Of a stretch of DNA of 64,000 bases, positions 1 through 64,000 are shown one piece after another. Location: NCBI GenBank assembly GCA_015057305.1, contig SVES01000006.1:1-64000 (forward strand), read 5' to 3'. The DNA is from Pseudobutyrivibrio ruminis. Lineage in GTDB: Bacteria > Bacillota > Clostridia > Lachnospirales > Lachnospiraceae. The translations under genes were made by a program, and so were the position numbers. How positions within the stretch are numbered: the first letter of the stretch is position 1; every line of letters starts with the position of its first letter. The notes under the pieces are model-generated. The model was given only the letters and a program-made list of their open reading frames with translations, searched no databases and was not told the DNA's origin.

Positions 1-13
1 TTTTGGAGGTTAT

Positions 14-1603
14 ATGGCACGTTCAGTTGAAGAAGAAATAAAGAGACGCCGTACTTTTGCAATTATTTCCCATCCCGATGCAGGTAAGACTACCCTTACA
101 GAAAAATTCCTTCTTTACGGAGGTCAGATTAATTTAGCTGGTTCAGTAAAGGGTAAAGCCACAGCAAGACATGCAGTATCAGATTGGATGGAAATCGAGA
201 AGGAGAGAGGTATCTCTGTCACTTCTTCTGTTTTACAGTTCGAGTATGATGGCTATTGCATAAATATCCTTGATACACCTGGACACCAGGACTTCTCTGA
301 GGATACATATAGAACACTTATGGCTGCCGATTCAGCAGTCATGGTAATTGATGCCTCAAAGGGTGTTGAGGCACAGACCAGAAAGCTTTTCAAGGTCTGC
401 GTTATGAGACATATTCCTATTTTCACATTTATCAACAAAATGGATCGTGATGCAAATGACACCTTTGAGCTATTAGATGATATCGAAAATGAACTGGGAA
501 TCGCTACAGTTCCTGTTAACTGGCCTATAGGTTCAGGTAAAGGCTTCAAGGGTGTTTACGATAGAAATGAGCGTACTGTCCGCATGTTCTCTGATACACA
601 AAAGGGTACAAAACAGGGCGAGGAGCGTATCCTTTCCATTGATGATCCAGCGCTTAAGGATGAAATCGGTGAGGAAAAATATGACCAGCTGCTGGAAGAA
701 CTTGAGCTTATCGATGGTGCTGGAGCAGAGTTTAATCAGGAGCTTGTTACTAAGGGAGAGCTTTCGCCTGTATTTTTTGGTTCGGCCCTTACAAACTTTG
801 GAGTAGAGACATTTCTTGAGCATTTCCTCAAGATGACATATAGCCCACTTCCTAGAAAGAGTGATGCTGGAGAAATAAGCCCATTTTCCGAGGATTTTTC
901 TGCATTCGTATTTAAGATACAGGCTAATATGAACAAAGCTCATAGAGATAGAGTTGCATTCCTTCGTGTTTGCTCAGGTACTTTTGATGCTACAAAGGAG
1001 TATTTGCATGTGCAGGGGGGCAGAAAGGCTAAGCTTTCAGCACCACAGCAGATGATGGCTGATGAGCGTAAAATCGTAGATAAGGCATATGCTGGTGATA
1101 TTATTGGTGTATTTGATCCAGGGCTATATAGTATTGGTGATACATTTACTTCAGCAAAGAAGCCTTTCAAATTTGAAGGTATTCCAACCTTCGCGCCTGA
1201 GCATTTTGCCAGAGTGCGCCAGATAGATACAATGAAACGTAAGCAATTTATGAAGGGCATTACTCAGATTGCCCAGGAGGGTGCTATTCAGATTTTCCAA
1301 GAGTTCAATACTGGTATGGAAGAAATAATTGTTGGCGTTGTTGGCGTTCTTCAGTTTGATGTATTAAAATATAGATTAAATAATGAATACAACGTTGAAA
1401 TCGCTCTTGAGAATCTTCCTTATGAGCATATTAGATGGATTGAAGGAGATTACGATTTAGATAAGATTTCAGGAACTTCTGACATGAAGAAAATTAAGGA
1501 TTTAAAGGATAGACCACTTCTTCTCTTTGTTAATTCATGGTCTGTCGGAATGGTTCTAGACAGAAATGAAGGACTTGTTTTATCTGAATTTGGTACAAAT
1601 TAA
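14..1603 (+). CDS. prfC: Peptide chain release factor 3 (RF3)
   Basis: Translational GTPase that recycles RF1/RF2 from the ribosome after peptide release; cytoplasmic. The G1 loop SHPDAGKTT lies at residues 19-27, followed by the G2 region (ERGIS), G3 DTPGHQDF and G4 NKMD, then the EF-G-like beta-barrel and the RF3 C-terminal domain. At 529 residues it has the length typical of the family. A GGAGG site sits just upstream of the ATG, so the whole gene is in the window although its promoter is not. The stop overlaps the next start (TAATG), suggesting translational coupling to the acyltransferase. The HPDAGKTT form and length separate it from EF-G and from the TetM-like protein at 57031. Confidence 0.96.
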   Translation: MARSVEEEIKRRRTFAIISHPDAGKTTLTEKFLLYGGQINLAGSVKGKATARHAVSDWMEIEKERGISVTSSVLQFEYDGYCINILDTPGHQDFSEDTYRTLMAADSAVMVIDASKGVEAQTRKLFKVCVMRHIPIFTFINKMDRDANDTFELLDDIENELGIATVPVNWPIGSGKGFKGVYDRNERTVRMFSDTQKGTKQGEERILSIDDPALKDEIGEEKYDQLLEELELIDGAGAEFNQELVTKGELSPVFFGSALTNFGVETFLEHFLKMTYSPLPRKSDAGEISPFSEDFSAFVFKIQANMNKAHRDRVAFLRVCSGTFDATKEYLHVQGGRKAKLSAPQQMMADERKIVDKAYAGDIIGVFDPGLYSIGDTFTSAKKPFKFEGIPTFAPEHFARVRQIDTMKRKQFMKGITQIAQEGAIQIFQEFNTGMEEIIVGVVGVLQFDVLKYRLNNEYNVEIALENLPYEHIRWIEGDYDLDKISGTSDMKKIKDLKDRPLLLFVNSWSVGMVLDRNEGLVLSEFGTN

Positions 1604-2670
1604 TGACTATAAACGAAGCTGCTATTGATAGAAAAAATAATTTGAATATCATCCGATTAATCGCAAGTCTCATGGTTGTGTATATGCATTCCTTTGCTAT
1701 ATGCATTGCAGATCAGTCAAAGGATGTGTTTTACACTCTAACAAACCATAAAGCACTTGCTGGTGGTATTGCCGTGTATATTTTTTTCATCATTAGTGGC
1801 TTTTTGATTTGTAGAAGCTTTGATAGAAGCAAAAATCTATTTAGCTATTTTAAAGCCAGGTTTCTGCGCATTTGGCCATTACTTTTTGTGGTTGTAATGG
1901 TAACAGCATTTATATTGGGGCCTATCATAACTCATTATCCTACCGAGGAATATTTTAATGGCGACATAACTGGGTTTTTGAGGAATATTTATTTTGATTC
2001 TTCAAATACGACTTTGCCAGGGGTTTACCCTGATCATTACAATCATAGCTTGAATGGTTCGCTTTGGACATTGATGTACGAGGTGCTTTGGTATGTTATT
2101 GTTGCAGTTTTAGCCCCTTTGTGGAAGCGGTTTAAGCCTACAGGACTTATATTATATATTGGCTTGACTATTACCTATCTGTTTTTTACATATTATGATG
2201 GAGCTTTTATAGTTTTTCTCCCTCATAGCTTTATTCTTAATTTCACAAGGCTTGGAATGTTTTTTGCTATGGGAATGTGCTATTACATTTACGGAAATAC
2301 CATAAAATTATCGGTTAAGCTGTTTTTTATGGCTGTGCTAGGTTTGATTTTAGGAATATTATTTGCAGATTTTATAGTTACCTTTAGTATTTTTGGTGCA
2401 TATATTATTTTTTATATTGCATTTCAAAAGAGATTTGTTGCAAATTGGTATGACAAAATAGGAGATTTATCCTATGGAATATATATTATGTCATTTCCAA
2501 TCCAACAGACATTGGTAGATTATTTAGGCAAGCCAACTGAGTACTATCATACAATGTCTATGAATCCCTATAAGAATATGCTGATTACAGTTTTGATTGT
2601 TGTTCCACTTGCGTGGATAAGCTGGCATTGTATCGAGAAGCCTTGTCTCAAATTAAAAGAAAAGGCTTGA
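1603..2670 (+). CDS. Acyltransferase 3 family membrane protein (OafA/YrhL type)
   Basis: Multi-pass membrane acyltransferase; the family O-acylates surface polysaccharides, peptidoglycan or lipids. The N-terminus carries the family pattern NIIRLIASLMVVYMHS with the conserved Arg and His, then GFLICRSF and about ten hydrophobic segments over 355 residues. There is no appended SGNH esterase domain, so this is the short form. It starts inside the prfC stop codon and ends just before a terminator, making a two-gene unit with prfC; the substrate cannot be inferred from this. The family assignment is firm and the specific role is unknown. Confidence 0.85.
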   Translation: MTINEAAIDRKNNLNIIRLIASLMVVYMHSFAICIADQSKDVFYTLTNHKALAGGIAVYIFFIISGFLICRSFDRSKNLFSYFKARFLRIWPLLFVVVMVTAFILGPIITHYPTEEYFNGDITGFLRNIYFDSSNTTLPGVYPDHYNHSLNGSLWTLMYEVLWYVIVAVLAPLWKRFKPTGLILYIGLTITYLFFTYYDGAFIVFLPHSFILNFTRLGMFFAMGMCYYIYGNTIKLSVKLFFMAVLGLILGILFADFIVTFSIFGAYIIFYIAFQKRFVANWYDKIGDLSYGIYIMSFPIQQTLVDYLGKPTEYYHTMSMNPYKNMLITVLIVVPLAWISWHCIEKPCLKLKEKA

Positions 2671-2699
2671 CTAGGTCTTTAATAGTGTGTATATTATTT

Positions 2700-2730
2700 G
2701 GCAGTGGCGTTCGCCACTGTCTTTTGTTTT
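2700..2730 (+). terminator. Intrinsic terminator after the acyltransferase gene
   Basis: A 9-bp stem (2700-2708 with 2713-2721, one G-U pair) with loop GTTC is followed by TTTTGTTTTTTG. It separates the prfC unit from recA. Confidence 0.85.
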
Positions 2731-2759
2731 TTGTTTTCATTTTTTTATCCCATTTACTG

Positions 2760-2788
2760 TTGACATTTTGGATTACATTATCTATTAT
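2760..2788 (+). promoter_or_regulatory. recA promoter
   Basis: TTGACA (2760-2765), a 17-bp spacer and TATTAT (2783-2788) form a near-consensus vegetative promoter. The predicted start point lies around 2795-2797, just upstream of the LexA-type box. Confidence 0.85.
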
Positions 2789-2801
2789 TAGAATATAAGA
2801 A

Positions 2802-2815
2802 CGAACAATTGTTCC
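2802..2815 (+). promoter_or_regulatory. LexA/DinR-type SOS box for recA
   Basis: CGAACAATTGTTCC matches the Gram-positive SOS box (CGAACRNRYGTTYC) at 13 of 14 positions. It lies immediately downstream of the predicted transcription start, where LexA binding would block transcription. recA itself follows 18 bp later, which supports the assignment. Confidence 0.85.
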
Positions 2816-2833
2816 GAACGGAGGTTTTATTAA

Positions 2834-3892
2834 ATGGCAAATGAAGATAAGCTAAAAGCATTGGATGCTGCAATCTCGCAGATTGAAAAACAATATGGAA
2901 AAGGCTCAGTTATGAAGCTTGGCGAAGGAGCTAATATTCAGGTTGAGACAGTTCCTACAGGTTCTATTAGTCTTGATATTGCCCTTGGACAGGGAGGATT
3001 CCCAAAGGGACGTATTATTGAAATATATGGTCCAGAATCATCTGGTAAGACAACACTTGCCCTTCATGCAGTGGCTGAGGTTCAGAAAGCAGGCGGTATA
3101 GCAGGTTTCATTGATGCGGAGCACGCACTTGATCCTAAATATGCCAAGGCAATTGGTGTGGATATTGACGATTTATATATATCACAGCCAGATAATGGAG
3201 AACAGGCACTAGAGATTACAGAGACAATGGTACGCTCAGGTGCCATGGATATTATCGTTGTGGATTCTGTAGCAGCCCTTGTTCCAAAGGCTGAAATAGA
3301 TGGAGATATGGGTGATTCTCACGTAGGCTTACATGCTCGTCTTATGTCACAGGCAATGAGAAAGCTTACAGGTATTGTTTCTAAGACAAATTGCGTAGTT
3401 ATCTTTATAAATCAGCTTCGTGAAAAAGTTGGTGTTATGTTTGGAAATCCTGAGACTACAACAGGTGGTCGTGCCCTTAAGTTCTATGCATCAGTTCGTA
3501 TAGATGTACGTAGAATTGAGGCTCTCAAGCAAAATGGTGAAGTTATTGGAAACAGAACCCGCGCAAAGATTGTTAAAAACAAGGTGGCACCTCCATTCAG
3601 AGAAGCTGAGTTTGATATCATGTTTGGCGAAGGAATTTCTCGTGAGGGAGATATTTTAGATGTTGCTACAAATCTTGATATTATTCAAAAGTCAGGTGCT
3701 TGGTATGCTTATCTTGGCGAGAAAATCGGCCAGGGACGAGAGAATGCCAAGGTATATCTCAAGCAGAATCCAGATGTATGCGAAGAAATAGCAGATGCAA
3801 TCAGAGCACATTACGCTGATTCAGAAGAGTCTGAGGTAGGACTTGTTGGTGGTGATAAAAAAGAAGATATTCCAACTGAGGTTATAGAATAA
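2834..3892 (+). CDS. recA: Recombinase RecA
   Basis: DNA-dependent ATPase that forms the strand-exchange filament in homologous recombination and triggers LexA self-cleavage. Walker [10 protein letters not shown] lies near residues 66-74, Walker B is in [12 protein letters not shown], and the L2-type segment [13 protein letters not shown] is present. The length of 352 residues is normal and the C-terminus is acidic as usual. The GGAGG site at 2820-2824 fits the ATG. A consensus promoter and an SOS box lie upstream, and recX follows after 3 bp. Confidence 0.98.
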
Positions 3893-3895
3893 TAT

Positions 3896-4489
3896 ATGGA
3901 AGTATTATCTCTTGTAAAACTTTCAAAGGGAAGAGCAAAAATCTGTCTCGCTGGCGGGACAGATTTTGTTCTATATAAAAAAGAATACGAAAGCTATGGA
4001 ATAGAAGAAGGCGCTGAACTTTCTGAGGTATCTTATCAGCAAATAATTACTGAAATATTGATTCCAAGATGTAAAAAAAGAGCATTGCATCTTTTAGAAA
4101 AGCAGGATAGATCTGAAAAAAATCTTAGAGCTAAGCTAAAAGAAGGGGGATACCCAGATAATGTTATTGATGTTGCCATAGATTATATAAATGATTATGG
4201 CTATATTGATGACGCAAGAATGGCAGCCAGTCATATTAGGTTTTATCAGGAATCTAGAAGTAAGCAGCGATTAAAACAGGATTTATTGGCCAAGGGAATT
4301 TCATCAGAGGTTATTGAACAAGTAATGGAAGAAGAATATTCAGCTGATGAGAGTGAATTAATCGAAGCATTGCTTATAAAAAAGCATTATGACAAAGAAA
4401 ATGCTGATTATGAGAGCCGTGCAAAAATGTACAGATTTTTGGCATCACGAGGCTTCTCATCGGATAGTATAAATAGAGTATTAAAATAG
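3896..4489 (+). CDS. recX: Regulatory protein RecX
   Basis: RecX binds RecA filaments and limits their activity. The protein has the expected run of three-helix repeats, with the conserved pattern CKKRALHLLEKQDRSEKNLR, a second DYGYIDDARMA block and a final RAKMYRFLASRGF block, in 197 residues. It begins only 3 bp after the recA stop without a clear ribosome site of its own, so it is probably translationally coupled to recA and shares its SOS control. Synteny and motif pattern agree. Confidence 0.9.
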   Translation: MEVLSLVKLSKGRAKICLAGGTDFVLYKKEYESYGIEEGAELSEVSYQQIITEILIPRCKKRALHLLEKQDRSEKNLRAKLKEGGYPDNVIDVAIDYINDYGYIDDARMAASHIRFYQESRSKQRLKQDLLAKGISSEVIEQVMEEEYSADESELIEALLIKKHYDKENADYESRAKMYRFLASRGFSSDSINRVLK

Positions 4490-4522
4490 ACATTACATAT
4501 ACTATATATGGTATACACAGTC

Positions 4523-4608
4523 TTGACAGAAGCTATTCATAAAGTTAAACTAATTATGTTGATGATTATAAAAGAGAGCATATTATTTTTTTGTGAGTTT
4601 GTTATAAT
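4523..4608 (+). promoter_or_regulatory. Two candidate promoters ahead of rny
   Basis: The upstream candidate is TTGACA (4523-4528), 17 bp, TAAACT (4546-4551). The downstream candidate is an extended -10, TGTTATAAT (4600-4608), without a good -35. Both point into rny and no terminator lies between them and the gene. Which is used cannot be decided from sequence alone. Confidence 0.6.
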
Positions 4609-4670
4609 TTCACAAGAATTAAAGCTTTTATTTTATATTCCAATTAGAAATTAAATAAGGAGGTGCTCCT

Positions 4671-6224
4671 GTGAACGTAGCAGTAACGATTATTGTTGCA
4701 GTTGTCGTTGCGCTAGTTGCAGTTGTTGTCACCCTTGCTGTTTCTAATAAAATCCATGAGACTCAGGGCAAGAATAAAGTTGATTCTGCCGAAGCAAAGG
4801 CTCGTGAGATTATAGATGAAGCAGTTAAGAACGCGGAAGCAAAAAAGAGAGAGGCAATGCTTGAGGCTAAGGAAGATGCCATGAGGCAGAAAAACGATCT
4901 CGATAAAGAAATCCGTGAGCGCCGAGCAGAGATTCAAAGAAGTGAGCATAGATTATCACAAAAGGAAGATAACCTTGATAAAAAGCTCGAAGCAGTAGAA
5001 AAAAGAGAATCTGAATTTGCTCGACAGGAACAACAGCTTAACAAGCAGCGTGAGGAAGTTGCAAAGCTTAATCAGCAGCGTGTGCAGGAACTAGAAAGAA
5101 TCTCTGGACTTACCTCCGAACAAGCAAAAGAACAACTTTTAAAATCTGTAGAAGAAGACGTCAAATTAGACACAGCGAAACTTATTAAAGAGAGCTTAGC
5201 TCAAGCAAAGGATGAGGCTGACAAAAAGGCACGAGAAATAGTTGTTAGTGCCATTCAAAAGTGTTCAGCTGATCATGTAGCCGAAACTACAATATCAGTA
5301 GTTCAGCTTCCTAATGATGAGATGAAGGGACGTATCATTGGTAGAGAGGGACGTAATATTCGTACACTTGAGACAATGACTGGTGTAGAACTTATTATTG
5401 ATGATACTCCAGAGGCAGTTATTCTATCTGCATTCGATCCAGTAAGACGTGAAATTGCACGTATTGCATTGGAAAAGCTTATTGTAGATGGACGTATTCA
5501 TCCTGCTAGAATCGAAGAGACAGTAGAAAAGGCTAAGAAAGAAGTAGAACAGCAAATCAGAGAGGAAGGCGATGCAGCTGCTCTTGAGGTTGGTGTACAG
5601 GGAATCCATCCTGAGCTACTTAGACTCTTAGGTAAGATGAAGTTTAGAACTAGTTATGGACAAAATGTTTTAAAGCATTCCATTGAGGTTGCTCAGCTTT
5701 CAGGATTACTTGCTGCAGAGCTTGGACTTGATGTTAGAGTTGCGAAGCGTGCAGGTTTGTTGCACGACATTGGAAAGGCAGTAGATAGAGAGCAAGAGGG
5801 TACTCATGTACAGCTCGGTGCTGATCTTTGCCGAAAGTACAAAGAGTCTCAAACAGTTATCAATGCTGTAGAGGCACATCATGGCGATGTAGAGCCAGAA
5901 ACTCTTATAGCTTGTATTGTGCAGGCTGCTGATACTATTAGTGCAGCTAGACCAGGTGCAAGACGTGAGGCTATGGAGACATACACAAACAGATTAAAAG
6001 AACTTGAAGAAATTTCAAACAGCTTTAAGGGTGTTGAAAAATCTTTTGCTATTCAAGCAGGTAGAGAGATTCGAATCATGGTGGTTCCTGAGCAGGTTTC
6101 AGATGCCGATATGGTCATCATGGCTAGGGATATTTCAAAGCAGATTGAGTCACAGCTAGAATATCCTGGACAGATTAAGGTTAATGTAATTCGTGAATCG
6201 CGAGTTACGGATTATGCAAAGTAA
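4671..6224 (+). CDS. rny: Ribonuclease Y
   Basis: Membrane-anchored endoribonuclease that initiates bulk mRNA decay in Firmicutes. It shows, in order, one N-terminal membrane helix (about residues 2-24), a long Glu/Lys/Gln-rich coiled coil (about 35-170), a KH RNA-binding domain with [12 protein letters not shown] (about 220), and an HD domain with [10 protein letters not shown] (about 363-372) and its second-sphere EAHHGD. The length of 517 residues is normal. The start is GTG at 4671, fixed by the strong AGGAGGTG at 4658-4665. A terminator follows directly, so the gene appears monocistronic. Confidence 0.97.
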
Positions 6225-6232
6225 ATATTTAT

Positions 6233-6260
6233 AGCGGCTGGGTTTCCAGCCGCTTTTTTT
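6233..6260 (+). terminator. Intrinsic terminator of rny
   Basis: AGCGGCTGG (6233-6241) pairs perfectly with CCAGCCGCT (6246-6254) around loop GTTT and runs into seven Ts. Confidence 0.93.
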
Positions 6261-6276
6261 GAAGAAGGAAGAGAGT

Positions 6277-6813
6277 ATGAAAAAAATAGAAAGAATAAAA
6301 AGGGAATTAATACATAAAGGACCTATACTGGATATATACGAAGATACAGTAAAGCTGCCAAATGGAAAAGAAGAAAAATGGGATTTTGTTAGTCACAGAA
6401 TGGGAGCAGCTTGTGTTCTTGCAGTTCGCCCTGATGGAAAAATAATAATGGTTCGCCAATATAGAAATGCCCTTGATAGGTTTACTCTAGAGGTTCCTGC
6501 TGGTAAGCGAGATTCTATTGACGAAGATACAAGTATATGCGCTGCCAGAGAGCTAGAAGAGGAAACAGGCTATAGAGCAGGAAAGCTGGAAAAGCTATTA
6601 TCTTTGAAATCAACGGTGGCATTTTGTGATGAATTTATAGATGTTTACCTTGCTACTGATTTGATAGAGCTTGGTGAGCAAAAGCTAGACGAAGCGGAGG
6701 ATATCGATATTGAGGCTTATGATTTAAAGGAGCTTATGGATATGTGTTATACAGGAAAGCTTCAGGATGCTAAGACAGTTGCCGCAATTATGGCATTTGC
6801 TGCTAGAAAGTAA
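6277..6813 (+). CDS. NUDIX hydrolase, ADP-ribose pyrophosphatase type
   Basis: Probably hydrolyses ADP-ribose or related nucleoside diphosphate sugars to AMP plus a phosphosugar. The Nudix box starts near Gly76 (AGKRDSIDED) and continues AARELEEETGY; the N-terminal segment GPILDIYEDTVKLPNG and VRQYRNAL are typical of the NudF-like branch. The gap between the Gly and first Glu of the box is one residue longer than the GX5E consensus. A TTG at 6259 in the same frame lies in the T-run of the preceding terminator, so the ATG at 6277 with GGAAGAG ahead of it is the real start, giving 178 residues. Confidence 0.88.
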   Translation: MKKIERIKRELIHKGPILDIYEDTVKLPNGKEEKWDFVSHRMGAACVLAVRPDGKIIMVRQYRNALDRFTLEVPAGKRDSIDEDTSICAARELEEETGYRAGKLEKLLSLKSTVAFCDEFIDVYLATDLIELGEQKLDEAEDIDIEAYDLKELMDMCYTGKLQDAKTVAAIMAFAARK

Positions 6814-6867
6814 GATAATATTTGTTATTGAAAATATAATTTAATTATAGTAGTATCTATTAAGACA

Positions 6868-6920
6868 ATGGTGTCAAAATAGAGTCCCTTGAGGGGGATT
6901 CTATTTTGGCACCATTTTTT
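6868..6920 (+). terminator. Long intrinsic terminator after the NUDIX gene
   Basis: A nearly perfect hairpin has arms 6868-6888 and 6895-6915, with the outer ATGGTG/CACCAT and inner CAAAATAG/CTATTTTG helices, and runs directly into a T-tract at 6915-6920. It is unusually long for a terminator. Confidence 0.88.
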
Positions 6921-6997
6921 CATGTGCTGATTTGCTTGCCCACTTTAGGACATGGAAATGGCGTATACCTATTTGCTTGCCCACTTAGGTATACGCC
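6921..6997. repeat. Tandem hairpins carrying the same 16-nt loop
   Basis: The sequence ATTTGCTTGCCCACTT occurs twice, at 6930-6945 and 6971-6986. The second copy is the loop of a perfect 11-bp stem (GGCGTATACCT 6960-6970 with AGGTATACGCC 6987-6997). The first copy sits between imperfect arms (6912-6925 with 6950-6961). On the minus strand these hairpins lie immediately beyond the aroF stop, so they would form the 3' end of the aroE-aroF transcript. Neither has a T-run on that strand; on the plus strand the second is followed by seven Ts. Confidence 0.7.
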
Positions 6998-7004
6998 AGT
7001 TTTT

Positions 7005-8036
7005 TTAATTTCTTTCTGCTATTGTGTAAAGAAGATGACGAGTATCTTCCCATCCGAGACATGGGTCTGTTATAGACTGACCATAAGTCTGGTGGTCGGA
7101 GATAGGTTGGCAGCCTTCAATCAAATAGCTTTCAATCATTACACCCTTTACAAGCTTTTTTATATCATCAGAGTGATTTCGATTATGCATTACCTCTTTG
7201 ACTATTCTAATTTGTTCCTTGAACTGTTTGTTTGAGTTTGAGTGATTAGCATCAATTATGCAGGCAGGATTTATCAAATCCATTTCCTCGTACATATTGT
7301 GAAGTCGTATTAAATCCTCATAGTGGTAGTTTTGGGTGCTATTACCATGCTTAGAAACAGCACCTCTTAAAATTGTGTGGGCTAAAGGATTACCAGTAGT
7401 TTTTACTTCATAACCAGAAAATGTAAAATGATGTGGATGCTGGGCAGCGTAAACGGAATTAAGCATAACAGAAAAATCACCAGAGGTAGGATTTTTCATA
7501 CCTGAAGCTACATCAAAGCCTGATACTGTAAGACGGTGATGTTGGTCCTCCACTGAACGAGCACCTATTGCAACATATGAAAGTAAATCATCAACGTAGC
7601 CCCAGTTTTCTGGATAGAGCATTTCGTCAGCAGCAGTAAGCTCTGATTCAGTCATGGCCCGAATATGCATTTTTCGCATTGCGATAAGTCCGGCCACCAT
7701 ATCGGGAGCCTCGTTAGGATCTGGCTGTGAGGCTATTCCTTTATAGCCGCTGCCTGTTGTTCGAGGCTTGTTAGTATATATTCTAGGAACTACCAGCACC
7801 TTGTCTTTTATGTCTTCTGCAACTCTAGAAAGCTTTTCAATATATTCACAGACAGCATCCTCATTATCAGCAGAACATGGTCCTATAATACAAAGAAATC
7901 TATCGTCCTTTCCTGTAATTATATCAGCAACCTCTTTATCTCTCTGTTGCTTAATTTTAGCAATGTTTTCAGGAACAGGAAGCATTTCCTTTATCTCCTG
8001 TGGAGTAGGCATTTTTTTTAGATATTCAAAGCTCAT
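7005..8036 (-). CDS. aroF: 3-deoxy-7-phosphoheptulonate (DAHP) synthase, AroFGH type
   Basis: Condenses phosphoenolpyruvate with erythrose 4-phosphate, the first step of the shikimate pathway. The class I alpha pattern is complete: IIGPCSADN (near residues 49-57), PRIYTNKPRTTGSGYKG, GARSVEDQHHR, the KNPTSGD block, IIDANHSNSNK and GVMIESYLIEG. The 343 residues match the E. coli-type enzyme; choosing among aroF, aroG and aroH by name is arbitrary. A GAGG site lies ahead of the ATG, and the gene starts 21 bp after aroE on the same strand, so the two are co-transcribed. Confidence 0.93.
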   Translation of the reverse strand: MSFEYLKKMPTPQEIKEMLPVPENIAKIKQQRDKEVADIITGKDDRFLCIIGPCSADNEDAVCEYIEKLSRVAEDIKDKVLVVPRIYTNKPRTTGSGYKGIASQPDPNEAPDMVAGLIAMRKMHIRAMTESELTAADEMLYPENWGYVDDLLSYVAIGARSVEDQHHRLTVSGFDVASGMKNPTSGDFSVMLNSVYAAQHPHHFTFSGYEVKTTGNPLAHTILRGAVSKHGNSTQNYHYEDLIRLHNMYEEMDLINPACIIDANHSNSNKQFKEQIRIVKEVMHNRNHSDDIKKLVKGVMIESYLIEGCQPISDHQTYGQSITDPCLGWEDTRHLLYTIAERN

Positions 8037-8057
8037 TATTTATCCTCATTTCTATTT

Positions 8058-8912
8058 TTATGTGAAACATTTATTTTTGACTAATTCAATAGGCATTTCT
8101 TTGCCTGTCCATATTTTGAAGGCAGCAGCACCTTGATATAGTAGCATATATTTGCCGTTCATGGTTTTACAGCCCTTTTCTTTTGCATCTCTTAATAATC
8201 TTGTCTCAGGTGGATGATATATTACATCACAGACAGTAAGATTTTCTCTTAGAAAATCCTTAGGAACAAGTGAGGTGTCATCATCCCCCATACCTACATT
8301 TGTACCGTTTACCAGTATATCACTTTCATCGAGACAAAATTCCATGATATCCAAATCATTAATATCATAAACAAAAACATCGCAGTTTGTTGATTTTGTA
8401 AGTCTGTCAGCGTAATCAACTGTAGAGGAGAAGGTATCATTTTTTCGCTTTAGAATGTTGATTTTGTCAACACCATCGATGGCCGCCTGTGTTATTATAG
8501 AGGTAGCGGCGCCGCCAGCCCCTAAGACTGTCATTGTAGTACCTTCATATGAAATGCCAGTATCCTTCATTGATTCTAAAAAACCAATACCATCAGTTGT
8601 ATAACCAGTTAATCGACCGTTTTCAAAAGAACAGGTGTTAACTGAGTTAGATAGCTTCGCGGCTTGATCTATTTCATCCAGCAAAGGAATGATAGCTGTT
8701 TTTAGAGGCATGGTTAGATTAAAGCCTCGGCAATTGATTAATTTTAGCACCTCAACGACCTTAGCCAAATTATCCTTATTAACATCAAATGCCATATATG
8801 AATAATCTAGGTTTAAGGCATCAAAGGCGGTATTGTGCATAGCAGGGGAAATACTATGAGAAACAGGGCTTCCTAATAAACACATTAGCCCTGTGGAGCC
8901 TGTAGGATTCAT
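8058..8912 (-). CDS. aroE: Shikimate dehydrogenase
   Basis: NADP(H)-dependent reduction of 3-dehydroshikimate to shikimate. The N-terminal substrate domain has SHSISPAMHN and NLTMPLK; the Rossmann part has VLGAGGAATSI, then NGTNVGM, and the C-terminus has the usual NGKYMLLYQGA. An in-frame start 60 bp upstream exists, but GGAG at 8921-8924 sits correctly only for the ATG at 8912, giving 284 residues, the usual length. It is the first gene of an aroE-aroF unit read on the minus strand. Confidence 0.94.
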   Translation of the reverse strand: MNPTGSTGLMCLLGSPVSHSISPAMHNTAFDALNLDYSYMAFDVNKDNLAKVVEVLKLINCRGFNLTMPLKTAIIPLLDEIDQAAKLSNSVNTCSFENGRLTGYTTDGIGFLESMKDTGISYEGTTMTVLGAGGAATSIITQAAIDGVDKINILKRKNDTFSSTVDYADRLTKSTNCDVFVYDINDLDIMEFCLDESDILVNGTNVGMGDDDTSLVPKDFLRENLTVCDVIYHPPETRLLRDAKEKGCKTMNGKYMLLYQGAAAFKIWTGKEMPIELVKNKCFT

Positions 8913-8943
8913 ACAAACACCTCCATAACAATAAATTGAAATA

Positions 8944-8972
8944 ATTTTAGAATACTTTAGTCCTTTTATCAA
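8944..8972 (-). promoter_or_regulatory. Promoter of the aroE-aroF unit
   Basis: On the minus strand, TTGATA (8972-8967), 17 bp, TAAAAT (8949-8944) lies about 32 bp upstream of the aroE start. It is divergent from the tRNA-Arg promoter. Confidence 0.75.
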
Positions 8973-9006
8973 CTAAAGTTTGAAGAAAAGACAGTTTTTT
9001 TAATAT

Positions 9007-9035
9007 TTGATGTGTATTGTAACTTGTGTTACAAT
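9007..9035 (+). promoter_or_regulatory. Promoter of tRNA-Arg with an overlapping palindrome
   Basis: TTGATG (9007-9012), 17 bp, TACAAT (9030-9035) lies 20 bp before the tRNA. A perfect inverted repeat TTGTAAC-N4-GTTACAA (9017-9034) covers the spacer and most of the -10, a position where a bound repressor would block the polymerase. The palindrome has a 7-4-7 layout but does not match a regulator consensus I can name. Confidence 0.7.
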
Positions 9036-9054
9036 AATTCAGCAATTAATTTAG

Positions 9055-9128
9055 GTAGGCGTAGCGTAGCTGGATAACGCATCGGACTCCGACTCCGAAG
9101 ACCGCCGGTTCGAATCCGGCCGTCTACA
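9055..9128 (+). tRNA. tRNA-Arg (anticodon CCG)
   Basis: All four arms fold: acceptor 9055-9061 with 9121-9127 (one G-U), D arm GCGT/ACGC, anticodon stem TCGGA/TCCGA with loop CTCCGAC (anticodon CCG at 9089-9091), and T arm GCCGG/CCGGC with loop TTCGAAT. The discriminator base is A9128 and CCA is not encoded. It decodes CGG, a rare Arg codon in such AT-rich genomes. The membrane SH3 gene lies 33 bp downstream and may be co-transcribed. Confidence 0.96.
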
Positions 9129-9161
9129 GTTGCTAGTGCGCTTTTAATATTGGGAGGACTC

Positions 9162-10418
9162 ATGGATTTTCAAAATTTAAAAGATAAAGTAAATAATATT
9201 TTTAGAACATGCATAGATTTTATAGTTAAAAATAGACGTTATTTTTTAGCTGGATGTATTTTTATTGTGATGGTTTTAGTGTTATTCCTTGGAACAAGCA
9301 GTAGCACATCAAGCTCTAATACATCTAGTGTATCCAAGAAATTCAAGGTTAACAAAAACACTGAATTGCAGACTCTGATAGAGGATTACTATACTGCTTA
9401 TGCGGCAGGGGATACTGATACACTTGCCACATTGGCAACACCTATCAGCGATTTAGAAATCAGCTATATTAAGTTCTATAGTCAATACATTGAAAGCTAT
9501 AGTGATTTGGAAATATATACAAAGCCGGGACTTACAGATAATTCATACCTTGTTTCTACAGAAATTAAGTTAAAGTTTGTTGATATAGATACAGCAGTTC
9601 CAGGCTTGAATTTCTTCTATGTAGAAACCAACCAGGATGGAAAGCTTTACATCAACAATCTTTATGGTTCATTTAACCAGACAAATAATGTTTACGAGAT
9701 GGATTCAGATGTTTCTGATTTGATTAGCGTATTTACACGTCAGCAGGATTTACTTGATATGGAAGCTGAGATAGGTGAAGCTTATGATGAGGCTTTAGCA
9801 AGTGATGATGCGTTAAATCTATTTATGTCGGAAACACTTCCAGCAGCACATGAGCAATGGCATGCTGATTACCAGGCAGAAGTTGCAGCGGCAGAGGAAG
9901 AAGCTGCTAAGGCAGAGGAAGAAGCTGCGGCTGCAGCCGAGGAAGAAGCCAAAGCTGAGGCAGAGGCCGAGGAGGAAGCCAACTCATACACAGGAACCAC
10001 TAATGCTAGAGCAAATGTACGTGCAGAGGCAGATAAGAATAGCGATAAGCTAGGTTCCCTTGATGCAGGCACATCCATTACCATTTATGGTGAAGAAGGT
10101 GACTTCTACAAGTTTGATTACGAAGGCACTAGAGCTTATATAACTAAGGACGCTGTTACATTAGATTCTGCTGAAGAAGAATCGGAGGAAGATACAAGCA
10201 CCGAAGAAGAAACAACAGCCGACAGCATAGCAGAGGGTACTGAGATAACACTTTCATCTACAGTTAATATTCGTTCCCAGATGGATTCATCATCATCAAA
10301 GGTAGCTGTGGCATATGCTGGTGAAGAAGTTACTGTTGTCATGAGTTATGCTGAGGGCTGGACAAAGGTTAAATATGGCAATAAGGAAGGCTACATTAGA
10401 ACAGATCTTTTACAGTAA
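9162..10418 (+). CDS. Membrane-anchored protein with two bacterial SH3 domains
   Basis: Predicted extracellular protein held by one N-terminal membrane helix (about residues 27-45). It has a cystatin/NTF2-like-sized middle domain (about 60-230), an Ala/Glu-rich probable helical linker (about 242-276) and two SH3b repeats (about 277-333 and 360-418), each with the pattern of ARANVRAEADKNSDKLGSL or TVNIRSQMDSSSSKV. SH3b domains usually bind peptidoglycan peptides, so a cell-wall role is likely. An in-frame TTG at 9150 precedes the GGGAGGA site (9152-9158), so the ATG at 9162 is the start. The exact function is unknown. Confidence 0.8.
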   Translation: MDFQNLKDKVNNIFRTCIDFIVKNRRYFLAGCIFIVMVLVLFLGTSSSTSSSNTSSVSKKFKVNKNTELQTLIEDYYTAYAAGDTDTLATLATPISDLEISYIKFYSQYIESYSDLEIYTKPGLTDNSYLVSTEIKLKFVDIDTAVPGLNFFYVETNQDGKLYINNLYGSFNQTNNVYEMDSDVSDLISVFTRQQDLLDMEAEIGEAYDEALASDDALNLFMSETLPAAHEQWHADYQAEVAAAEEEAAKAEEEAAAAAEEEAKAEAEAEEEANSYTGTTNARANVRAEADKNSDKLGSLDAGTSITIYGEEGDFYKFDYEGTRAYITKDAVTLDSAEEESEEDTSTEEETTADSIAEGTEITLSSTVNIRSQMDSSSSKVAVAYAGEEVTVVMSYAEGWTKVKYGNKEGYIRTDLLQ

Positions 10419-10440
10419 TTTGATTTTAATGTGATAAGTA

Positions 10441-10479
10441 TGGAGACCATGTAATTGGTCTCCATTGTGTTATATTTTT
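10441..10479 (+). terminator. Terminator after the SH3 protein gene
   Basis: TGGAGACCA (10441-10449) pairs perfectly with TGGTCTCCA (10456-10464) around a 6-nt loop. The downstream tract is T-rich but interrupted (TTGTGTTATATTTTT), so read-through into the next gene is possible. Confidence 0.65.
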
Positions 10480-10490
10480 GGAGGAATTAA

Positions 10491-11213
10491 TTGGAAGATA
10501 ACATCAGACTTAATAAATATTTAAGTGATGCTGGTATATGTAGCAGGCGAGCAGCCGACAGAGCAATTGAAGAAGGACAGGTTATTGTCAATGGCAAGGT
10601 AGCGGTTGTGGGACAGCGTGTTACGTCAGATGACCAGATTATGTATAATGGAACGGTGGTTTCAAATGCTAATAAGAGGCCTATTCTTATTGCATATAAT
10701 AAGCCTGTTGGAATTGTTTGTACTGCAGAAAAAAAAGAGAAAAACAATATTATTGACCATATTGGTTATGAAGAAAGAATATATCCTATAGGTCGCCTTG
10801 ATAAAGACAGTACTGGCTTAATTTTACTTACAAATCAAGGAGATTTGGTTAACAAAATAATGCGAGGGGTAAATGCCCATGAAAAGGAATATATCGTATC
10901 TGTCGATAAGGAAATTGATGGCCAATTCATAAAGAAAATGTCGGAGGGTGTGTATCTAGAGGAGCTTGAGGTAACCACTAGAAAATGCAAGGTGAGAAAA
11001 CTATCTAAGTACGAATTTAACATTATTCTTACACAGGGTCTTAACAGGCAAATCAGACGAATGTGTCAGATGCTAGGCTATAGGGTCAAAACTCTTAAAA
11101 GAGTAAGAATTATGAATATTAAGCTTGCAGATTTAAATGAAGATACATATAGGGATGTTACGGCGGAAGAACTAGCGGTTCTTACATCCCTCCTTGAGGG
11201 GTCTAAAAACTAA
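10491..11213 (+). CDS. 23S rRNA pseudouridine synthase, RsuA/RluF type
   Basis: Converts a uridine in rRNA to pseudouridine. An N-terminal S4 RNA-binding domain (RLNKYLSDAGICSRRAAD, about residues 6-50) is followed by the RsuA-family catalytic domain with GRLDKDSTGLILLT, whose Asp (about residue 104) is the nucleophile, and QGLNRQIRRMC near the end. Overall similarity is closest to RluF, which modifies U2604 of 23S rRNA, but the subfamily is not certain. The start is TTG at 10491, decided by GGAGGAA seven bases upstream. ligA follows after 16 bp. Confidence 0.88.
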   Translation: MEDNIRLNKYLSDAGICSRRAADRAIEEGQVIVNGKVAVVGQRVTSDDQIMYNGTVVSNANKRPILIAYNKPVGIVCTAEKKEKNNIIDHIGYEERIYPIGRLDKDSTGLILLTNQGDLVNKIMRGVNAHEKEYIVSVDKEIDGQFIKKMSEGVYLEELEVTTRKCKVRKLSKYEFNIILTQGLNRQIRRMCQMLGYRVKTLKRVRIMNIKLADLNEDTYRDVTAEELAVLTSLLEGSKN

Positions 11214-11220
11214 CTGGTAG

Positions 11221-13233
<2,013 letters not shown>

Positions 13234-13311
13234 ACGCTTGCCATGGCCTTATTGTAGCTGTGATGAATATTTAAAGGATTAGTTTTTTTAGTAGAAAAGG
13301 AGAAGTAAAGT

Positions 13312-14235
13312 ATGCCAATCAGAACACAAAATGATTTACCTGCAAAGGCAATACTTGAGCACGAGAATATTTTCGTTATGGATGAAAATAGATCGTCTCA
13401 CCAAGATATACGTCCAATTAGTATAGGAATTTTAAATCTTATGCCATTGAAGGAAGCAACTGAGCTTCAGCTGTTACGTTCTTTATCAAATACACCTTTA
13501 CAGGTGGATGTGACCTTCCTTACTGTAGGTAGTCATGAAAGCAAACATACCAGCAAGACTCACCTGGATACCTTTTACGAGCGTATAGAGGATGTTTACG
13601 ACAGATATTTTGATGGCCTGATTATTACAGGCGCCCCGGTGGAGCAAATGCCTTTTGAAGAAGTAGATTATTGGGATGAGTTATGCAAGGTTTTTGAATG
13701 GACCAAGACTCATGTCACATCAACACTTCATTTGTGCTGGGGATGCCAGGCTGGGCTTTACTATCGATATGGCATAAATAAATATGATTTGGACGAAAAG
13801 AAATTTGGTGTATTCCCTCACCATGTGCAGAATCGCAAAATCCCTTTGGTGCGTGGATTTGACGATATATTCTACGCTCCTCACAGTCGCCACACCTATG
13901 TTAAGACGGAAGATATCGAAGCATGTGAGGATTTAGTGGTATGCGCCAAGGGTGAAGAAGCAGGGGTATTTCTTTGTATGTCTAAGGATGGAAGCAACAT
14001 ATTTGTAATGGGCCACCCAGAGTACGACCGCTACACTTTGGACAGTGAGTACAAGCGCGATAGAGCAAAGGGCTTAGATATTGCGTTACCATTGAATTAT
14101 TACCCTGACGATAATCCAGAGGAAAGACCGCTACTTCAGTGGAGGAGTCATGGGAATATTTTGTATAGTAATTGGTTGAATTATTACGTATACCAGAACA
14201 CCCCTTATGAGTGGAATAAGATTAGCGAGAAGTAG
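13312..14235 (+). CDS. metA: Homoserine O-acetyltransferase, MetA family
   Basis: Activates homoserine for methionine synthesis. The catalytic cysteine is C142 in HLCWGCQAG, and the His/Glu pair is in GHPEYD (H236, E238). Residue 111 is Glu (GAPVEQM); in this family Glu at that position goes with acetyl-CoA and Gly with succinyl-CoA, so acetyl-CoA is predicted despite frequent annotation as succinyltransferase. The length of 307 residues is normal. The start is well supported by AAGGAGAAG. No SAM riboswitch or T-box is evident in the 78 bp upstream. The last part of the gene (14181-14208) is duplicated at 26001-26028. Confidence 0.95.
   Translation: MPIRTQNDLPAKAILEHENIFVMDENRSSHQDIRPISIGILNLMPLKEATELQLLRSLSNTPLQVDVTFLTVGSHESKHTSKTHLDTFYERIEDVYDRYFDGLIITGAPVEQMPFEEVDYWDELCKVFEWTKTHVTSTLHLCWGCQAGLYYRYGINKYDLDEKKFGVFPHHVQNRKIPLVRGFDDIFYAPHSRHTYVKTEDIEACEDLVVCAKGEEAGVFLCMSKDGSNIFVMGHPEYDRYTLDSEYKRDRAKGLDIALPLNYYPDDNPEERPLLQWRSHGNILYSNWLNYYVYQNTPYEWNKISEK
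14181..14208 (+). repeat. Left copy of the 28-bp direct repeat (inside metA)
   Basis: This stretch at the metA 3' end (encoding YYVYQNTPY) is repeated at 26001-26028 in the same orientation with one mismatch. The two copies enclose about 11.8 kb and look like attachment-site halves or a duplication scar. Confidence 0.8.
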
Positions 14236-14242
14236 CGGATTC

Positions 14243-14271
14243 TTTACACAAATAGAAAATTTTTATACAAT
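14243..14271 (+). promoter_or_regulatory. Promoter for the structured RNA after metA
   Basis: TTTACA (14243-14248), 17 bp, TACAAT (14266-14271). The predicted start at about 14278 falls six bases before the first helix of the RNA. No coding sequence begins before the terminator at 14385-14412. Confidence 0.75.
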
Positions 14272-14277
14272 GCTTAT

Positions 14278-14412
14278 ATGAATAAGAGATATTTGAGGTG
14301 GTAAATTTCGTTGCAACCACACCCCCTTTGGGTCAAAAGAGATGCTATAGAGGCGACGGTAGCCAAATATCTTTTAGAACGCAGAGGACTCTGAGAAATC
14401 AGGGTCCTTTTG
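14278..14412 (+). ncRNA. Unidentified stand-alone structured RNA, about 135 nt
   Basis: A promoter, a multi-helix body and a terminator make a complete small transcription unit. P1 is a 12-bp closing stem (14284-14295 with 14364-14375, one G-U). It encloses three small hairpins: GTGGT/ACCAC (14298-14302 with 14316-14320), ACCC/GGGT (14321-14324 with 14330-14333) and GCTA/TAGC (14344-14347 with 14360-14363). Then comes a 10-bp terminator stem with a GAAA tetraloop (14385-14394 with 14399-14408) and a short T-run. I recognise no known family; the T-box, SAM, glycine and c-di-GMP signatures are absent. No ORF of note lies within it. The rest of the 14236-14551 gap is AT-rich and holds the promoter of the toxin gene. 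Confidence 0.65.
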
Positions 14413-14503
14413 ATATTTATAAGTGGTTTACTAGACCAGTACACTGTGCGAGGGGATTTTTGAAGAATTATAATTAGATGACATTGTTGAATATTAATCA
14501 ATA

Positions 14504-14532
14504 TTGACACCCTATTGAATAGGGCGTATATT
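14504..14532 (+). promoter_or_regulatory. Toxin-antitoxin promoter with operator in the spacer
   Basis: TTGACA (14504-14509), 17 bp, TATATT (14527-14532). A perfect inverted repeat, CCCTATT-G-AATAGGG (14510-14524), fills the spacer. This is the expected place for an autoregulatory site bound by the antitoxin or the toxin-antitoxin complex. Confidence 0.82.
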
Positions 14533-14551
14533 AAGGTTAACAGGAGGACTT

Positions 14552-14896
14552 ATGACTAGGACATTTATTCAAACAAGAGAGTTCTCGCATAATTGGGATA
14601 ACTTAGGACTTGATGATGAAGATTTAAGATTATTAGAGCTAGACATTATGAAGAATCCAGATAAATACCCTGTTATGCAAGGTACAGGAGGGCTTAGAAA
14701 GGCAAGGATTGCACTAGATAATAATAAAGGAAAAAGCGGTGGAGCTAGAGTTTGCTACGTTGATTTTGTGTTAGCGGAAACGGTATATTTAATTACAGTA
14801 TATCCTAAGAATGAAAAAGATAATTTATCAAAAGATGAACGCAATGAAATCAAAAAGCTTATTGAAGCTCTAAAGAAAAGTCTTGGAGGTGATTGA
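14552..14896 (+). CDS. RelE/HigB-family toxin
   Basis: Probable ribosome-dependent mRNA interferase of a type II toxin-antitoxin pair. It belongs to the HigB-2-like branch of the RelE superfamily, recognisable from TRTFIQTREFSHNWDNLGL at the start, the GTGGLRKARIAL core, GKSGGARVCYVDF and YLITVYPKNEKD. The length of 114 residues is typical. It comes first in the operon, the toxin-first order usual for Hig systems, with its partner starting 1 bp after its stop. AGGAGGA precedes the ATG. Activity is inferred from the family. Confidence 0.88.
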   Translation: MTRTFIQTREFSHNWDNLGLDDEDLRLLELDIMKNPDKYPVMQGTGGLRKARIALDNNKGKSGGARVCYVDFVLAETVYLITVYPKNEKDNLSKDERNEIKKLIEALKKSLGGD

Positions 14897-14897
14897 G

Positions 14898-15233
14898 ATG
14901 GGTAAAAGTAGTGTGTACGAAAGCATTATGGTTGGCTTAAATGAAGCATTAGAAGATGCGCAAAGTGAGAAGCCTGTACTCAAAAGAAATAAAGTTACTG
15001 TTGAACCAGTAAAGGTATTTGAGGCTGATGAAGTCAAAAAAATACGAACTTCGACAGGAATGTCACAGAAGATATTTGCTAGCTACATGGGGGTATCAGA
15101 TAAGACGGTTGAAGCGTGGGAAGCTGGTACAAATCATCCTTCGGGTGCTGCAAGCAGACTTTTGAGTATGATGGAAATAGATAAGGATCTTATAATTAAG
15201 TTTCCATTTGTTAATAATGTTATAGCAAAATAA
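14898..15233 (+). CDS. HigA-like helix-turn-helix antitoxin
   Basis: Cognate antitoxin and likely repressor of the operon. A C-terminal XRE-type helix-turn-helix is visible (IRTSTGMSQKIFASYMGVSDKTVEAWEAG, about residues 46-75), followed by NHPSGAASRLLSMME, the pattern of antitoxins paired with HigB-2-type toxins. The frame stays open upstream to a TTG inside the toxin gene, but GGAGGTGA (14885-14892) fits the ATG at 14898, giving 111 residues. It probably binds the palindrome at 14510-14524. Confidence 0.88.
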   Translation: MGKSSVYESIMVGLNEALEDAQSEKPVLKRNKVTVEPVKVFEADEVKKIRTSTGMSQKIFASYMGVSDKTVEAWEAGTNHPSGAASRLLSMMEIDKDLIIKFPFVNNVIAK

Positions 15234-15270
15234 GAAACATTCAAAGCATTTTGGTTAAGGAAAAGTAAGT

Positions 15271-15348
15271 CAAATTAGCGTATTAGGTTTTTTGCTGTCC
15301 GATAAAAAGTTAATATTGGGTGATAGTATACTATACAATCAAGGTACA
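15271..15348 (+). repeat. Intergenic repeat, copy 1 (ahead of sbcD)
   Basis: Two exact blocks, GCTGTCCGATAAAAAGTT (15294-15311) and TACTATACAATCAAGG (15329-15344), recur at 20109-20126 and 20139-20154. Weaker similarity extends leftwards (AGCG..ATT). Both copies lie just upstream of a gene, so they may be a shared promoter or leader element. I see no convincing -35/-10 pair. Confidence 0.75.
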
Positions 15349-15417
15349 ATTCTAGGAATTTAGTTGAATCCAAAAAACTAGTAAAGGCATATTGTCATAA
15401 AGGAAGGTAAAAGATAC

Positions 15418-16575
15418 ATGAAATTTATCCATTTATCAGATCTTCACATTGGTAAATCAGTTAAAGATTTTAGTATGATTGAGGATCAGAGATTTATTCT
15501 AAATCAAATAATAAATATTGTAATAAAAGAAAAGGTAGACGCAGTGCTTATTTCAGGGGATGTTTATGATCGAACAATACCCTCGGAAGAAGCAGTGCGT
15601 CTTTTTGATGATTTTATTTATAAGTTATCAGAAATTCCGACCAAAATCCTACTAATTAGTGGTAACCATGATTCTGACGAACGATTAAATTTTGGTAGTA
15701 GACTCTTTGTTAATAAAGGGGTTTATTTTTGTACTAAGTACAATGGCAGTTTATATAAGCAGACTTTTGAAGACGAATATGGTCCAATAAATTTCTATCT
15801 ACTTCCTTTTGTTAAGGCTTCGCAGATAAAGCACTTTTACCCTGAATCTGATATAGAAACATATGACCAAGCAGTAAGAGTAGCATTGAACAATGCTGAT
15901 ATTAATATTACTGAACGAAATGTAATTCTTGCCCATCAATTCGTTGCCGGAAAATCTGAAGAAATAATGCTTGGTGGATCTGAGAGCCCTGCTGTAGCTA
16001 ATGTAGGGCTTGTAGAGCGTATTGGATATGATTGTTTTAATGACTTTGACTACGTAGCATTAGGACATATTCACAAGGCTCAAAAAATTGGACGAGAAGA
16101 AGTGCGATATGCTGGCACGCCATTAAAATACCATGTCGATGAAGTAAACGATGAAAAATCCATTCCAATAGTATCGATGGGGGATAAGGGGGATGTTTCG
16201 ATTGAATTAAAGACATTAAAGCCATTGCATGATATGAGAGCTATTAAGGGAACAATGAAACAACTTCTTGATGAAAAAAATGTCGTTAACCCAGATGATT
16301 ATATTTTCGTAACACTAACAGATGAAGATGTAATTAATGATGCAATGACTATTTTCCGTCAGACATATCCAAATACGATGCAGATTCGTTACGAGAATTC
16401 TCATACTAAAGAAATAGAAATGGTGGATCCATCTAAAATTACAGAGATGAGAAGTTTTCCAGAATTGATTTCAGATTTTTATTATCAAATGTATCAGATT
16501 GATATTTCGGATGAAGAAATGGCAATAATGAATCAAGTTGCGAGAAAGGTAGGTATTATAGATGAAACCAATTAA
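15418..16575 (+). CDS. sbcD: Exonuclease subunit SbcD (Mre11-like)
   Basis: Nuclease subunit of the SbcCD complex, which opens hairpins and processes double-strand breaks. The metallophosphoesterase motifs are in order: SDLHIG (D8, H10), SGDVYD (near residue 48), SGNHDS (near 82), then LAHQFVAG and ALGHIHKAQ. At 385 residues it has the usual length. It overlaps sbcC by 14 bp. AAGGAAGG precedes the ATG. The pair sits inside the repeat-bounded accessory region, which is not its commonest setting. Confidence 0.94.
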   Translation: MKFIHLSDLHIGKSVKDFSMIEDQRFILNQIINIVIKEKVDAVLISGDVYDRTIPSEEAVRLFDDFIYKLSEIPTKILLISGNHDSDERLNFGSRLFVNKGVYFCTKYNGSLYKQTFEDEYGPINFYLLPFVKASQIKHFYPESDIETYDQAVRVALNNADINITERNVILAHQFVAGKSEEIMLGGSESPAVANVGLVERIGYDCFNDFDYVALGHIHKAQKIGREEVRYAGTPLKYHVDEVNDEKSIPIVSMGDKGDVSIELKTLKPLHDMRAIKGTMKQLLDEKNVVNPDDYIFVTLTDEDVINDAMTIFRQTYPNTMQIRYENSHTKEIEMVDPSKITEMRSFPELISDFYYQMYQIDISDEEMAIMNQVARKVGIIDETN

Positions 16576-19500
16576 GTTAATCATTAGCGCTTTTGGTCCA
16601 TATGCTAAGACTATGCCACCAATTGAATTTTCACAATTTGAATCAGATGGACTTTTCCTTATTTCTGGTGAAACGGGAGCTGGTAAAACGACTATTTTTG
16701 ATGCAATTTCTTTTGCTTTATTTGGACAGACTAGTGGAAATTACAAAGATACTAAGTATTTAAAAAGTGAATATGCTACTGAAGGTGTAGCTTCTTACGT
16801 GGATTTTTATTTTTCACATCAGGGTAAGAATTATCATATTAAGAGAAATCCGCCATACATGCGTCCTAAGGAGAGAGGCTTTGGGTATAAGGAAGAACCA
16901 GAAAGTGCCACACTTTTTCCTGATGGTGATGTACCTATTGAAGGCTTAAAAAATGTTAATCAAGCAATTGCTGGTCTTTTAAATATTGATTTTAAGCAGT
17001 TTAAGCAGGTGGCAATGATTGCTCAGGGGGAGTTTTGGGATTTGTTAAATGCTTCAACAGATGACAGAACCAAAATTCTGAGAAATATTTTTCTTACTGA
17101 TGGCTATCAGAAAATGGCTTTTGAATTGAAGGATATGCAAAATGCAAGCTTTGGCAAAAGTGAAGATGCACGGAAGAGAATTATGACTCACCTTGGATTA
17201 GTGAAAGCTGAGTCAGATTCTATTTTAGAAGAGGCATTGGATGATTGTAAAGCTCGACATGAAAGCGCTAAAGTAATATGGGATATAAGTGAAATAACGG
17301 ATCTAATTACAAACATAATAGATTCGGACAAAAAAGTCTCTGCAGAGAAGAAAAAACAATCTGATGCTCTGGATAAGGAACTTCAGGAAGTTAGAAGTAA
17401 GTTAACTGAAGCTAAGAGTAATAATGCGCTTTTTGATGATGTAAAAAAGCATGAGAAAAATCTTGCTGATTTGGAGTCTCGGAAAGCTGAAATTGAACGA
17501 TTAAAGGAAGAACTGGATCTGGATGAGAAGGCTACCAATAAAGTTAAAGCATTATATGATGCATACATTCAGCAGCAGGAGGATGTCAAAAGGATTGAGA
17601 ACGAGATTGCGATTAACGCTACTAATCTTTCTCAAGTAAAAGAAGATTATAAAATTGCAGAAAAAGCATTGAAAGATGCAAAAAAGGATGAGCCTCTTAT
17701 AGCCGAATACAATGTTACATTAGGTGAAATTAAAAATAATGAAGAAAGCTATAAGCATAGAGATAATGTTAACAAGGATTTTCAACAACATCAAACACAG
17801 TTAAGTGAAGCTAAGGCAGCACTTGATTCTCTAAAGCGAGAGAAGAGAGAAAAAGAATCAGAGTTAAAGAAACTGGAAAAAGAGGCAAAGTCATTAAAAG
17901 ATAGTGGTGAGCTATTGATAAAAATCAATCAAAAAGTGGACTCTTTTGACCATCTGAGCGAAAAGGCAGCAAATATCCTTACTTCGATTGATGAGATTAT
18001 GAAGCAACAGAAAGAGTTAAAAGCTAAGCAGGCTTCAGCGGAAAATAAGATTGATGAATTAAAAGCTGCTTCAGATGCCCGTGCTCATTTTGAAACTATA
18101 CTTGATGGATGTAGGGCTGGAATTCTTGCTAAAATATTAAAAAATGGTGAACCATGTCCAGTTTGTGGTTCTAAGGAGCATCCTGTTCCTGCAAAGTTGC
18201 CTAAGGAATCTATAAAAGAAGAACAATTGCAAGAATATATAGATAGTGAGGTTAAGGCTCGTGAAGAAAAGGATAAGGCTGTCAGAGAAGCGGAAGCTTT
18301 AAAAACGACACTGGAATTAAAGGAGGAGTCTATTAGACTTGAAATACTGGATCTTGTTGAAGATGACTTAATTCAATTTGATGAACGACCTGGAGATGAC
18401 TGGAAGGTCAATCAGAAAATTGTTAAAGCTGTTGAAAAACTGTTGTCTGATGCGGCAAAGAGTGAAAGAAAAGCTTTATCTGAACAGCAAAGACGAAAAA
18501 AGGATTATGAAAATGATGAAACTCTGATTACTGAGCTGAAGGATAAGACATTACCGACTATAGAAGAAAATCTTATGACTGCTACGGTGAATTATGATAA
18601 TGCAAAAACGGCGACAACAGCGGATGAGACTACACTGAAAAATCTCAAGAATTTGAAGTACGATAGTTGGGAAAAGGCGGAAAATGAGATTGGTATTCTT
18701 GAAAATTCTATTACTACAATTAGAAATGCAGTAGATGTTGCACAAGACAATCTCAATAAGAACCAAAATGTTAAAACTGAGCTAGACGCTACTATTAAAA
18801 CATTAAAGGGTTCATTGACGAAAGCAATGAAAGCTTTTGAAAGTAAAGAGCAAGCCTTCGTCAAAGCTAGAGAAAAATTCTTTGAGAGTGATGATGATTT
18901 CCTTGCGCACGTAAAGAATACGGAATCTATTGAGTCTACAAGAAAGGAAATTACTGATTATGAGAGTGATTTAAAGTCTGCCAAGTCTGTCCTTGCAGAA
19001 GCTAAGAAGAAAATCAAAGGTAAAAAAATAGTAGATGTAGATGAGTATCAGAATAAGGCGGATACATTAGCTGAGAGTTATGCTTCAGCTAATGCAGATT
19101 TAAATGACATTAATGGGCGTGTTAAAAATAATACTGACCTTAATAAAAATATTAGAGATGAAGCTGTTATCTATGAAAAAGCATCCTATGAGTATAAGAT
19201 GTTAAAGCGTTTATATGAATTGGTTAGCGGTAACATATCTAATCGAAGTGCTAAGATAACTCTTGAACAATTTATTCAAACAGCTGGATTTGATGGTATT
19301 ATTGCTGCTGCCAATAAGAGATTGATTCCTATGAGTGATGGACAGTTTGAACTTTATAGAAAGCAGAATCTTGATAGTAAAAAAAGCAAAGAAATCCTTG
19401 ATCTAGAAGTTTTGGATAATTTTACAGGTACAAGACGTCCTGTTGGTAATCTTTCTGGTGGAGAGAGTTTTAAGGCTTCATTGAGTTTAGCATTGGGACT

Positions 19501-19747
19501 TTCAGACACTGTGTCACAAAATTTAGGTGGAATACAAATGGATGCTTTATTTATTGATGAAGGTTTTGGGACATTGGATAAAAAATCAATCGATGGACCA
19601 TTAGATATACTTATGAATTTATCAGGAAAAGGAAAGTTAGTTGGTATTATTAGTCACAGAGAAGAATTACTAGAAAGTATTCCTCAACAAATTCATATCA
19701 CTAAGACTAAGAATGGCAGTGAATTTAGTATAGAGGCAGGCATATAG
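16562..19747 (+). CDS. sbcC: Exonuclease subunit SbcC (Rad50-like ATPase)
   Basis: SMC-like ATPase partner of SbcD. Walker A GETGAGKTT lies near residue 40, the Q-loop segment AMIAQGEF near 160, and two long Lys/Glu-rich coiled coils flank a zinc hook CPVC (about 532-535). The signature motif NLSGGESFKASL and Walker B DALFIDEGFGTLD lie near the C-terminus. The length of 1061 residues is normal. Translation is coupled to sbcD by the 14-bp overlap. The C-terminal ISHREEL is the switch/H-loop. Confidence 0.95.
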   Translation: MKPIKLIISAFGPYAKTMPPIEFSQFESDGLFLISGETGAGKTTIFDAISFALFGQTSGNYKDTKYLKSEYATEGVASYVDFYFSHQGKNYHIKRNPPYMRPKERGFGYKEEPESATLFPDGDVPIEGLKNVNQAIAGLLNIDFKQFKQVAMIAQGEFWDLLNASTDDRTKILRNIFLTDGYQKMAFELKDMQNASFGKSEDARKRIMTHLGLVKAESDSILEEALDDCKARHESAKVIWDISEITDLITNIIDSDKKVSAEKKKQSDALDKELQEVRSKLTEAKSNNALFDDVKKHEKNLADLESRKAEIERLKEELDLDEKATNKVKALYDAYIQQQEDVKRIENEIAINATNLSQVKEDYKIAEKALKDAKKDEPLIAEYNVTLGEIKNNEESYKHRDNVNKDFQQHQTQLSEAKAALDSLKREKREKESELKKLEKEAKSLKDSGELLIKINQKVDSFDHLSEKAANILTSIDEIMKQQKELKAKQASAENKIDELKAASDARAHFETILDGCRAGILAKILKNGEPCPVCGSKEHPVPAKLPKESIKEEQLQEYIDSEVKAREEKDKAVREAEALKTTLELKEESIRLEILDLVEDDLIQFDERPGDDWKVNQKIVKAVEKLLSDAAKSERKALSEQQRRKKDYENDETLITELKDKTLPTIEENLMTATVNYDNAKTATTADETTLKNLKNLKYDSWEKAENEIGILENSITTIRNAVDVAQDNLNKNQNVKTELDATIKTLKGSLTKAMKAFESKEQAFVKAREKFFESDDDFLAHVKNTESIESTRKEITDYESDLKSAKSVLAEAKKKIKGKKIVDVDEYQNKADTLAESYASANADLNDINGRVKNNTDLNKNIRDEAVIYEKASYEYKMLKRLYELVSGNISNRSAKITLEQFIQTAGFDGIIAAANKRLIPMSDGQFELYRKQNLDSKKSKEILDLEVLDNFTGTRRPVGNLSGGESFKASLSLALGLSDTVSQNLGGIQMDALFIDEGFGTLDKKSIDGPLDILMNLSGKGKLVGIISHREELLESIPQQIHITKTKNGSEFSIEAGI

Positions 19748-19868
19748 AATATTTTTCATCTGAATTAGAGGTGTTTATGGGAAGAATTTGTCTGTAATAG
19801 CTATGATGATGCTTTATTAATAGCAATGAGAGGTCGTTAAATAAGCAGGTGAATAGGAGGTATTCAGT

Positions 19869-20084
19869 ATGTTCCCAGGAAGACCAATAAGAAATGTAGA
19901 TGAAATGGCTTTTGATTTCGATGGTGATGATTATCTTGATACAGCAGAGGAAGCTGAGATGGCACGTTATCGTGATGATGAAGACGAAGAAGATGATGAT
20001 GACTTTGACGAAGATCTTGAAGATGAGGAGGAAGATGATTGGGACTTAGATGATGAGGACAATTTTGACCTTGATGATTGGTAA
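19869..20084 (+). CDS. Small, extremely acidic protein with an EF-hand-like loop
   Basis: A 71-residue protein whose second half is almost all Asp and Glu (residues 36-70). Residues 16-27 (DFDGDDYLDTAE) fit the EF-hand calcium loop at positions 1, 3, 5, 9 and 12, with Asp instead of Gly at position 6. AGGAGG at 19856-19861 supports the ATG. No signal peptide is visible, so it would be cytoplasmic. The function is unknown; calcium binding is inferred from one loop only. It heads a run of four tiny genes. Confidence 0.65.
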   Translation: MFPGRPIRNVDEMAFDFDGDDYLDTAEEAEMARYRDDEDEEDDDDFDEDLEDEEEDDWDLDDEDNFDLDDW

Positions 20085-20088
20085 AAAT

Positions 20089-20158
20089 CAGTAAAATAGC
20101 GGGATTGAGCTGTCCGATAAAAAGTTGGTATCAGCTGGTACTATACAATCAAGGAACA
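20089..20158 (+). repeat. Intergenic repeat, copy 2
   Basis: The counterpart of the element ahead of sbcD. The exact blocks are at 20109-20126 and 20139-20154, spaced 5 bp closer than in copy 1. It precedes the 40-residue EF-hand-like protein. Confidence 0.75.
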
Positions 20159-20195
20159 AGAAAACCATTATTTTGATAGTCGAGGAGGTTCTTTT

Positions 20196-20318
20196 ATGTT
20201 TGATGATTCAGGATTTGGTGGCAATTCAATGTTTGATTCTAATCACGATGGACATCTCAATGCATTTGAAAGAGATCACGCAGAGTGTTTTTTTCATGAT
20301 TGTGATACATATGACTAG
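20196..20318 (+). CDS. 40-residue EF-hand-like protein
   Basis: Very short coding region with a strong GAGGAGG site (about 20181-20187) eight bases before the ATG. Residues 14-25 (DSNHDGHLNAFE) are a textbook EF-hand loop: Asp, Asn and Asp at 1, 3 and 5, Gly at 6, Leu at 8, Asn at 9 and Glu at 12. The remainder has two Cys and several His near the end (HAECFFHDCD). The loop and the acidic neighbour with a similar loop argue that this is a real gene. The function is unknown. Confidence 0.6.
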   Translation: MFDDSGFGGNSMFDSNHDGHLNAFERDHAECFFHDCDTYD

Positions 20319-20321
20319 GTA

Positions 20322-20465
20322 ATGAAGACGGAAGGCTCGACAGTTCGATATGAAAGAAGGTCTTCGAGAAGTTCAGATGTTATTGCTACATTAATTAAAT
20401 GGTTTGTAATCATATTTATCGTTTGTTTGCTAGATGCAATTATTTGTTCTATAGGTAGATACTAA
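20322..20465 (+). CDS. 47-residue single-pass membrane protein
   Basis: It begins 3 bp after the preceding stop. The N-terminal half is basic and Ser/Arg-rich (RYERRSSRSSD), followed by one hydrophobic helix (LIKWFVIIFIVCLLDAIICS, about residues 25-44). No strong ribosome site is seen, so it would depend on coupling to the gene before it. There is no homologue I recognise. Position in a tight run of small genes is the main support. Confidence 0.45.
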   Translation: MKTEGSTVRYERRSSRSSDVIATLIKWFVIIFIVCLLDAIICSIGRY

Positions 20466-20486
20466 CAGCTTTGTAGGAGATCATCT

Positions 20487-20609
20487 ATGAAAAGCTATTT
20501 TAAGATTAGATTTTTTACAGTTAATATAAAATGCGGTTGGTGTGGTAAGGAGATTCCTGTTGTGAGTACCAGACCAAAGAAATGCCCATATTGTGGCATG
20601 ACAATATAA
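20487..20609 (+). CDS. 40-residue zinc-ribbon protein
   Basis: The ATG at 20487 is preceded by TAGGAGA. The protein contains KCGWCG (residues 15-20) and KCPYCG (residues 32-37), the two CxxC knuckles of a rubredoxin-like zinc ribbon, with a basic N-terminus. It may bind nucleic acid or protein; nothing more can be said. It is the last of the four tiny genes. Confidence 0.6.
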   Translation: MKSYFKIRFFTVNIKCGWCGKEIPVVSTRPKKCPYCGMTI

Positions 20610-20660
20610 TGCTTATTTCTATACAATCCGTTGATTGTTATTGTTTTCATATTTTATACG

Positions 20661-20738
20661 CAGATATCGGAATGGAATGGTCCTTCCTCTGCATAGTACG
20701 ATATCTGTTCATGAGTTTGTCATAGGCTCATGACTCAG
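20661..20738. other. Inverted repeats in the non-coding stretch before the lectin-like lipoprotein
   Basis: CAGATATCG (20661-20669) and CGATATCTG (20699-20707) form a perfect 9-bp stem enclosing a smaller GGAA/TTCC helix. CATGAG and CTCATG (20710-20732) form a second hairpin. No ORF is visible. This may be part of an untranslated leader or an RNA gene. Confidence 0.5.
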
Positions 20739-20749
20739 TCCTGTAGGGG

Positions 20750-20780
20750 AATAGCTTTACGAGGCCAGCTGGATTACTTT
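20750..20780 (+). repeat. 31-nt repeat, copy 1 (upstream of the lectin-like gene)
   Basis: Matches 22094-22124 at 27 of 31 positions (both begin AATAGCT and end ACTTT, with the core TACGAG.CCAGC.GGAT). The two copies lie on either side of the lipoprotein gene. Confidence 0.7.
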
Positions 20781-20819
20781 CTAATAAAAAATGCTATTGA
20801 ATAAGGGGAGATGGTAAAC

Positions 20820-22016
20820 ATGTTCAAAATAAGTAATGTGATAGGTTGCGTAATAATTGGTAGTCTGCTCATTGGATGTGGGCAGACTATTTCTGATGAA
20901 GAGGATATTTCTGTGGAAGTTGAATCTACTTCAGAGGCACCATCTACTGAGGAAAATGAAATAGTTGAAGAAAGTGAGGAAAAATATCCTACGGATTGGA
21001 GCCAAGCATATTTAGATTACATTAATAATATGGAATTTGGTTCAGATGATTCTAATAGAGAAGATATATTGAATTCCTGGGATTATACCCTTATTTATTT
21101 GGATAACGATGATATTCCTGAGCTTATGATTGATTCCAATGTTGAAGCAGGTGGGGAGATAATTGCAACTTATTATAACGAAGAGGTGGTTGACTATCAA
21201 TTGAGTCGTATTGGAACAACATATGTTCCTAAAACGGGTTTACTATATACGGGTACTGGACATATGGATTATTATCCTGTATATATTTCCAAATTGGAAA
21301 ATGGTCAATTTACACAAATAGCCGAAGGTTTATATTACATGTCTGATGAAGAACGTGAACGACTATCGAATCTAGATGAGTTAGAGGAAAGTAGTATTAA
21401 CTATACATACGAATGGGAAGGTAAAGAAGTTACAGAAGACGAATTTGATAACAATATTTCATCATATATAGATAAAGATTTATTAGAGAGACCAGATAAT
21501 TATTATCAGCTTAGTGAGTTTTGTTCTATGTTACAAACGGGTAAATGGAGCTCTTATGGTCATCGGTATGAATTGGTTAAGGAAAATGTATCATGGCAGC
21601 AAGCATTTGATAAGGCTCAAAATAACGGAGGATATCTTGCTATAATTACTTGTGATGAAGAACTAGAAGTAGTCAAAGAACTTATAGAGAAGGAAAATAT
21701 GACTGATAGCTCGTTTTATATTTCCTATAGAGATTGTGAATGGGTTGGAGATGAATTCATGAATAATCGTTGGGTTCTTCCTTCGGGCAAAACTATAAAT
21801 TCGTACTTTTTATACGATTATAATTATCTATATGATCCAGACTACGATTTTTCATCATTTAAGGAAAATGAGTGGGATGACTTAAATGATGGTAATGCTG
21901 GTCTATTAATGTACAAATCAACAGGTTTATATCTTTATAATGCACCAGATGATATAGCTGAAAGTGTTCCTAAATATAAAAACCATGTTGGATATGTCAT
22001 AGAATATGATGATTAG
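20820..22016 (+). CDS. Lipoprotein with a C-type-lectin-like domain
   Basis: Secreted lipoprotein: a signal peptide ends in the lipobox LLIGC, followed by an acidic Ser/Glu/Thr linker. Residues about 60-235 form a domain I do not recognise. The C-terminal part (about 249-398) fits a C-type lectin fold: YELVKENVSWQQAFDKAQ, GGYLAIITCDEE, then the WVGDEF and GYVIEYDD end pattern. Such domains bind ligands at the surface. The frame also has an ATG at 20811, but GGGGAG directly abuts it, so the ATG at 20820 is better spaced (398 residues). It lies between two copies of a 31-nt repeat. Confidence 0.72.
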   Translation: MFKISNVIGCVIIGSLLIGCGQTISDEEDISVEVESTSEAPSTEENEIVEESEEKYPTDWSQAYLDYINNMEFGSDDSNREDILNSWDYTLIYLDNDDIPELMIDSNVEAGGEIIATYYNEEVVDYQLSRIGTTYVPKTGLLYTGTGHMDYYPVYISKLENGQFTQIAEGLYYMSDEERERLSNLDELEESSINYTYEWEGKEVTEDEFDNNISSYIDKDLLERPDNYYQLSEFCSMLQTGKWSSYGHRYELVKENVSWQQAFDKAQNNGGYLAIITCDEELEVVKELIEKENMTDSSFYISYRDCEWVGDEFMNNRWVLPSGKTINSYFLYDYNYLYDPDYDFSSFKENEWDDLNDGNAGLLMYKSTGLYLYNAPDDIAESVPKYKNHVGYVIEYDD

Positions 22017-22093
22017 TTGTCGAGATTTATTTCTAAGCAGCTTTTTAGATGATTCATTGCTGTGAATATAGAAATTCAATTAATGTCTGACCT

Positions 22094-22124
22094 AATAGCT
22101 ATACGAGACCAGCAGGATCACTTT
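22094..22124 (+). repeat. 31-nt repeat, copy 2 (downstream of the lectin-like gene)
   Basis: Partner of 20750-20780, 27 of 31 identical, 77 bp after the lipoprotein stop. Confidence 0.7.
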
Positions 22125-22146
22125 ATAAAAAAAGAAGGTCACATTG

Positions 22147-22176
22147 TTGAATTTATTAATCCTAAATGTGTATAAT
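22147..22176 (+). promoter_or_regulatory. Promoter of tRNA-Gly
   Basis: TTGAAT (22147-22152), 18 bp, TATAAT (22171-22176), 27 bp before the tRNA. It probably also transcribes the XRE gene 24 bp beyond the tRNA. Confidence 0.7.
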
Positions 22177-22203
22177 AATCTTTAGTTAAATATGTTTTCC
22201 ATT

Positions 22204-22274
22204 GCAGAGTTAGTACATCGGTAGTACATCAGCTTCCCAAGCTGAGGAGGCGGGTCCGATTCCCGTACTCTGCT
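22204..22274 (+). tRNA. tRNA-Gly (anticodon CCC)
   Basis: The acceptor GCAGAGT pairs with ACTCTGC, D arm GTAC/GTAC, anticodon stem TCAGC/GCTGA with loop TTCCCAA (anticodon CCC), and T arm GCGGG/CCCGT (one G-U). The T loop is TCCGATT instead of TTCGANT, so position 55 is C and the usual pseudouridine-55 contact with G18 is missing. CCA is not encoded. It folds well, so it is likely functional, with a non-standard T loop. Confidence 0.88.
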
Positions 22275-22298
22275 TTGTTTATTTATGGGAGGTTTAGG

Positions 22299-22658
22299 AT
22301 GAATAAGAAAAGCATCGGAAACAACATAAAATTCTATAGAAATAACGCTGGTCTTACCCAGGCTGAGCTTGGTAAGATGTTTGGTGTATCATATGTTACT
22401 GTCTCAACTTGGGAGTCTGGCAGAACATTACCTTCAAATGAAATAATTGAAGGCTTATGTGTTGCTTTGCATTGTCGTAAGGAAGAGCTTTTAGGTTTTG
22501 GATATGAAGGTAGAGAAAAGGATATCCAAAGAAAGAAACTCAACGATTACTTTGATTCATTAAGCGAGGACAACCGTCATTTGCTTCTTGTTAGAGCAAA
22601 AGAGCTGGTTAACCTAGAAGCAGAGCAACATGGATATTATAAGAAGAATGCATCTTAG
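22299..22658 (+). CDS. XRE-family transcriptional regulator
   Basis: Cytoplasmic DNA-binding protein of 119 residues. The N-terminal helix-turn-helix is clear (IKFYRNNAGLTQAELGKMFG then VSYVTVSTWESGRTLPS, about residues 8-45), with a short helical C-terminal region. In-frame sequence runs back into the tRNA side from a TTG at 22275, but GGGAGG at 22287-22292 sets the ATG at 22299. It directly follows tRNA-Gly and ends at a terminator. The targets are unknown. Confidence 0.85.
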   Translation: MNKKSIGNNIKFYRNNAGLTQAELGKMFGVSYVTVSTWESGRTLPSNEIIEGLCVALHCRKEELLGFGYEGREKDIQRKKLNDYFDSLSEDNRHLLLVRAKELVNLEAEQHGYYKKNAS

Positions 22659-22691
22659 CTGAGTTATTTTTGATATATCACTTTTAACATT

Positions 22692-22724
22692 AGCTGCAGG
22701 GATTGCTCTTCAGCTGCTTTTTTT
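22692..22724 (+). terminator. Terminator after the XRE gene
   Basis: AGCTG (22692-22696) pairs with CAGCT (22711-22715), followed by GC and seven Ts. The loop is 14 nt. The T-run ends only a few bases before the ribosome site of the next gene, so attenuation of that gene is possible. Confidence 0.65.
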
Positions 22725-22737
22725 CAGGAGAATTGTT

Positions 22738-22920
22738 ATGAATAAAAGAGACCGGATGACAGTAGAAAACTTTGTAAGTACATGCATGGATTTAGAAACA
22801 CTGTATGCTTGTTTTCAGGATTTTTCTAAAGAGGAAATTGCTGAGATTTACAATAATTATAAAGAAAATCAGGTTAATGTTAATAAGGATAGTACTGGTG
22901 TCAGCATTAATTGTTCTTAA
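22738..22920 (+). CDS. Hypothetical 60-residue protein
   Basis: AGGAG (22726-22730) lies seven bases before the ATG. The protein is mixed in charge and probably helical (MTVENFVSTCMDLETLYACF, then FSKEEIAEIYNNY). I recognise no family. It sits between two regulator genes. Confidence 0.5.
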   Translation: MNKRDRMTVENFVSTCMDLETLYACFQDFSKEEIAEIYNNYKENQVNVNKDSTGVSINCS

Positions 22921-22979
22921 TATAATAGAATTGGAACTGGCCAAAAATATTAAGCAGATTACGAACGGAGGTATTGTAA

Positions 22980-23270
22980 ATGAGTAGCTACAAGGAATAT
23001 AAAGAAAAAGTTCTGAAAAATCCTGAGATTAAAGCAGAATATGATGCATTAGAAGAAGAATATGATATTATTCAGGCTATGATTGATGCCAGAAACAAAC
23101 AACATATTACGGAAAAAGAATGAGCTGAAAGAACAGGAATTACTCAGGCTGATATTAGTCGTATTGAGAATGGTACAAGAAATCCAAGTTTAGCAATGGT
23201 AAAACGTATTGCTGAAGGATTAGGAATGCGTCTTAAGCTTGAATTTGTTCCTACTGCAGCGAAACAATAA
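22980..23270 (+). pseudogene. XRE-family antitoxin-like regulator interrupted by an in-frame TGA
   Basis: A GGAGG site and ATG open a frame that encodes 47 residues ending ...HITEKE, then TGA (23121-23123), then continues in the same frame as AERTGITQADISRIENGTRNPS through to a TAA at 23268-23270. Joined, the 96 codons make a typical HigA-like protein with KELAERTG at the break, so the TGA replaces a Leu codon; TTA to TGA is one base change. No toxin partner is visible upstream, which fits a decayed module. Start, frame and remaining codons are otherwise intact, so the event looks recent. Confidence 0.85.
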
Positions 23271-23285
23271 TATTATTTTTGTAAT

Positions 23286-23315
23286 AAACCATGGTCGTTT
23301 AGATCATGGTTTTAT
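23286..23315 (+). terminator. Terminator-like hairpin after the broken regulator
   Basis: AAACCATG (23286-23293) pairs with CATGGTTT (23305-23312), loop 11 nt, followed by TATTATG. The T-run is weak. Confidence 0.5.
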
Positions 23316-23422
23316 TATGTCAACATGCAGCCTTAAAGAATAATATAATTGTAAGTCATCAGGCAGTGCACGAAACTTTGAAAAGCGCTATGGAAGTATT
23401 AAGAAGTTATATAGAAGATTAA

Positions 23423-23578
23423 TGTAATTTGATTATCATTTCCGCTAATATTAGAATAGTTTCACAATCAACCATATTGGCAAAAAAACTAAAATAATGC
23501 CGATATGGTTAATAGCGGGGCGATACGATATGGATAGAATAGCAGTTTTTATAACATAGGATATGTCGCCTCTTTTTT
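23423..23578 (+). other. Hairpin-rich intergenic stretch ending in a terminator
   Basis: Part of the gene-free stretch 23271-23633. AACCATATTGGC (23470-23481) pairs with GCCGATATGGTT (23499-23510). A second hairpin (GGCGA near 23518 with TCGCC near 23566) runs into TCTTTTTT at 23571-23578, a probable terminator. A 38-codon frame at 23306-23422 is open but has no ribosome site and is not claimed as a gene. Confidence 0.5.
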
Positions 23579-23580
23579 CT

Positions 23581-23609
23581 TTGAACACTATATTATAAAC
23601 TAATATATA
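23581..23609 (+). promoter_or_regulatory. Promoter of the AEC transporter gene
   Basis: TTGAAC (23581-23586), 17 bp, TATATA (23604-23609), immediately after the upstream terminator and 25 bp before the start codon. Confidence 0.6.
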
Positions 23610-23633
23610 TTGAACTCACGGGAGGATTATTAG

Positions 23634-24563
23634 GTGATAAGTATCTTACTTGCGAAGAAAATAGCAGAATTTTTTATTTTTATCATTTTGGGATTTTTAA
23701 TTGTTAGATGCAATATTTTGAAATCGATAGACTCAGAGGTAGTTACAAAACTTTGCATCTATCTTATGAATCCTGCAATAATTATTAATGCCTTTCAAAT
23801 AGACGCTAACGGTAATGTTATAAAAGGATTATTATTAGCAGTATTTAATGCTGTCATTATTCATATAGTCTGCATTATAATAGCTAAACTATATGGAAGA
23901 CTTACTAACGCAACCGAAGTAGAAAGAGCATCTATTATATATTCTAATGGTGGAAATCTAATAGTACCTATAGTCGGATCAGTTCTCGGTGATGAATGGG
24001 TTGTTTATTCTGCAGCATTTGTTGCAGTCTTTAATATATTCGTATGGTCCCATGGAAGAGGAATGTTTGCTAAAGAAGATGGCATTCCATGGAAGAAAAT
24101 ATTACTTAATGTAAATATTATCTCTATAGGAGTAGGATTATTTATGTTAGTTTTCGACTATAAATTTACAGGACTTGCATCTTCCGTGATAGCCTCCCTA
24201 GCAGATATGGTTGGTCCGGTATCAATGATTATAGTTGGAATGGTTTTAGGGGGCATGAAAGTACAAAACATCTTTTCTAACAATAGAATCTGGGGCGTAA
24301 TATGTATGCGTTTGATTATATGTCCTCTTGTTATTCTTTTAATAATGAGCTTATTACCAGTTGAATCTTTTGTTTCAGGAGGAGATACAGTTATGCTTAT
24401 CTCTTTTTTGGCAGCATGTGCTCCATGTGCTGCAACAATTAATCAATTTGCCATTTTGTATTCAAAAAATGCCGAATACGCAAGCGCAATAAATATTTTG
24501 TCTACTTTGTTATGTATTCTTACCATGCCTATAATGGTTTATTTATTTCAGATTAATCACTAA
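23634..24563 (+). CDS. AEC-family permease (auxin efflux carrier type)
   Basis: Integral membrane transporter of 309 residues with about ten hydrophobic segments. The family pattern is visible in the first half (LCIYLMNPAIIINAF) and in the second half (LGGMKVQ, then RLIICPLVILL and AACAPCAATINQFA). Bacterial members move malate or other organic acids; the substrate here is unknown. The start is GTG at 23634, fixed by GGAGG at 23621-23625. It stands alone between promoter and non-coding DNA. Confidence 0.85.
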   Translation: MISILLAKKIAEFFIFIILGFLIVRCNILKSIDSEVVTKLCIYLMNPAIIINAFQIDANGNVIKGLLLAVFNAVIIHIVCIIIAKLYGRLTNATEVERASIIYSNGGNLIVPIVGSVLGDEWVVYSAAFVAVFNIFVWSHGRGMFAKEDGIPWKKILLNVNIISIGVGLFMLVFDYKFTGLASSVIASLADMVGPVSMIIVGMVLGGMKVQNIFSNNRIWGVICMRLIICPLVILLIMSLLPVESFVSGGDTVMLISFLAACAPCAATINQFAILYSKNAEYASAINILSTLLCILTMPIMVYLFQINH

Positions 24564-24674
24564 TATAGAGTTTAATTTTTACAAAATGGTTGTCAAGACA
24601 GCTTACATCTCTAGGAGACAGTTAACGGTTTAATCACAGGCTGGTGCTATTATACATCCATGGAGGGGTGAGTT

Positions 24675-24875
24675 ATGGATGCTATGGTACAGGTAAAAGA
24701 TGATCAAGAAGCTGCAAATGAATATTTCGAATTATATATGTCACTGCGAGCAGCACTGAGAGAGGGCAAGATTGAAACCACAGATGTGGAAGAATATCTG
24801 GCATATAAGGAACGAATGCTTCCAAAGAAAGCTAGGGAAATTGCGCAGGAGATGATTTTAAAGATTAATGATTGA
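24675..24875 (+). CDS. Hypothetical 66-residue protein
   Basis: TGGAGGGG precedes the ATG. It is a small, acidic, helical protein with repeated EYFELY and EEYLAYKERMLPKKAREIAQEM patterns and no cysteines or membrane segment. I do not recognise it. Gene-free DNA lies on both sides (24564-24674 and 24876-25144). Confidence 0.5.
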   Translation: MDAMVQVKDDQEAANEYFELYMSLRAALREGKIETTDVEEYLAYKERMLPKKAREIAQEMILKIND

Positions 24876-24963
24876 TATTGAAAGGTTAGGTAAAAGGACT
24901 GTCGAAAGAGAGCAGTTAACGATTGCAAGAAAATCGTGTATTTGACATAATAAAAGAAACAAA

Positions 24964-25018
24964 TAAGGGCTGGTCGAAAGACCCAGGTCCAACCTATTAG
25001 GCGGGAGTCTTCCCGCTA
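24964..25018 (+). ncRNA. Structured leader element A upstream of the DUF3800 gene
   Basis: A GGTC-GAAA-GACC tetraloop hairpin (about 24972-24983) inside a longer imperfect stem is followed by a perfect GCGGGA/TCCCGC hairpin (about 25003-25018). The same arrangement, with shared bases TAGGCGGGA, is found about 100 bp downstream as element B. No strong T-run follows this copy. Confidence 0.6.
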
Positions 25019-25037
25019 TTAACATATTTCATGCTAC

Positions 25038-25071
25038 TTGAATATTATTTTACCGTATGGTAATATAATAG
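25038..25071 (+). promoter_or_regulatory. Promoter with a long palindrome between elements A and B
   Basis: TTGAAT (25038-25043) and TATAAT (25064-25069) are 20 bp apart; TAATAT (25061-25066) would give 17 bp. A nearly perfect inverted repeat, arms 25042-25054 and 25059-25071, centres on TTACCGTATGGTAA. A long spacer containing a palindrome is the layout used by MerR-family activators, but ordinary repression is equally possible. Confidence 0.6.
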
Positions 25072-25132
25072 TGATCTGGGCGAAAGCTCTTTGGATCACC
25101 GTAGGCGGGAAGAATTTCCCGCCATTTTTTTT
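25071..25132 (+). ncRNA. Structured leader element B with terminator, ahead of DUF3800
   Basis: GTGATC (25071-25076) pairs with GATCAC (25094-25099) around a GGGC-GAAA-GCTC tetraloop hairpin. Then GGCGGGAA pairs with TTCCCGCC around GAAT (about 25104-25123) and is followed by eight Ts that end two bases before the GGAG of the coding gene. This is a cis-regulatory layout with a terminator as expression platform. From memory, several candidate RNA motifs named DUF3800-I and onward have been described upstream of genes of this family; whether this is one of them needs a covariance search. Confidence 0.65.
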
Positions 25133-25144
25133 GGAGAAAGATTT

Positions 25145-25819
25145 ATGAAAGAATTAAGTGTTTTTATTGATGAATCAGGAGATTTTGGTGAAACAAGAGA
25201 TGTAAGAGATTATTATCTTGTTACATTTGTTTTTCATGATCAATCAAAGGATATAACTGAAGATACAAAAAAATTAGAGCAGAGCATGAAAGATTCCGGA
25301 TGGAATATTGAGTATATCCATACCGGACCAGTGATTAGAAGAGAAAATGGATTTACAGAATATTCTATTGATGAAAGAAGAAGCTTAATATATAAAATGT
25401 TAAATTTTGTTATTAAGTGCCCTATTAATTTTTGTACTGTTGCAATTAAAAGAAAAGAAGCAACAAACAAAGTTCAATTATCTGGAAAACTTGGTAAGGC
25501 TATTAATCAGATGTTAACTGATCACATGGACTATATCAGTAAGTTTGATAAAGTAATTGTGTATTATGATAATGGGCAGAATGAACTTGGCGCTCTCTTA
25601 AATGCAATTTTTTCGATTCAAATATCAAATGTTGAGTTTAGAAATGCTGAGCAGCAAAAATATAGATTGCTTCAAGCTGCCGACTTCTTCTGTTCAATTG
25701 ATTTATTAAAAATAAAGCGAGCGGAGGGAAGACTAAGCAGAAGCGAAACTCAATTCTTTTATAAGCCAAATGAGTTAAAGAAAACTTTTATAAAAGGAAT
25801 TGATAAAAAAAGAATATAA
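25145..25819 (+). CDS. DUF3800 domain protein
   Basis: A 224-residue cytoplasmic protein with the DUF3800 hallmark FIDESGDFG at residues 6-14, the further acidic pattern VIVYYDNGQNE and the terminal LLQAADFFCSI block. The conserved acidic residues suggest a metal-dependent RNase H-like fold; no activity is established. The frame opens 54 bp earlier, but that part lies in the leader terminator; GGAG at 25133-25136 sets the ATG at 25145. Expression is probably gated by the leader terminator. Confidence 0.85.
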   Translation: MKELSVFIDESGDFGETRDVRDYYLVTFVFHDQSKDITEDTKKLEQSMKDSGWNIEYIHTGPVIRRENGFTEYSIDERRSLIYKMLNFVIKCPINFCTVAIKRKEATNKVQLSGKLGKAINQMLTDHMDYISKFDKVIVYYDNGQNELGALLNAIFSIQISNVEFRNAEQQKYRLLQAADFFCSIDLLKIKRAEGRLSRSETQFFYKPNELKKTFIKGIDKKRI

Positions 25820-25825
25820 GATTAC

Positions 25826-25867
25826 ATAGACCAGCGACTCTGGTGGAGCCCAGACTAACTGGTCTAT
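25826..25867 (+). terminator. Nested hairpin after the DUF3800 gene
   Basis: ATAGACCAG (25826-25834) pairs perfectly with CTGGTCTAT (25859-25867), and TCTGG/CCAGA forms an inner helix. TATTATG follows, so termination would be weak; it may instead protect the 3' end. Confidence 0.55.
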
Positions 25868-26000
25868 TATTATGTCCAAAATGGCGTTTTGATTATAATC
25901 AATGGCTCCATCTGCTTCTAAATGGAGCGCGAAGGAGCGCGGGTTTAAAAATGAGTTTCTAGCTCTCTGTAGGAGCGGCTTTGAAAAATTTGAGCCTGTG

Positions 26001-26028
26001 TTATTACGTGTACCAGAACACCCCTTAT
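26001..26028 (+). repeat. Right copy of the 28-bp metA-derived direct repeat
   Basis: 27 of 28 bases match 14181-14208 (metA 3' end), same orientation, with identity ending abruptly on both sides. It lies in non-coding DNA just past the 3' end of the histidine kinase gene. Confidence 0.8.
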
Positions 26029-26034
26029 CCCTTC

Positions 26035-27297
26035 TCAGCTAAAAACCACATTAAAGTAGACAATTCCATCCCTGCAATCAACCCATATTTTTCCTTTGTG
26101 TTCAAGCACAATAGCCTTTGCAATAGACAGACCTAGCCCGTAATGGCCTTTAATGTCCTGGTGTGAGGAATCGGTTTTATAAAAGCGCTCAAAGATTTTT
26201 TCCCTATCAGAGAGAGCTATTTCATCGCCAGTATTAGCCACGCTTAGCTTGATTTTGCCACTGTCTTTTCTTAGTAAAATGCGCACCTTACCTGAAGGAG
26301 GGCAATGGCTGATTGCATTGTCAGTCAAAATAGATATTAATTTTTCAAGGTTGGCTTGATTGCCTAATATTGCAATATCATCTGCAATTTCATAATTAAA
26401 ATCAATACCGGCCTCAAAGGCTGTAGCTTCAAATGGCATTATATTGGCTAAGCATAATTCGCTAAAATTGATAGTTGCCATTTCTGGACTAACAGCTTCA
26501 AGACGTGCCAAGTCTAAAAGCTGGGTTATAATTGCAGACATACGGTCATTTTCGTAAATGATATTTTCGAGCCAGGAATTATTAGGCAGCTCTCTTGCTA
26601 GAATAGTTGCATTTGCCCCAATTGTTGAAATTGGCGTTTTTAGCTCGTGGCCAGCATCAGATATAAATTGCTTTTGTTTTTGATATGCCTGTTCCATTGG
26701 GCTCATAACCCAATTGGCGATGAGGTTGGAAATTCCAAATAGAATTATTACTGCAATTATTCCAAAGACAAGCATATTTTTCATAAGGTAGGAGATTGTG
26801 TTATCAATAACAACTGTATCCATCATTGAAACCAGAATATAATCGTCGCCGTAGGTAATCAGATAGGCAACATTTTCACTTACTCCAGAGGTGTTTCCGC
26901 TATTCAAAAGAGATTTTGCATATACCACTAATTCTTCATCAGAAAAGGAAGAAGGAACATCATTTAATAATTCCTTTGTAGAACCATCAGTGTTGAAGGA
27001 TACGGCGTAAAATGTAGAAACTTGATATCTGTGCACTGAATCGGATAGGACAGGTGGCTCATCTAAACTGTTGTTTTCGATAGGAGCTATATCCATATTA
27101 TTTGATGGCATTAAAGAATCTGCCGAAGGAAAGCCATTTTCATCATAGGCTAGAGCGAAATATTTTAGCATTTCCTGATTTTCTTTTTCAGTTTGTTTGC
27201 CTGTGGTGAAATATATAATTCCAAGTATAGCAACAATAAAAAATACCAGAATTATCATAAGCGTTCCCACAAAACGTCTTTTTGATTTAAATATCAT
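26035..27297 (-). CDS. Sensor histidine kinase
   Basis: Membrane sensor of a two-component system. Membrane helices lie at about residues 11-30 and 175-196, with an extracellular domain between them that I do not recognise. The HisKA box is FISDAGHELKTP (H217), followed by the ATPase domain with LISILTDNAISHCPPSG (N box), GDEIALSDREKIFERFYK and HYGLGLSIAKA (G2 box). It has 420 residues. Its start overlaps the regulator stop by 4 bp, so the pair is co-transcribed. There is no HAMP domain of normal length. Confidence 0.93.
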   Translation of the reverse strand: MIFKSKRRFVGTLMIILVFFIVAILGIIYFTTGKQTEKENQEMLKYFALAYDENGFPSADSLMPSNNMDIAPIENNSLDEPPVLSDSVHRYQVSTFYAVSFNTDGSTKELLNDVPSSFSDEELVVYAKSLLNSGNTSGVSENVAYLITYGDDYILVSMMDTVVIDNTISYLMKNMLVFGIIAVIILFGISNLIANWVMSPMEQAYQKQKQFISDAGHELKTPISTIGANATILARELPNNSWLENIIYENDRMSAIITQLLDLARLEAVSPEMATINFSELCLANIMPFEATAFEAGIDFNYEIADDIAILGNQANLEKLISILTDNAISHCPPSGKVRILLRKDSGKIKLSVANTGDEIALSDREKIFERFYKTDSSHQDIKGHYGLGLSIAKAIVLEHKGKIWVDCRDGIVYFNVVFS

Positions 27298-27977
27298 AAA
27301 ATCCCCTCTCGAAGCTCATAGCCCATACCGCGAACAGCCTTAATCGTTGTTTTTGCCCCTAAGAATGTAAGCTTTTTCCTTGTAAATGAAATATACACCT
27401 CTACATTATTATATTCAGATTCATTATCATAGCCCCAAACCTTTAGGGCAAGCTGCTCTTTTGAAACTATTTGCCCAGCATTAGCCATGAGAAAATCAAT
27501 AATGTGAAATTCTTTTTCTGGTAATCGAATTTCTTTTCCAGTTGTACTGCAACTTAAAACCATAGCTTTTTTGTTTAGAACTAAATCCCCCACCTTAATG
27601 AGCCCATCGGCCTGGGGATTGCTACGTCTAAGTAAGGCTCTAACTCTTGCTAAAAGCTCCTCCACTTCAAAAGGTTTTGTCAAATAATCATCGGCTCCGC
27701 TATCTAATCCCATAACCTTATCAGAAATATCGCTTTTTGCGGTTAGCATTATAATGGGAGTTTTTACATTATTTATTCTTGCTTCACGAACAATTTCAAA
27801 GCCGTTTAGACCAGGTAGCATGACATCGCATATTATAATGCTATAGTTATCCGTAAGGACTGCTTCTAATCCACTAGTGCCATCATATTTTACATCTACC
27901 TGATAATCTTCTTGATTTAAAAGCTCTGCAACAGCCTCAGCCATTCTTTTTTCATCTTCTATTAACAAAATTTTCAT
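27294..27977 (-). CDS. OmpR/PhoB-family response regulator
   Basis: Partner of the kinase downstream. The receiver domain has acidic EDE near the start, the phosphoacceptor D51 in ICDVMLPGLNG, and the conserved Thr and Lys (MLTAKS and TKPF). The winged helix follows (EFHIIDFLMANAGQIVSKEQLALKVWG, then YISFTRKKL and AVRGMGYEL). It has 227 residues. GGAGG precedes the ATG. Phased direct repeats in the divergent region (28043-28081) are its probable binding site, pointing to control of the esterase gene at 28141. Confidence 0.94.
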   Translation of the reverse strand: MKILLIEDEKRMAEAVAELLNQEDYQVDVKYDGTSGLEAVLTDNYSIIICDVMLPGLNGFEIVREARINNVKTPIIMLTAKSDISDKVMGLDSGADDYLTKPFEVEELLARVRALLRRSNPQADGLIKVGDLVLNKKAMVLSCSTTGKEIRLPEKEFHIIDFLMANAGQIVSKEQLALKVWGYDNESEYNNVEVYISFTRKKLTFLGAKTTIKAVRGMGYELREGIL

Positions 27978-28042
27978 TGGATTCCTCCATAATTCCTACT
28001 AAAAGATATTTTACATATATTTATTGAAGAAAGATTGAAATC

Positions 28043-28108
28043 TTCACAAAACATTCAAATTTTTTCAAGGTTACTTCAAGGTTTATGGAATAAATTACAT
28101 GCTAGATA
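28043..28108 (+). promoter_or_regulatory. Phased direct repeats and promoter ahead of the tannase-like gene
   Basis: Four TTCAm-type half-sites start at 28043, 28054, 28064 and 28075, spaced 11, 10 and 11 bp, that is one helical turn. This is the layout bound by PhoB/OmpR regulators. The last half-site overlaps the -35 region of an extended -10, TGCTAGATA (28100-28108), the usual geometry for activation. The regulator gene lies divergently next door. Confidence 0.7.
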
Positions 28109-28140
28109 AGGAAAGCAAAGCTTTTAGGAGGTTATAGAAA

Positions 28141-30396
28141 ATGAAAAAACGAATTGTTTCGTTACTGATGGCAGCTACTCTTTCTTTCAGTGGATTGGTT
28201 GCTTGTGGGGCAGAAAACTCTAGTTCCACAGAAACAGCCACAACTACAGAGGAGACCACAGAGGTTTCTGAAGAGCAGGCCTATATTGAAGAAACCCTAA
28301 ACCTGGCAAATAATAGCGAGGTTACATGGACTTATGATTCAGAGGCAGATGCATGGATAATGTCAATTGTATCTGCAGTAGCTTATCCTGAAATAGAGGA
28401 TGAGCAGGGTGTGTCAGTTTGTATTCCTGGCGCATACATAAAAGGTATTGATACAGATGGAGATGGCGCAGAAGATATCACAGCAGAAAGCTATACAGAT
28501 GCTGTAAATGGAAGCCTTGTCATTGATTATGAGGCAGAAATAGTTAGTTCGAATGGCCAGGTTTACACGGCAGCAACAGCCCCTGTAATTGTAAATACTG
28601 GCGCAGCTGGTTACAGCTCATCAACTAATACAGAGGCGGCAACAACCTATGCATCAGAAGGCTATATTAATATGTCTTGCGGTAATAGAGGCAAGAATGA
28701 TACTGCTACAGATGAGGATGGAAACGAATATTACACAGGAGATGCTCCAAGCTGCCTTGTGGATCAAAAAAATGCTATTCGTTTTGTAAAATATAATATT
28801 TTACTGGGCAATTTGCCAGGTAGCACAGAGTACTTTGTATCTACTGGAGGCTCTGGCGGTGGAGCACATGCTACAATGGTTGCAGCAACTGGAAACAACT
28901 CAGATTTCTATGATTATGAAATTGAAGCAGGTGCAGTAGGAGTCTACCAGAATGAAGACGGCACTTATTCCACATCAGTAACTATTGATGGCGAGACTTA
29001 CGAAATCTCAGATGGTGTATGGGGTTGTATGGCATATTCAGCTATTACATCACTTTATGAAGCCGATATGGCTATGGCATTTGAATATTACATGGACACA
29101 GATTATGATTTTGGAACAGAATTCAAAGAACAGTTAGCAGAATATCTTTCAGAAGAGTACATGGAATACATTAATGAGCAGAACCTTTCTGTAAATGAAG
29201 CTGATGTAAATCTTGATATCAATAGCGATGGAGATACAGAGGATACCATAACTCTAACCATCGAATATGATGAAGAAAAATACGCTGATACCAATGGTTA
29301 CGGCGGCACATATGTTGATTTTTACCTTGCCGAGTTTATCTCAAATCTCCAGTGGTATATTGATAATCTAGATTATGCAGAAGATTGGACCTGGTTTGAT
29401 GAGGATGGAAATGCACTTTCTGATGAGGAAGTAGCAGCAATGACAACAGAGGATAAAGCCACAGCATTTATTGAAGGTAGATATGCTAAATCATCCTCAG
29501 GCTCTGATATGGGTCCTGGTGGAATGGGTGGTCCAGGAGGTATGGGACAAGCACCTGACGGAGCAGCACCTGCTGGTGATATGAATTTAACAGATTCTAA
29601 TGAGGCAGCCACCGATGATTCAGAAAGAAGCTTTGACAATAGTGCAGTAGCCGAAAATTCTGCTGGAGATACAATGGATGTAGGAACACCTGATGCTGGT
29701 ACATCTCAGGCAGCAGGAAGTACAACTGACTCGGAAAACTATTCAACATATGAGGAAATGCTTGAGGCTTATGAGGCAGATATTGCCGAGATACAAGCAG
29801 GTGATGAATATGGCAACAATATAGTTGATCTATACAACCCTCTCAATTACATTGGAGCTGAGGATACTGATGATGCTACTTGGGTAAGAATCCTTTGCGG
29901 TGCATCGGAAGGGGATATATCAATGTTTAATTCCCTCAACCTACAGATTGCAATGCTTTCTGCTGGTATAGATGCTACTATAGATTGGCAGTGGGATGGT
30001 GGACATGTACCATCAGAAATTCTTGGAGACAGCCTGTCACTCTATGTTGATGAAATGTACGCAAAATATGTTGATGGTGCAAATGAAGTGACTAAGGCAG
30101 AAGCTAATAAGCAGACTACTAATGGTGATGCCACAGAGGCAACTGGAACAGATATTTCTAGCTGGGTTGATTACAGTGACATTACATCAGTTTCATTCAG
30201 CTTGGCTGATGCAGTAAGCTATAGAACTGACGGTGCCAGCAAAACAGTTCCTGGATTTGATGTAATTGATTACGGACAGGAGGACTACGTATTTGGTGAC
30301 AGTGACAGTGATGCACGTCATTGGAGTGAGAAATTGTTAGAGGTACTTAGGGAGCATGCAGATGTACTTTCTGAGTTATTTAATTCAGGAAACTAG
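28141..30396 (+). CDS. Lipoprotein esterase resembling subtype B tannase
   Basis: Predicted surface lipoprotein of 751 residues with signal peptide and lipobox (LVAC, Cys22). The nucleophile motif is VSTGGSGGGAHATMVAATGN (Ser238 of GGSGG), followed by DYEIEAGAVGVY. A late RILCGASEGD (about residue 592) and GGHVPSE (His about 622) are candidates for the Asp and His of an alpha/beta-hydrolase triad. This order and the segment spacing recall subtype B tannases, which cleave galloyl esters. A Gly/Met/Pro-rich insert (about 457-475) and a Ser/Asp/Glu-rich stretch follow. The assignment rests on motif order only. Confidence 0.6.
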   Translation: MKKRIVSLLMAATLSFSGLVACGAENSSSTETATTTEETTEVSEEQAYIEETLNLANNSEVTWTYDSEADAWIMSIVSAVAYPEIEDEQGVSVCIPGAYIKGIDTDGDGAEDITAESYTDAVNGSLVIDYEAEIVSSNGQVYTAATAPVIVNTGAAGYSSSTNTEAATTYASEGYINMSCGNRGKNDTATDEDGNEYYTGDAPSCLVDQKNAIRFVKYNILLGNLPGSTEYFVSTGGSGGGAHATMVAATGNNSDFYDYEIEAGAVGVYQNEDGTYSTSVTIDGETYEISDGVWGCMAYSAITSLYEADMAMAFEYYMDTDYDFGTEFKEQLAEYLSEEYMEYINEQNLSVNEADVNLDINSDGDTEDTITLTIEYDEEKYADTNGYGGTYVDFYLAEFISNLQWYIDNLDYAEDWTWFDEDGNALSDEEVAAMTTEDKATAFIEGRYAKSSSGSDMGPGGMGGPGGMGQAPDGAAPAGDMNLTDSNEAATDDSERSFDNSAVAENSAGDTMDVGTPDAGTSQAAGSTTDSENYSTYEEMLEAYEADIAEIQAGDEYGNNIVDLYNPLNYIGAEDTDDATWVRILCGASEGDISMFNSLNLQIAMLSAGIDATIDWQWDGGHVPSEILGDSLSLYVDEMYAKYVDGANEVTKAEANKQTTNGDATEATGTDISSWVDYSDITSVSFSLADAVSYRTDGASKTVPGFDVIDYGQEDYVFGDSDSDARHWSEKLLEVLREHADVLSELFNSGN

Positions 30397-30494
30397 AATG
30401 TAATTATTAGCTTTACTGTGACATCAGAGGTTGTAAATTTTTAATCTGGTATGTAAAAAAAGACAATAATTATTAAAATAAGATGTATAATAGA

Positions 30495-30530
30495 TTAGGG
30501 CTTGGAGTTATCTCCAGCCCTAATTTTTTT
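30495..30530 (+). terminator. Terminator after the tannase-like gene
   Basis: TTAGGGCTTGGAG pairs with CTCCAGCCCTAA (one bulged T, loop TTAT) and runs into seven Ts. The lrgA start lies 15 bp downstream. Confidence 0.85.
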
Positions 30531-30544
30531 AAGGAAGTCTTAAT

Positions 30545-30904
30545 ATGAAATATTTAAAACAGTTTCTCATTATTTTGGCAGTATCTCTTGTGGGAGAGAT
30601 TTTGAAGGCAGTATTACCTCTGCCCATACCAGCTAGTATCTATGGTATGGTATTGATGTTTTTATTGCTCTTGCTTGGTGTGATAAAGCTTGAACAGGTT
30701 AGGGATACAGGGAAGTTCTTAATAGAAATTATGCCCGTTATGTTTATCCCTGCAGGAGTTGGGTTAATGTCCAGCTGGAATGTTCTAGCTCCTGTTTTAC
30801 TTCCAGTATCGATAATTACCGTAATTACGATATTTACCGTCATGGGAGCTACAGGCCTTATTTCCCAACACATCATAAGGCAAGGCAAAAAGGAGGTAGA
30901 ATAA
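30545..30904 (+). CDS. lrgA: LrgA/CidA-family holin-like protein
   Basis: Small membrane protein (119 residues, four hydrophobic segments). The family pattern is LVGEILKAVLPLPIPASIYGMVLMFLLL and IMPVMFIPAGVGLM. Together with LrgB it influences murein hydrolase activity; in several Firmicutes such pairs also transport pyruvate. AAGGAAG precedes the ATG. The stop overlaps the lrgB start. Confidence 0.92.
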   Translation: MKYLKQFLIILAVSLVGEILKAVLPLPIPASIYGMVLMFLLLLLGVIKLEQVRDTGKFLIEIMPVMFIPAGVGLMSSWNVLAPVLLPVSIITVITIFTVMGATGLISQHIIRQGKKEVE

Positions 30905-31596
30905 TGGTTGAATTCATGCAAAATAGCGCATACGCTGGAGTTACTATTAGTCTGGTTTCCTATGGAGTTGGCGCTTGGCTTAAAAAGAAATTTGGTTTTG
31001 GATTTTTTAATCCTCTTTTGATATCAATTATTGTAACAATTGTTGTTTTGGTAGGGACAAAGGTTGACTATGAGACCTATAATGAGGGAGCAAAATACCT
31101 TAGCTGGCTTCTTACACCTGCTACAGTATGTCTTGCTATCCCATTATACGAGGAGTGGGAGCTTCTAAAAAATAATGCAAAGGCAGTGGTTTTAGGGGTA
31201 CTTGCAGGAGTAATTACATCCCTTCTTACAGTTTTTGTTTTAGCCAAGCTTATGGGTCTATCTCATGAAAATTATGTAACACTTTTGCCAAAATCAATTA
31301 CAACAGCCATTGGCATGGGGGTATCAGAAGAGCTTGGTGGATATGTGACTATAACTGTGGCAGTAATTGTGATTACAGGTGTACTGGGAAATATTTTTGG
31401 AGAGTTGATTTGTAAGTTATTTAGAATTCATGAGCCAATTTCAAAGGGGCTTGCCCTTGGAACAGCTGCCCACGCTATAGGCACAGCCAAAGCCATGGAG
31501 CTAGGAGATGTAGAAGGAGCAATGAGCTCTCTATCTATTGCCGTTGCAGGTGTACTTACAGTCATATTAGCTTCGTTTTTTGCAAGTTTTATTTAG
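30904..31596 (+). CDS. lrgB: LrgB/CidB-family membrane protein
   Basis: Polytopic membrane partner of LrgA, 230 residues. Family motifs include NPLLISIIVTI, LLTPATVCLAIPLYE, LLPKSITTAIGMGVSEELGG and GTAAHAIGTAKAMELG. The ATG overlaps the lrgA TAA by one base, with AGGAGG just upstream, so the two are co-translated. Confidence 0.93.
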   Translation: MVEFMQNSAYAGVTISLVSYGVGAWLKKKFGFGFFNPLLISIIVTIVVLVGTKVDYETYNEGAKYLSWLLTPATVCLAIPLYEEWELLKNNAKAVVLGVLAGVITSLLTVFVLAKLMGLSHENYVTLLPKSITTAIGMGVSEELGGYVTITVAVIVITGVLGNIFGELICKLFRIHEPISKGLALGTAAHAIGTAKAMELGDVEGAMSSLSIAVAGVLTVILASFFASFI

Positions 31597-31611
31597 ATAA
31601 GGAGAATATAA

Positions 31612-32169
31612 ATGAGTGGAAAATTAGCAATCATTTTTCCTGGAATAGGATATCATAGTGACAAACCATTATTATATTATTCAAAAAAGCTGGCTAAAAA
31701 TAAGGGCTATGAAATTGTGGAGGTTTCTTATAAATTCACTGAAGATTTTGGGACAATCAAAGCTGATGCTTCAAAGCTGCAGGCGGCCTTTGATGAAGCC
31801 TTTAATCAGGTGACTGACCAGCTGAAGGATATCGTATTTACGGATTATGACAGAGTGGTTTTCATAGGAAAAAGTATTGGTACAGCACTTTCAGCCAGAT
31901 ACAATATGACCTATGAGCTAGATGCAGATATGATTGTATTTACACCTATAGAGCATACCTTTGCCTACATTAATAATTGTGAGGGGATTGTATTTCATGG
32001 AAGTGCCGACCCTCTTTGTGATACAGATATGTGTATACAGCTTTGCGAAGAATTGTCATTAACCTATGCCGTGATACCGGAAGCTAATCATTCACTAGAG
32101 ACTGGTGATGTAGATGCTGATATAGCAAATCTCGCAGGTATTATTCATACGGTAGGTGGAATATTATAA
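31612..32169 (+). CDS. Small alpha/beta hydrolase
   Basis: Cytoplasmic 185-residue hydrolase. A plausible triad is S88 in FIGKSIGT, D133 in GSADPLCDT and H160 in EANHSLE. The N-terminus LAIIFPGIGYHSDKP provides the oxyanion loop. It is shorter than classical esterases and its substrate is unknown. It starts 15 bp after lrgB behind AAGGAGA, so it may belong to that operon, and ends in a terminator. Confidence 0.78.
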   Translation: MSGKLAIIFPGIGYHSDKPLLYYSKKLAKNKGYEIVEVSYKFTEDFGTIKADASKLQAAFDEAFNQVTDQLKDIVFTDYDRVVFIGKSIGTALSARYNMTYELDADMIVFTPIEHTFAYINNCEGIVFHGSADPLCDTDMCIQLCEELSLTYAVIPEANHSLETGDVDADIANLAGIIHTVGGIL

Positions 32170-32200
32170 AGCAGGCTTCATCAGAGCCTGCTTTTGCTTT
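32168..32200. terminator. Terminator between convergent genes
   Basis: AAAGCAGGCT pairs perfectly with AGCCTGCTTT around a 7-nt loop. TTTTGCTTT follows on the plus strand. It lies between the hydrolase (plus) and the aldo/keto reductase (minus) and may serve both. Confidence 0.8.
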
Positions 32201-32215
32201 AGGATTTTTCTAAAA

Positions 32216-33070
32216 TTATGGCTGATCTGGACTGTGTCCGCTGTTTCCATAAGGTTCTATATCGTCAATAGAACTCATATCCTCGTCAGATAGTTCAAAA
32301 TCAAATACATTGGCATTTTCAATGATTCGATTTTCATTGACAGATTTTGGTAATGGCACAATATCGTGCTGAATTTCCCAACGCAAGATTATTTGTGCAA
32401 CAGTCCTTCCGTACTTAGCTGCCAGAGCTTCCAACAGAGGATGAGCAAGAGATTTTCCACGTCCTAATGGACTCCAAGCCTCTACCAATATGTCCTTTTC
32501 TTTGCAGTAATCTACTGTATCCTTTTGTAAAAATCCTGGATTAATTTCGATTTGATCTACAGCAGGAATAACTTCCATATCTATAATTGTATCTAAATGG
32601 TGAGTGAGAAAGTTGGATACACCGATAGCCTTCACACGGCCCGATTTGTATATTTCCATCATTGCCTTCCAGGTCTGGCGATTGGTGTCTTTCCAATTCT
32701 CATCAAAGGCATAGGATGCTGGCCAATGTACTAAATACAAGTCCAGGTAATCCATCTGCATTTCCTTCATGGTCTTTTCAAAAGCGGCAAGAGTCTTATC
32801 GTAGCCAAGCTCTGTCTTCCAAACCTTGCTGGTTACGAAAATTTCTTCACGGTTTGTATGGGTTTCAGCCATAAAGTCCTTGATTGCATTTGCAACATAT
32901 TTTTCATTCTCATAAAAAGCAGCAGTATCGATATGACGATAGCCATTTTTTAGGGCTAATTTTACAGAATTGTATGCTTCACTTGGATCTTTAATTTTGT
33001 AAGTGCCATAGCCAAACATTGGGATTGAATTGCCATTATTTAGGGCAATTTTTGTTGTAAGTGATTCCAT
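32216..33070 (-). CDS. Aldo/keto reductase
   Basis: NADPH-dependent carbonyl reductase with a (beta/alpha)8 barrel, 284 residues. The catalytic tetrad is complete: D48 and Y53 (HIDTAAFYENE), K82 (VTSKVW) and H115 (YLVHWP). The coenzyme segment LPKSVNENRIIENANVFDF is present. It resembles the 2,5-diketo-gluconate reductase/AKR5 group, but the substrate is not fixed by sequence. The gene is alone on its strand with GGAGA ahead of the ATG. Confidence 0.92.
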   Translation of the reverse strand: MESLTTKIALNNGNSIPMFGYGTYKIKDPSEAYNSVKLALKNGYRHIDTAAFYENEKYVANAIKDFMAETHTNREEIFVTSKVWKTELGYDKTLAAFEKTMKEMQMDYLDLYLVHWPASYAFDENWKDTNRQTWKAMMEIYKSGRVKAIGVSNFLTHHLDTIIDMEVIPAVDQIEINPGFLQKDTVDYCKEKDILVEAWSPLGRGKSLAHPLLEALAAKYGRTVAQIILRWEIQHDIVPLPKSVNENRIIENANVFDFELSDEDMSSIDDIEPYGNSGHSPDQP

Positions 33071-33151
33071 AGACTTCTCCTTAAAAGTTTATAAGGCAAT
33101 TATATGTATTTTAATGATGAAATACAATTTGAAATGTAAAAAAATGTAATT

Positions 33152-33166
33152 GTTCACATGGTGAAC
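33152..33166. promoter_or_regulatory. Palindromic operator candidate
   Basis: GTTCACATGGTGAAC is an inverted repeat with 6-bp arms, located 16 bp before the start of the 63-residue gene and upstream of the aldo/keto reductase on the other strand. The regulator is unknown. Confidence 0.5.
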
Positions 33167-33181
33167 GGCGGGAGGAGTTAT

Positions 33182-33373
33182 ATGAGAGTAGCTTTATACA
33201 CACTTGCAAATGAAGAACAAATAGATATAGCAGATATGAAGCTAGAACAAATCATATCCATGAATGAAAAATATCATGTATATCATGATGTGATTAACGC
33301 ATGTCATCTTAATGGATTCAATCCTAATATTGTTGCCAAGTTAGTAGTAATGGATATTAGTGGAAGCTATTAA
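33182..33373 (+). CDS. Small protein resembling a serine-recombinase N-terminus
   Basis: 63 residues with a strong GGAGGAG site before the ATG; the frame extends back but without support. The beginning MRVALYTLANEEQ resembles the MRVALYARVSTEEQ start of serine resolvases, and LEQIISMNEKY fits the next helix. The Ser of the VST motif that would be catalytic is missing and the rest of the recombinase is absent. It could be a decayed or repurposed fragment, or chance. The function is unknown. Confidence 0.5.
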   Translation: MRVALYTLANEEQIDIADMKLEQIISMNEKYHVYHDVINACHLNGFNPNIVAKLVVMDISGSY

Positions 33374-33411
33374 TAACTGTGATTAGAATCATTGCACAAT
33401 TCTATAGCGAG

Positions 33412-34605
33412 CTAATTATTCTTCCGATACTCCTTGGGCGTCATGCCGTATTTTGCTTTGAACACATTTTGAAAATAGCTCTGTGATGAAAAGCAGAGAT
33501 ATTCGCTTATTTCGCTAACTGTTTTATCAGTGAAAGTGAGTAGACTTTTTGCTTCTTCAAGTTTGCGGCGCATGATATATGAGCTTATATTAAAACCAAG
33601 CTCTCGTTTGAATTTTTTCGATAGAGTGGTGCGGTCCATATTAAGCTGTTTTGCTACGTCTTCCACAGAAATGTTTTGATTCACATGGTTAGATATAAAT
33701 TGTATTGCAGTAAAGATATCTTTTGACATTCCTGCAGGCATTTTTGCTTCGGCAACTCGCTTTGTAAAGTCTATAGAGCAAGTTGCATTTAGGGCTGTTA
33801 TGGATGCCTGGTTTGACATTTTTTCCACTTCTTGGATATAGGAATCAGAAAGCTGATAAGCTGTCTCGATATCCAGCCCGCCTGCAATGGCGTGTCTAGT
33901 GGCTAGGGCAGTGGATGAAATAAATATATTTTTAGCCTGCCTTAGGGAATCACTCGAGGTGCGGCCTTCAATTATAGTTGGAGCAGATTGGATAAAGTGT
34001 AACAATCCATCTACATCACCTTTTTCTATAAGGTTATAGTATTGCTGCTCAAAATGATATGAATCATGAAACATGGATTGCTCTTTGCGCTGTACCAAAG
34101 CATCAGAGTGGTGCTTTCCTACAGCGTGTTCAGTTACTTTATTTAAAAATCCAAATTCATCAAATACATTAATTAGTTTGTTGTTAACTTCCTTGTGTAT
34201 TAGTGCAAGGATATTAAGAAACTGAGAAAGGGAAAAGACAGGGGTTTTATCATAGAACTCAGCTATAATTTCTTTGTATGTGAGAGGCAACGCATATGTG
34301 CTAATTACGGAATCAATATCAGACTCGGTCAAAGTAAGGCTTGATGTAGGACCAATTATGACTTCTATGTTATGTTTTTGATTCTTTACAATCCCCACAT
34401 GTAAAAATTCTTTGGTGGAAATATAGTGTATATCTTTAGGCGTGTCAGTAAGTTTGTTTTTATATACAGATATGAAGTCTGTTGGTAATTCATTTACTGG
34501 AAAAGAGCATAAACATGTATCTCCTTCATAAAGGTGTATTGGCATAAAGGTTGCACTATATATGATTTGTAATGTTTGAATTAAATTATTTGTTAACGTT
34601 CCCAT
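33412..34605 (-). CDS. AraC-family transcriptional regulator
   Basis: 397 residues. The C-terminal 100 residues contain the two helix-turn-helix motifs of the family (ISVEDVAKQLNMDRTTLSKKFKR and VSEISEYLCFSSQSYFQNVF, ending KYGMTPKEYRK). The large N-terminal part is probably a sensor region of the YesN-like type. An in-frame start 39 bp earlier has no ribosome site; GGAG at 34611-34614 sets the ATG at 34605. It diverges from the sugar symporter, so it most likely activates the symporter-GH3-GH78 genes in response to a sugar. Confidence 0.92.
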   Translation of the reverse strand: MGTLTNNLIQTLQIIYSATFMPIHLYEGDTCLCSFPVNELPTDFISVYKNKLTDTPKDIHYISTKEFLHVGIVKNQKHNIEVIIGPTSSLTLTESDIDSVISTYALPLTYKEIIAEFYDKTPVFSLSQFLNILALIHKEVNNKLINVFDEFGFLNKVTEHAVGKHHSDALVQRKEQSMFHDSYHFEQQYYNLIEKGDVDGLLHFIQSAPTIIEGRTSSDSLRQAKNIFISSTALATRHAIAGGLDIETAYQLSDSYIQEVEKMSNQASITALNATCSIDFTKRVAEAKMPAGMSKDIFTAIQFISNHVNQNISVEDVAKQLNMDRTTLSKKFKRELGFNISSYIMRRKLEEAKSLLTFTDKTVSEISEYLCFSSQSYFQNVFKAKYGMTPKEYRKNN

Positions 34606-34620
34606 AATAACTCCTTGTTT

Positions 34621-34658
34621 CACAATTTTACAACAAATAGTCACAAAATTACAACAAA
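34621..34658. promoter_or_regulatory. Tandem direct repeat, probable AraC-type operator
   Basis: Two 17-bp copies, CACAATTTTACAACAAA (34621-34637) and CACAAAATTACAACAAA (34642-34658), lie 21 bp apart, two helical turns. Direct repeats at this spacing in a divergent promoter region are the usual target of AraC-family proteins. Confidence 0.72.
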
Positions 34659-34720
34659 ATATTGGGCTTAGATGTTAACATAATCATATCAAACATAGAA
34701 ATATATGGAGGATATGTATT

Positions 34721-36118
34721 ATGTCAAGGAAACCATTGGGAGTTGATAAGTACGGTGTGCCAAAGGTAATGCGTGCAGGTGATTATTTTGCAGATAGTAT
34801 GGGACAGTTTGCATTAAATGCTATTTCTGGCCTTATTGGGCAGCTAACTTACTTTTATACTGACAAAGTAGGTATGGCCGCGGGAGCTGTAGCAACAGTG
34901 TTTTTTATTTGTAAGATATTTGACGCCTTTACAGATGTGATTATGGGAAATATTGTGGATCATACAAAGCCTGGAAAGGAAAAGTATCGTCCATGGTTAA
35001 TTAGAATGATGATACCAGCAGCGATTGTTATGATAGCACTGTTCACTGTTCCAACAAGTATTTCTGAAGCTGGTCAGCTTGCATATATGTGCTTTACTAA
35101 CCTATTGCTTTCGGCAGTGATATTTACAGCTATAGCAATACCATATTCATCTCTTCAGGTTGTTAGAACAAATAGTCAAGAGGAACGGGGGACTATTGGA
35201 ACTTGGCGTGCCGCAGCAGGATATGTATCTGGAATGATTATTGCAATTGGTATTATTCCTATTACAAATGCCTTAGGGGGAACACAACAAGCATGGATTA
35301 AATTCAGCGTTGGTTTTTCTTTGATGGTAATTCTTGCACTTTTAATTTGCTGGCTTAGAGCAAAAGAGACTGCAGTAGCTGATGGAGTAACTACAGAGGC
35401 AGTAGTAGAAGAAGAGGAAGTCTTGTCCTTTGGTGAGGCCCTCTCAAATCTTTTCCATAACAAATATTGGGTAATGGTTTTGATAATGGGATTATTTACA
35501 CAGCTTTCATATGCTCTTAGTGGTGCATCTGGAGCATATTATTGTAAATGGATTTATGGCAATGATAATTTAACAGGTATTCTTGGCGCTGTAGGATTGA
35601 TTCCAACTATTATCGGTTTTGTAGTTGTTGGCCCAATGATTAAATATCTTGGCGTTACAAAATCCCTAAGAGTGTCATTCCTTTTAGGAGCAGTTGTAAA
35701 TGCCCTTAGACTCATAGATCCAACAAATTTTGTTTATAATACAGCTCTTGGTTGTGTGGCAACATTTTCTACTATTCCAATGATGTGCTTAACTGGCGTG
35801 CTTACAGCTATGTCAATCGATTATAATGAATATAAATATGGCAAGAAAATGGTTGGTACTTCACAGGCTGCTTGCAGTTTTGGCGGTAAGATTGGTTCAG
35901 GTGTAGGAGCTTCTTTAATTGGATGGTGCTTGGCAGTTGCTAATTATGATGGATTTGCTGAAGTGCTTACTCCAGCAGTAAGACAGGCTATTTATACATT
36001 TAGCATTTATATTCCTTTTGCACTGTTTGCTTTTATGTTCATAATCATGATGAAATTTGATTTAGAAAAGAAACTGCCTGAATATAGACAAGAAATAGAA
36101 GCTAGAAAAAATAATTAG
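34721..36118 (+). CDS. GPH-family sugar:cation symporter (MFS_2)
   Basis: Membrane transporter of 465 residues with twelve hydrophobic segments. Family signatures include FFICKIFDAFTDVIMGNIVDHT near the start, then RTNSQEERGTIGTWR and DYNEYKYGKKMVGT. The GPH (MelB/XynB-like) family imports glycosides, pentosides or hexuronides with Na+ or H+. Its neighbours, GH3 and GH78, suggest that it brings in rhamnose- or glucose-containing glycosides. AGGAGG precedes the ATG. Confidence 0.93.
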   Translation: MSRKPLGVDKYGVPKVMRAGDYFADSMGQFALNAISGLIGQLTYFYTDKVGMAAGAVATVFFICKIFDAFTDVIMGNIVDHTKPGKEKYRPWLIRMMIPAAIVMIALFTVPTSISEAGQLAYMCFTNLLLSAVIFTAIAIPYSSLQVVRTNSQEERGTIGTWRAAAGYVSGMIIAIGIIPITNALGGTQQAWIKFSVGFSLMVILALLICWLRAKETAVADGVTTEAVVEEEEVLSFGEALSNLFHNKYWVMVLIMGLFTQLSYALSGASGAYYCKWIYGNDNLTGILGAVGLIPTIIGFVVVGPMIKYLGVTKSLRVSFLLGAVVNALRLIDPTNFVYNTALGCVATFSTIPMMCLTGVLTAMSIDYNEYKYGKKMVGTSQAACSFGGKIGSGVGASLIGWCLAVANYDGFAEVLTPAVRQAIYTFSIYIPFALFAFMFIIMMKFDLEKKLPEYRQEIEARKNN

Positions 36119-36126
36119 TATTAACT

Positions 36127-36147
36127 GGGGGATACTTTTTATCCCCC
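36127..36147 (+). terminator. Intercistronic hairpin between the symporter and GH3 genes
   Basis: GGGGGATA pairs perfectly with TATCCCCC around CTTTT. TTGTATTAG follows, so this is probably partial termination or an mRNA stability element within the operon. Confidence 0.6.
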
Positions 36148-36172
36148 TTGTATTAGATTTAGGAGAAAAGAA

Positions 36173-38605
36173 ATGCATAATTACGAAAAAGAACATTTAG
36201 ATTTTGTAAACAAAAATGCAGCAGAGTGTACTGTGCTTTTAAAGACAAATGGAGATTTTCCACTTGAAACCCCTGGTGATTTAGCTGCTTATGGTGCTGG
36301 AATCAGATATACAGTAAAAGGTGGCACAGGCTCAGGTGAGGTGAACTCAAAGGAGACCTTTACTATTGAGCAGGGCTTAGAAAAATCAGGTTTTTCTATT
36401 CTTACAAAGGATTGGCTTGATGAGTATGATGAGGTCCGGAAAAATGCAAAAAAGCAGTTTTTTAAGGACTTAAAGGCTGAGGCTAAGGCTAAACATATTA
36501 ATGTCTTCATGTATTCTTTTGGCAAAGTAATGAGAGAGCCAAATCACAATCTTATGCTTACAAAAAAATGTGATACAGCAATTTATGTTGTAAGCCGCAA
36601 TTCTGGTGAAGGAAGTGATAGGGAAGTACTTCCAGGTGATGTTAAACTTACAGAATCTGAAACAAGAGACATATTAAAGTTAAATGATCTATATGAAAGA
36701 TTTATGCTTGTACTTAATGTGGGGGGAGTAATAGATTTATCACCGGTGTTGGATGTTAAAAATATTTTGATATTATCTCAGCTTGGTACAGACTGTGGGG
36801 TGATTCTAGCAGATATTTTACTTGGCAAGCAGAATCCATCAGGAAAGCTTACGACTACATGGACCAAATTTGAGGATTATTCTAATATAGGTACTTTTGG
36901 TGATTGGAATGATAATCTATATAAAGAAGGAATATATGTAGGCTATAGATATTTTGATACATTTGGTAAAAAAGCTCTTTTCCCTTTTGGGTACGGTTTA
37001 TCATTCACATCCTTTGAACAAACTGTAGAAAGTGTTTCTAACAATAAAGATGAGATAAAAGTAAAAGTGAATGTGAAAAATACTGGTGCATTTGCTGGAA
37101 AGGAAGTTGTTCAGGTTTACCTTTCTATGCCTGAAGGAAAATTAGACCAGCCATTTCAGCAATTAGTGGGATACAAAAAGACTCCACTGCTTGCAGCAGG
37201 AGAAGAGGAACAAGTGACAGTATCATTTAAGCTATCAGACTTTGCCTCTTACGATGAAGCTACAGAAAATTATATCCTTGAGCAGGGATTATATTTAGTC
37301 CGCGTGGGAGACAGTTCCGTAAATACGATAATTTCTGCTGCTGTTACTTTGAGCGAGACAGTAGTAATAAGAGAAGCTAAAAATTGTCTTGGCAAACCAA
37401 GTTTTACTGATTTTAAAGCTGAAACAAACGCATGTGAAAATGCTCCAGCTGACGTAGTTCAGATTAATCTTAATTCAGATGATTTTATGAAAGTAGCATA
37501 TGAATACGATAATGCTGTTGCGATTGATGAAAGAGTAAAAAAACTTTCAAATGAAGAACTGGCATTTTTGGCCATAGGAAATTTTAATCCTAATGCTAAA
37601 GGTCTTAGTATTGTGGGAAATGCAGCAACACATCTTGCAGGTGCAGCAGGCGAAACAACTTCTCAGCTTACATCAAAGGGAATCAAGCCCCTTATTATGG
37701 CTGATGGTCCTGCAGGAGTTAGAATTGCCCTTCATTATTATGAAGAAGGTGAAAATCAATATGACGCCAACAATAATGGCATGATGATGGAAAGCATGCT
37801 TGAGATGATGGGACCAATAACAGCCTTCATAGCAAAAAAAATAATGGGCGGAAAGAAAGTTCCTAAAAATGTTGTGCTTAAAGAACATTCAGCAACGATG
37901 ATCCCTATTGGAACAGCTATTGCCCAAAGCTTTAATGTGGAATTGGCTGAAAAATTAGGTGATATTGTTGGGACAGAGATGGAAATGTTTGGAGTTCATT
38001 TATGGCTTGCACCTGCTTTAAATATCCATAGAAGCATTCTTTGCGGCAGAAACTTTGAATATTATTCTGAAGATCCGTTGGTATCGGGGCTTACTGCAGC
38101 AGCAATCACGAATGGAGTGCAAAAACATAAAGGCTGCGGAACTACCATCAAGCATTATGCAGCAAATAATGCCGAGACTAATCGCTACTGCAACAATAGT
38201 CAGGTAAGCGAGCGTGCAATGAGGGAAATTTATTTACGTGGTTTTGAAATATGCGTTAAAAAATCTCAGCCAAAAGCAGTTATGACAAGCTACAACCTTT
38301 TAAATGGAACACATACATCTGAACATAGAGGATTAATAGAAGATATTCTTAGAACTGAGTTTGGATTTAAAGGTATTGTAATGACTGACTGGGTAATGGA
38401 AGTGATGACAAGTTCGAAGTCAGTATATAGAAATGCACTTGCAGATAAAGTTGCAAAGGCTGGAGGAGAGCTATTCATGCCAGGAACAAAGAAGGATTAC
38501 AATCGTGTACTTACAGCATTAAAGGATGGTAGTTTAACTCGCCAACAATTAGAGATTAATGCATCACGTTTATTGCGAACTATTGATGAGTTTTATTGTG
38601 TATAG
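36173..38605 (+). CDS. Circularly permuted GH3 beta-glucosidase/beta-glycosidase
   Basis: Cytoplasmic glycoside hydrolase (no signal peptide), 810 residues. The domain order is reversed from most GH3 enzymes: first the C-domain (YVVSRNSGEGSD, ILADILLGKQNPSGKLTTTW), then a fibronectin-like domain (VKNTGAFAGKEVVQVYLS, about residues 305-395), and last the TIM barrel with MADGPAGVR, GRNFEYYSEDP, KHYAANNAE and the nucleophile Asp in IVMTDWVM (about D739). Permuted GH3 enzymes are known from Butyrivibrio and Ruminococcus. Likely substrates are beta-glucosides. It overlaps the next frame slightly upstream of that gene's true start. Confidence 0.93.
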   Translation: MHNYEKEHLDFVNKNAAECTVLLKTNGDFPLETPGDLAAYGAGIRYTVKGGTGSGEVNSKETFTIEQGLEKSGFSILTKDWLDEYDEVRKNAKKQFFKDLKAEAKAKHINVFMYSFGKVMREPNHNLMLTKKCDTAIYVVSRNSGEGSDREVLPGDVKLTESETRDILKLNDLYERFMLVLNVGGVIDLSPVLDVKNILILSQLGTDCGVILADILLGKQNPSGKLTTTWTKFEDYSNIGTFGDWNDNLYKEGIYVGYRYFDTFGKKALFPFGYGLSFTSFEQTVESVSNNKDEIKVKVNVKNTGAFAGKEVVQVYLSMPEGKLDQPFQQLVGYKKTPLLAAGEEEQVTVSFKLSDFASYDEATENYILEQGLYLVRVGDSSVNTIISAAVTLSETVVIREAKNCLGKPSFTDFKAETNACENAPADVVQINLNSDDFMKVAYEYDNAVAIDERVKKLSNEELAFLAIGNFNPNAKGLSIVGNAATHLAGAAGETTSQLTSKGIKPLIMADGPAGVRIALHYYEEGENQYDANNNGMMMESMLEMMGPITAFIAKKIMGGKKVPKNVVLKEHSATMIPIGTAIAQSFNVELAEKLGDIVGTEMEMFGVHLWLAPALNIHRSILCGRNFEYYSEDPLVSGLTAAAITNGVQKHKGCGTTIKHYAANNAETNRYCNNSQVSERAMREIYLRGFEICVKKSQPKAVMTSYNLLNGTHTSEHRGLIEDILRTEFGFKGIVMTDWVMEVMTSSKSVYRNALADKVAKAGGELFMPGTKKDYNRVLTALKDGSLTRQQLEINASRLLRTIDEFYCV

Positions 38606-38616
38606 GTGTAGAAGAG

Positions 38617-41208
38617 ATGAAAGCCATAAATCTTAAAACAGAATATTTAACAAATCCAATTGGAATAGACTACAGATTGCCACGTCTTAGCTGGAACTGT
38701 GAGAGTGGCAAAAAACAGACTGCTTATCAAATTGTAGCAGTGGATGTAGATGGCACTGAGCTTTGGGATTCTGGCAAAGTAGAGAGCAGTCAGATGCATC
38801 TGATTCCATGGGGAGCGTCCGCTCTCTCAAGCAGAGATAGAGTATTATGGACAGTTCGCCTTTGGGATGAAAACGACATGCCAGGAGAAATGAGTGAGGA
38901 GGCCACCTTTGAGTTGGGACTTCTTAGCCCTTCAGATTGGAAGTCACATTGGATTACTGGTAATTATAAGGTAGATAAAAAGAAAAGATATCCAGTAGAT
39001 TGCTTTAGAAAAATATTTGCTATTTCGGAAAAAAAGACAGTAAAAGCGGCTAGAGCATATATGACAGCATGTGGTATTTATGAGGGGCAGTTAAATGGAG
39101 ACAAGATTGGCAGATTCTGCCTTGCTCCAGGACACACTGATTATCGTAAGCGTGTTCAGTATCAGACAGTAGATATTACTTCGCAAATACGTAGTGGTAG
39201 CAATGAACTGTTATTCATGCTGGCAGATGGCTGGTACAGAGGCTCAGTAGGAGCCTGGGGACTTAAAAATTTCTACGGGAGTCAGACAAAGCTTTTAGCT
39301 CAGATAGAAATTGAATATTCAGATGGAACTGTTGACACCATTTGTACTGATGACAGCTTTGAGTGGACTAATGGTGGTCCTATTAGGTTCGCGGATAATA
39401 AGGATGGAGAGATTTATGATGCTAGATTAGAAGATTTTACAAATGCAAATTGGTCTAATGCAAGAATTGCAAGTCATAATGTTGTGCCAACAGCATCAAA
39501 TAATTTCTTATTGACTGAACATGAAGTGTTTACCAAGCCGCAACTAATTATTACACCATCCGGAGAAAGGGTATTGGACTTTGGACAAAACATAGCAGGC
39601 TATGTGGAGTTTGCTGTAACGGCAAAAGCAGGTCAAAGAGTTTTTATGCGTTTTGGTGAAAAACTTGATGACAAAGGAGAATTTACTCAGAAAAACATTC
39701 AATGTGTTAAGAAAGATTATGTAACCCCTCTTCAGCAAATAGAGTATTTTTGCAAAGATGGTGATAATCATTACAAGACAAGATTTGCAATTTTCGGATT
39801 TCAATATGTGCTTGTAGAAAGCGACGTGGAAATAGCACCAGAGAATATAAAAGCTATAGCAGTATATTCTGACTTTGAGAGGACTTTCTATTTTGAATCT
39901 TCAAATCAGCTTTTAAACAAATTTGTTGAAAATACCCTATGGTCATTAAAGAACAATTCAGCAGATATACCAACAGACTGCCCAACAAGAGAACGTCATG
40001 GATGGTCCGGAGATGCTCAGATTTTCGTAAATACAGCTAGCTATATGGTAAATTATGCACCTTTTGCAAACAAGTATGAGATTGACCTGTGTGATTTACA
40101 GAGAAAGAATGGAGCATTTACTCAAATAGCACCTGAGGGTGGTACAGATTTTTATATGAAAGCTATGGACGGTTCTGTTGGCTGGGCTGATGCAGGAATC
40201 ATGATACCATACAGAATGTGGAAGAAATATGGAGATGTTAGATTCATAGAAAAATACTATGAGAACATGAAAAAGTATGCCATGTTTGTAATCAATCGTT
40301 GTGGCAAAAACTCTATATTAATGTCAGAAAAGGTAAAGATTTCTAAGGAAAATAAGAAATATCTTTACAATGTAGGGCAACATTATGGAGAGTGGGCGGA
40401 GCCTAGTGATATTCATGAAATGTCTTATAAGGATTTTTCCAAATCAAAACCAGAAGAAGCTACAGCCTATACAAGCTATGTAATGAGCTTGATGGCAGAA
40501 ATTGCAATAGAATTAGGTCATGCTGATGATGCCAAGCTATTTGTAGAGTATGCACAAGGTTGCAAAAAAGCATATCAGGAGCTTGTGGAGAATGACTCAT
40601 TTTCATTAGATACCAATAGACAAGCTAGATTAGTAAGGCCATTATATTTTGATTTGCTAGATGAAAAGAAAAGAGAATATGCTAAGTCTAGATTGATAAA
40701 GGCTTTGGACGACTATGATTGGAGAGTGGGAACAGGATTTTTATCGACCCCTCTTATCTTATACGTTCTTCAACAAATCGATTTGGAATATGCTTACAAA
40801 CTACTTGAAAATGAAAAGAAACCGGGATGGCTATATATGCCTCTTGTTGGAGCCACTACTATATGGGAAGATTGGGACGGACCTTCATCTGATAATGGTG
40901 TTGGAGGCGGAATAGCATCACTGAATCATTATTCTAAGGGCGCAGTCTGTGAGTGGGTTTTTGATGAAATGTGCGGTGTAAAGGTAGCTGGTGAAAATCA
41001 TTTTATTATTTCGCCACAACCGGGAGGAAGCTTTACACATGCTAGTTTCAGTTACGATAGTGTGTATGGAAAAGTTTCTTGCAGTTGGAGAAAACAGGCG
41101 GCTGGGAAATATACCTACCATATACTTATTCCACCAAACACTACTGCAGATATTAGGCTCCCAGAGAAGGATTCTTATATTGTAGATTCGGGTACATATA
41201 TTATTTAA
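38617..41208 (+). CDS. GH78 alpha-L-rhamnosidase
   Basis: Releases terminal alpha-L-rhamnose from glycosides. The family layout is clear over 863 residues: N-terminal beta domains (LRTEYLTNPIGID-type start, RAYMTACGIYEGQLNG), the carbohydrate-binding segment, then the (alpha/alpha)6 barrel with DCPTRERHGWSGDAQIF and WEDWDGPSSDNGVGGG, and the C-terminal beta domain. There is no signal peptide, so it acts on imported substrate. The frame opens at 38596, but only the ATG at 38617 has a plausible ribosome site. Paired with GH3, it could strip rutinose- or similarly decorated plant compounds. Confidence 0.94.
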   Translation: MKAINLKTEYLTNPIGIDYRLPRLSWNCESGKKQTAYQIVAVDVDGTELWDSGKVESSQMHLIPWGASALSSRDRVLWTVRLWDENDMPGEMSEEATFELGLLSPSDWKSHWITGNYKVDKKKRYPVDCFRKIFAISEKKTVKAARAYMTACGIYEGQLNGDKIGRFCLAPGHTDYRKRVQYQTVDITSQIRSGSNELLFMLADGWYRGSVGAWGLKNFYGSQTKLLAQIEIEYSDGTVDTICTDDSFEWTNGGPIRFADNKDGEIYDARLEDFTNANWSNARIASHNVVPTASNNFLLTEHEVFTKPQLIITPSGERVLDFGQNIAGYVEFAVTAKAGQRVFMRFGEKLDDKGEFTQKNIQCVKKDYVTPLQQIEYFCKDGDNHYKTRFAIFGFQYVLVESDVEIAPENIKAIAVYSDFERTFYFESSNQLLNKFVENTLWSLKNNSADIPTDCPTRERHGWSGDAQIFVNTASYMVNYAPFANKYEIDLCDLQRKNGAFTQIAPEGGTDFYMKAMDGSVGWADAGIMIPYRMWKKYGDVRFIEKYYENMKKYAMFVINRCGKNSILMSEKVKISKENKKYLYNVGQHYGEWAEPSDIHEMSYKDFSKSKPEEATAYTSYVMSLMAEIAIELGHADDAKLFVEYAQGCKKAYQELVENDSFSLDTNRQARLVRPLYFDLLDEKKREYAKSRLIKALDDYDWRVGTGFLSTPLILYVLQQIDLEYAYKLLENEKKPGWLYMPLVGATTIWEDWDGPSSDNGVGGGIASLNHYSKGAVCEWVFDEMCGVKVAGENHFIISPQPGGSFTHASFSYDSVYGKVSCSWRKQAAGKYTYHILIPPNTTADIRLPEKDSYIVDSGTYII

Positions 41209-41221
41209 ATAATCACAAATT

Positions 41222-41303
41222 GGCGGTAGATTAGTTTCTGCCGCTTTTTTAATCTATCACTGTTTCTTTACCCAGATGTGTGTCGCATCTGGGTTTTATT
41301 TTG
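41222..41303 (+). terminator. Double terminator after the GH78 gene
   Basis: The first hairpin, GCGGTAGA with TTCTGCCGC, ends in TTTTTT (41245-41250). The second, CCCAGATG (41271-41278) with CATCTGGG (41286-41293), ends in TTTTATTTTG. Confidence 0.88.
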
Positions 41304-41354
41304 TCAAAAATCTGAAAAAAGTGTGAATATAGGTTTTATTGTGCGTAAATTGAC

Positions 41355-41360
41355 TATACT
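41355..41360 (+). promoter_or_regulatory. Probable -10 of the first ABC exporter operon
   Basis: TATACT lies 32 bp before the start codon. No acceptable -35 is found at 16-18 bp, which suggests activator dependence. Confidence 0.45.
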
Positions 41361-41391
41361 TTAATAAAGATTTCTCATGGGAGGAGATATT

Positions 41392-42096
41392 TTGGGAACA
41401 CTGATAAGCTTTGAAAATGTAGGCAAGATTTACAGAACTGGTGACATTGAGTATGAGGCATTACATGATGTAAATCTGACCATTGATGAGGGGGAAATGG
41501 TTGTAATACTGGGACCATCCGGAGCAGGAAAAAGTACCCTTTTGAATATGCTCGGAGGCTTGGACGCAGCCACCTCAGGTAAAATAATGTTTGGGGACAA
41601 GGAAATAACATCTCTAAACGATAAACAGCTTGGAGTTTTTCGCTCTCAGGATGTTGGAATCATTTTTCAGTTTTATAATCTTATACCTACTCTAAACGCT
41701 CTAGAAAATGTTGCCCTAATAAGTGAATTGGGAATAGATATTATGGATCCTAAAGAAGCACTTGCACTTGTTGGTCTGGAAGAAAAGTGGAAAAATTTTC
41801 CATCTCAAATGTCAGGCGGCCAGCAGCAGAGAGTTTCAATTGCCAGAGCTATAGCAAAAAGACCTAGATTGCTTCTTTGTGATGAGCCTACTGGTGCACT
41901 TGACACCAACACAGGCAAGGAAGTCATAAATCTTTTGCAGAAGCAGAGCAAAGAAGAAAAGCGAACAGTGGTGATAGTAACCCATAATGATTTGTTTGCA
42001 GAAATGGCGGATAAGGTAATAAATGTTAAAAATGGAACTGTCTTTAGTATTGCTACTAACGAAAATCCAAAAAGTGTAGACGAGGTGGAGTGGTAG
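41392..42096 (+). CDS. ABC transporter ATP-binding protein, MacB/LolD type
   Basis: ATPase of an export system, 234 residues. Walker A is GPSGAGKST, the Q-loop lies in IIFQFYNLIPTLNALENV, the signature is MSGGQQQR, Walker B is [12 protein letters not shown] and the H-loop is VIVTHND. The FYNLIPTLNA form is typical of MacB/LolD/FtsE-like ATPases that power FtsX-fold permeases. An ATG at 41377 is in frame, but the ribosome site GGGAGGAG (41379-41386) lies after it, so the start is the TTG at 41392. The adaptor gene follows after one base. Confidence 0.92.
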   Translation: MGTLISFENVGKIYRTGDIEYEALHDVNLTIDEGEMVVILGPSGAGKSTLLNMLGGLDAATSGKIMFGDKEITSLNDKQLGVFRSQDVGIIFQFYNLIPTLNALENVALISELGIDIMDPKEALALVGLEEKWKNFPSQMSGGQQQRVSIARAIAKRPRLLLCDEPTGALDTNTGKEVINLLQKQSKEEKRTVVIVTHNDLFAEMADKVINVKNGTVFSIATNENPKSVDEVEW

Positions 42097-42097
42097 A

Positions 42098-43549
42098 ATG
42101 AAAAAAATCAAGGAATTATTTGAAAAAAGAAAAAAGCTTTTTATAACCTTATGTATTGCAGCAGTTTGTGTTATTGGAATCTGTATATATATGCTTATTC
42201 CTGATTCTATAGCTGTAGAGAGTGTTTCAAAGGGGAATGTTAGAGCATGCGTTGCAGAGGTTGGCACCATATCCGCTGATGATGCTATTACCGTATATTC
42301 TCCAGTTTCAGGCAAGCTTTCAGATGTTTTGTTTAATAATGATGAAGCAGTTGTGAAGGGGGATGTATTGGCTACCTATGACCTTACCTCCTTCGAAGAA
42401 AGCGTTGAGAGCGCTCAGATAAACAAAAAGTATTACCAGGATGGGTACAATGCAGCAGTATCAAAGAATAATGAATATAAGGAAATGCTTAATGTGGCAC
42501 AGGTTGAGGGAGAGGCTAACAAATATATATATGCAGGCCTTCTTGAATCAAGAGATACCTTGGAAATAAACAAAGAAGCCCGTTCTCAGGAAATCCAATA
42601 TAAGATTAATCAATTAGAGGCCCAGCTGGTTATGTTAACATCTCAGTTATCCAGCGCCCAGGTTGAATTGGAGGGAGCGGAAACAGACGAAGCAAAAGCC
42701 AATGCCAGTGGCAAGGTTTCTTCTATAACAAGTCAAATTGCTTCCAACAGACAAGCTCTAATGAGTATGGATACAAGAACCATGACAATGGAAGAATACA
42801 CTGTTTATTTGGAGGTTTTGCGTCACCTTGATTTGATTGATAGATTTTGGAGCCAGAATACAGAAGCTGCAAATATTGCCAAGCAGGCAATTGTTAGTGA
42901 CTCTCAGATAGCCCAGTATTCAGATTCTATTGAACTTGCAAAGCTTCAGGAAAACCAGGCAAGCAGAGATTTAGAAATAGCTACAGGCGGTCTTCAGGCT
43001 TCTTATGATGGCACAATTTTGCAAAGACTTGTAGACCCAGGCTCTATTGTTACGGCAGGGGAACCGCTGTTTGTCATTCAGCCATCCTCTGGCTACAAAG
43101 CTAATGTAATGGTTTCTAGATTTGATATAGGAAAAGTTGCCATTGGTCAGAAGGCAGAAATTGTTATTGGGGATACCACCTATGAAGGTGAAGTAAGCAG
43201 CATTTCGCCTGTTGCCCAGACTGATGCATCAAATAAACCAAAGGTAAAGGTGTGCGTATCAATTAATGACGATTCAGCCAAGCCTACTATAGGCCTTGAG
43301 GCTGATGTGAAGATATATACAGAAGAAAAAGCAGATGTGCTGACAGTTACTGATAAAGCTGTATATACAGATGATAAGGGAAGCTATGTATATGCCCTTG
43401 AGGATGGTGTTATCACAAGGAAAGACGTTACCTGTGGTGCAAGTGGGGATGGTAAGGTAGAGATTATAGAGGGATTAAGTGAGAATCAACAGGTTATAAC
43501 TGAGCCTGTTACAGTAGATGAGATTGGAAGTAGGCGTGTAGCAAAATAG
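42098..43549 (+). CDS. Efflux adaptor protein (HlyD/MacA-like)
   Basis: Membrane-anchored extracytoplasmic adaptor, 483 residues. One N-terminal helix (about residues 13-34) is followed by a lipoyl half (VYSPVSGKLSDVLFNNDEAVVKGD), a long coiled-coil hairpin (about 105-285) and the second lipoyl half (ASYDGTILQRLVDPGSIV). A beta-barrel and MP domain with VYTDDKGSYVYALEDGVITRKDV close the protein. In Gram-positives such adaptors work with MacB-like permeases without an outer-membrane channel. AGGTGGAG precedes the ATG. Confidence 0.9.
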   Translation: MKKIKELFEKRKKLFITLCIAAVCVIGICIYMLIPDSIAVESVSKGNVRACVAEVGTISADDAITVYSPVSGKLSDVLFNNDEAVVKGDVLATYDLTSFEESVESAQINKKYYQDGYNAAVSKNNEYKEMLNVAQVEGEANKYIYAGLLESRDTLEINKEARSQEIQYKINQLEAQLVMLTSQLSSAQVELEGAETDEAKANASGKVSSITSQIASNRQALMSMDTRTMTMEEYTVYLEVLRHLDLIDRFWSQNTEAANIAKQAIVSDSQIAQYSDSIELAKLQENQASRDLEIATGGLQASYDGTILQRLVDPGSIVTAGEPLFVIQPSSGYKANVMVSRFDIGKVAIGQKAEIVIGDTTYEGEVSSISPVAQTDASNKPKVKVCVSINDDSAKPTIGLEADVKIYTEEKADVLTVTDKAVYTDDKGSYVYALEDGVITRKDVTCGASGDGKVEIIEGLSENQQVITEPVTVDEIGSRRVAK

Positions 43550-43559
43550 GGGAAGAATT

Positions 43560-45884
43560 ATGTTACTTAGAAAGGTATTACGGGACCTCAGAAGAAACGC
43601 GGTTCAGTTCGTATCAATTTTTATAATGACTTTCTTTGCTATGCTGATTTCTGCTGCTTTCGATGCAGAAAATTATGAATATGGTCTTATGGGTACCAAA
43701 TATCTTGAAGAAACAAATTTCAAGGATATGGACATTCAAGGGGATGAATTTAGTTTTGCCCAAATATCTGCCCTTGAGCAAATGGATGAAATACAAAGCG
43801 TAAATGGTATTATTCGAGCAACAGGGAAGATAACTCTTGATAAGGAGCGACCGCTGGTACTTAGCTATATTGATGGCAATGATGTTTCAAAAATGAAACT
43901 CATAGTTGGTGAGCCATATACAAAAGGTGCTAAAGGCGCCTGGATTGAAGAAAGATTTGCAACACCAATGGGGATAAAGGTTGGAGATGTGATTAATATC
44001 ACCACCGAAGGCACCAGCTTCAAGGAAGAAATAAAGGGTATAGTATATTATCCAGAGTATTTGTACTATATACCTAACGACACCTATTCTGAGCCTGAGT
44101 ATGGAACACATGGATTTGTTGTAATGGATATAAGCGAGGCTCCTTATGCTGAAATAAAATATAATCAGCTGGTTGTTGATTTAAAAGAGGTAAAAGGGCA
44201 ATCTCTTTCGCTTACAGAGGAAGAAAAAAACTACATGCTTCTCATGAAGCAAAAAATTATTGATAAGCTTGATAATAAAAAGGTTATAGTAAAGACAAAA
44301 ACGGAAGATGATATGTATGATGGCTTTGCTGGTAGTGTGGACTCTACAGACGCCCTCAGCAATACATTTACATTTTTGTTTTTGCTTACAGCAGTTCTTG
44401 GAATTATAACCACGATGACAAGAATAACCAGTAATCAAAGAAGCCAAATAGGAACCATGAAGGCATTGGGCTTTTCAGATAAAAAGATAACAATACACTA
44501 TCTTTCTTATTCTGTTATTGTCACTGCTTTGGCGGCGATTATTGGTACTTTTGCTGGTGAATATACGCTTGGACTCTATTTAATTGACCTTGATATATAC
44601 TATTATCAAAATCCATATACATCACCAGCATTAACCAGTAAAAGTATAATAATGCCTTTGCTTGCTGTAATTATTAGTGGTGCCACCACCTTTATATGTA
44701 CAAGAAAAACTCTTTTGGAAAGAGCAGCAGATATCCTGCGACCTGAGCCACCAAAGAATAATTCTGGGGGAGTTCTTGAAAAAACAAAAATTTGGGAGCA
44801 TCTAGGTTTCTCCACTAGGTGGAATGTAAGGGATATAGCCAATAATAAGCTTAGAGCAATAATGAGTATTTTAGGTATAGCAGTGACCTCAATGCTGCTG
44901 TTTTCGGCAGTTGGCTTTTACGAGCTTTTGGCTGGACAAAGCACATGGATGTATGATGAATTATTAAATACTAATTATAAGATTCTATTTACTGAGGAAA
45001 CTGATTATGGAGTAGTTTCAGATTATGCCAAAGAATATAAAGGGCAAATGGTAGAATCTGTAACTGTTACAGTACATTCAGACAATGGTGAGAGGGTACG
45101 CCCATTTATAGTTGTTGATGAAGGCAATATATATAGGTTCCAGGATATGAACTTAGAATACTTTGACCTTCCTGACAATGGAATAATTGTTACCAGCAGA
45201 TTAAAGGATAGCTTAGGCTTGGAGCTTGGTGATGAATTAAGCTGGTACATGCCTGGTGATACATATGAGTATAGTGCCCAGGTAGTTGGATTTTGCAGGC
45301 AGGCCTTGGATCAGGGCTTTATTATGAGCAGAACAGCCTGGCGAAACATAGGTGGGGATTTTAGACCGAATATCGTATATACGAATATAACAGTGCCAAC
45401 AACTCTAAGGGATAAGGATGGCATAATAGCTGTTAACGATAAGGATATGCTGGTGCGAAGTGCCGAAGCAGATCAGGAAACGGGCTATTCCATATCCATT
45501 ATTTTGATTGTTATTGCAACAGTGATGGGGGCAGTTGTACTTTATAATTTGGGGGTACTATCTTATATTGAAAAGGTAAGAGAAATCGCCACTATGAAAG
45601 TTTTAGGCTTTCAATCCTTTAACATCAGGCTGATACTACTACAACAAAATCTTAGTATAACAGCCATTGGTGCCATCATAGGTGTCCCCACAGGAAATCT
45701 TGTAATTAAAGGACTTGATGCAGCATACTTTGAGGATACAAGTGACGTAATATCTGATTTATCACCTATACCTTATCTTGCAGCTGTAGCAGGAACCTTT
45801 ATTGTATCAATGCTCATTAATGCTTTTGTTACATCAAAAATAAATGAGATAAATATGGTGGAAGCCCTAAAGGGTGTGGAGTAA
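43560..45884 (+). CDS. ABC transporter permease, FtsX type (two FtsX domains)
   Basis: 774-residue permease with an N-terminal membrane helix, a large extracellular domain and two FtsX-like membrane modules (FLFLLTAVLGIITTMTRITS with IGTMKALGFSDKKITIHY, and IVIATVMGAVVLYNLGVL with IATMKVLGFQSFNIRLI). The duplicated eight-to-ten helix form differs from the single four-helix form at 50726, so the two exporters are not simple duplicates. It is the third gene of the operon and ends in a strong terminator. The substrate is unknown. Confidence 0.9.
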   Translation: MLLRKVLRDLRRNAVQFVSIFIMTFFAMLISAAFDAENYEYGLMGTKYLEETNFKDMDIQGDEFSFAQISALEQMDEIQSVNGIIRATGKITLDKERPLVLSYIDGNDVSKMKLIVGEPYTKGAKGAWIEERFATPMGIKVGDVINITTEGTSFKEEIKGIVYYPEYLYYIPNDTYSEPEYGTHGFVVMDISEAPYAEIKYNQLVVDLKEVKGQSLSLTEEEKNYMLLMKQKIIDKLDNKKVIVKTKTEDDMYDGFAGSVDSTDALSNTFTFLFLLTAVLGIITTMTRITSNQRSQIGTMKALGFSDKKITIHYLSYSVIVTALAAIIGTFAGEYTLGLYLIDLDIYYYQNPYTSPALTSKSIIMPLLAVIISGATTFICTRKTLLERAADILRPEPPKNNSGGVLEKTKIWEHLGFSTRWNVRDIANNKLRAIMSILGIAVTSMLLFSAVGFYELLAGQSTWMYDELLNTNYKILFTEETDYGVVSDYAKEYKGQMVESVTVTVHSDNGERVRPFIVVDEGNIYRFQDMNLEYFDLPDNGIIVTSRLKDSLGLELGDELSWYMPGDTYEYSAQVVGFCRQALDQGFIMSRTAWRNIGGDFRPNIVYTNITVPTTLRDKDGIIAVNDKDMLVRSAEADQETGYSISIILIVIATVMGAVVLYNLGVLSYIEKVREIATMKVLGFQSFNIRLILLQQNLSITAIGAIIGVPTGNLVIKGLDAAYFEDTSDVISDLSPIPYLAAVAGTFIVSMLINAFVTSKINEINMVEALKGVE

Positions 45885-45891
45885 AAGAGTG

Positions 45892-45923
45892 GGAATCTAC
45901 TGTTGACAGTAGATTCCTTTTTT
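45892..45923 (+). terminator. Terminator of the first ABC exporter operon
   Basis: GGAATCTACTG (45892-45902) pairs perfectly with CAGTAGATTCC (45907-45917) around TTGA, followed by six Ts. Confidence 0.92.
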
Positions 45924-47271
45924 ACAACGGAAATTTTAGCTCTAAAGTAAATGTTGTAGGAGTGGTTTTTACAAGACTACTTCCACCTTGGCGCTTCATT
46001 AGAGATGATATACTAATGAGACCGATTTTGGAGCTTTCGTTTATTCTTGGAACATCTCTTATCTGGTTAGTAAAGGAGAGGAGAGCATAATCATCTTCTT
46101 TAGAAATAGTAATATCTACAGGCATTGTCTCATCGGCATATTTATCTATATTCGTAAATACGTTATTAAATATTCTTAGGATATCATCTGTGTTAACACG
46201 TATTGTGAAATCCTCTTTGGCCTCGTTTACATTAAATCTGAAGTCCTTCTCCATTAGAGGAGGAGTAAATTCAGATATAAGCTGCATAAATAGATCCATG
46301 CCGCTATATTCACTTAGAGCTTCAGCAGGGCGCATAGGATTTGGGTCAAAGGCAAGGAAGTATTCAAATAGTCTGTCTGACATTTCCTTGATTTGAAGGC
46401 AGGTGTTTAAAGCATTACCTATATATTTATCCATTTCCTCAGGAGAGTTATAGTGATGCTCCTTTAATATTTCCAGGTAACCCATCTGCGTGGTTAGTGG
46501 AGTGCGTAAATCATGGGAAAGAGCAGTAACAAGGCTGTTATTAGCTTGTAAAGCTTTTTTCTCATTTTCCATTTGGGAAGCAAGAGCTACGCACATGGAA
46601 TTAAGGCTTTCAGCCACATGAGCAATTTCATCATCACCCTTTACAGGAATGTTGTAATTAAGGTCCCCCCCTTCAAGGATATTAATGCCATAGGTGACCT
46701 CTTTTATGTAGTGAATTCTTTTTCGAACCAACATAGTTATAATTAAAATTATAAGAGCGCCACTTATAAACAAATTAATAATTTGAATTTTAGTATTAAG
46801 GTCATATTGGAAGTCTTCAAAGCATTTCAAGTTACAGTCCCCGTCAGCAAGGGTGATAGTATAACTGTAGCTATAAGGATTGTAGAAATAAGATTCTTCT
46901 ATGAGCTCCTGATTATAAGCTGATATAGTGGCAGCTTCGTCAGAAGTATAGTCAACATAAAAGTTATAGACAATCTGTCCGTCCTTTTCTATATAGAAGT
47001 ATACAAGGGGATGTTTTTTAGACCATTTATATATTTCCACAGGTTGGTCAGAAGAAATATTATTATCCGTAATATACTGCTGTAGCTCGTCAATAGTGGC
47101 ATCTAGCCTCTTTGGAATATATGTGGCTGTAACCCACTTGGATTGGATAAATGCATAGTTGACTTGCTGTAAGGCTATGTAAGTAACTATGCCAATTCCA
47201 AGGCCTAACAGTATAGTAAGCCATAGCTCTAGATATAATGTTTTTACAGATAAAGCCTTTAACTTTTTCAT
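45922..47271 (-). CDS. Sensor histidine kinase with HAMP domain
   Basis: 449 residues. Membrane helices at about 15-36 and 163-182 enclose an extracellular domain. A HAMP domain (about 183-235, ILEGGDLNYNIPVKGDDEI) leads to the HisKA box ALSHDLRTPLT (H253) and an ATPase domain with the N box RIFNNVFTNIDKYA. The ATP-lid region is short and the usual GxGLG is only partly conserved (SKIGLISISSLMKR). It overlaps the regulator gene by 4 bp. The neighbours on both sides are ABC exporters, so it probably senses an antimicrobial or envelope signal. Confidence 0.9.
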   Translation of the reverse strand: MKKLKALSVKTLYLELWLTILLGLGIGIVTYIALQQVNYAFIQSKWVTATYIPKRLDATIDELQQYITDNNISSDQPVEIYKWSKKHPLVYFYIEKDGQIVYNFYVDYTSDEAATISAYNQELIEESYFYNPYSYSYTITLADGDCNLKCFEDFQYDLNTKIQIINLFISGALIILIITMLVRKRIHYIKEVTYGINILEGGDLNYNIPVKGDDEIAHVAESLNSMCVALASQMENEKKALQANNSLVTALSHDLRTPLTTQMGYLEILKEHHYNSPEEMDKYIGNALNTCLQIKEMSDRLFEYFLAFDPNPMRPAEALSEYSGMDLFMQLISEFTPPLMEKDFRFNVNEAKEDFTIRVNTDDILRIFNNVFTNIDKYADETMPVDITISKEDDYALLSFTNQIRDVPRINESSKIGLISISSLMKRQGGSSLVKTTPTTFTLELKFPL

Positions 47272-47978
47272 TGCAATTTATAACCCTTTCCCCACACTGT
47301 AAGAAGATGAGTTGGTTTTGATGGATCCTCCTCAATTTTGGTTCGCAAGTTTCTGATGTGAACCATTATTGTAGCATTAGAGCTGTAGAAATAAGGTTCA
47401 TTCCAAATGCTTTCGTAAATTAGTTGGGCTGGGAAAACTCTGCCAGGGCTTTCTATTAATAGTTTGAGTATCTGGTATTCCAGCTCAGACAAATCAATTG
47501 GCTTTTCAATACCATCGGAATCTATTAAATGCACCTCATTTCTATCCTTGGCAACCTTAAAAATATCATAAGTAAAGAAATTATCAGTAGGTGCGTTTTC
47601 TTTTCCCTTATAAACATAATAGCGGCGAAGCATGGATTTTACTCTTGCAGTTAATTCGCTATGAGAAAATGGTTTTGTAAGATAATCGTCTGCGCCAATA
47701 AGAAGCCCTAAGGATTTGTCAGAATCAGTCCCCTTTGCTGTGAGAAATAGAATAGGCATCTGATAATTCTTGCGGACCTCTTTGCACACATCAAGACCAG
47801 ACATTCCTGGCATCATAATATCAAGAATTATCAAATCTATTGAATCATCCACAAGGGCAAGTGCGGTCCTACCGTCAGGGGCTTCTATAATAGTAAAGCC
47901 CTCACTTTCCAAAAGTATATGCAATATATTTCTTATTTCTTCGTTGTCATCTACAACCAAAATTTTCTGATTTCCCAT
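47268..47978 (-). CDS. OmpR-family response regulator
   Basis: 236 residues. The receiver has VVDDNEE, the phosphoacceptor D53 in IILDIMMPGMSG, FLTAKG and TKPFSHSE. The winged helix has LSELEYQILKLLIESPGRVFPAQ and RTKIEEDPSKPTHLLTVWGKGYKL. A GTG two codons earlier overlaps the GAGGTG site, so the ATG at 47978 is the start. Phased repeats at 48051-48091 in the divergent region are its probable target, linking it to the second exporter. Confidence 0.93.
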   Translation of the reverse strand: MGNQKILVVDDNEEIRNILHILLESEGFTIIEAPDGRTALALVDDSIDLIILDIMMPGMSGLDVCKEVRKNYQMPILFLTAKGTDSDKSLGLLIGADDYLTKPFSHSELTARVKSMLRRYYVYKGKENAPTDNFFTYDIFKVAKDRNEVHLIDSDGIEKPIDLSELEYQILKLLIESPGRVFPAQLIYESIWNEPYFYSSNATIMVHIRNLRTKIEEDPSKPTHLLTVWGKGYKLQ

Positions 47979-48050
47979 AAGCACCTCTATTTAAACCTTG
48001 CTTGATTGTATAGTAACACAAAAACTGTGAAGAAATATTTAAAATGGCTT

Positions 48051-48108
48051 TTTTTAGATTTCTTTAGATTTGTATAAGGAATTTCTTTAGAGTTGCCCTG
48101 CATACTAT
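48051..48108 (+). promoter_or_regulatory. Direct repeats and promoter ahead of the second exporter
   Basis: TTTTTAGATT (48051), TCTTTAGATT (48061) and TCTTTAGAGT (48084) are spaced 10 and 23 bp, one and about two helical turns. The last overlaps the -35 region of a TACTAT -10 (48103-48108). This matches a site for the OmpR-type regulator encoded divergently. Confidence 0.65.
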
Positions 48109-48145
48109 TTTTGTAATGAAAACCGCTTATGGGAGGACATATTAA

Positions 48146-50020
48146 ATGAAGTTAAAAGAAATAATTTCAAAAATTAATTTTGTAGGAAATACTGAAAAAG
48201 AGTATTTGGACGATGAGATAGATGCAAGCCTAGATGAGGAGATTTCTGATAAAGACAAAAAGCTATTTAAAAAGCTTAACAAAAAAGTGATAGCTGCTAT
48301 GGTTGCAGCAGCATTGATTATTACTGCTATAGTGGGCGCTACAGGTGTTAGGCATGTCTTTGCATCATCAAATGAAGCAGAACAGTACACACCAATTGTG
48401 GAGGTTACAAAGCAGGATGTTCAAAAGACCTTGAGCGCAACTGGAACTATCATTTCAGCTGAAGAGAGTGGACAGTTTGCAACTGTTTCAGGCAGTTATC
48501 CTGTAGAAGAAGTGTATGTCAAGGTAGGAGATGTTGTAAAGAAGGGAGATCCACTTTACAAGCTAGACATGAGCACCATGGAGGAAACTCTTTCATATCA
48601 GCAGCAGGCTCTTAATATTCAAAATCAGCAGAATGATATTTCTAAAGGAAATGCCGAAAGAGCACTTCAGTCCTCCATGGAAAATGGAGCTATAAAGGTA
48701 AACGAGGCCAATGCCAGTGTGGATGATGCAAAAAGAGCTCAAAAGGATGCAGCAGATGCAAAGCAAAAGGCTATAGATAGCAAAAATGCGGCAGAGGCTT
48801 CTGCAAACAGTGCTATTGACAGTGCCAAGGCCGAGCTTGATGCGGCAAATGCAGCAGTAAATAGTGCCAAGGCAGCCTTAGATTCAGCTAATGCTAATAA
48901 AAGTGCAAATGATGCAAAAATTAATGAGTGGAAGAATAAGATTTCTAAGCTTGAGACACAGAAAAGTGAATTATCATCAAGTGATGATGCTGATTCTATC
49001 ATTCAACTACAGGAGATAAATGCAGAGATTGCAACTATTAACAGTGAGATAGCATCTCTTGGTGCGGATGTTTCAGCCCAGCAGAAGGCATATAATGATG
49101 CAGTTGCAAATGCTAACGCAAAGCAGATTGCCTATAATAATGCAGTTAATTCAAAAAAGGTAGATGACTCTGCAATAAAGGATGCAGATAGGCAAATCGA
49201 AAAAGCTAATCAGGCATATAACAATGCAGTAGCTAATGTGGGAAATACACAAAATAGCGCAAACGAGGAAATTGCTAATCAATATCAGGCAATAAAGTCA
49301 AGTGACTTATCTGCTCAGTCAAGTACCCTATCATCCCAGCAAGAAATTGCTAAATCAAAGGAAGAGCTTTCAAAAGCGGTAGTTTATGCTAGCCAGGATG
49401 GAACGGTCACCAATGTAAATATTGTAAAGGGGCAAACCTATTCTGGAACAGATGCAGTGGTTATTGATAATGTAACAAATCTCAAGGCTACAGCAGATAT
49501 TGATGAGGGACAGATTCCTCAGATTGCAATGGGGCAAAAGGTTCAGATTAAAACGGATGCTACAGGTGATGATATATTAGAGGGTACAGTAACCTTCGTT
49601 TCACCAACTGCCACAAAAAACAGCACAAAAACAACTGATGGAGCTTCTACCACAGCCTCTGTATCAAAGAGCCGCGCTACATATAGAGTAGATGTTTCAT
49701 TAGATAACACTAATGAAAATTTAAGGCTTGGTATGACTGCCAGAATGACATTTATTACAGCATCGGCAAAGGATGCACTTGTTGTTCCTTCCTCTGATAT
49801 ACAAACAGATGCTGATGGAAACAAATATGTAGTAGTTCAAAAGGCAAATGGAACTACAGAAAATGTGACAATCACTACTGGAATCTCCGATGATTTTTAT
49901 ACTGAAATTAAGGAGGGCACTATTAAAGAAGGAGATACAATTCTAGAAGCGGGACTGGATGGTAGTGCAGATGCGGTACTTGAAGATATGGGAGCAGACG
50001 GAGGTATCTATTTTGAGTAA
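48146..50020 (+). CDS. Efflux adaptor protein (MacA/HlyD-like)
   Basis: 624 residues, longer than usual because of an extended cytoplasmic N-terminus (about 50 residues rich in Asp, Glu and Lys) before the membrane helix (about residues 52-75). A lipoyl half (VKVGDVVKKGDPLYKL) is followed by a very long Ala/Asn/Lys-rich coiled coil (about 150-400), the second lipoyl half (VYASQDGTVTNVNIVKG), and beta-barrel and MP domains. GGGAGGA precedes the ATG. The last codons overlap the ATPase gene. Confidence 0.9.
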   Translation: MKLKEIISKINFVGNTEKEYLDDEIDASLDEEISDKDKKLFKKLNKKVIAAMVAAALIITAIVGATGVRHVFASSNEAEQYTPIVEVTKQDVQKTLSATGTIISAEESGQFATVSGSYPVEEVYVKVGDVVKKGDPLYKLDMSTMEETLSYQQQALNIQNQQNDISKGNAERALQSSMENGAIKVNEANASVDDAKRAQKDAADAKQKAIDSKNAAEASANSAIDSAKAELDAANAAVNSAKAALDSANANKSANDAKINEWKNKISKLETQKSELSSSDDADSIIQLQEINAEIATINSEIASLGADVSAQQKAYNDAVANANAKQIAYNNAVNSKKVDDSAIKDADRQIEKANQAYNNAVANVGNTQNSANEEIANQYQAIKSSDLSAQSSTLSSQQEIAKSKEELSKAVVYASQDGTVTNVNIVKGQTYSGTDAVVIDNVTNLKATADIDEGQIPQIAMGQKVQIKTDATGDDILEGTVTFVSPTATKNSTKTTDGASTTASVSKSRATYRVDVSLDNTNENLRLGMTARMTFITASAKDALVVPSSDIQTDADGNKYVVVQKANGTTENVTITTGISDDFYTEIKEGTIKEGDTILEAGLDGSADAVLEDMGADGGIYFE

Positions 50021-50726
50021 TGACATTTTGCTACAGGCTAGAAATATTAAAAAAAGCTACTATGTTGGCACACCTAACGAACTGGAAATTCTTCATGGAA
50101 TTGATTTAGATATTCGAAAGGGAGAATTTGTTTCTATAGTAGGTCAGTCAGGCTCAGGAAAAAGTACCCTAATGAATATTCTTGGTATTCTAGATAGACA
50201 GACTTCGGGAGAATATATTCTTGATGGTGTTGATATTACAAAGGCTCCAAATAAGGCTTTATCCTCTTTACGTAACAAACATATTGGATTTGTATTTCAG
50301 ACCTACAATCTAATTGCCAGGACAGATGCCATTGCAAATGTTGAGATGCCAATGCTTTATGCAGGCATATCAGAAAAGAAAAGGAGGGCTAGAGCCATTG
50401 AACTTCTAGAAATGGTTGGAATGGGTGAGAGAATGCATCATACACCTGATGAGCTTTCAGGGGGACAAAAGCAGAGAGTTGCTATTGCCCGCGCTATGGC
50501 AAATAATCCAGATATAATTCTGGCGGATGAACCTACAGGCGCCCTTGATTCCAAGACAGGACGTCTTGTCATGGATATATTCCATGAGCTTCATGAGAAG
50601 CAAGGCAAGACAATTGTGCTTATTACCCATTCAAATGAGCTTGCAGCAGAGACACCTAGAATAATTACAATTAGCGATGGAAATATTGTCTCGGAAAAAA
50701 TAAATAATAGGGAAGGAGTCGCATAA
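50013..50726 (+). CDS. ABC transporter ATP-binding protein, MacB type
   Basis: ATPase of the second exporter, 237 residues. Walker A is GQSGSGKST, the Q-loop lies in [18 protein letters not shown], the signature is LSGGQKQR, Walker B is [12 protein letters not shown] and the H-loop is LITHSNE. The frame is open far upstream into the adaptor gene, but GGAGG at 50000-50004 points to the TTG at 50013, giving an 8-bp overlap with the adaptor stop. The permease start overlaps its stop by one base. Confidence 0.93.
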
Positions 50727-51982
50727 TGATTAAGGAAAACTGTAAGCTTGCAATCATCAGTATAAAAGCCAACAAGATGCGAGCCTTTCTAACTATGCTT
50801 GGAATAATCATTGGTGTTTGCGCAGTAATTGCAATAATGACAGTGGGAAATTCTATGACAGCTGATGTAAAAAAGCAGCTGGAAAGCTATGGTGTTCAAA
50901 ATATTACAGTCTATATGAATCCAGTGGATTATAATGCTGAGCTTAGTGAAGCCGATTATCAGGCAATGTCATTAAAGCCTGAAACCTTACATAGTCTTGC
51001 TAAGCAGTTTGATGGAAGAATTGCAGCAATTGCCGTTCAGTCTCAGGCTGGTTCAGGTACAGTAATACAGGATGGCAATAAGGCCAATGTGGATATCAAT
51101 GGAGTAAGTGCAGGCTACTTTAAAGCAAATAACGTAAAGCTGATTAATGGAAATACCTTCACGGAATTTGACTATGAGCAAGGCAAGAATACTGCTATTA
51201 TTTCAGATAAATTTGTTGAGCAGTTATATGGCAGTAACTATAAAAAGGAAAATATGCTTGGCAAAGAAATAGAAGTAAATATAGATGATGAGTATATGAA
51301 TTTAACTGTAATTGGTATATACGAATTTAAGCAAGAGGGAAGTATGATGCGAGGAAACAACAAAAATATTAGCACCTCTGTGTATATTCCCCTTAAGAAT
51401 GCATGGAATTTTACTCATGATGAAACAATCTTTGACGCAACTGTTGTTGCAGCAGAAGGGGAAGATGCTATAGTCCTTGCGGGCGAAGTCAAAGAATACT
51501 TAACCAATTTATTAGCAAATACCCTAGGTGACAAATTCATAGTTGATGCCTACAGTAATCAATCTATGATTAAAGAAAACGAAAAGACAATGAATCAGAT
51601 GACAATGGCAATCTCCATGATAGCAGCCATTGCACTTATAGTTGGCGGAATAGGTGTCATGAACATTATGACAGTATCTATTACAGAGCGTACTAGAGAA
51701 ATCGGCACCCGTAAAGCCCTTGGAGCACCTGATTCTATGATAATGCTTCAATTCATTAGTGAAGCCATTATTATTTGCCTAATCGGTGGAATAATAGGTA
51801 TTATCCTAGGCCTTATTCTAGGCAACGTGGCAGTTCATTTTATGGGGTATACGCCACATATATCGATTGCAAGTATCTATATGTCTGTAGGGTTCTCAAT
51901 GGCTATTGGTGTGTTTTTTGGCTACTCCCCAGCCAAACACGCCGCCAATATGAACCCAATTGATGCCTTACGCTATGAATAG
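50726..51982 (+). CDS. ABC transporter permease, MacB/FtsX type
   Basis: 418 residues with the classic MacB topology: one N-terminal helix (MRAFLTMLGIIIGVCAVIAI), a MacB_PCD extracellular domain (about residues 45-270), then three helices with VGGIGVMNIMTVSITERTREIGTRKALGA and a final GYSPAKHAANMNPIDALRYE. Membrane partner of the adaptor and ATPase upstream. Family exporters expel peptides or macrolide-like compounds; the substrate here is not known. Confidence 0.93.
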   Translation: MIKENCKLAIISIKANKMRAFLTMLGIIIGVCAVIAIMTVGNSMTADVKKQLESYGVQNITVYMNPVDYNAELSEADYQAMSLKPETLHSLAKQFDGRIAAIAVQSQAGSGTVIQDGNKANVDINGVSAGYFKANNVKLINGNTFTEFDYEQGKNTAIISDKFVEQLYGSNYKKENMLGKEIEVNIDDEYMNLTVIGIYEFKQEGSMMRGNNKNISTSVYIPLKNAWNFTHDETIFDATVVAAEGEDAIVLAGEVKEYLTNLLANTLGDKFIVDAYSNQSMIKENEKTMNQMTMAISMIAAIALIVGGIGVMNIMTVSITERTREIGTRKALGAPDSMIMLQFISEAIIICLIGGIIGIILGLILGNVAVHFMGYTPHISIASIYMSVGFSMAIGVFFGYSPAKHAANMNPIDALRYE

Positions 51983-52061
51983 CCGCCCCCTAGGTCTACG
52001 CATTGGTCATGCAGTACCATAACAGGCGGAATGAGTGAATCCTAGGAAGCTGCAGGGACGG

Positions 52062-52439
52062 CTAGTTTTGAGCTTTTGCCATGAATTTGGCGTTGTCGAT
52101 GATGAAGCGTTCGTGGGTGCCGCTACCTATGATATTGTCGCCGTCGAAGCATTTTACTTCAAATACGAGACGACGTCTGTCGATTTCTATGAGAGTAGCC
52201 TCGCAGGTGATGGTGTGACCGATTGCTGATGCACGGTCGTGGGTGATGTCAACCTTTGTGCCAACACTGCCTTCACCTTCGCCAAGCTCTGGCTGGATCA
52301 TTTTCCAGCAGGTTTCCTCCATGAGAGAGAGCATTGCTGGTGTGGCAAAAACCTCTAAGGCACCACTGCAGAAGGCTTTAGCTGTGTTCTGCTGGGTTAC
52401 TGTAGTTTGGGCTTTGCCCTTCATTCCTATTTCTAACAT
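52062..52439 (-). CDS. FlK-like hotdog thioesterase
   Basis: 125-residue acyl-CoA thioesterase-like protein. ATPAMLSLMEETCW carries T33 and E41 with the same spacing as the catalytic Thr and Glu of fluoroacetyl-CoA thioesterase FlK, and H75 (SAIGHTITCE) is the candidate for its His. The C-terminal GSGTHERFIID is also typical. The substrate in this bacterium is unlikely to be fluoroacetate. The gene stands alone, divergent from queT. Confidence 0.85.
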   Translation of the reverse strand: MLEIGMKGKAQTTVTQQNTAKAFCSGALEVFATPAMLSLMEETCWKMIQPELGEGEGSVGTKVDITHDRASAIGHTITCEATLIEIDRRRLVFEVKCFDGDNIIGSGTHERFIIDNAKFMAKAQN

Positions 52440-52473
52440 ATTGTTTGTCCTTTCGATGATAGTGTTCTATTGT

Positions 52474-52502
52474 TTGTATATTAGCTATTTTTGTGCTATA
52501 AT
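52474..52502 (+). promoter_or_regulatory. Promoter of the preQ1 riboswitch-queT unit
   Basis: TTGTAT (52474-52479), 17 bp, TATAAT (52497-52502) with TGC ahead of the -10 (extended). The start falls at about 52509, the first base of the aptamer. Confidence 0.8.
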
Positions 52503-52508
52503 TCAACT

Positions 52509-52551
52509 CCGTGAGTTCGTGACCATCCTCACGTAAAACAAAACTAAGGAG
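52509..52551 (+). promoter_or_regulatory. PreQ1-I riboswitch
   Basis: The compact pseudoknot pattern is visible: stem CGTGAG (52510-52515) with CTCACG (52528-52533), a 12-nt loop containing TTC and ACC, and an A-rich tail ending AACTAAGGAG. The tail overlaps the ribosome site (AAGGAG 52546-52551), so ligand binding would hide it and block translation. The downstream gene is a preQ1 transporter. Confidence 0.88.
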
Positions 52552-52557
52552 AAAAAA

Positions 52558-53058
52558 ATGAATAAGAAAGTATTATTTATTTGTCAGGGTGCAATGATTG
52601 CAGCCATCTATGTTGTATTGACTTTATTTATCAATACATTCAATCTTGCAAGTGGAGCTATTCAGGTTAGAATTTCAGAGGCTCTTTGCATTTTACCTAT
52701 TTTTACACCAGCTGCTATACCAGGTTTATTTGTAGGTTGTTTATTATCAAATATAATGATGGGAAGTGCCATTTATGATATTATATTCGGTAGTCTAGCA
52801 ACTTTAATTGGTGCTGTTGGAACTTACTATCTTAGAAAGACAAGATTCCTATTTACACTTCCACCAGTTATAGCTAATGCGGTTATTATCCCATTTGTAT
52901 TAAAGTTTGCATACGGCTTGACAGATGCATTTTGGTTCCTTGTAGCAACAGTTGCTGCAGGAGAGATAATCTGTGTATGCATTATGGGTATGATTTTAAA
53001 GGCAGCTCTTTGGCCTGAAAGAAGATTTATCTTTAGAAACGAAGAGGTTGCTGCTTAA
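52558..53058 (+). CDS. queT: QueT-family preQ1 precursor transporter
   Basis: Integral membrane substrate-binding (S) component of the ECF type, 166 residues with five to six helices. The beginning KKVLFICQGAMIAAIYVVLT, then QVRISEALCILPIFTPAAIPGL and GSAIYDIIFGSLATLIGA, are family features. It scavenges queuosine precursors for tRNA modification. The preQ1-I riboswitch directly upstream confirms the role. The shared ECF energising module is not in the window. Confidence 0.93.
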   Translation: MNKKVLFICQGAMIAAIYVVLTLFINTFNLASGAIQVRISEALCILPIFTPAAIPGLFVGCLLSNIMMGSAIYDIIFGSLATLIGAVGTYYLRKTRFLFTLPPVIANAVIIPFVLKFAYGLTDAFWFLVATVAAGEIICVCIMGMILKAALWPERRFIFRNEEVAA

Positions 53059-53077
53059 TTAATTAACGGAGGACATT

Positions 53078-54838
53078 ATGAAAGAAATTCTAAAGCAGAT
53101 TAAAGAAGTTGTTATCTGCGGTTTTAAGGATGCTGGATATGATGAAAAATTCGCTATGGTCACTTTGTCGAATCGTCCAGATCTTTGCCAGTTTCAGTGT
53201 AATGGAGCTATGGCCGCAGCAAAGGAGTATAAAAAAGCTCCAATTGCTATTGCAAATGAGGTTGTTGAAAGGCTTGCAGATAAGGCAATTTTTTCAAAAT
53301 GCGAGGCATGTCCTCCAGGTTTTATTAATATGAATTTGTCCGATGAATTCATCGCAGGCTTTGTTTCTGAAATGGCTGAGGACACAGAACGCTTTGGAGT
53401 AGACAAGGTTGCTTCACCTAAGAAGATAATGATTGACTACGGCGGACCAAATGTTGCCAAGCCACTTCACGTTGGACATCTTCGTTCGGCTATTATTGGT
53501 GAATCTATTAAGCGTACAGCCAGATTTATGGGTGATGAGGTTATCGGTGATGTGCATCTTGGAGACTGGGGTCTTCAGATGGGACTTATTATTACAGAAT
53601 TAAAGCTTCGTAAGCCTGAGCTTTGCTATTTTGATGAAAATTATGATGGTGATTATCCTACCGAACCACCATTTACTATTTCAGAGCTTGAGGAAATATA
53701 TCCATGTGCTTCTGGAAAGTCAAAGGAGGATGAGGCTTATAAAGAGGCCGCTATGACAGCTACCTATGAGCTTCAGCATGGAAGAAGAGGTTATCAGGCA
53801 CTTCTTACACATATTCTTAATGTTTCAGTTAATGACCTTAAGCGTAACTACGAAAAGCTTGATGTTACCTTTGACCTTTGGAAGGGTGAAAGTGATGCTC
53901 AGCCTTATATCCCTGATATGGTTCAGAAGATGAAGGATGATGGCTTTGCCTATATTTCTGAGGGTGCTCTTGTAGTTGATGTTAAGGAAGATACAGATAC
54001 AAAGGAAGTACCACCATGTATGATTCTAAAGTCAGATGGTGCATCACTATACAATACTACAGATCTTGCCACTATGGTTTGGAGAATGAAGGACTACAAT
54101 CCTGATTCTATTGTTTATGTAGTAGATAAGCGCCAGGAGCTTTACTTTACACAGGTATTCCGTTGCGCTAAAAAGACAGGCATCGTGCCAGCAGATAAAA
54201 ATCTTTACTTTGTAGGCTTTGGTACCATGAACGGTAAGGATGGAAAGCCATTTAAGACCCGTCAGGGTGGAGTAATGCGTCTTGAGTATCTCCTTAAAGA
54301 AGTAGAAGATAAGATGCTTGAGAAGATTAGAGAGAATGGTACAATGAATGAGGAGGATGCTCTTAAAACAGCTCAAATCGTTGGCCTTTCTGCTATAAAA
54401 TATGGAGATTTATCAAATCAGGCATCTAAGGACTATATATTTGATATAGATAGATTTACTTCTGCTGAAGGAAATACAGGTCCATACATCCTGTACACAA
54501 TTGTTAGATGTAAGTCAATTCTTGCAAAGGCAGGGGTTGATTCCTTTGAAGGAAAAATCCTTCCAGCACATTCAGATTCAGAACGTGGCTTACAGCTTGA
54601 ACTTACAAAGTTTATGGCTGCTCTTACAGCTGCATATGAGGATATGGCTCCTCACAAGATATGTGCATACATTTACGATTTGGCAAATGCTTTTAACAGA
54701 TTCTACCATGATACAAAGATATTAGCTGAGGAGGATGAAGCCCTAAAGGCTAGTTACTTGAAGTTATTATGGCTCACTCGTAACGTCCTTGAGAAGTCAA
54801 TTGACCTTCTTGGCTTTAAAGCACCGGAGCGTATGTAA
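53078..54838 (+). CDS. argS: Arginyl-tRNA synthetase
   Basis: Charges tRNA-Arg. 586 residues. The N-terminal Add1 domain is followed by the class I HIGH motif as HVGH (residues 131-134, VAKPLHVGHLRSA). The KMSKS position is occupied by GKPFKTRQGG, as in many ArgS enzymes. The C-terminal anticodon-binding domain ends LDLLGFKAPERM. GGAGG precedes the ATG. The stop overlaps the next start (TAATG), beginning a chain of overlapping genes to 59601. Confidence 0.97.
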   Translation: MKEILKQIKEVVICGFKDAGYDEKFAMVTLSNRPDLCQFQCNGAMAAAKEYKKAPIAIANEVVERLADKAIFSKCEACPPGFINMNLSDEFIAGFVSEMAEDTERFGVDKVASPKKIMIDYGGPNVAKPLHVGHLRSAIIGESIKRTARFMGDEVIGDVHLGDWGLQMGLIITELKLRKPELCYFDENYDGDYPTEPPFTISELEEIYPCASGKSKEDEAYKEAAMTATYELQHGRRGYQALLTHILNVSVNDLKRNYEKLDVTFDLWKGESDAQPYIPDMVQKMKDDGFAYISEGALVVDVKEDTDTKEVPPCMILKSDGASLYNTTDLATMVWRMKDYNPDSIVYVVDKRQELYFTQVFRCAKKTGIVPADKNLYFVGFGTMNGKDGKPFKTRQGGVMRLEYLLKEVEDKMLEKIRENGTMNEEDALKTAQIVGLSAIKYGDLSNQASKDYIFDIDRFTSAEGNTGPYILYTIVRCKSILAKAGVDSFEGKILPAHSDSERGLQLELTKFMAALTAAYEDMAPHKICAYIYDLANAFNRFYHDTKILAEEDEALKASYLKLLWLTRNVLEKSIDLLGFKAPERM

Positions 54839-56175
54839 TGAGTGATAATTCATTTTTACCAATTGATTTTATTAATCGCATGGAACAGGACTTAGGTCCT
54901 GATTTCCATGCGTTTTTGCGTTCATTTGACGAAAACAAGATTTCTGCTCTTAGATTTAATCCAATTAAAGCAGATGAAAAAGCAAAAGCAGCTATTGAAT
55001 ATATGTTAGAAGGCTCTGTAGAGTGGAGCCCAAATGGCTATTATTATAATGACAATGAAAGACCTGGAATTCATCCATATCATGCAGCGGGAGTATATTA
55101 TATTCAGGATGCATCGGCTCAGCTGCCAGTGGAGATGCTGTCGCCTAAGCCTGGGGATATATGCCTGGACCTTTGCGCAGCACCTGGTGGCAAGAGTACT
55201 CAGATTGCTGGATATTTAGAGGGGAAAGGCGTTCTCATTTCAAATGAACCAGTCAAGAATCGAGCTAAGATTCTATCTGAAAATATTGAGCGATTGGGAA
55301 TAAGAAATTGCATTGTTACAAGTGAATATCCAGATAAATTGGCTGAGAATTTCTACGAGTATTTTGATAAAATAATGGTTGATGCTCCCTGCTCTGGTGA
55401 GGGTATGTTTAGAAAGAACCATGATGCTTGTAAAGAGTGGTCACTTGAAGCAGTTCAGGCATGTGCTGCCAGACAGGCAGAAATCCTTGATAGAGCCTAT
55501 GAAATGCTTATTCCAGGAGGCAGAATATGCTATAGTACCTGCACCTTTTCTAGGCTAGAAGATGAAGAAGCTGTTGCAGCATTTGTTGCTAAGCATCCAG
55601 ATATGCGCCTGGTTCAGGAGCGCAGATTATGGCCTCATGAGGTAAAGGGAGAGGGACATTATGCCTGCCTTCTTGAAAAGGCTGATATAGACAATAGAAG
55701 CCAGGAACTTAGAAAAGAAAGAAAGCATTATAGCCTTAAACGGATTAATGATAATCTATTAATAAACTACTCATTATTTTTGAAGGATACTTTAAATAAC
55801 ACTAAAGGCTGGAAGGATAATTTGCTGCTTATTAATGATTTACTTTATATGTTGCCAGATGAATGCCCTGACTTTCAGGGGCTTCATGTGCTTAGAGGAG
55901 GCTTGTTCCTTGGTACATTAAAAAAGAATCGATTTGAGCCTAGTCATGCCCTTGCGTTGGCATTGAATAAAGACGAAGTCAAGCATTACATTTCATTTGG
56001 TGCTAATAGTAAGGAACTTAACGATTATCTACTTGGACAGTCACTTCGTAAAGACGATATTTCAGATGGTTGGACTCTAATTAACGTGGACGATTATTCA
56101 CTTGGATGGGGAAAGGCTGTTAAGGGACAAATCAAAAATCATTATCCTAAGGGGTTAAGAAGATATGATGCATAA
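54838..56175 (+). CDS. rRNA cytosine-C5 methyltransferase, RsmF/NOL1-NOP2-Sun type
   Basis: SAM-dependent enzyme that makes m5C in rRNA. 445 residues. The SAM motif is LDLCAAPGGKSTQIA (about residues 109-123); the two family cysteines lie in VDAPCSGEGMFRK and CYSTCTFS. The GEGMFRKNHDA form and a C-terminal RNA-binding extension match the RsmF group common in Firmicutes. It overlaps argS by one base and the YitT gene by 11 bp. Confidence 0.93.
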   Translation: MSDNSFLPIDFINRMEQDLGPDFHAFLRSFDENKISALRFNPIKADEKAKAAIEYMLEGSVEWSPNGYYYNDNERPGIHPYHAAGVYYIQDASAQLPVEMLSPKPGDICLDLCAAPGGKSTQIAGYLEGKGVLISNEPVKNRAKILSENIERLGIRNCIVTSEYPDKLAENFYEYFDKIMVDAPCSGEGMFRKNHDACKEWSLEAVQACAARQAEILDRAYEMLIPGGRICYSTCTFSRLEDEEAVAAFVAKHPDMRLVQERRLWPHEVKGEGHYACLLEKADIDNRSQELRKERKHYSLKRINDNLLINYSLFLKDTLNNTKGWKDNLLLINDLLYMLPDECPDFQGLHVLRGGLFLGTLKKNRFEPSHALALALNKDEVKHYISFGANSKELNDYLLGQSLRKDDISDGWTLINVDDYSLGWGKAVKGQIKNHYPKGLRRYDA

Positions 56176-57031
56176 AATATATAAGTACAAACAGGAAATA
56201 TACGAATATATAATGTTTACCATTGCAAGCGCTATGATGGTGATAGGAATATACTTTTTTAAGTTTCCCAACCATTTTTCCTTTGGTGGCGTTAGTGGTA
56301 TTTCCATTGTTTTAGCTCAGGTTTTGCCACATACTCCAGGTAGTATTAATCTGATGATTAATATTGTACTTTTATTAATAGGTTTTGCAGTGTTTGGCAA
56401 GGAATTTGGAATTAAGACCACATATATCACATTGCTTGTTTCCTTTGGACCAAAGGTTTTAGAGCATTATTTTCCGATGGATGGTCCACTTACAAACGAG
56501 CCTGTTCTTGAGCTTATGTTTGCAATTGCCCTTCCTGCCTTTGCTTCTGCTGTGTTCTTTAATTTAGGTGCATCCAGTGGTGGAACGGATATTGTGGCAA
56601 TGGTTTTAAAGAAGTATACAAAGGTGGATATCGGAACTGCATTATTTATGTCGGATGTTATTATTGTCATTTTGGCATGTCTTGTTTTCAATGTGCAGAC
56701 TGGTCTATTTTCTTTGGTAGGACTTTTGGCTAAATCTTTAGTTGTTGATGAGACTATTGAAAATATTAATCTAGCTAAATATTTTACAATTATTTGCAAT
56801 GACCCTGAACCTATAGTGAAATATATAATGAATGATTTAGGAAAAGGGGCAACAGTATACAAGGCTGAGGGAGCATACGGTCATCAGGAAAAAACTGTTA
56901 TATTAACAATACTAAAGCGACAGCAGGCTGTAGAGCTTAAGAATTTTATCAGGCGTAATCAGCCAGGGGCGTTTATTGCAATTACTAATAGTAGTGAAAT
57001 AATCGGAAAAGGATTTAGAGGGTACAACTAG
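56165..57031 (+). CDS. YitT family membrane protein (DUF161/DUF2179)
   Basis: 288 residues: five to six membrane helices (including IYFFKFPNHFSFGGVSGISIVL and the FNLGASSGGTDIVAMVLKKYT signature), then a C-terminal cytoplasmic DUF2179 domain (GAYGHQEKTVILTILKRQQ). The function of the family is unknown. It starts inside the methyltransferase gene and its TAG overlaps the GTG of the next gene. Confidence 0.92.
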   Translation: MMHKIYKYKQEIYEYIMFTIASAMMVIGIYFFKFPNHFSFGGVSGISIVLAQVLPHTPGSINLMINIVLLLIGFAVFGKEFGIKTTYITLLVSFGPKVLEHYFPMDGPLTNEPVLELMFAIALPAFASAVFFNLGASSGGTDIVAMVLKKYTKVDIGTALFMSDVIIVILACLVFNVQTGLFSLVGLLAKSLVVDETIENINLAKYFTIICNDPEPIVKYIMNDLGKGATVYKAEGAYGHQEKTVILTILKRQQAVELKNFIRRNQPGAFIAITNSSEIIGKGFRGYN

Positions 57032-59601
57032 TGAATACAACTTGGGGAATTCTTGCACATGTTGATGCAGGCAAGACTACACTTTCAGAAGCAATATTAT
57101 ATAACGCTGGTATTTTGGCGGACCTTGGTCGAGTAGACAAGGGGTCCGCCTTTTTGGATACGGATCAGCAGGAAAAAAATAGAGGTATTACAATATTTTC
57201 AAAGCCAGCAGTCTTTGAGTATCAGGGTACGAAATTGACATTATTAGATACACCGGGGCATGTGGATTTTGCCACAGAAACGGAAAGAGCTATTTGGGTA
57301 CTTGACTTTGCTATATTGCTGATTAGTGGCACAGATGGAGTACAGGCTCATACAAAGACAATTTTTAACCTTCTTGTAAAAAACAAGGTTCCAACAATTA
57401 TTTTTATAAATAAGGCAGATATGGCTGGTTTCAATGAATCAGAGGTTTTGTCAGATTTAAAAGCAAAAATTAGTAGCGCCTGCCATCCTATTGATAATTA
57501 TGAAGATATAGCATTGGAAGATGAAGGGGCAATGGAGGAGTATCTTGATAAGGGTACACTTCATAATTATCGTATTTACGATATGATTATGTCTTGCAAA
57601 CTTTTTCCAGTTTTGAAAGGCTCAGCCCTTAAAAATGAGGGCATAGAGGAATTGCTTAATCTTATAAAGGGCTTAAGTGAATATTATGCCAGCAAAAAGC
57701 AAGCTGCATTTGAAGCAGCTTTTGGAGCAAGGGTATATAAGATTGAAAGTCTGGGTAGGGACGCTAGACTTACATTCATAAAGCTTACTTCTGGAAAAAT
57801 CAAGGTAAAGGATTCTATTTTAGAGGGAGAAAAAATAGATCAGATAAGAGTGTATTCAGGCTCAAAGTTTTCCCAAATAGATGAAGCGAAGGCAGGAGAT
57901 ATTGTAGCTTTAGTAGGACCGAAGACTACCTTTGTAGGACAAGGGCTAGGAACAGAGCATGATCGAAGTGAATTAAGCATTACACCAGTCTTAAAGTATA
58001 AGCTAGAATTCTTAGATACAACAGTTCCACGCCTTGCGTACCCTAAGCTTAAGGCATTTAATGATGAAGATGCATCCTTGAATGTTAGCTGGGATGAAAA
58101 ATTGGAAGAAATCCATTTTAATCTTATGGGGGAAGTTCAGACCGATATAATTCTTAATAGAATGAAAACTGAACTAGGGATTGAAGCTAGATTTGTTGAA
58201 GCTGGAGTTTTATACAAAGAGACAATAAAGGATAAGGTGGAGGGAGTAGGTCATTTTGAACCTTTAAGACATTATGCTGAAGTTCATTTGCTTATGGAAC
58301 CTGGCGAAAGGGGCAAAGGAATAGAAGTAGAATCGGATGTTCCAGTAGACGAATTGGCTCTTAATTGGCAAAGATTGATTACTACTCATATACTAGAAAA
58401 AGAACATATTGGAATAGCTTTGGGTGCTCCACTGACAGATATAAAATTTACAATTGTAGGGGGACGAGCTCATATCAAACATACAGAAGGCGGAGATTTT
58501 AGAGAAGCCACATATAGAGCAATAAGACAGGGCTTGATGGAAATAGGTACAGAAATATTAGAGCCCTTCTATGATTTTGAAATATCCGTGCCAGCGGAGC
58601 AAATTGGTCGAGTTATGACAGATATTGAAAATATGTCAGGTACTTTTAATGCTCCTGAGGATAGGAATGGGGAAGCAGTAATTACTGGAAGCGCACCTGC
58701 GGTTAATATACGTAATTACCAGTCTAGCCTTGTTACCTTCACAAAAGGCTTGGGTAGAATTACACTAGGAAATACTCATTATGAACTGTGTAAGAATCAA
58801 GAGGAAATAATTGAAGCTGTAGGCTATAACCCAGAGGCTGATATTGAAAATACTGGTGATTCGGTGTTCTGTTCCCATGGTGCAGGTGATACCATCCCTT
58901 GGGATGAGGTGAAAAGCAAATGCCATGTGCCATGTATAGAAATGGAAAATAACTTATCTATAAATGAAGACATCACTGCTAATTTAAAGAGGATGAATCA
59001 TGGTGTGGATGAATGGCTTGATGTAGATGAAATAGATGAGATTTTGAGAAAAGCAACCCATAGCAATTTTGGAAAAAATTCTAAAAAAGGCTGGCATTAT
59101 GGTGAAAATAGACCTGTAAGAAAAACTGATTCAGACTATATTTACCATGCGCCAAAGGAAGTAAAGCCAAAAGAGAAATACCTGTTAGTTGATGGCTATA
59201 ATTTGATTTATGCATGGCCTGAATTAAAAGAAGTGTTAGATGTTAATTTAGATGGAGCCAGAGGAAAGCTTCTTGATATCCTTAGCAATTATAAGGCTAT
59301 GACAGATTATAATGTTATTGCTGTATTTGATGCCTATAAGGTAAAAGGCCATGAGGTTACAGCATCAGACTATTTAAATATTCATCAAATCTTTACTGCA
59401 GAGGCTCAGACGGCAGATGCTTACATAGAGCGATTTACCCACGAACATGGGAAAAAATACGATATCACAGTAGTCACATCGGATGGATTGGAGCAAATCA
59501 TTATTAGGGGTGCAGGGGCAAAGCTTATGTCCTCAAGAGAGTTTATTGAGGATGTAGAGCGAAGGGCAAAAGAGCTTAGAGAACAATTTGATATTAAATA
59601 A
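57031..59601 (+). CDS. TetM-like ribosomal GTPase fused to a Rae1/YacP NYN nuclease domain
   Basis: 856 residues. The first about 650 are a ribosomal-protection-type GTPase: G1 AHVDAGKTT (residues 8-16), G2 RGITI, G3 DTPGHVDF, G4 NKAD, then EF-G-like domains with GGRAHIKHTEGGDFREATYRA. A linker of roughly 60 residues leads to an NYN domain (about 714-856) with LLVDGYNLIYAWPELK, VFDAYKVKG, TADAYIERF and VVTSDGLEQ; all resemble Rae1 (YacP), which cuts mRNA in the ribosomal A site. The conserved Asp residues are present. Start GTG at 57031 overlaps the YitT stop. Drug resistance cannot be assumed; a role in ribosome rescue or mRNA cleavage is inference. Confidence 0.9.
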   Translation: MNTTWGILAHVDAGKTTLSEAILYNAGILADLGRVDKGSAFLDTDQQEKNRGITIFSKPAVFEYQGTKLTLLDTPGHVDFATETERAIWVLDFAILLISGTDGVQAHTKTIFNLLVKNKVPTIIFINKADMAGFNESEVLSDLKAKISSACHPIDNYEDIALEDEGAMEEYLDKGTLHNYRIYDMIMSCKLFPVLKGSALKNEGIEELLNLIKGLSEYYASKKQAAFEAAFGARVYKIESLGRDARLTFIKLTSGKIKVKDSILEGEKIDQIRVYSGSKFSQIDEAKAGDIVALVGPKTTFVGQGLGTEHDRSELSITPVLKYKLEFLDTTVPRLAYPKLKAFNDEDASLNVSWDEKLEEIHFNLMGEVQTDIILNRMKTELGIEARFVEAGVLYKETIKDKVEGVGHFEPLRHYAEVHLLMEPGERGKGIEVESDVPVDELALNWQRLITTHILEKEHIGIALGAPLTDIKFTIVGGRAHIKHTEGGDFREATYRAIRQGLMEIGTEILEPFYDFEISVPAEQIGRVMTDIENMSGTFNAPEDRNGEAVITGSAPAVNIRNYQSSLVTFTKGLGRITLGNTHYELCKNQEEIIEAVGYNPEADIENTGDSVFCSHGAGDTIPWDEVKSKCHVPCIEMENNLSINEDITANLKRMNHGVDEWLDVDEIDEILRKATHSNFGKNSKKGWHYGENRPVRKTDSDYIYHAPKEVKPKEKYLLVDGYNLIYAWPELKEVLDVNLDGARGKLLDILSNYKAMTDYNVIAVFDAYKVKGHEVTASDYLNIHQIFTAEAQTADAYIERFTHEHGKKYDITVVTSDGLEQIIIRGAGAKLMSSREFIEDVERRAKELREQFDIK

Positions 59602-59612
59602 TAGTATCTATG

Positions 59613-59652
59613 AAAAGTGTGGATTTTTTAACAATTATTCCACACTTTTTAA
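59613..59652 (+). terminator. Terminator of the argS-to-GTPase operon
   Basis: AAAAGTGTGGA (59613-59623) pairs with TCCACACTTTT (59639-59649) around a 15-nt AT-rich loop, followed by Ts. Confidence 0.82.
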
Positions 59653-59700
59653 TTATAATTTACATACTCGTTAATTTTGTCTAAATTGTGGGGATGAATT

Positions 59701-61869
59701 ATGGATAAATATCAATTCGGGGATTTAGAAAGAAAAGTATTAGAAGGGTTAAACATTCCAATGGCAATCTACCAATTAGTAGATAAAAGGGTTGTCACAT
59801 TATTGGTAACAGACGGTCTATGTAGATCCCTTGGAATGAAAAGAAAGGATGCAATAAAGCTTTTAGACAATGACATGTATCGAGATACTCATCCAGATGA
59901 TAAAGCAAGAGTGGCAGATGCTGCATACAAGTTTGCATCAGGTGGGGAATCATTTGATTGTGTCTATAGAACTCTTTCACATTCCTTAGGTGACTATATA
60001 ATAGTACATTCTCATGGGGAACATTTTGTTACTCCGGATGGTTCAATGCTTTCTAGTACTGTATACATGCTTGAAGGAACTGGAGATAATTTTGAAAACC
60101 CGTTGACAGAAAGACTTGCCTCAAACTTTAAGGAAATGATGTCAAAGGAAAGTTTAATAAGAGATAATTTTTATGACACTTTGACAGGTTTACCTAATAT
60201 GTCATATTTTTTACAGCTGGCGGATGCAGGTAAGGATGCAATATATAGTAAAGGCAACACACCAGGCATTGTATTTTTTGATATGACTGGTATGAAATAT
60301 TTTAATGAAAAACATGGATTGAAAGAGGGGGATAATTTACTAATTTCTTTTAGTATGATTCTAAAAAAATATTTTCCTAATGAAAACTGTGGAAGGATGG
60401 GACAGGATCACTTTGCGGTTTTCACTGAAATGGAAGGCATTGAAGAAATTTTAGAGGATATATTTGAAGATATAAAATTCGCCAATGAGGGCAAGACTCT
60501 TCCTGTCCATGTAGGTATTTATTCAATGGCATTTGAGAATGTTTCTGCCAGCAGTGCTTGTGATAGGGCAAAAATTGCCAGTGACAAGGAAAAGGGTGCT
60601 TATATCTCAAAGTTTTCTTATTATGACGAGAATACTCATGCCGTTGCAACCCATTTTGAATATGTAATCAACAATTTTGAAAAGGCAATGGCAGAGGGTT
60701 GGATTAGACCATACTATCAACAGCTTGTAAGAACCGTAAATGGATACGTCTGCGATGAGGAGGCTTTGGCTCGTTGGATTGATCCTGTAAAAGGCCTGAT
60801 TCCGCCGAATCATTTTATATATGTGCTAGAAGATTCAAAGCTTATACATAAATTAGATTTGTTTATTTTGGATTGTGTTTTAAGGGATATGCAAGAGGTA
60901 GACGAAAAGGGCTTACCTTTGGTGCCGGTATCGATCAATTTATCTAAATATGATTTTGAGCTTTGTGATGTTGTTGAGGAAATCAAAAAGAGAGTAAATG
61001 CTTCAACAATTTCACCTGAGATGATTACCATCGAAATAACTGAAAGTGTGTCCAGCTTGGATTCTGATTTTGTGGCAACACAGATTAGACGGTTTCATGA
61101 CGCTGGATTTAAAGTATGGATGGATGATTTTGGAAGTGGTTATTCATCTTTAAATATGCTTCAAAAATTTGACTTCGATTTAATTAAATTTGATATGAAA
61201 TTCATGCGTGAATTCAATCTGTCGAAGAAGAATCACATAATTTTAAAAGAGCTTATTCAGATGACAACCAAGCTGGGTATAGATACGGTCGTAGAGGGTG
61301 TTGAGACCATTGAGCAGGTGAAATTTTTGCGTGAAATTGGTTGCAGTAAAATGCAGGGCTATTATTTTTCAAAGCCAATACCTCTTGAAGAATGGTATGC
61401 AATTCGAGAAGCCAAGGTAGGAAATAGAATAGAGAATAACTTTGAATACGAATATTACGATTCAATAACTAAGACAAACATTGTTGAGCCACTTGTAAAC
61501 GAGGAATATAACTGGGAATCTAATGACTTTTTTGGTCAAATACCTACAGGAATTCTTGAAATCAGGGATGATGATGTTTACGTAATGCGATATAACAGAA
61601 ACTTTGCCAGTTTCCTACTTAAGGCAGGATTTATAGATGAAGTGGATTTAGGCAATGAGCTTATAAAGCAAAAAAGAAATCCTTCAAGTAACTTTTTTAA
61701 GGTTGCACTAAATTGTAAGGAATTTAATAAGTGGGAAATTATTGAAAATGTGGAGGAGGAAGGTCTTTTAATTAATCTATTTATTAAAAAGATATGCCAA
61801 AATCCAATTACAAAGCATGTTGCCTTTGAAATAGCAATAATGTCAATAAGTAGTAAAAATGGCTCTTAA
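59701..61869 (+). CDS. PAS-GGDEF-EAL signalling protein, probable c-di-GMP phosphodiesterase
   Basis: Cytoplasmic, 722 residues. A PAS-like sensor (about 10-125) is followed by a GGDEF domain (about 155-310) whose signature is degenerate: GQDHF in place of GGDEF. The EAL domain (about 325-575) is intact with EALARW, NLSKYDF, ITIEITES, DDFGSGYSSL and VEGVET. So degradation of c-di-GMP is likely and synthesis unlikely; the GGDEF part may bind GTP as a regulator. A further about 140 residues end in a PAS-like region. No partner is encoded nearby. The gene stands alone between terminator and promoter. Confidence 0.92.
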   Translation: MDKYQFGDLERKVLEGLNIPMAIYQLVDKRVVTLLVTDGLCRSLGMKRKDAIKLLDNDMYRDTHPDDKARVADAAYKFASGGESFDCVYRTLSHSLGDYIIVHSHGEHFVTPDGSMLSSTVYMLEGTGDNFENPLTERLASNFKEMMSKESLIRDNFYDTLTGLPNMSYFLQLADAGKDAIYSKGNTPGIVFFDMTGMKYFNEKHGLKEGDNLLISFSMILKKYFPNENCGRMGQDHFAVFTEMEGIEEILEDIFEDIKFANEGKTLPVHVGIYSMAFENVSASSACDRAKIASDKEKGAYISKFSYYDENTHAVATHFEYVINNFEKAMAEGWIRPYYQQLVRTVNGYVCDEEALARWIDPVKGLIPPNHFIYVLEDSKLIHKLDLFILDCVLRDMQEVDEKGLPLVPVSINLSKYDFELCDVVEEIKKRVNASTISPEMITIEITESVSSLDSDFVATQIRRFHDAGFKVWMDDFGSGYSSLNMLQKFDFDLIKFDMKFMREFNLSKKNHIILKELIQMTTKLGIDTVVEGVETIEQVKFLREIGCSKMQGYYFSKPIPLEEWYAIREAKVGNRIENNFEYEYYDSITKTNIVEPLVNEEYNWESNDFFGQIPTGILEIRDDDVYVMRYNRNFASFLLKAGFIDEVDLGNELIKQKRNPSSNFFKVALNCKEFNKWEIIENVEEEGLLINLFIKKICQNPITKHVAFEIAIMSISSKNGS

Positions 61870-61874
61870 ACGGT

Positions 61875-61903
61875 TTGACACTAAACAATAATTATGATAT
61901 TTT
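61875..61903 (+). promoter_or_regulatory. Promoter of the cobalamin riboswitch unit
   Basis: TTGACA (61875-61880), 17 bp, TATTTT (61898-61903) with TGA ahead (extended -10). The start is at about 61910, just before the aptamer. Confidence 0.78.
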
Positions 61904-61924
61904 TTTAAGGAAATTTATATAGTA

Positions 61925-62110
61925 AGTGGATTTAGGTGCCCATGGTTTCATAGAGAAATGGCATGGGTGAAAAGGGAAGCTGGTGTGAATCCAGCACGAA
62001 GCCGTCACTGTGTTAGGGAGTGCATTTCGTTATCACTGAGTATACTTGGGAAGAGAAATTGTACGTTGAGCGAAGTCAGGAGACCTGCCTGAATCTGGTA
62101 ATTTTGATTT
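61925..62110 (+). promoter_or_regulatory. Cobalamin riboswitch aptamer
   Basis: Conserved blocks are in order: TTAGGTGCCC, GGGAAGCTGGTGTGAATCC, GCCGTCACTGT, and GAAGTCAGGAGACCTGCC. This is the adenosylcobalamin/cobalamin class. With the terminator at 62178 it accounts for most of the 377-bp gap 61870-62246. Confidence 0.95.
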
Positions 62111-62177
62111 GCGGACCTCGAATCAGATTAGCAAATAAAGGAAGCTATACTTCCTGTTATTTTAGTGTTTGATTGTG

Positions 62178-62203
62178 AGACTGCTTTAGGGCAGTCTTTT
62201 TCT
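62178..62203 (+). terminator. Riboswitch expression-platform terminator
   Basis: AGACTGC (62178-62184) pairs with GCAGTCT (62191-62197), followed by TTTTCTTT. It lies between aptamer and start codon, so B12 would switch off transcription. Confidence 0.85.
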
Positions 62204-62246
62204 TTAGCATGTCAAAATTACAATAAATAACTCAAGGAGGATTGAC

Positions 62247-63824
62247 ATGAGAAAGAGATTACTTACTAGTATGGCACTTATGTTAGGTTTTGCATTGACA
62301 TTTACAGCTTGTGGTAATAATGCTGAACCAGTGGAGGAAAGTGCTACTGAAGCTGTTGAGGAGGTAGATGACCAGGTGGCAGCAGATAATGTTGCAGCTT
62401 TGATTGATGCTATCTATGTTCAAGAGAGGACAGATGAAACTGATGCTCAGTGTACAGCTGCTAAGGAAGCTTGGGACGCATTAACTGACACACAAAAAGA
62501 GTTGGTTGAGGGCGAGTACGCAGATCCAGATTATTTCGGTAGGGATACTGGTGATGCATCTAAGGACGATCCTTTAAATCAAGATGAAATAGGTGAAAAC
62601 GAAATTTTAGTAGTAAGCTTTGGAACATCCTTCAATGATAGCCGTGTTGCTGATATTGGTGGAGTAGAAAAGGCTATTGCCGCAGCTTATCCAGATTGGT
62701 CTGTAAGACGTGCATTTACATCACAGATAATCATCAATCATATTCAGGCACGTGATGATGAAAAGATTGATAATGTTGAGCAGGCTTTAGATAGAGCTGT
62801 AGCAAATGGGGTGAAAAATTTGGTTGTGCAGCCAACTCACTTAATGCATGGCGCTGAGTATGATGATTTGGTTGCAGCTGTAGAGGAGTATTCAGATAAA
62901 TTTGAATCAGTAAAGATTGCTGAGCCACTTCTTGGACAGGTTGGAGCAGATGCTAGTGAGATTAATAGCGATAAAGAAAATGTTGCTAAGGCTATTGTAA
63001 CTGAGGCTGTATCTGATGCAGGACTTGCGAGCCTTGATAAAGCCGAAGAGGATGGTACAGCATTTGTATTCATGGGACATGGTACAAGCCACAATGCAAA
63101 GGTTACCTACAGCCAGATGCAGACACAGATGGATGAGCTTGGATACAAGAATGTATTTATCGGTACTGTTGAGGGTGAGCCAGAGGAAACCTCGGTAGAG
63201 AATATTATTGCAGCTGTAAAGGATGCAGGCTACACAAAGGTTGTTCTTCGTCCGCTTATGGTAGTTGCGGGTGACCATGCAAACAACGATATGGCAGGTG
63301 ATGAAGATGATTCTTGGAAGTCTATGTTTGAAGCAGATGGATCATTTGAATCTGTAGAGTGCCAGATAGCTGGTCTTGGAGAGATTGCTGATGTTCAGGC
63401 TATATATGTGGCCCACACATCTGATGCTACAGGTGTTACCCCTACTGAAACTGCTAATACAGATGAGCTTAAGGAGGGTGAGACCTATCTTGCCAATTTC
63501 ACAACAGATAGCAGTATGTTTCATGTAAATGAAGCAGAAAACGGCAAGGGCGAGCTTACATTAAAGGATGGCAAGATGACAATACATGTTTCCCTCGTTT
63601 CAGACAAGATTGTCAACCTTTATGTAGGTAAGGCTGCTGATGCTGAAGGTGATGAAGCTAACTGGCTTCAGCCTACAAAGGATGAGGTTACATACTCAGA
63701 CGGAACAACAGAAACAGTAAATGGTTTCGACATTCCTGTAGAGGCACTTGGAGAAGATTTTGATTTGGCAATATTAGGTGAAAAGGGTACCTGGTACGAC
63801 CATGTGGTATCTGTAACATTATAA
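62247..63824 (+). CDS. Exported CbiK-like cobaltochelatase lipoprotein
   Basis: 525 residues. A signal peptide ends in the lipobox FTAC (Cys22), then an acidic linker. The core (about 115-390) is the anaerobic sirohydrochlorin cobaltochelatase fold: ILVVSFGTSFNDSR, TSQIIINHIQ, VVQPTHLMHGAEYDDL and FMGHGTSHNAKVTYSQM, with His residues suited to metal handling. The C-terminal about 120 residues (GKGELTLKDGKMTIHVSL...) form another domain related to the one in the following gene. The cobalamin riboswitch supports a role in cobalt, corrinoid or tetrapyrrole handling outside the cell. GGAGG precedes the ATG. Confidence 0.9.
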   Translation: MRKRLLTSMALMLGFALTFTACGNNAEPVEESATEAVEEVDDQVAADNVAALIDAIYVQERTDETDAQCTAAKEAWDALTDTQKELVEGEYADPDYFGRDTGDASKDDPLNQDEIGENEILVVSFGTSFNDSRVADIGGVEKAIAAAYPDWSVRRAFTSQIIINHIQARDDEKIDNVEQALDRAVANGVKNLVVQPTHLMHGAEYDDLVAAVEEYSDKFESVKIAEPLLGQVGADASEINSDKENVAKAIVTEAVSDAGLASLDKAEEDGTAFVFMGHGTSHNAKVTYSQMQTQMDELGYKNVFIGTVEGEPEETSVENIIAAVKDAGYTKVVLRPLMVVAGDHANNDMAGDEDDSWKSMFEADGSFESVECQIAGLGEIADVQAIYVAHTSDATGVTPTETANTDELKEGETYLANFTTDSSMFHVNEAENGKGELTLKDGKMTIHVSLVSDKIVNLYVGKAADAEGDEANWLQPTKDEVTYSDGTTETVNGFDIPVEALGEDFDLAILGEKGTWYDHVVSVTL

Positions 63825-64000
63825 TGAAAAAAATATATATATTCGCTGCAGCGCTGGCTATATTTTTAACAGCCTGCAGCTTTTTTAGTAATAATGAAGA
63901 AATTGAATACGGCACATATTCCTGTGAAGTGACACTTTCTGGTGGTAGTGGAAAGGCTACCGTAGAATCTCCAGCCCAGGTGGTAATAGCAGAAAATGGC
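63824..64000 (+). CDS. Lipoprotein, 5' part only (window end)
   Basis: 59 codons are visible. A signal peptide and lipobox LTAC (Cys18) are followed by EYGTYSCEVTLSGGSGKATVESPAQV, a beta-rich domain start that resembles the tail of the CbiK-like protein upstream. The ATG overlaps that gene's TAA, so it is in the same B12-controlled operon. A role in binding a metal or tetrapyrrole ligand at the surface is a guess. Confidence 0.8.
   Translation, partial: MKKIYIFAAALAIFLTACSFFSNNEEIEYGTYSCEVTLSGGSGKATVESPAQVVIAENG

Follow-up and report, generated by a model that had tools for sequence, protein, structure and literature searches.

A translational GTPase fused to a Rae1-type NYN nuclease, apparently a relocated rae1, in Pseudobutyrivibrio ruminis and its relatives

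A gene of Pseudobutyrivibrio ruminis encodes, in a single reading frame, a GTPase homologous to the ribosomal-protection protein TetM and a nuclease domain resembling Rae1, which raises the question of whether the product serves antibiotic resistance or a housekeeping function on the ribosome. Here we address this question for the locus in the window, by which we mean the whole 64,000-nucleotide stretch that was analysed (assembly GCA_015057305.1, contig SVES01000006.1, positions 1 to 64,000, forward strand).

Domain organisation of the fusion protein

The fusion gene extends over positions 57031..59601 of the forward strand, on which all features described here lie; it begins with a GTG start, encodes 856 amino acids without an internal stop (the stop codon is counted in the span) and is stop-rich in the single antisense frame that was translated. 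Residues 1-590 (57031..58800) form an EF-G/Tet-type GTPase module with domains G, II, III, IV and V, in which the Pfam models GTP_EFTU (residues 4-213, 2.5e-48), EF-G_D2, EFG_III, EFG_IV (393-503) and EFG_C (508-590) all exceed their gathering scores. TetM is the closest solved structure to this module (E 4.5e-76), and the GTP-motif residues K15, T16, T54, D73, H77, N127, K128 and D130 are kept in 56/56 fused proteins. As placed by alignment, loop I of domain IV (residues 405-416, GVGHFEPLRHYA, 58243..58278) is common to fused and unfused members of the clade and differs from TetM. The module is followed by a small extension (residues 591-640, 58801..58950) that is predicted to be folded, carries an S-[VI]-F-C motif in the alignment and is found in unfused relatives too, while being absent from Tet(M)-type rows; its residues S611, F613 and G617 are kept in 56/56 fused and 20/20 unfused proteins. 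The linker that comes next (residues 641-712, 58951..59166) is predicted to be disordered, with pLDDT mostly below 50 at residues 640-710, and neither its length nor its sequence is conserved (compared with 49 fused proteins from other genera, the median identity is 15.9%).

The C-terminal part, residues 713-856 (59167..59598), is an NYN nuclease domain of the Rae1/YacP type. The resemblance had been noticed in the original prediction and was borne out by the Pfam model PF05991 (NYN_YacP, residues 718-853, 6.1e-46, 156.9 bits against a cut-off of 24.6) and by B. subtilis YacP/Rae1 (5mq8, 5mq9), the only convincing solved relative (E 5e-21 for 5mq8). The acidic residues D721 (59191..59193), D767 (59329..59331), D796 (59416..59418) and D818 (59482..59484) are Asp in 101/101 fused and 50/50 free proteins, and a loss of the catalytic Asp residues, raised earlier as an objection, was thus not seen among the fused homologues. 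Within the genus the NYN domain is the best-kept part of the protein (86-92% versus 64-76% for the GTPase). The predicted model of the fusion (pTM 0.63) has a disordered linker and hence gives the NYN domain no fixed place; the structure comparison took in residues 1-623, where EF-G relatives filled the matches listed, and the NYN domain was compared by sequence.

The window protein differs from free Rae1 in its C-terminal tail, which counts 23 residues from S834 onwards, compared with 48-55 in 50 free Rae1 proteins. Tails shorter than 40 residues occur in 38/101 fused proteins, the window's among them, and in 0/50 free proteins, and the other 63/101 fused proteins have tails of at least 40 residues. 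The tail is present in 50/50 free Rae1 proteins, or 52/52 when two divergent free NYN proteins outside the 50 (L222 and L224, both with the four Asp, the tail being 55 residues long in the former and 50 in the latter) are counted. An E-x-x-R motif in the tail appeared to divide the two groups in the first sample (30/30 free versus 11/81 fused), in which the 30 free proteins were mostly top-scoring matches to the Pfam model. In a control with 20 lower-ranked free Rae1 proteins, the exact motif was found in 12/20 and a tail of at least 48 residues in 20/20, and 20 added fused proteins (12 of them chosen from full-length matches) comprised 12 with the motif, 3 with a long tail without it and 5 with a short tail. 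The divide was therefore narrowed to the presence of the tail, the full count for the motif being 23/101 fused and 42/50 free; on the GTPase tree the motif state changes at least 6 times, with 5 of the 65 fused rows left unscored. R166P is reported as a loss-of-function mutation of B. subtilis Rae1 and sits in the C-terminal tail; in the window NYN domain the tail with the R165/R166 region is absent.

Distribution of the fusion and the empty rae1 site

A genome of the order sample was called fused when it had an open frame of at least 840 amino acids together with an NYN match, and by this definition the single-frame fusion occurs in 96 of the 245 genomes of the host order (this count, those for the phylum sample and that for the genera of the family are hand tallies of printed tables, in which the rows of genomes with matches were complete). 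BLASTP confirmed both regions in all 55 of the 96 that were fetched, and in the other 41 the NYN part is assigned from frame length and the NYN match in the genome. In the host family the fusion was found in 64/72 genomes of one sample and in 59/75 genera of another. Since the fusion recurs in many assemblies, it is neither a chance event nor a mis-join, which disposes of the earlier concern that a sequencing artefact had joined two genes; the two-part architecture stands on the Pfam and structure matches and on the 55/55 fetched relatives. Both GTPase and NYN are absent from 2/72 family genomes (G190 and G225), indicating that the fusion is dispensable there.

The original prediction had placed the gene in a chain with argS and an rRNA methyltransferase and had taken this as a sign of a housekeeping role. 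Both genes are present upstream, argS at 53078-54838 and an RsmF-type methyltransferase gene, which scores under the curated cut-offs of its models, at 54838-56175, but a YitT-family membrane gene (56165..57031), which the original prediction passed over, lies between them and the fusion, its stop overlapping the GTG start by 1 base. YitT is directly upstream of the fusion in 6/6 fetched genus relatives and was found within five genes of it in 0/49 other fetched fused loci, and clustering of the neighbours of 55 fused loci detected no conservation beyond the genus. The link to argS was accordingly dropped as evidence for function. As a genus trait the chain cannot support the housekeeping argument, which can rest instead on the family-wide occurrence of the fusion and on the rae1 site being empty, and with these the guess itself is supported.

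Free rae1 is usually found near rlmB and sigH, beside mrnC. In the window genome the fusion is the single NYN_YacP, and cysS-mrnC-rlmB-sigH is present without rae1, with rlmB and sigH 8 bases apart. The rlmB-sigH site is without rae1 in 20/30 loci examined (the window genome and 19 other genera), and 19 of these 20 belong to fused genomes; rae1 is present at rlmB-sigH in 3 loci, and all 3 genomes have a free NYN. The free gene is absent from nearly all fused genomes: within the order sample, just 4 genomes whose fusion is intact or broken have a second NYN match (G017, G044, G108 and G126). Overall, the fusion looks like rae1 relocated onto a translational GTPase, and what the analysis adds is this apparent relocation, the empty rae1 site and the spread among genera of the family, the fusion itself being already in print. 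The fused NYN domains may have had one origin or several. The NYN tree requires 3 changes and has several long branches; L112, a fused row, falls with free Rae1, four free rows from the host family are placed among the fused ones, and a single clade of fused NYN was not rejected (AU test, p 0.24). In the GTPase tree, built by a quick method, the fused rows L112, L116 and L118 are unresolved at the base.

We also considered the two parts in genomes where they are separate. In the order sample, an NYN match was found in 26/26 genomes whose GTPase is unfused (whole in 23, partial in 3) and in 101/119 that lack a member of this GTPase clade (one-sided Fisher test, p 0.022, with kinship ignored and 4 odd genomes set aside). 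Of the clearly unfused genomes of the phylum sample, 4/6 have an NYN match; none was found in G552, G597 or either of 2 Bifidobacterium genomes with an unfused GTPase. These counts fall short of demonstrating a dependence of the unfused GTPase on free Rae1. The GTPase exists without NYN, even in 4 genomes that have no NYN match, and so must also do something by itself. NYN-less copies from Bifidobacterium and Collinsella fall within the fused clade, which indicates that GTPase and NYN can part.

Comparison with Tet proteins and EF-G

Against the Tet model NF012153 (NCBIfam), the fusion scores 398.6 bits where the cut-off is 775, and L044 and L055 also fall far below it, while the controls L120, L121 and L122 score 825-876 bits; against the EF-G model TIGR00484 the fusion scores 270.7 bits, under the cut-off of 659.4. 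Loop III of domain IV (residues 481-491, HIKHTEGGDFR, 58471..58503) sits where TetM has S-P-V, and the window protein has I482-K483-H484 in its place. The S-P-V in loop III of Tet proteins has a role in tetracycline displacement. K483 and H484 are kept in 56/56 fused and 20/20 unfused proteins, with K-H-T invariant in 76/76. In the tree, the GTPase belongs to a clade separate from the Tet ribosomal-protection proteins, and at least 12 of the 96 fused genomes hold a Tet-type gene besides (two were checked and are above the cut-off). Judged by its sequence, the fusion is very probably not a tetracycline-resistance protein: unlike Tet(M) and Tet(O), it has another tip, an extra C-terminal extension and an NYN domain, and it stays below the Tet cut-off. 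The earlier description of the GTPase as TetM-like holds for its homology and fails at the functional tip of domain IV. The automatic label 'tetracycline resistance' on unfused relatives in the clade, such as the L. salivarius megaplasmid copies, is probably wrong.

Proposed function and known systems

Free Rae1 is reported to cleave mRNA within the ribosomal A site, and it has been proposed to enter stalled ribosomes. We lean, by a little, towards the view that the fusion is the lineage's relocated rae1 on a GTPase apart from Tet, a housekeeping factor for mRNA turnover or ribosome rescue, and not for drug resistance, in which the GTPase-docked NYN domain would cut mRNA in the A site. The GTPase module would bind the factor site of a ribosome whose A site is open, and the conserved tip of domain IV would enter the decoding region, where it would clear or sense the A site. 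Upon GTP hydrolysis domain IV would withdraw, and the NYN domain, on its leash of ~70 residues, would enter the A site and cut the mRNA there, as reported for free Rae1, leaving a truncated mRNA that tmRNA could rescue. Nuclease activity and action in the A site are predicted from the families to which the two parts belong, and the recruitment or gating of the nuclease by the GTPase, which we infer, is the weakest part of the explanation. From known structures, domain IV of such a GTPase and an NYN domain are not expected to fit into one A site together. They would compete for it, so that the recognition and cutting originally envisaged would have to be sequential or take place nearby.

A stronger version of this proposal, which we regard as possible but tentative, is that of a GTP-gated ribosomal mRNA endonuclease: the GTPase would pick the ribosome and open the A site, the nuclease would cut, and the carrier would replace docking by the tail. 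If the carrier took over this docking role, repeated tail decay and the short tails of many fused proteins would be expected. Among the points against the main proposal, B. subtilis Rae1 works without such a GTPase fused to it and 63/101 fused proteins keep a tail of at least 40 residues; others are that the GTPase also occurs on its own, that the two parts can separate and that two family genomes do without both. If gating were true, a single bacterial polypeptide would parallel the GTPase-plus-nuclease mRNA surveillance of eukaryotes, and in related bacteria free Rae1 and the unfused GTPase would be predicted to cooperate in trans. The covalent tie to a GTPase is a direct handle on the question of which ribosomes have their mRNA cut by Rae1.

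Alternatively, the NYN domain may be an ordinary Rae1 and the GTPase may do an unrelated ribosome job without gating, the fusion merely fixing the ratio of the two or holding both near ribosomes. This is in keeping with the occurrence of the GTPase without NYN, including genomes that have no NYN match at all, with free Rae1 in 101/119 order genomes lacking a GTPase of the clade and with the unconserved length and sequence of the linker (16% median identity), but we think it rather unlikely, as the fusion is retained across many genera whose genomes have nearly always lost free rae1, and the Rae1 tail decays in many fused and in 0/50 free proteins. A maturation enzyme for rRNA or tRNA, which the GTPase would carry to ribosomes or pre-ribosomes, would accord with an older NYN/YacP proposal quoted in Atkinson 2015 (PMC4342817) and with the position of free rae1 next to mrnC and rlmB; the description of Rae1 as an A-site mRNA endonuclease and the loss of the RNA-processing neighbours after relocation make it improbable. 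Least probable of all is an antibiotic ribosome-protection protein with added RNase action, as suggested in Atkinson 2015 (PMC4342817): although the GTPase module is homologous to TetM, the fusion falls well short of the Tet cut-off (398.6 versus 775 bits), lies in a separate clade, has I-K-H in place of S-P-V, lies on the chromosome and is almost universal among the sampled genomes of the family, and shares at least 12/96 fused genomes with a Tet-type gene.

The original prediction knew of no described function for such a fusion, but the fusion had been printed and RNase-based resistance suggested: Atkinson 2015 (PMC4342817) notes in one sentence a fusion of Tet and a YacP-like NYN in ten species of Clostridiales, files it under Tet and reads it as possible RNase-based resistance. 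In the literature read, this is the only mention of the fusion. As far as that sentence describes them, these proteins share the architecture of an EF-G/Tet-type GTPase with a C-terminal NYN and are almost certainly the same protein family as the window fusion; in contrast to that reading, we find a separate clade, a non-Tet tip, a family-wide spread and the replacement of free rae1. The NYN domain belongs to the same fold family as B. subtilis Rae1/YacP (5mq8, 5mq9) and has the same four Asp, but whereas Rae1 of the B. subtilis type is a free, tailed protein of ~170 amino acids encoded near rlmB/sigH, the window NYN is fused, moved and without the tail. Other bacteria keep Rae1 as a separate gene. 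In many gut-type Clostridia it stands at the end of a gene for a ribosome-type GTPase, so that a GTP-driven motor that binds ribosomes may there be coupled to the cutting of their mRNA. In eukaryotes, Hbs1/Ski7 with Dom34, Cue2 or the exosome provide a GTPase relative that couples stalled ribosomes to an RNase. These systems are a works-like parallel to the fusion, although they consist of separate proteins of the EF1A branch, whereas in the fusion a GTPase of the EF-G branch is covalently joined to the nuclease.

The fused gene and its distribution

The fusion is encoded at 57031-59601 (+) by a single uninterrupted frame of 856 aa, whose GTG start shares one base with the stop codon of the YitT-family gene immediately upstream. 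By Pfam, the EF-G/Tet domains follow one another as far as residue 590 and NYN_YacP spans residues 718-853, which bears out the original prediction that a GTPase and a Rae1-like NYN domain are fused in one polypeptide. In the predicted structure (mean pLDDT 81.5, pTM 0.63, with a 55-row alignment as input) the GTPase module was confident, the extension appeared folded to about residue 640, confidence was very low across most of 640-710 and the NYN domain was mostly confident. A GGDEF-EAL protein (59701-61869, +) lies directly downstream and adjoins the fusion in 4 or 5 genus loci only, and the gene at 62247-63824 (+) carries a CbiK cobalt-chelatase domain (PF06180, 1.9e-76) preceded by a candidate lipoprotein signal, found by eye.

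To describe the spread of the fusion, 245 genomes of the order were searched both for NYN_YacP and with the GTPase part, and the combined classes were tallied by hand. NYN_YacP matched in 226/245 genomes; 96 were fused, 26 had an unfused GTPase of the same clade (23 whole, 3 partial), 4 were odd, with the gene at a contig end or its frame broken, and 119 had no GTPase of this clade, of which 101 had an NYN match. Within the window's own family the fusion was present in 64 of the 72 genomes of this sample, and a second family sample with one genome per genus (n=75) gave 59 fused, 7 with a free-size NYN gene and 9 with no NYN. Among 398 genomes sampled across the phylum, the GTPase was found at E 1e-85 or better in 36. 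It was fused in 28 of them and unfused in the rest, with 40-44% identity in 6 and 35-36% in 2. The closest named relative is a Pseudobutyrivibrio MAG (68%), which makes that genus the probable source of the window. The fusion is thus common, as had been thought possible for related genomes, and its recurrence in 96 genomes of the order shows that it is no mis-join of two genes by a sequencing artefact. Two near-complete family genomes (G190 and G225) had neither an NYN_YacP match nor this GTPase; at G214:C41:19750-21527 a frameshift, real or from assembly, splits the fusion into open frames of 412 and 601 aa; and the fused protein of an Erysipelotrichaceae MAG (L149, 2992-5436) has diverged strongly, to about 32% over its GTPase part, and retains all four NYN Asp.

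Judged by their residues, the GTPase and the nuclease both look intact. The GTP-motif residues K15, T16, T54, D73, H77, N127, K128 and D130 were kept in 56/56 fused proteins, and the catalytic NYN Asp (721, 767, 796, 818), whose loss in homologues would have spoken against the original prediction, in 101/101 fused and 50/50 free proteins; the nuclease is very likely active. In six within-genus comparisons the NYN was the most conserved part (86-92% identity vs 64-76% for the GTPase), and outside the genus median identity was 50% for the NYN, 47% for the GTPase and 16% for the linker.

The rae1 site and the Rae1 tail

In 12 genomes with a free rae1 (a separate NYN gene) whose surroundings were laid out, sigH lay downstream of it in 10 and rlmB upstream, within the region covered, in 8, with other neighbours in two (G157 and G082). 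In the window's genome the order is cysS, mrnC, rlmB, sigH; rlmB and sigH are 8 bases apart and rae1 is missing. Here cysS and RlmB scored above a curated cut-off, the SigH matches were below its cut-offs, and mrnC, with no NCBIfam match, was named by place and similarity. Thirty rlmB loci came from the 75 genera. In 20, among them that of the window's genome, no more than 139 nt separated rlmB from sigH and Rae1 was missing; 19 of these lay in fused genomes and one (G701) in a genome without NYN. Rae1 stood beside rlmB in three, all in genomes with a free-size NYN, and seven had neither sigH within reach nor Rae1. By coordinates, the NYN also adjoins rlmB in the free-NYN genomes G659 and G688. 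Four genomes of the order whose fusion is whole or cut off (G017, G044, G108 and G126) gave a second NYN match, that of G108 being a free-size gene. Overall, the fusion looks like a rae1 that has moved, and it almost certainly stands in for the free gene.

For B. subtilis, Rae1 R166P is described among loss-of-function suppressors (PMC6613710), and by alignment R166 sits in the last few residues of Rae1, F-E-K-W-R-R. Measured from the Ser matching S834 through the C-terminal end, the tail was at least 48 residues long in 50/50 free Rae1, and likewise in two divergent ones outside this count, and under 40 in 38/101 fused proteins (23 in the window's). The exact E-x-x-R motif, a weaker mark than tail length, occurred in 42/50 free and 23/101 fused proteins of these non-random samples. 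We infer that free Rae1 docks through this tail, which may degenerate in proteins whose nuclease is carried by a ribosome-binding GTPase.

Evolutionary history and putative mechanism

In the GTPase tree 23 unfused rows grouped together (support 91), three fused rows were unresolved at the base, and four unfused rows fell among the fused: two from Bifidobacterium and one from Collinsella, at nodes with starred support, and a weakly supported L. salivarius plasmid copy. No NYN match was found in the two Bifidobacterium genomes, and the Collinsella genome had a distant one elsewhere. The nesting of these Bifidobacterium and Collinsella GTPases (L140, L141, L146) in the fused clade points to transfer, after which the nuclease part was lost. 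A single fusion event, followed by spread and some NYN loss, is the simplest history, on which the NYN tree does not decide.

Domain IV of EF-G and of TetM occupies the A site, and a similarly shaped GTPase would be expected to put its own domain IV where Rae1 attacks. Rae1 is described as cleaving mRNA in the A site, which can prepare tmRNA rescue (PMC12320835), and has been proposed to enter stalled ribosomes (PMC10100781). By analogy, the fusion probably acts on ribosome-bound mRNA. Since domain IV and the nuclease would be aimed at the same site, they would have to take turns or the nuclease would act nearby, and a linker of about 70 residues would permit either. We lean slightly towards a putative role of the GTPase in recruiting or gating the nuclease.

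Relation to Tet proteins

According to one sentence in Atkinson 2015 (PMC4342817), ten clostridial species have tetracycline ribosomal protection (Tet) proteins that gained a YacP-like NYN domain; RNase-based antibiotic resistance was suggested there for such proteins. The present results argue against this reading, and the description of the GTPase part as TetM-like was not upheld at the functional tip. The fusion scored 398.6 bits against the Tet model (cut-off 775). In a 100-row tree, built with a quick method, six Tet-type rows fell outside a single clade that held the fused and unfused proteins (SH-aLRT 100). A separate Tet-type gene is present in at least 12 of the 96 genomes with the fusion, and the two checked (G226 and G210) score above the Tet cut-off. 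Unfused clade members on L. salivarius megaplasmids (L124 and ten database matches) are labelled TetM/TetW/TetO/TetS resistance proteins; the L124 copy (NZ_CP114510.1, 3983-5902) scored 380.8 bits against the same cut-off of 775. To the account of Atkinson 2015 this analysis adds how widely the fusion occurs, its placement in a clade apart from Tet, the vacant rae1 site and the loss of the tail.

G405, G407, H408, E410, P411, H414 and Y415 of domain IV loop I and K483, H484, T485 and D489 of loop III were identical in 56/56 fused and 20/20 unfused rows. On sequence grounds, the fusion GTPase is no Tet protein, and its domain IV tip is different and nearly invariant: where TetM has S-P-V in loop III, the window protein has I-K-H, and the tip His of EF-G aligns with its H481, which is kept in 53/56 fused and 20/20 unfused proteins.
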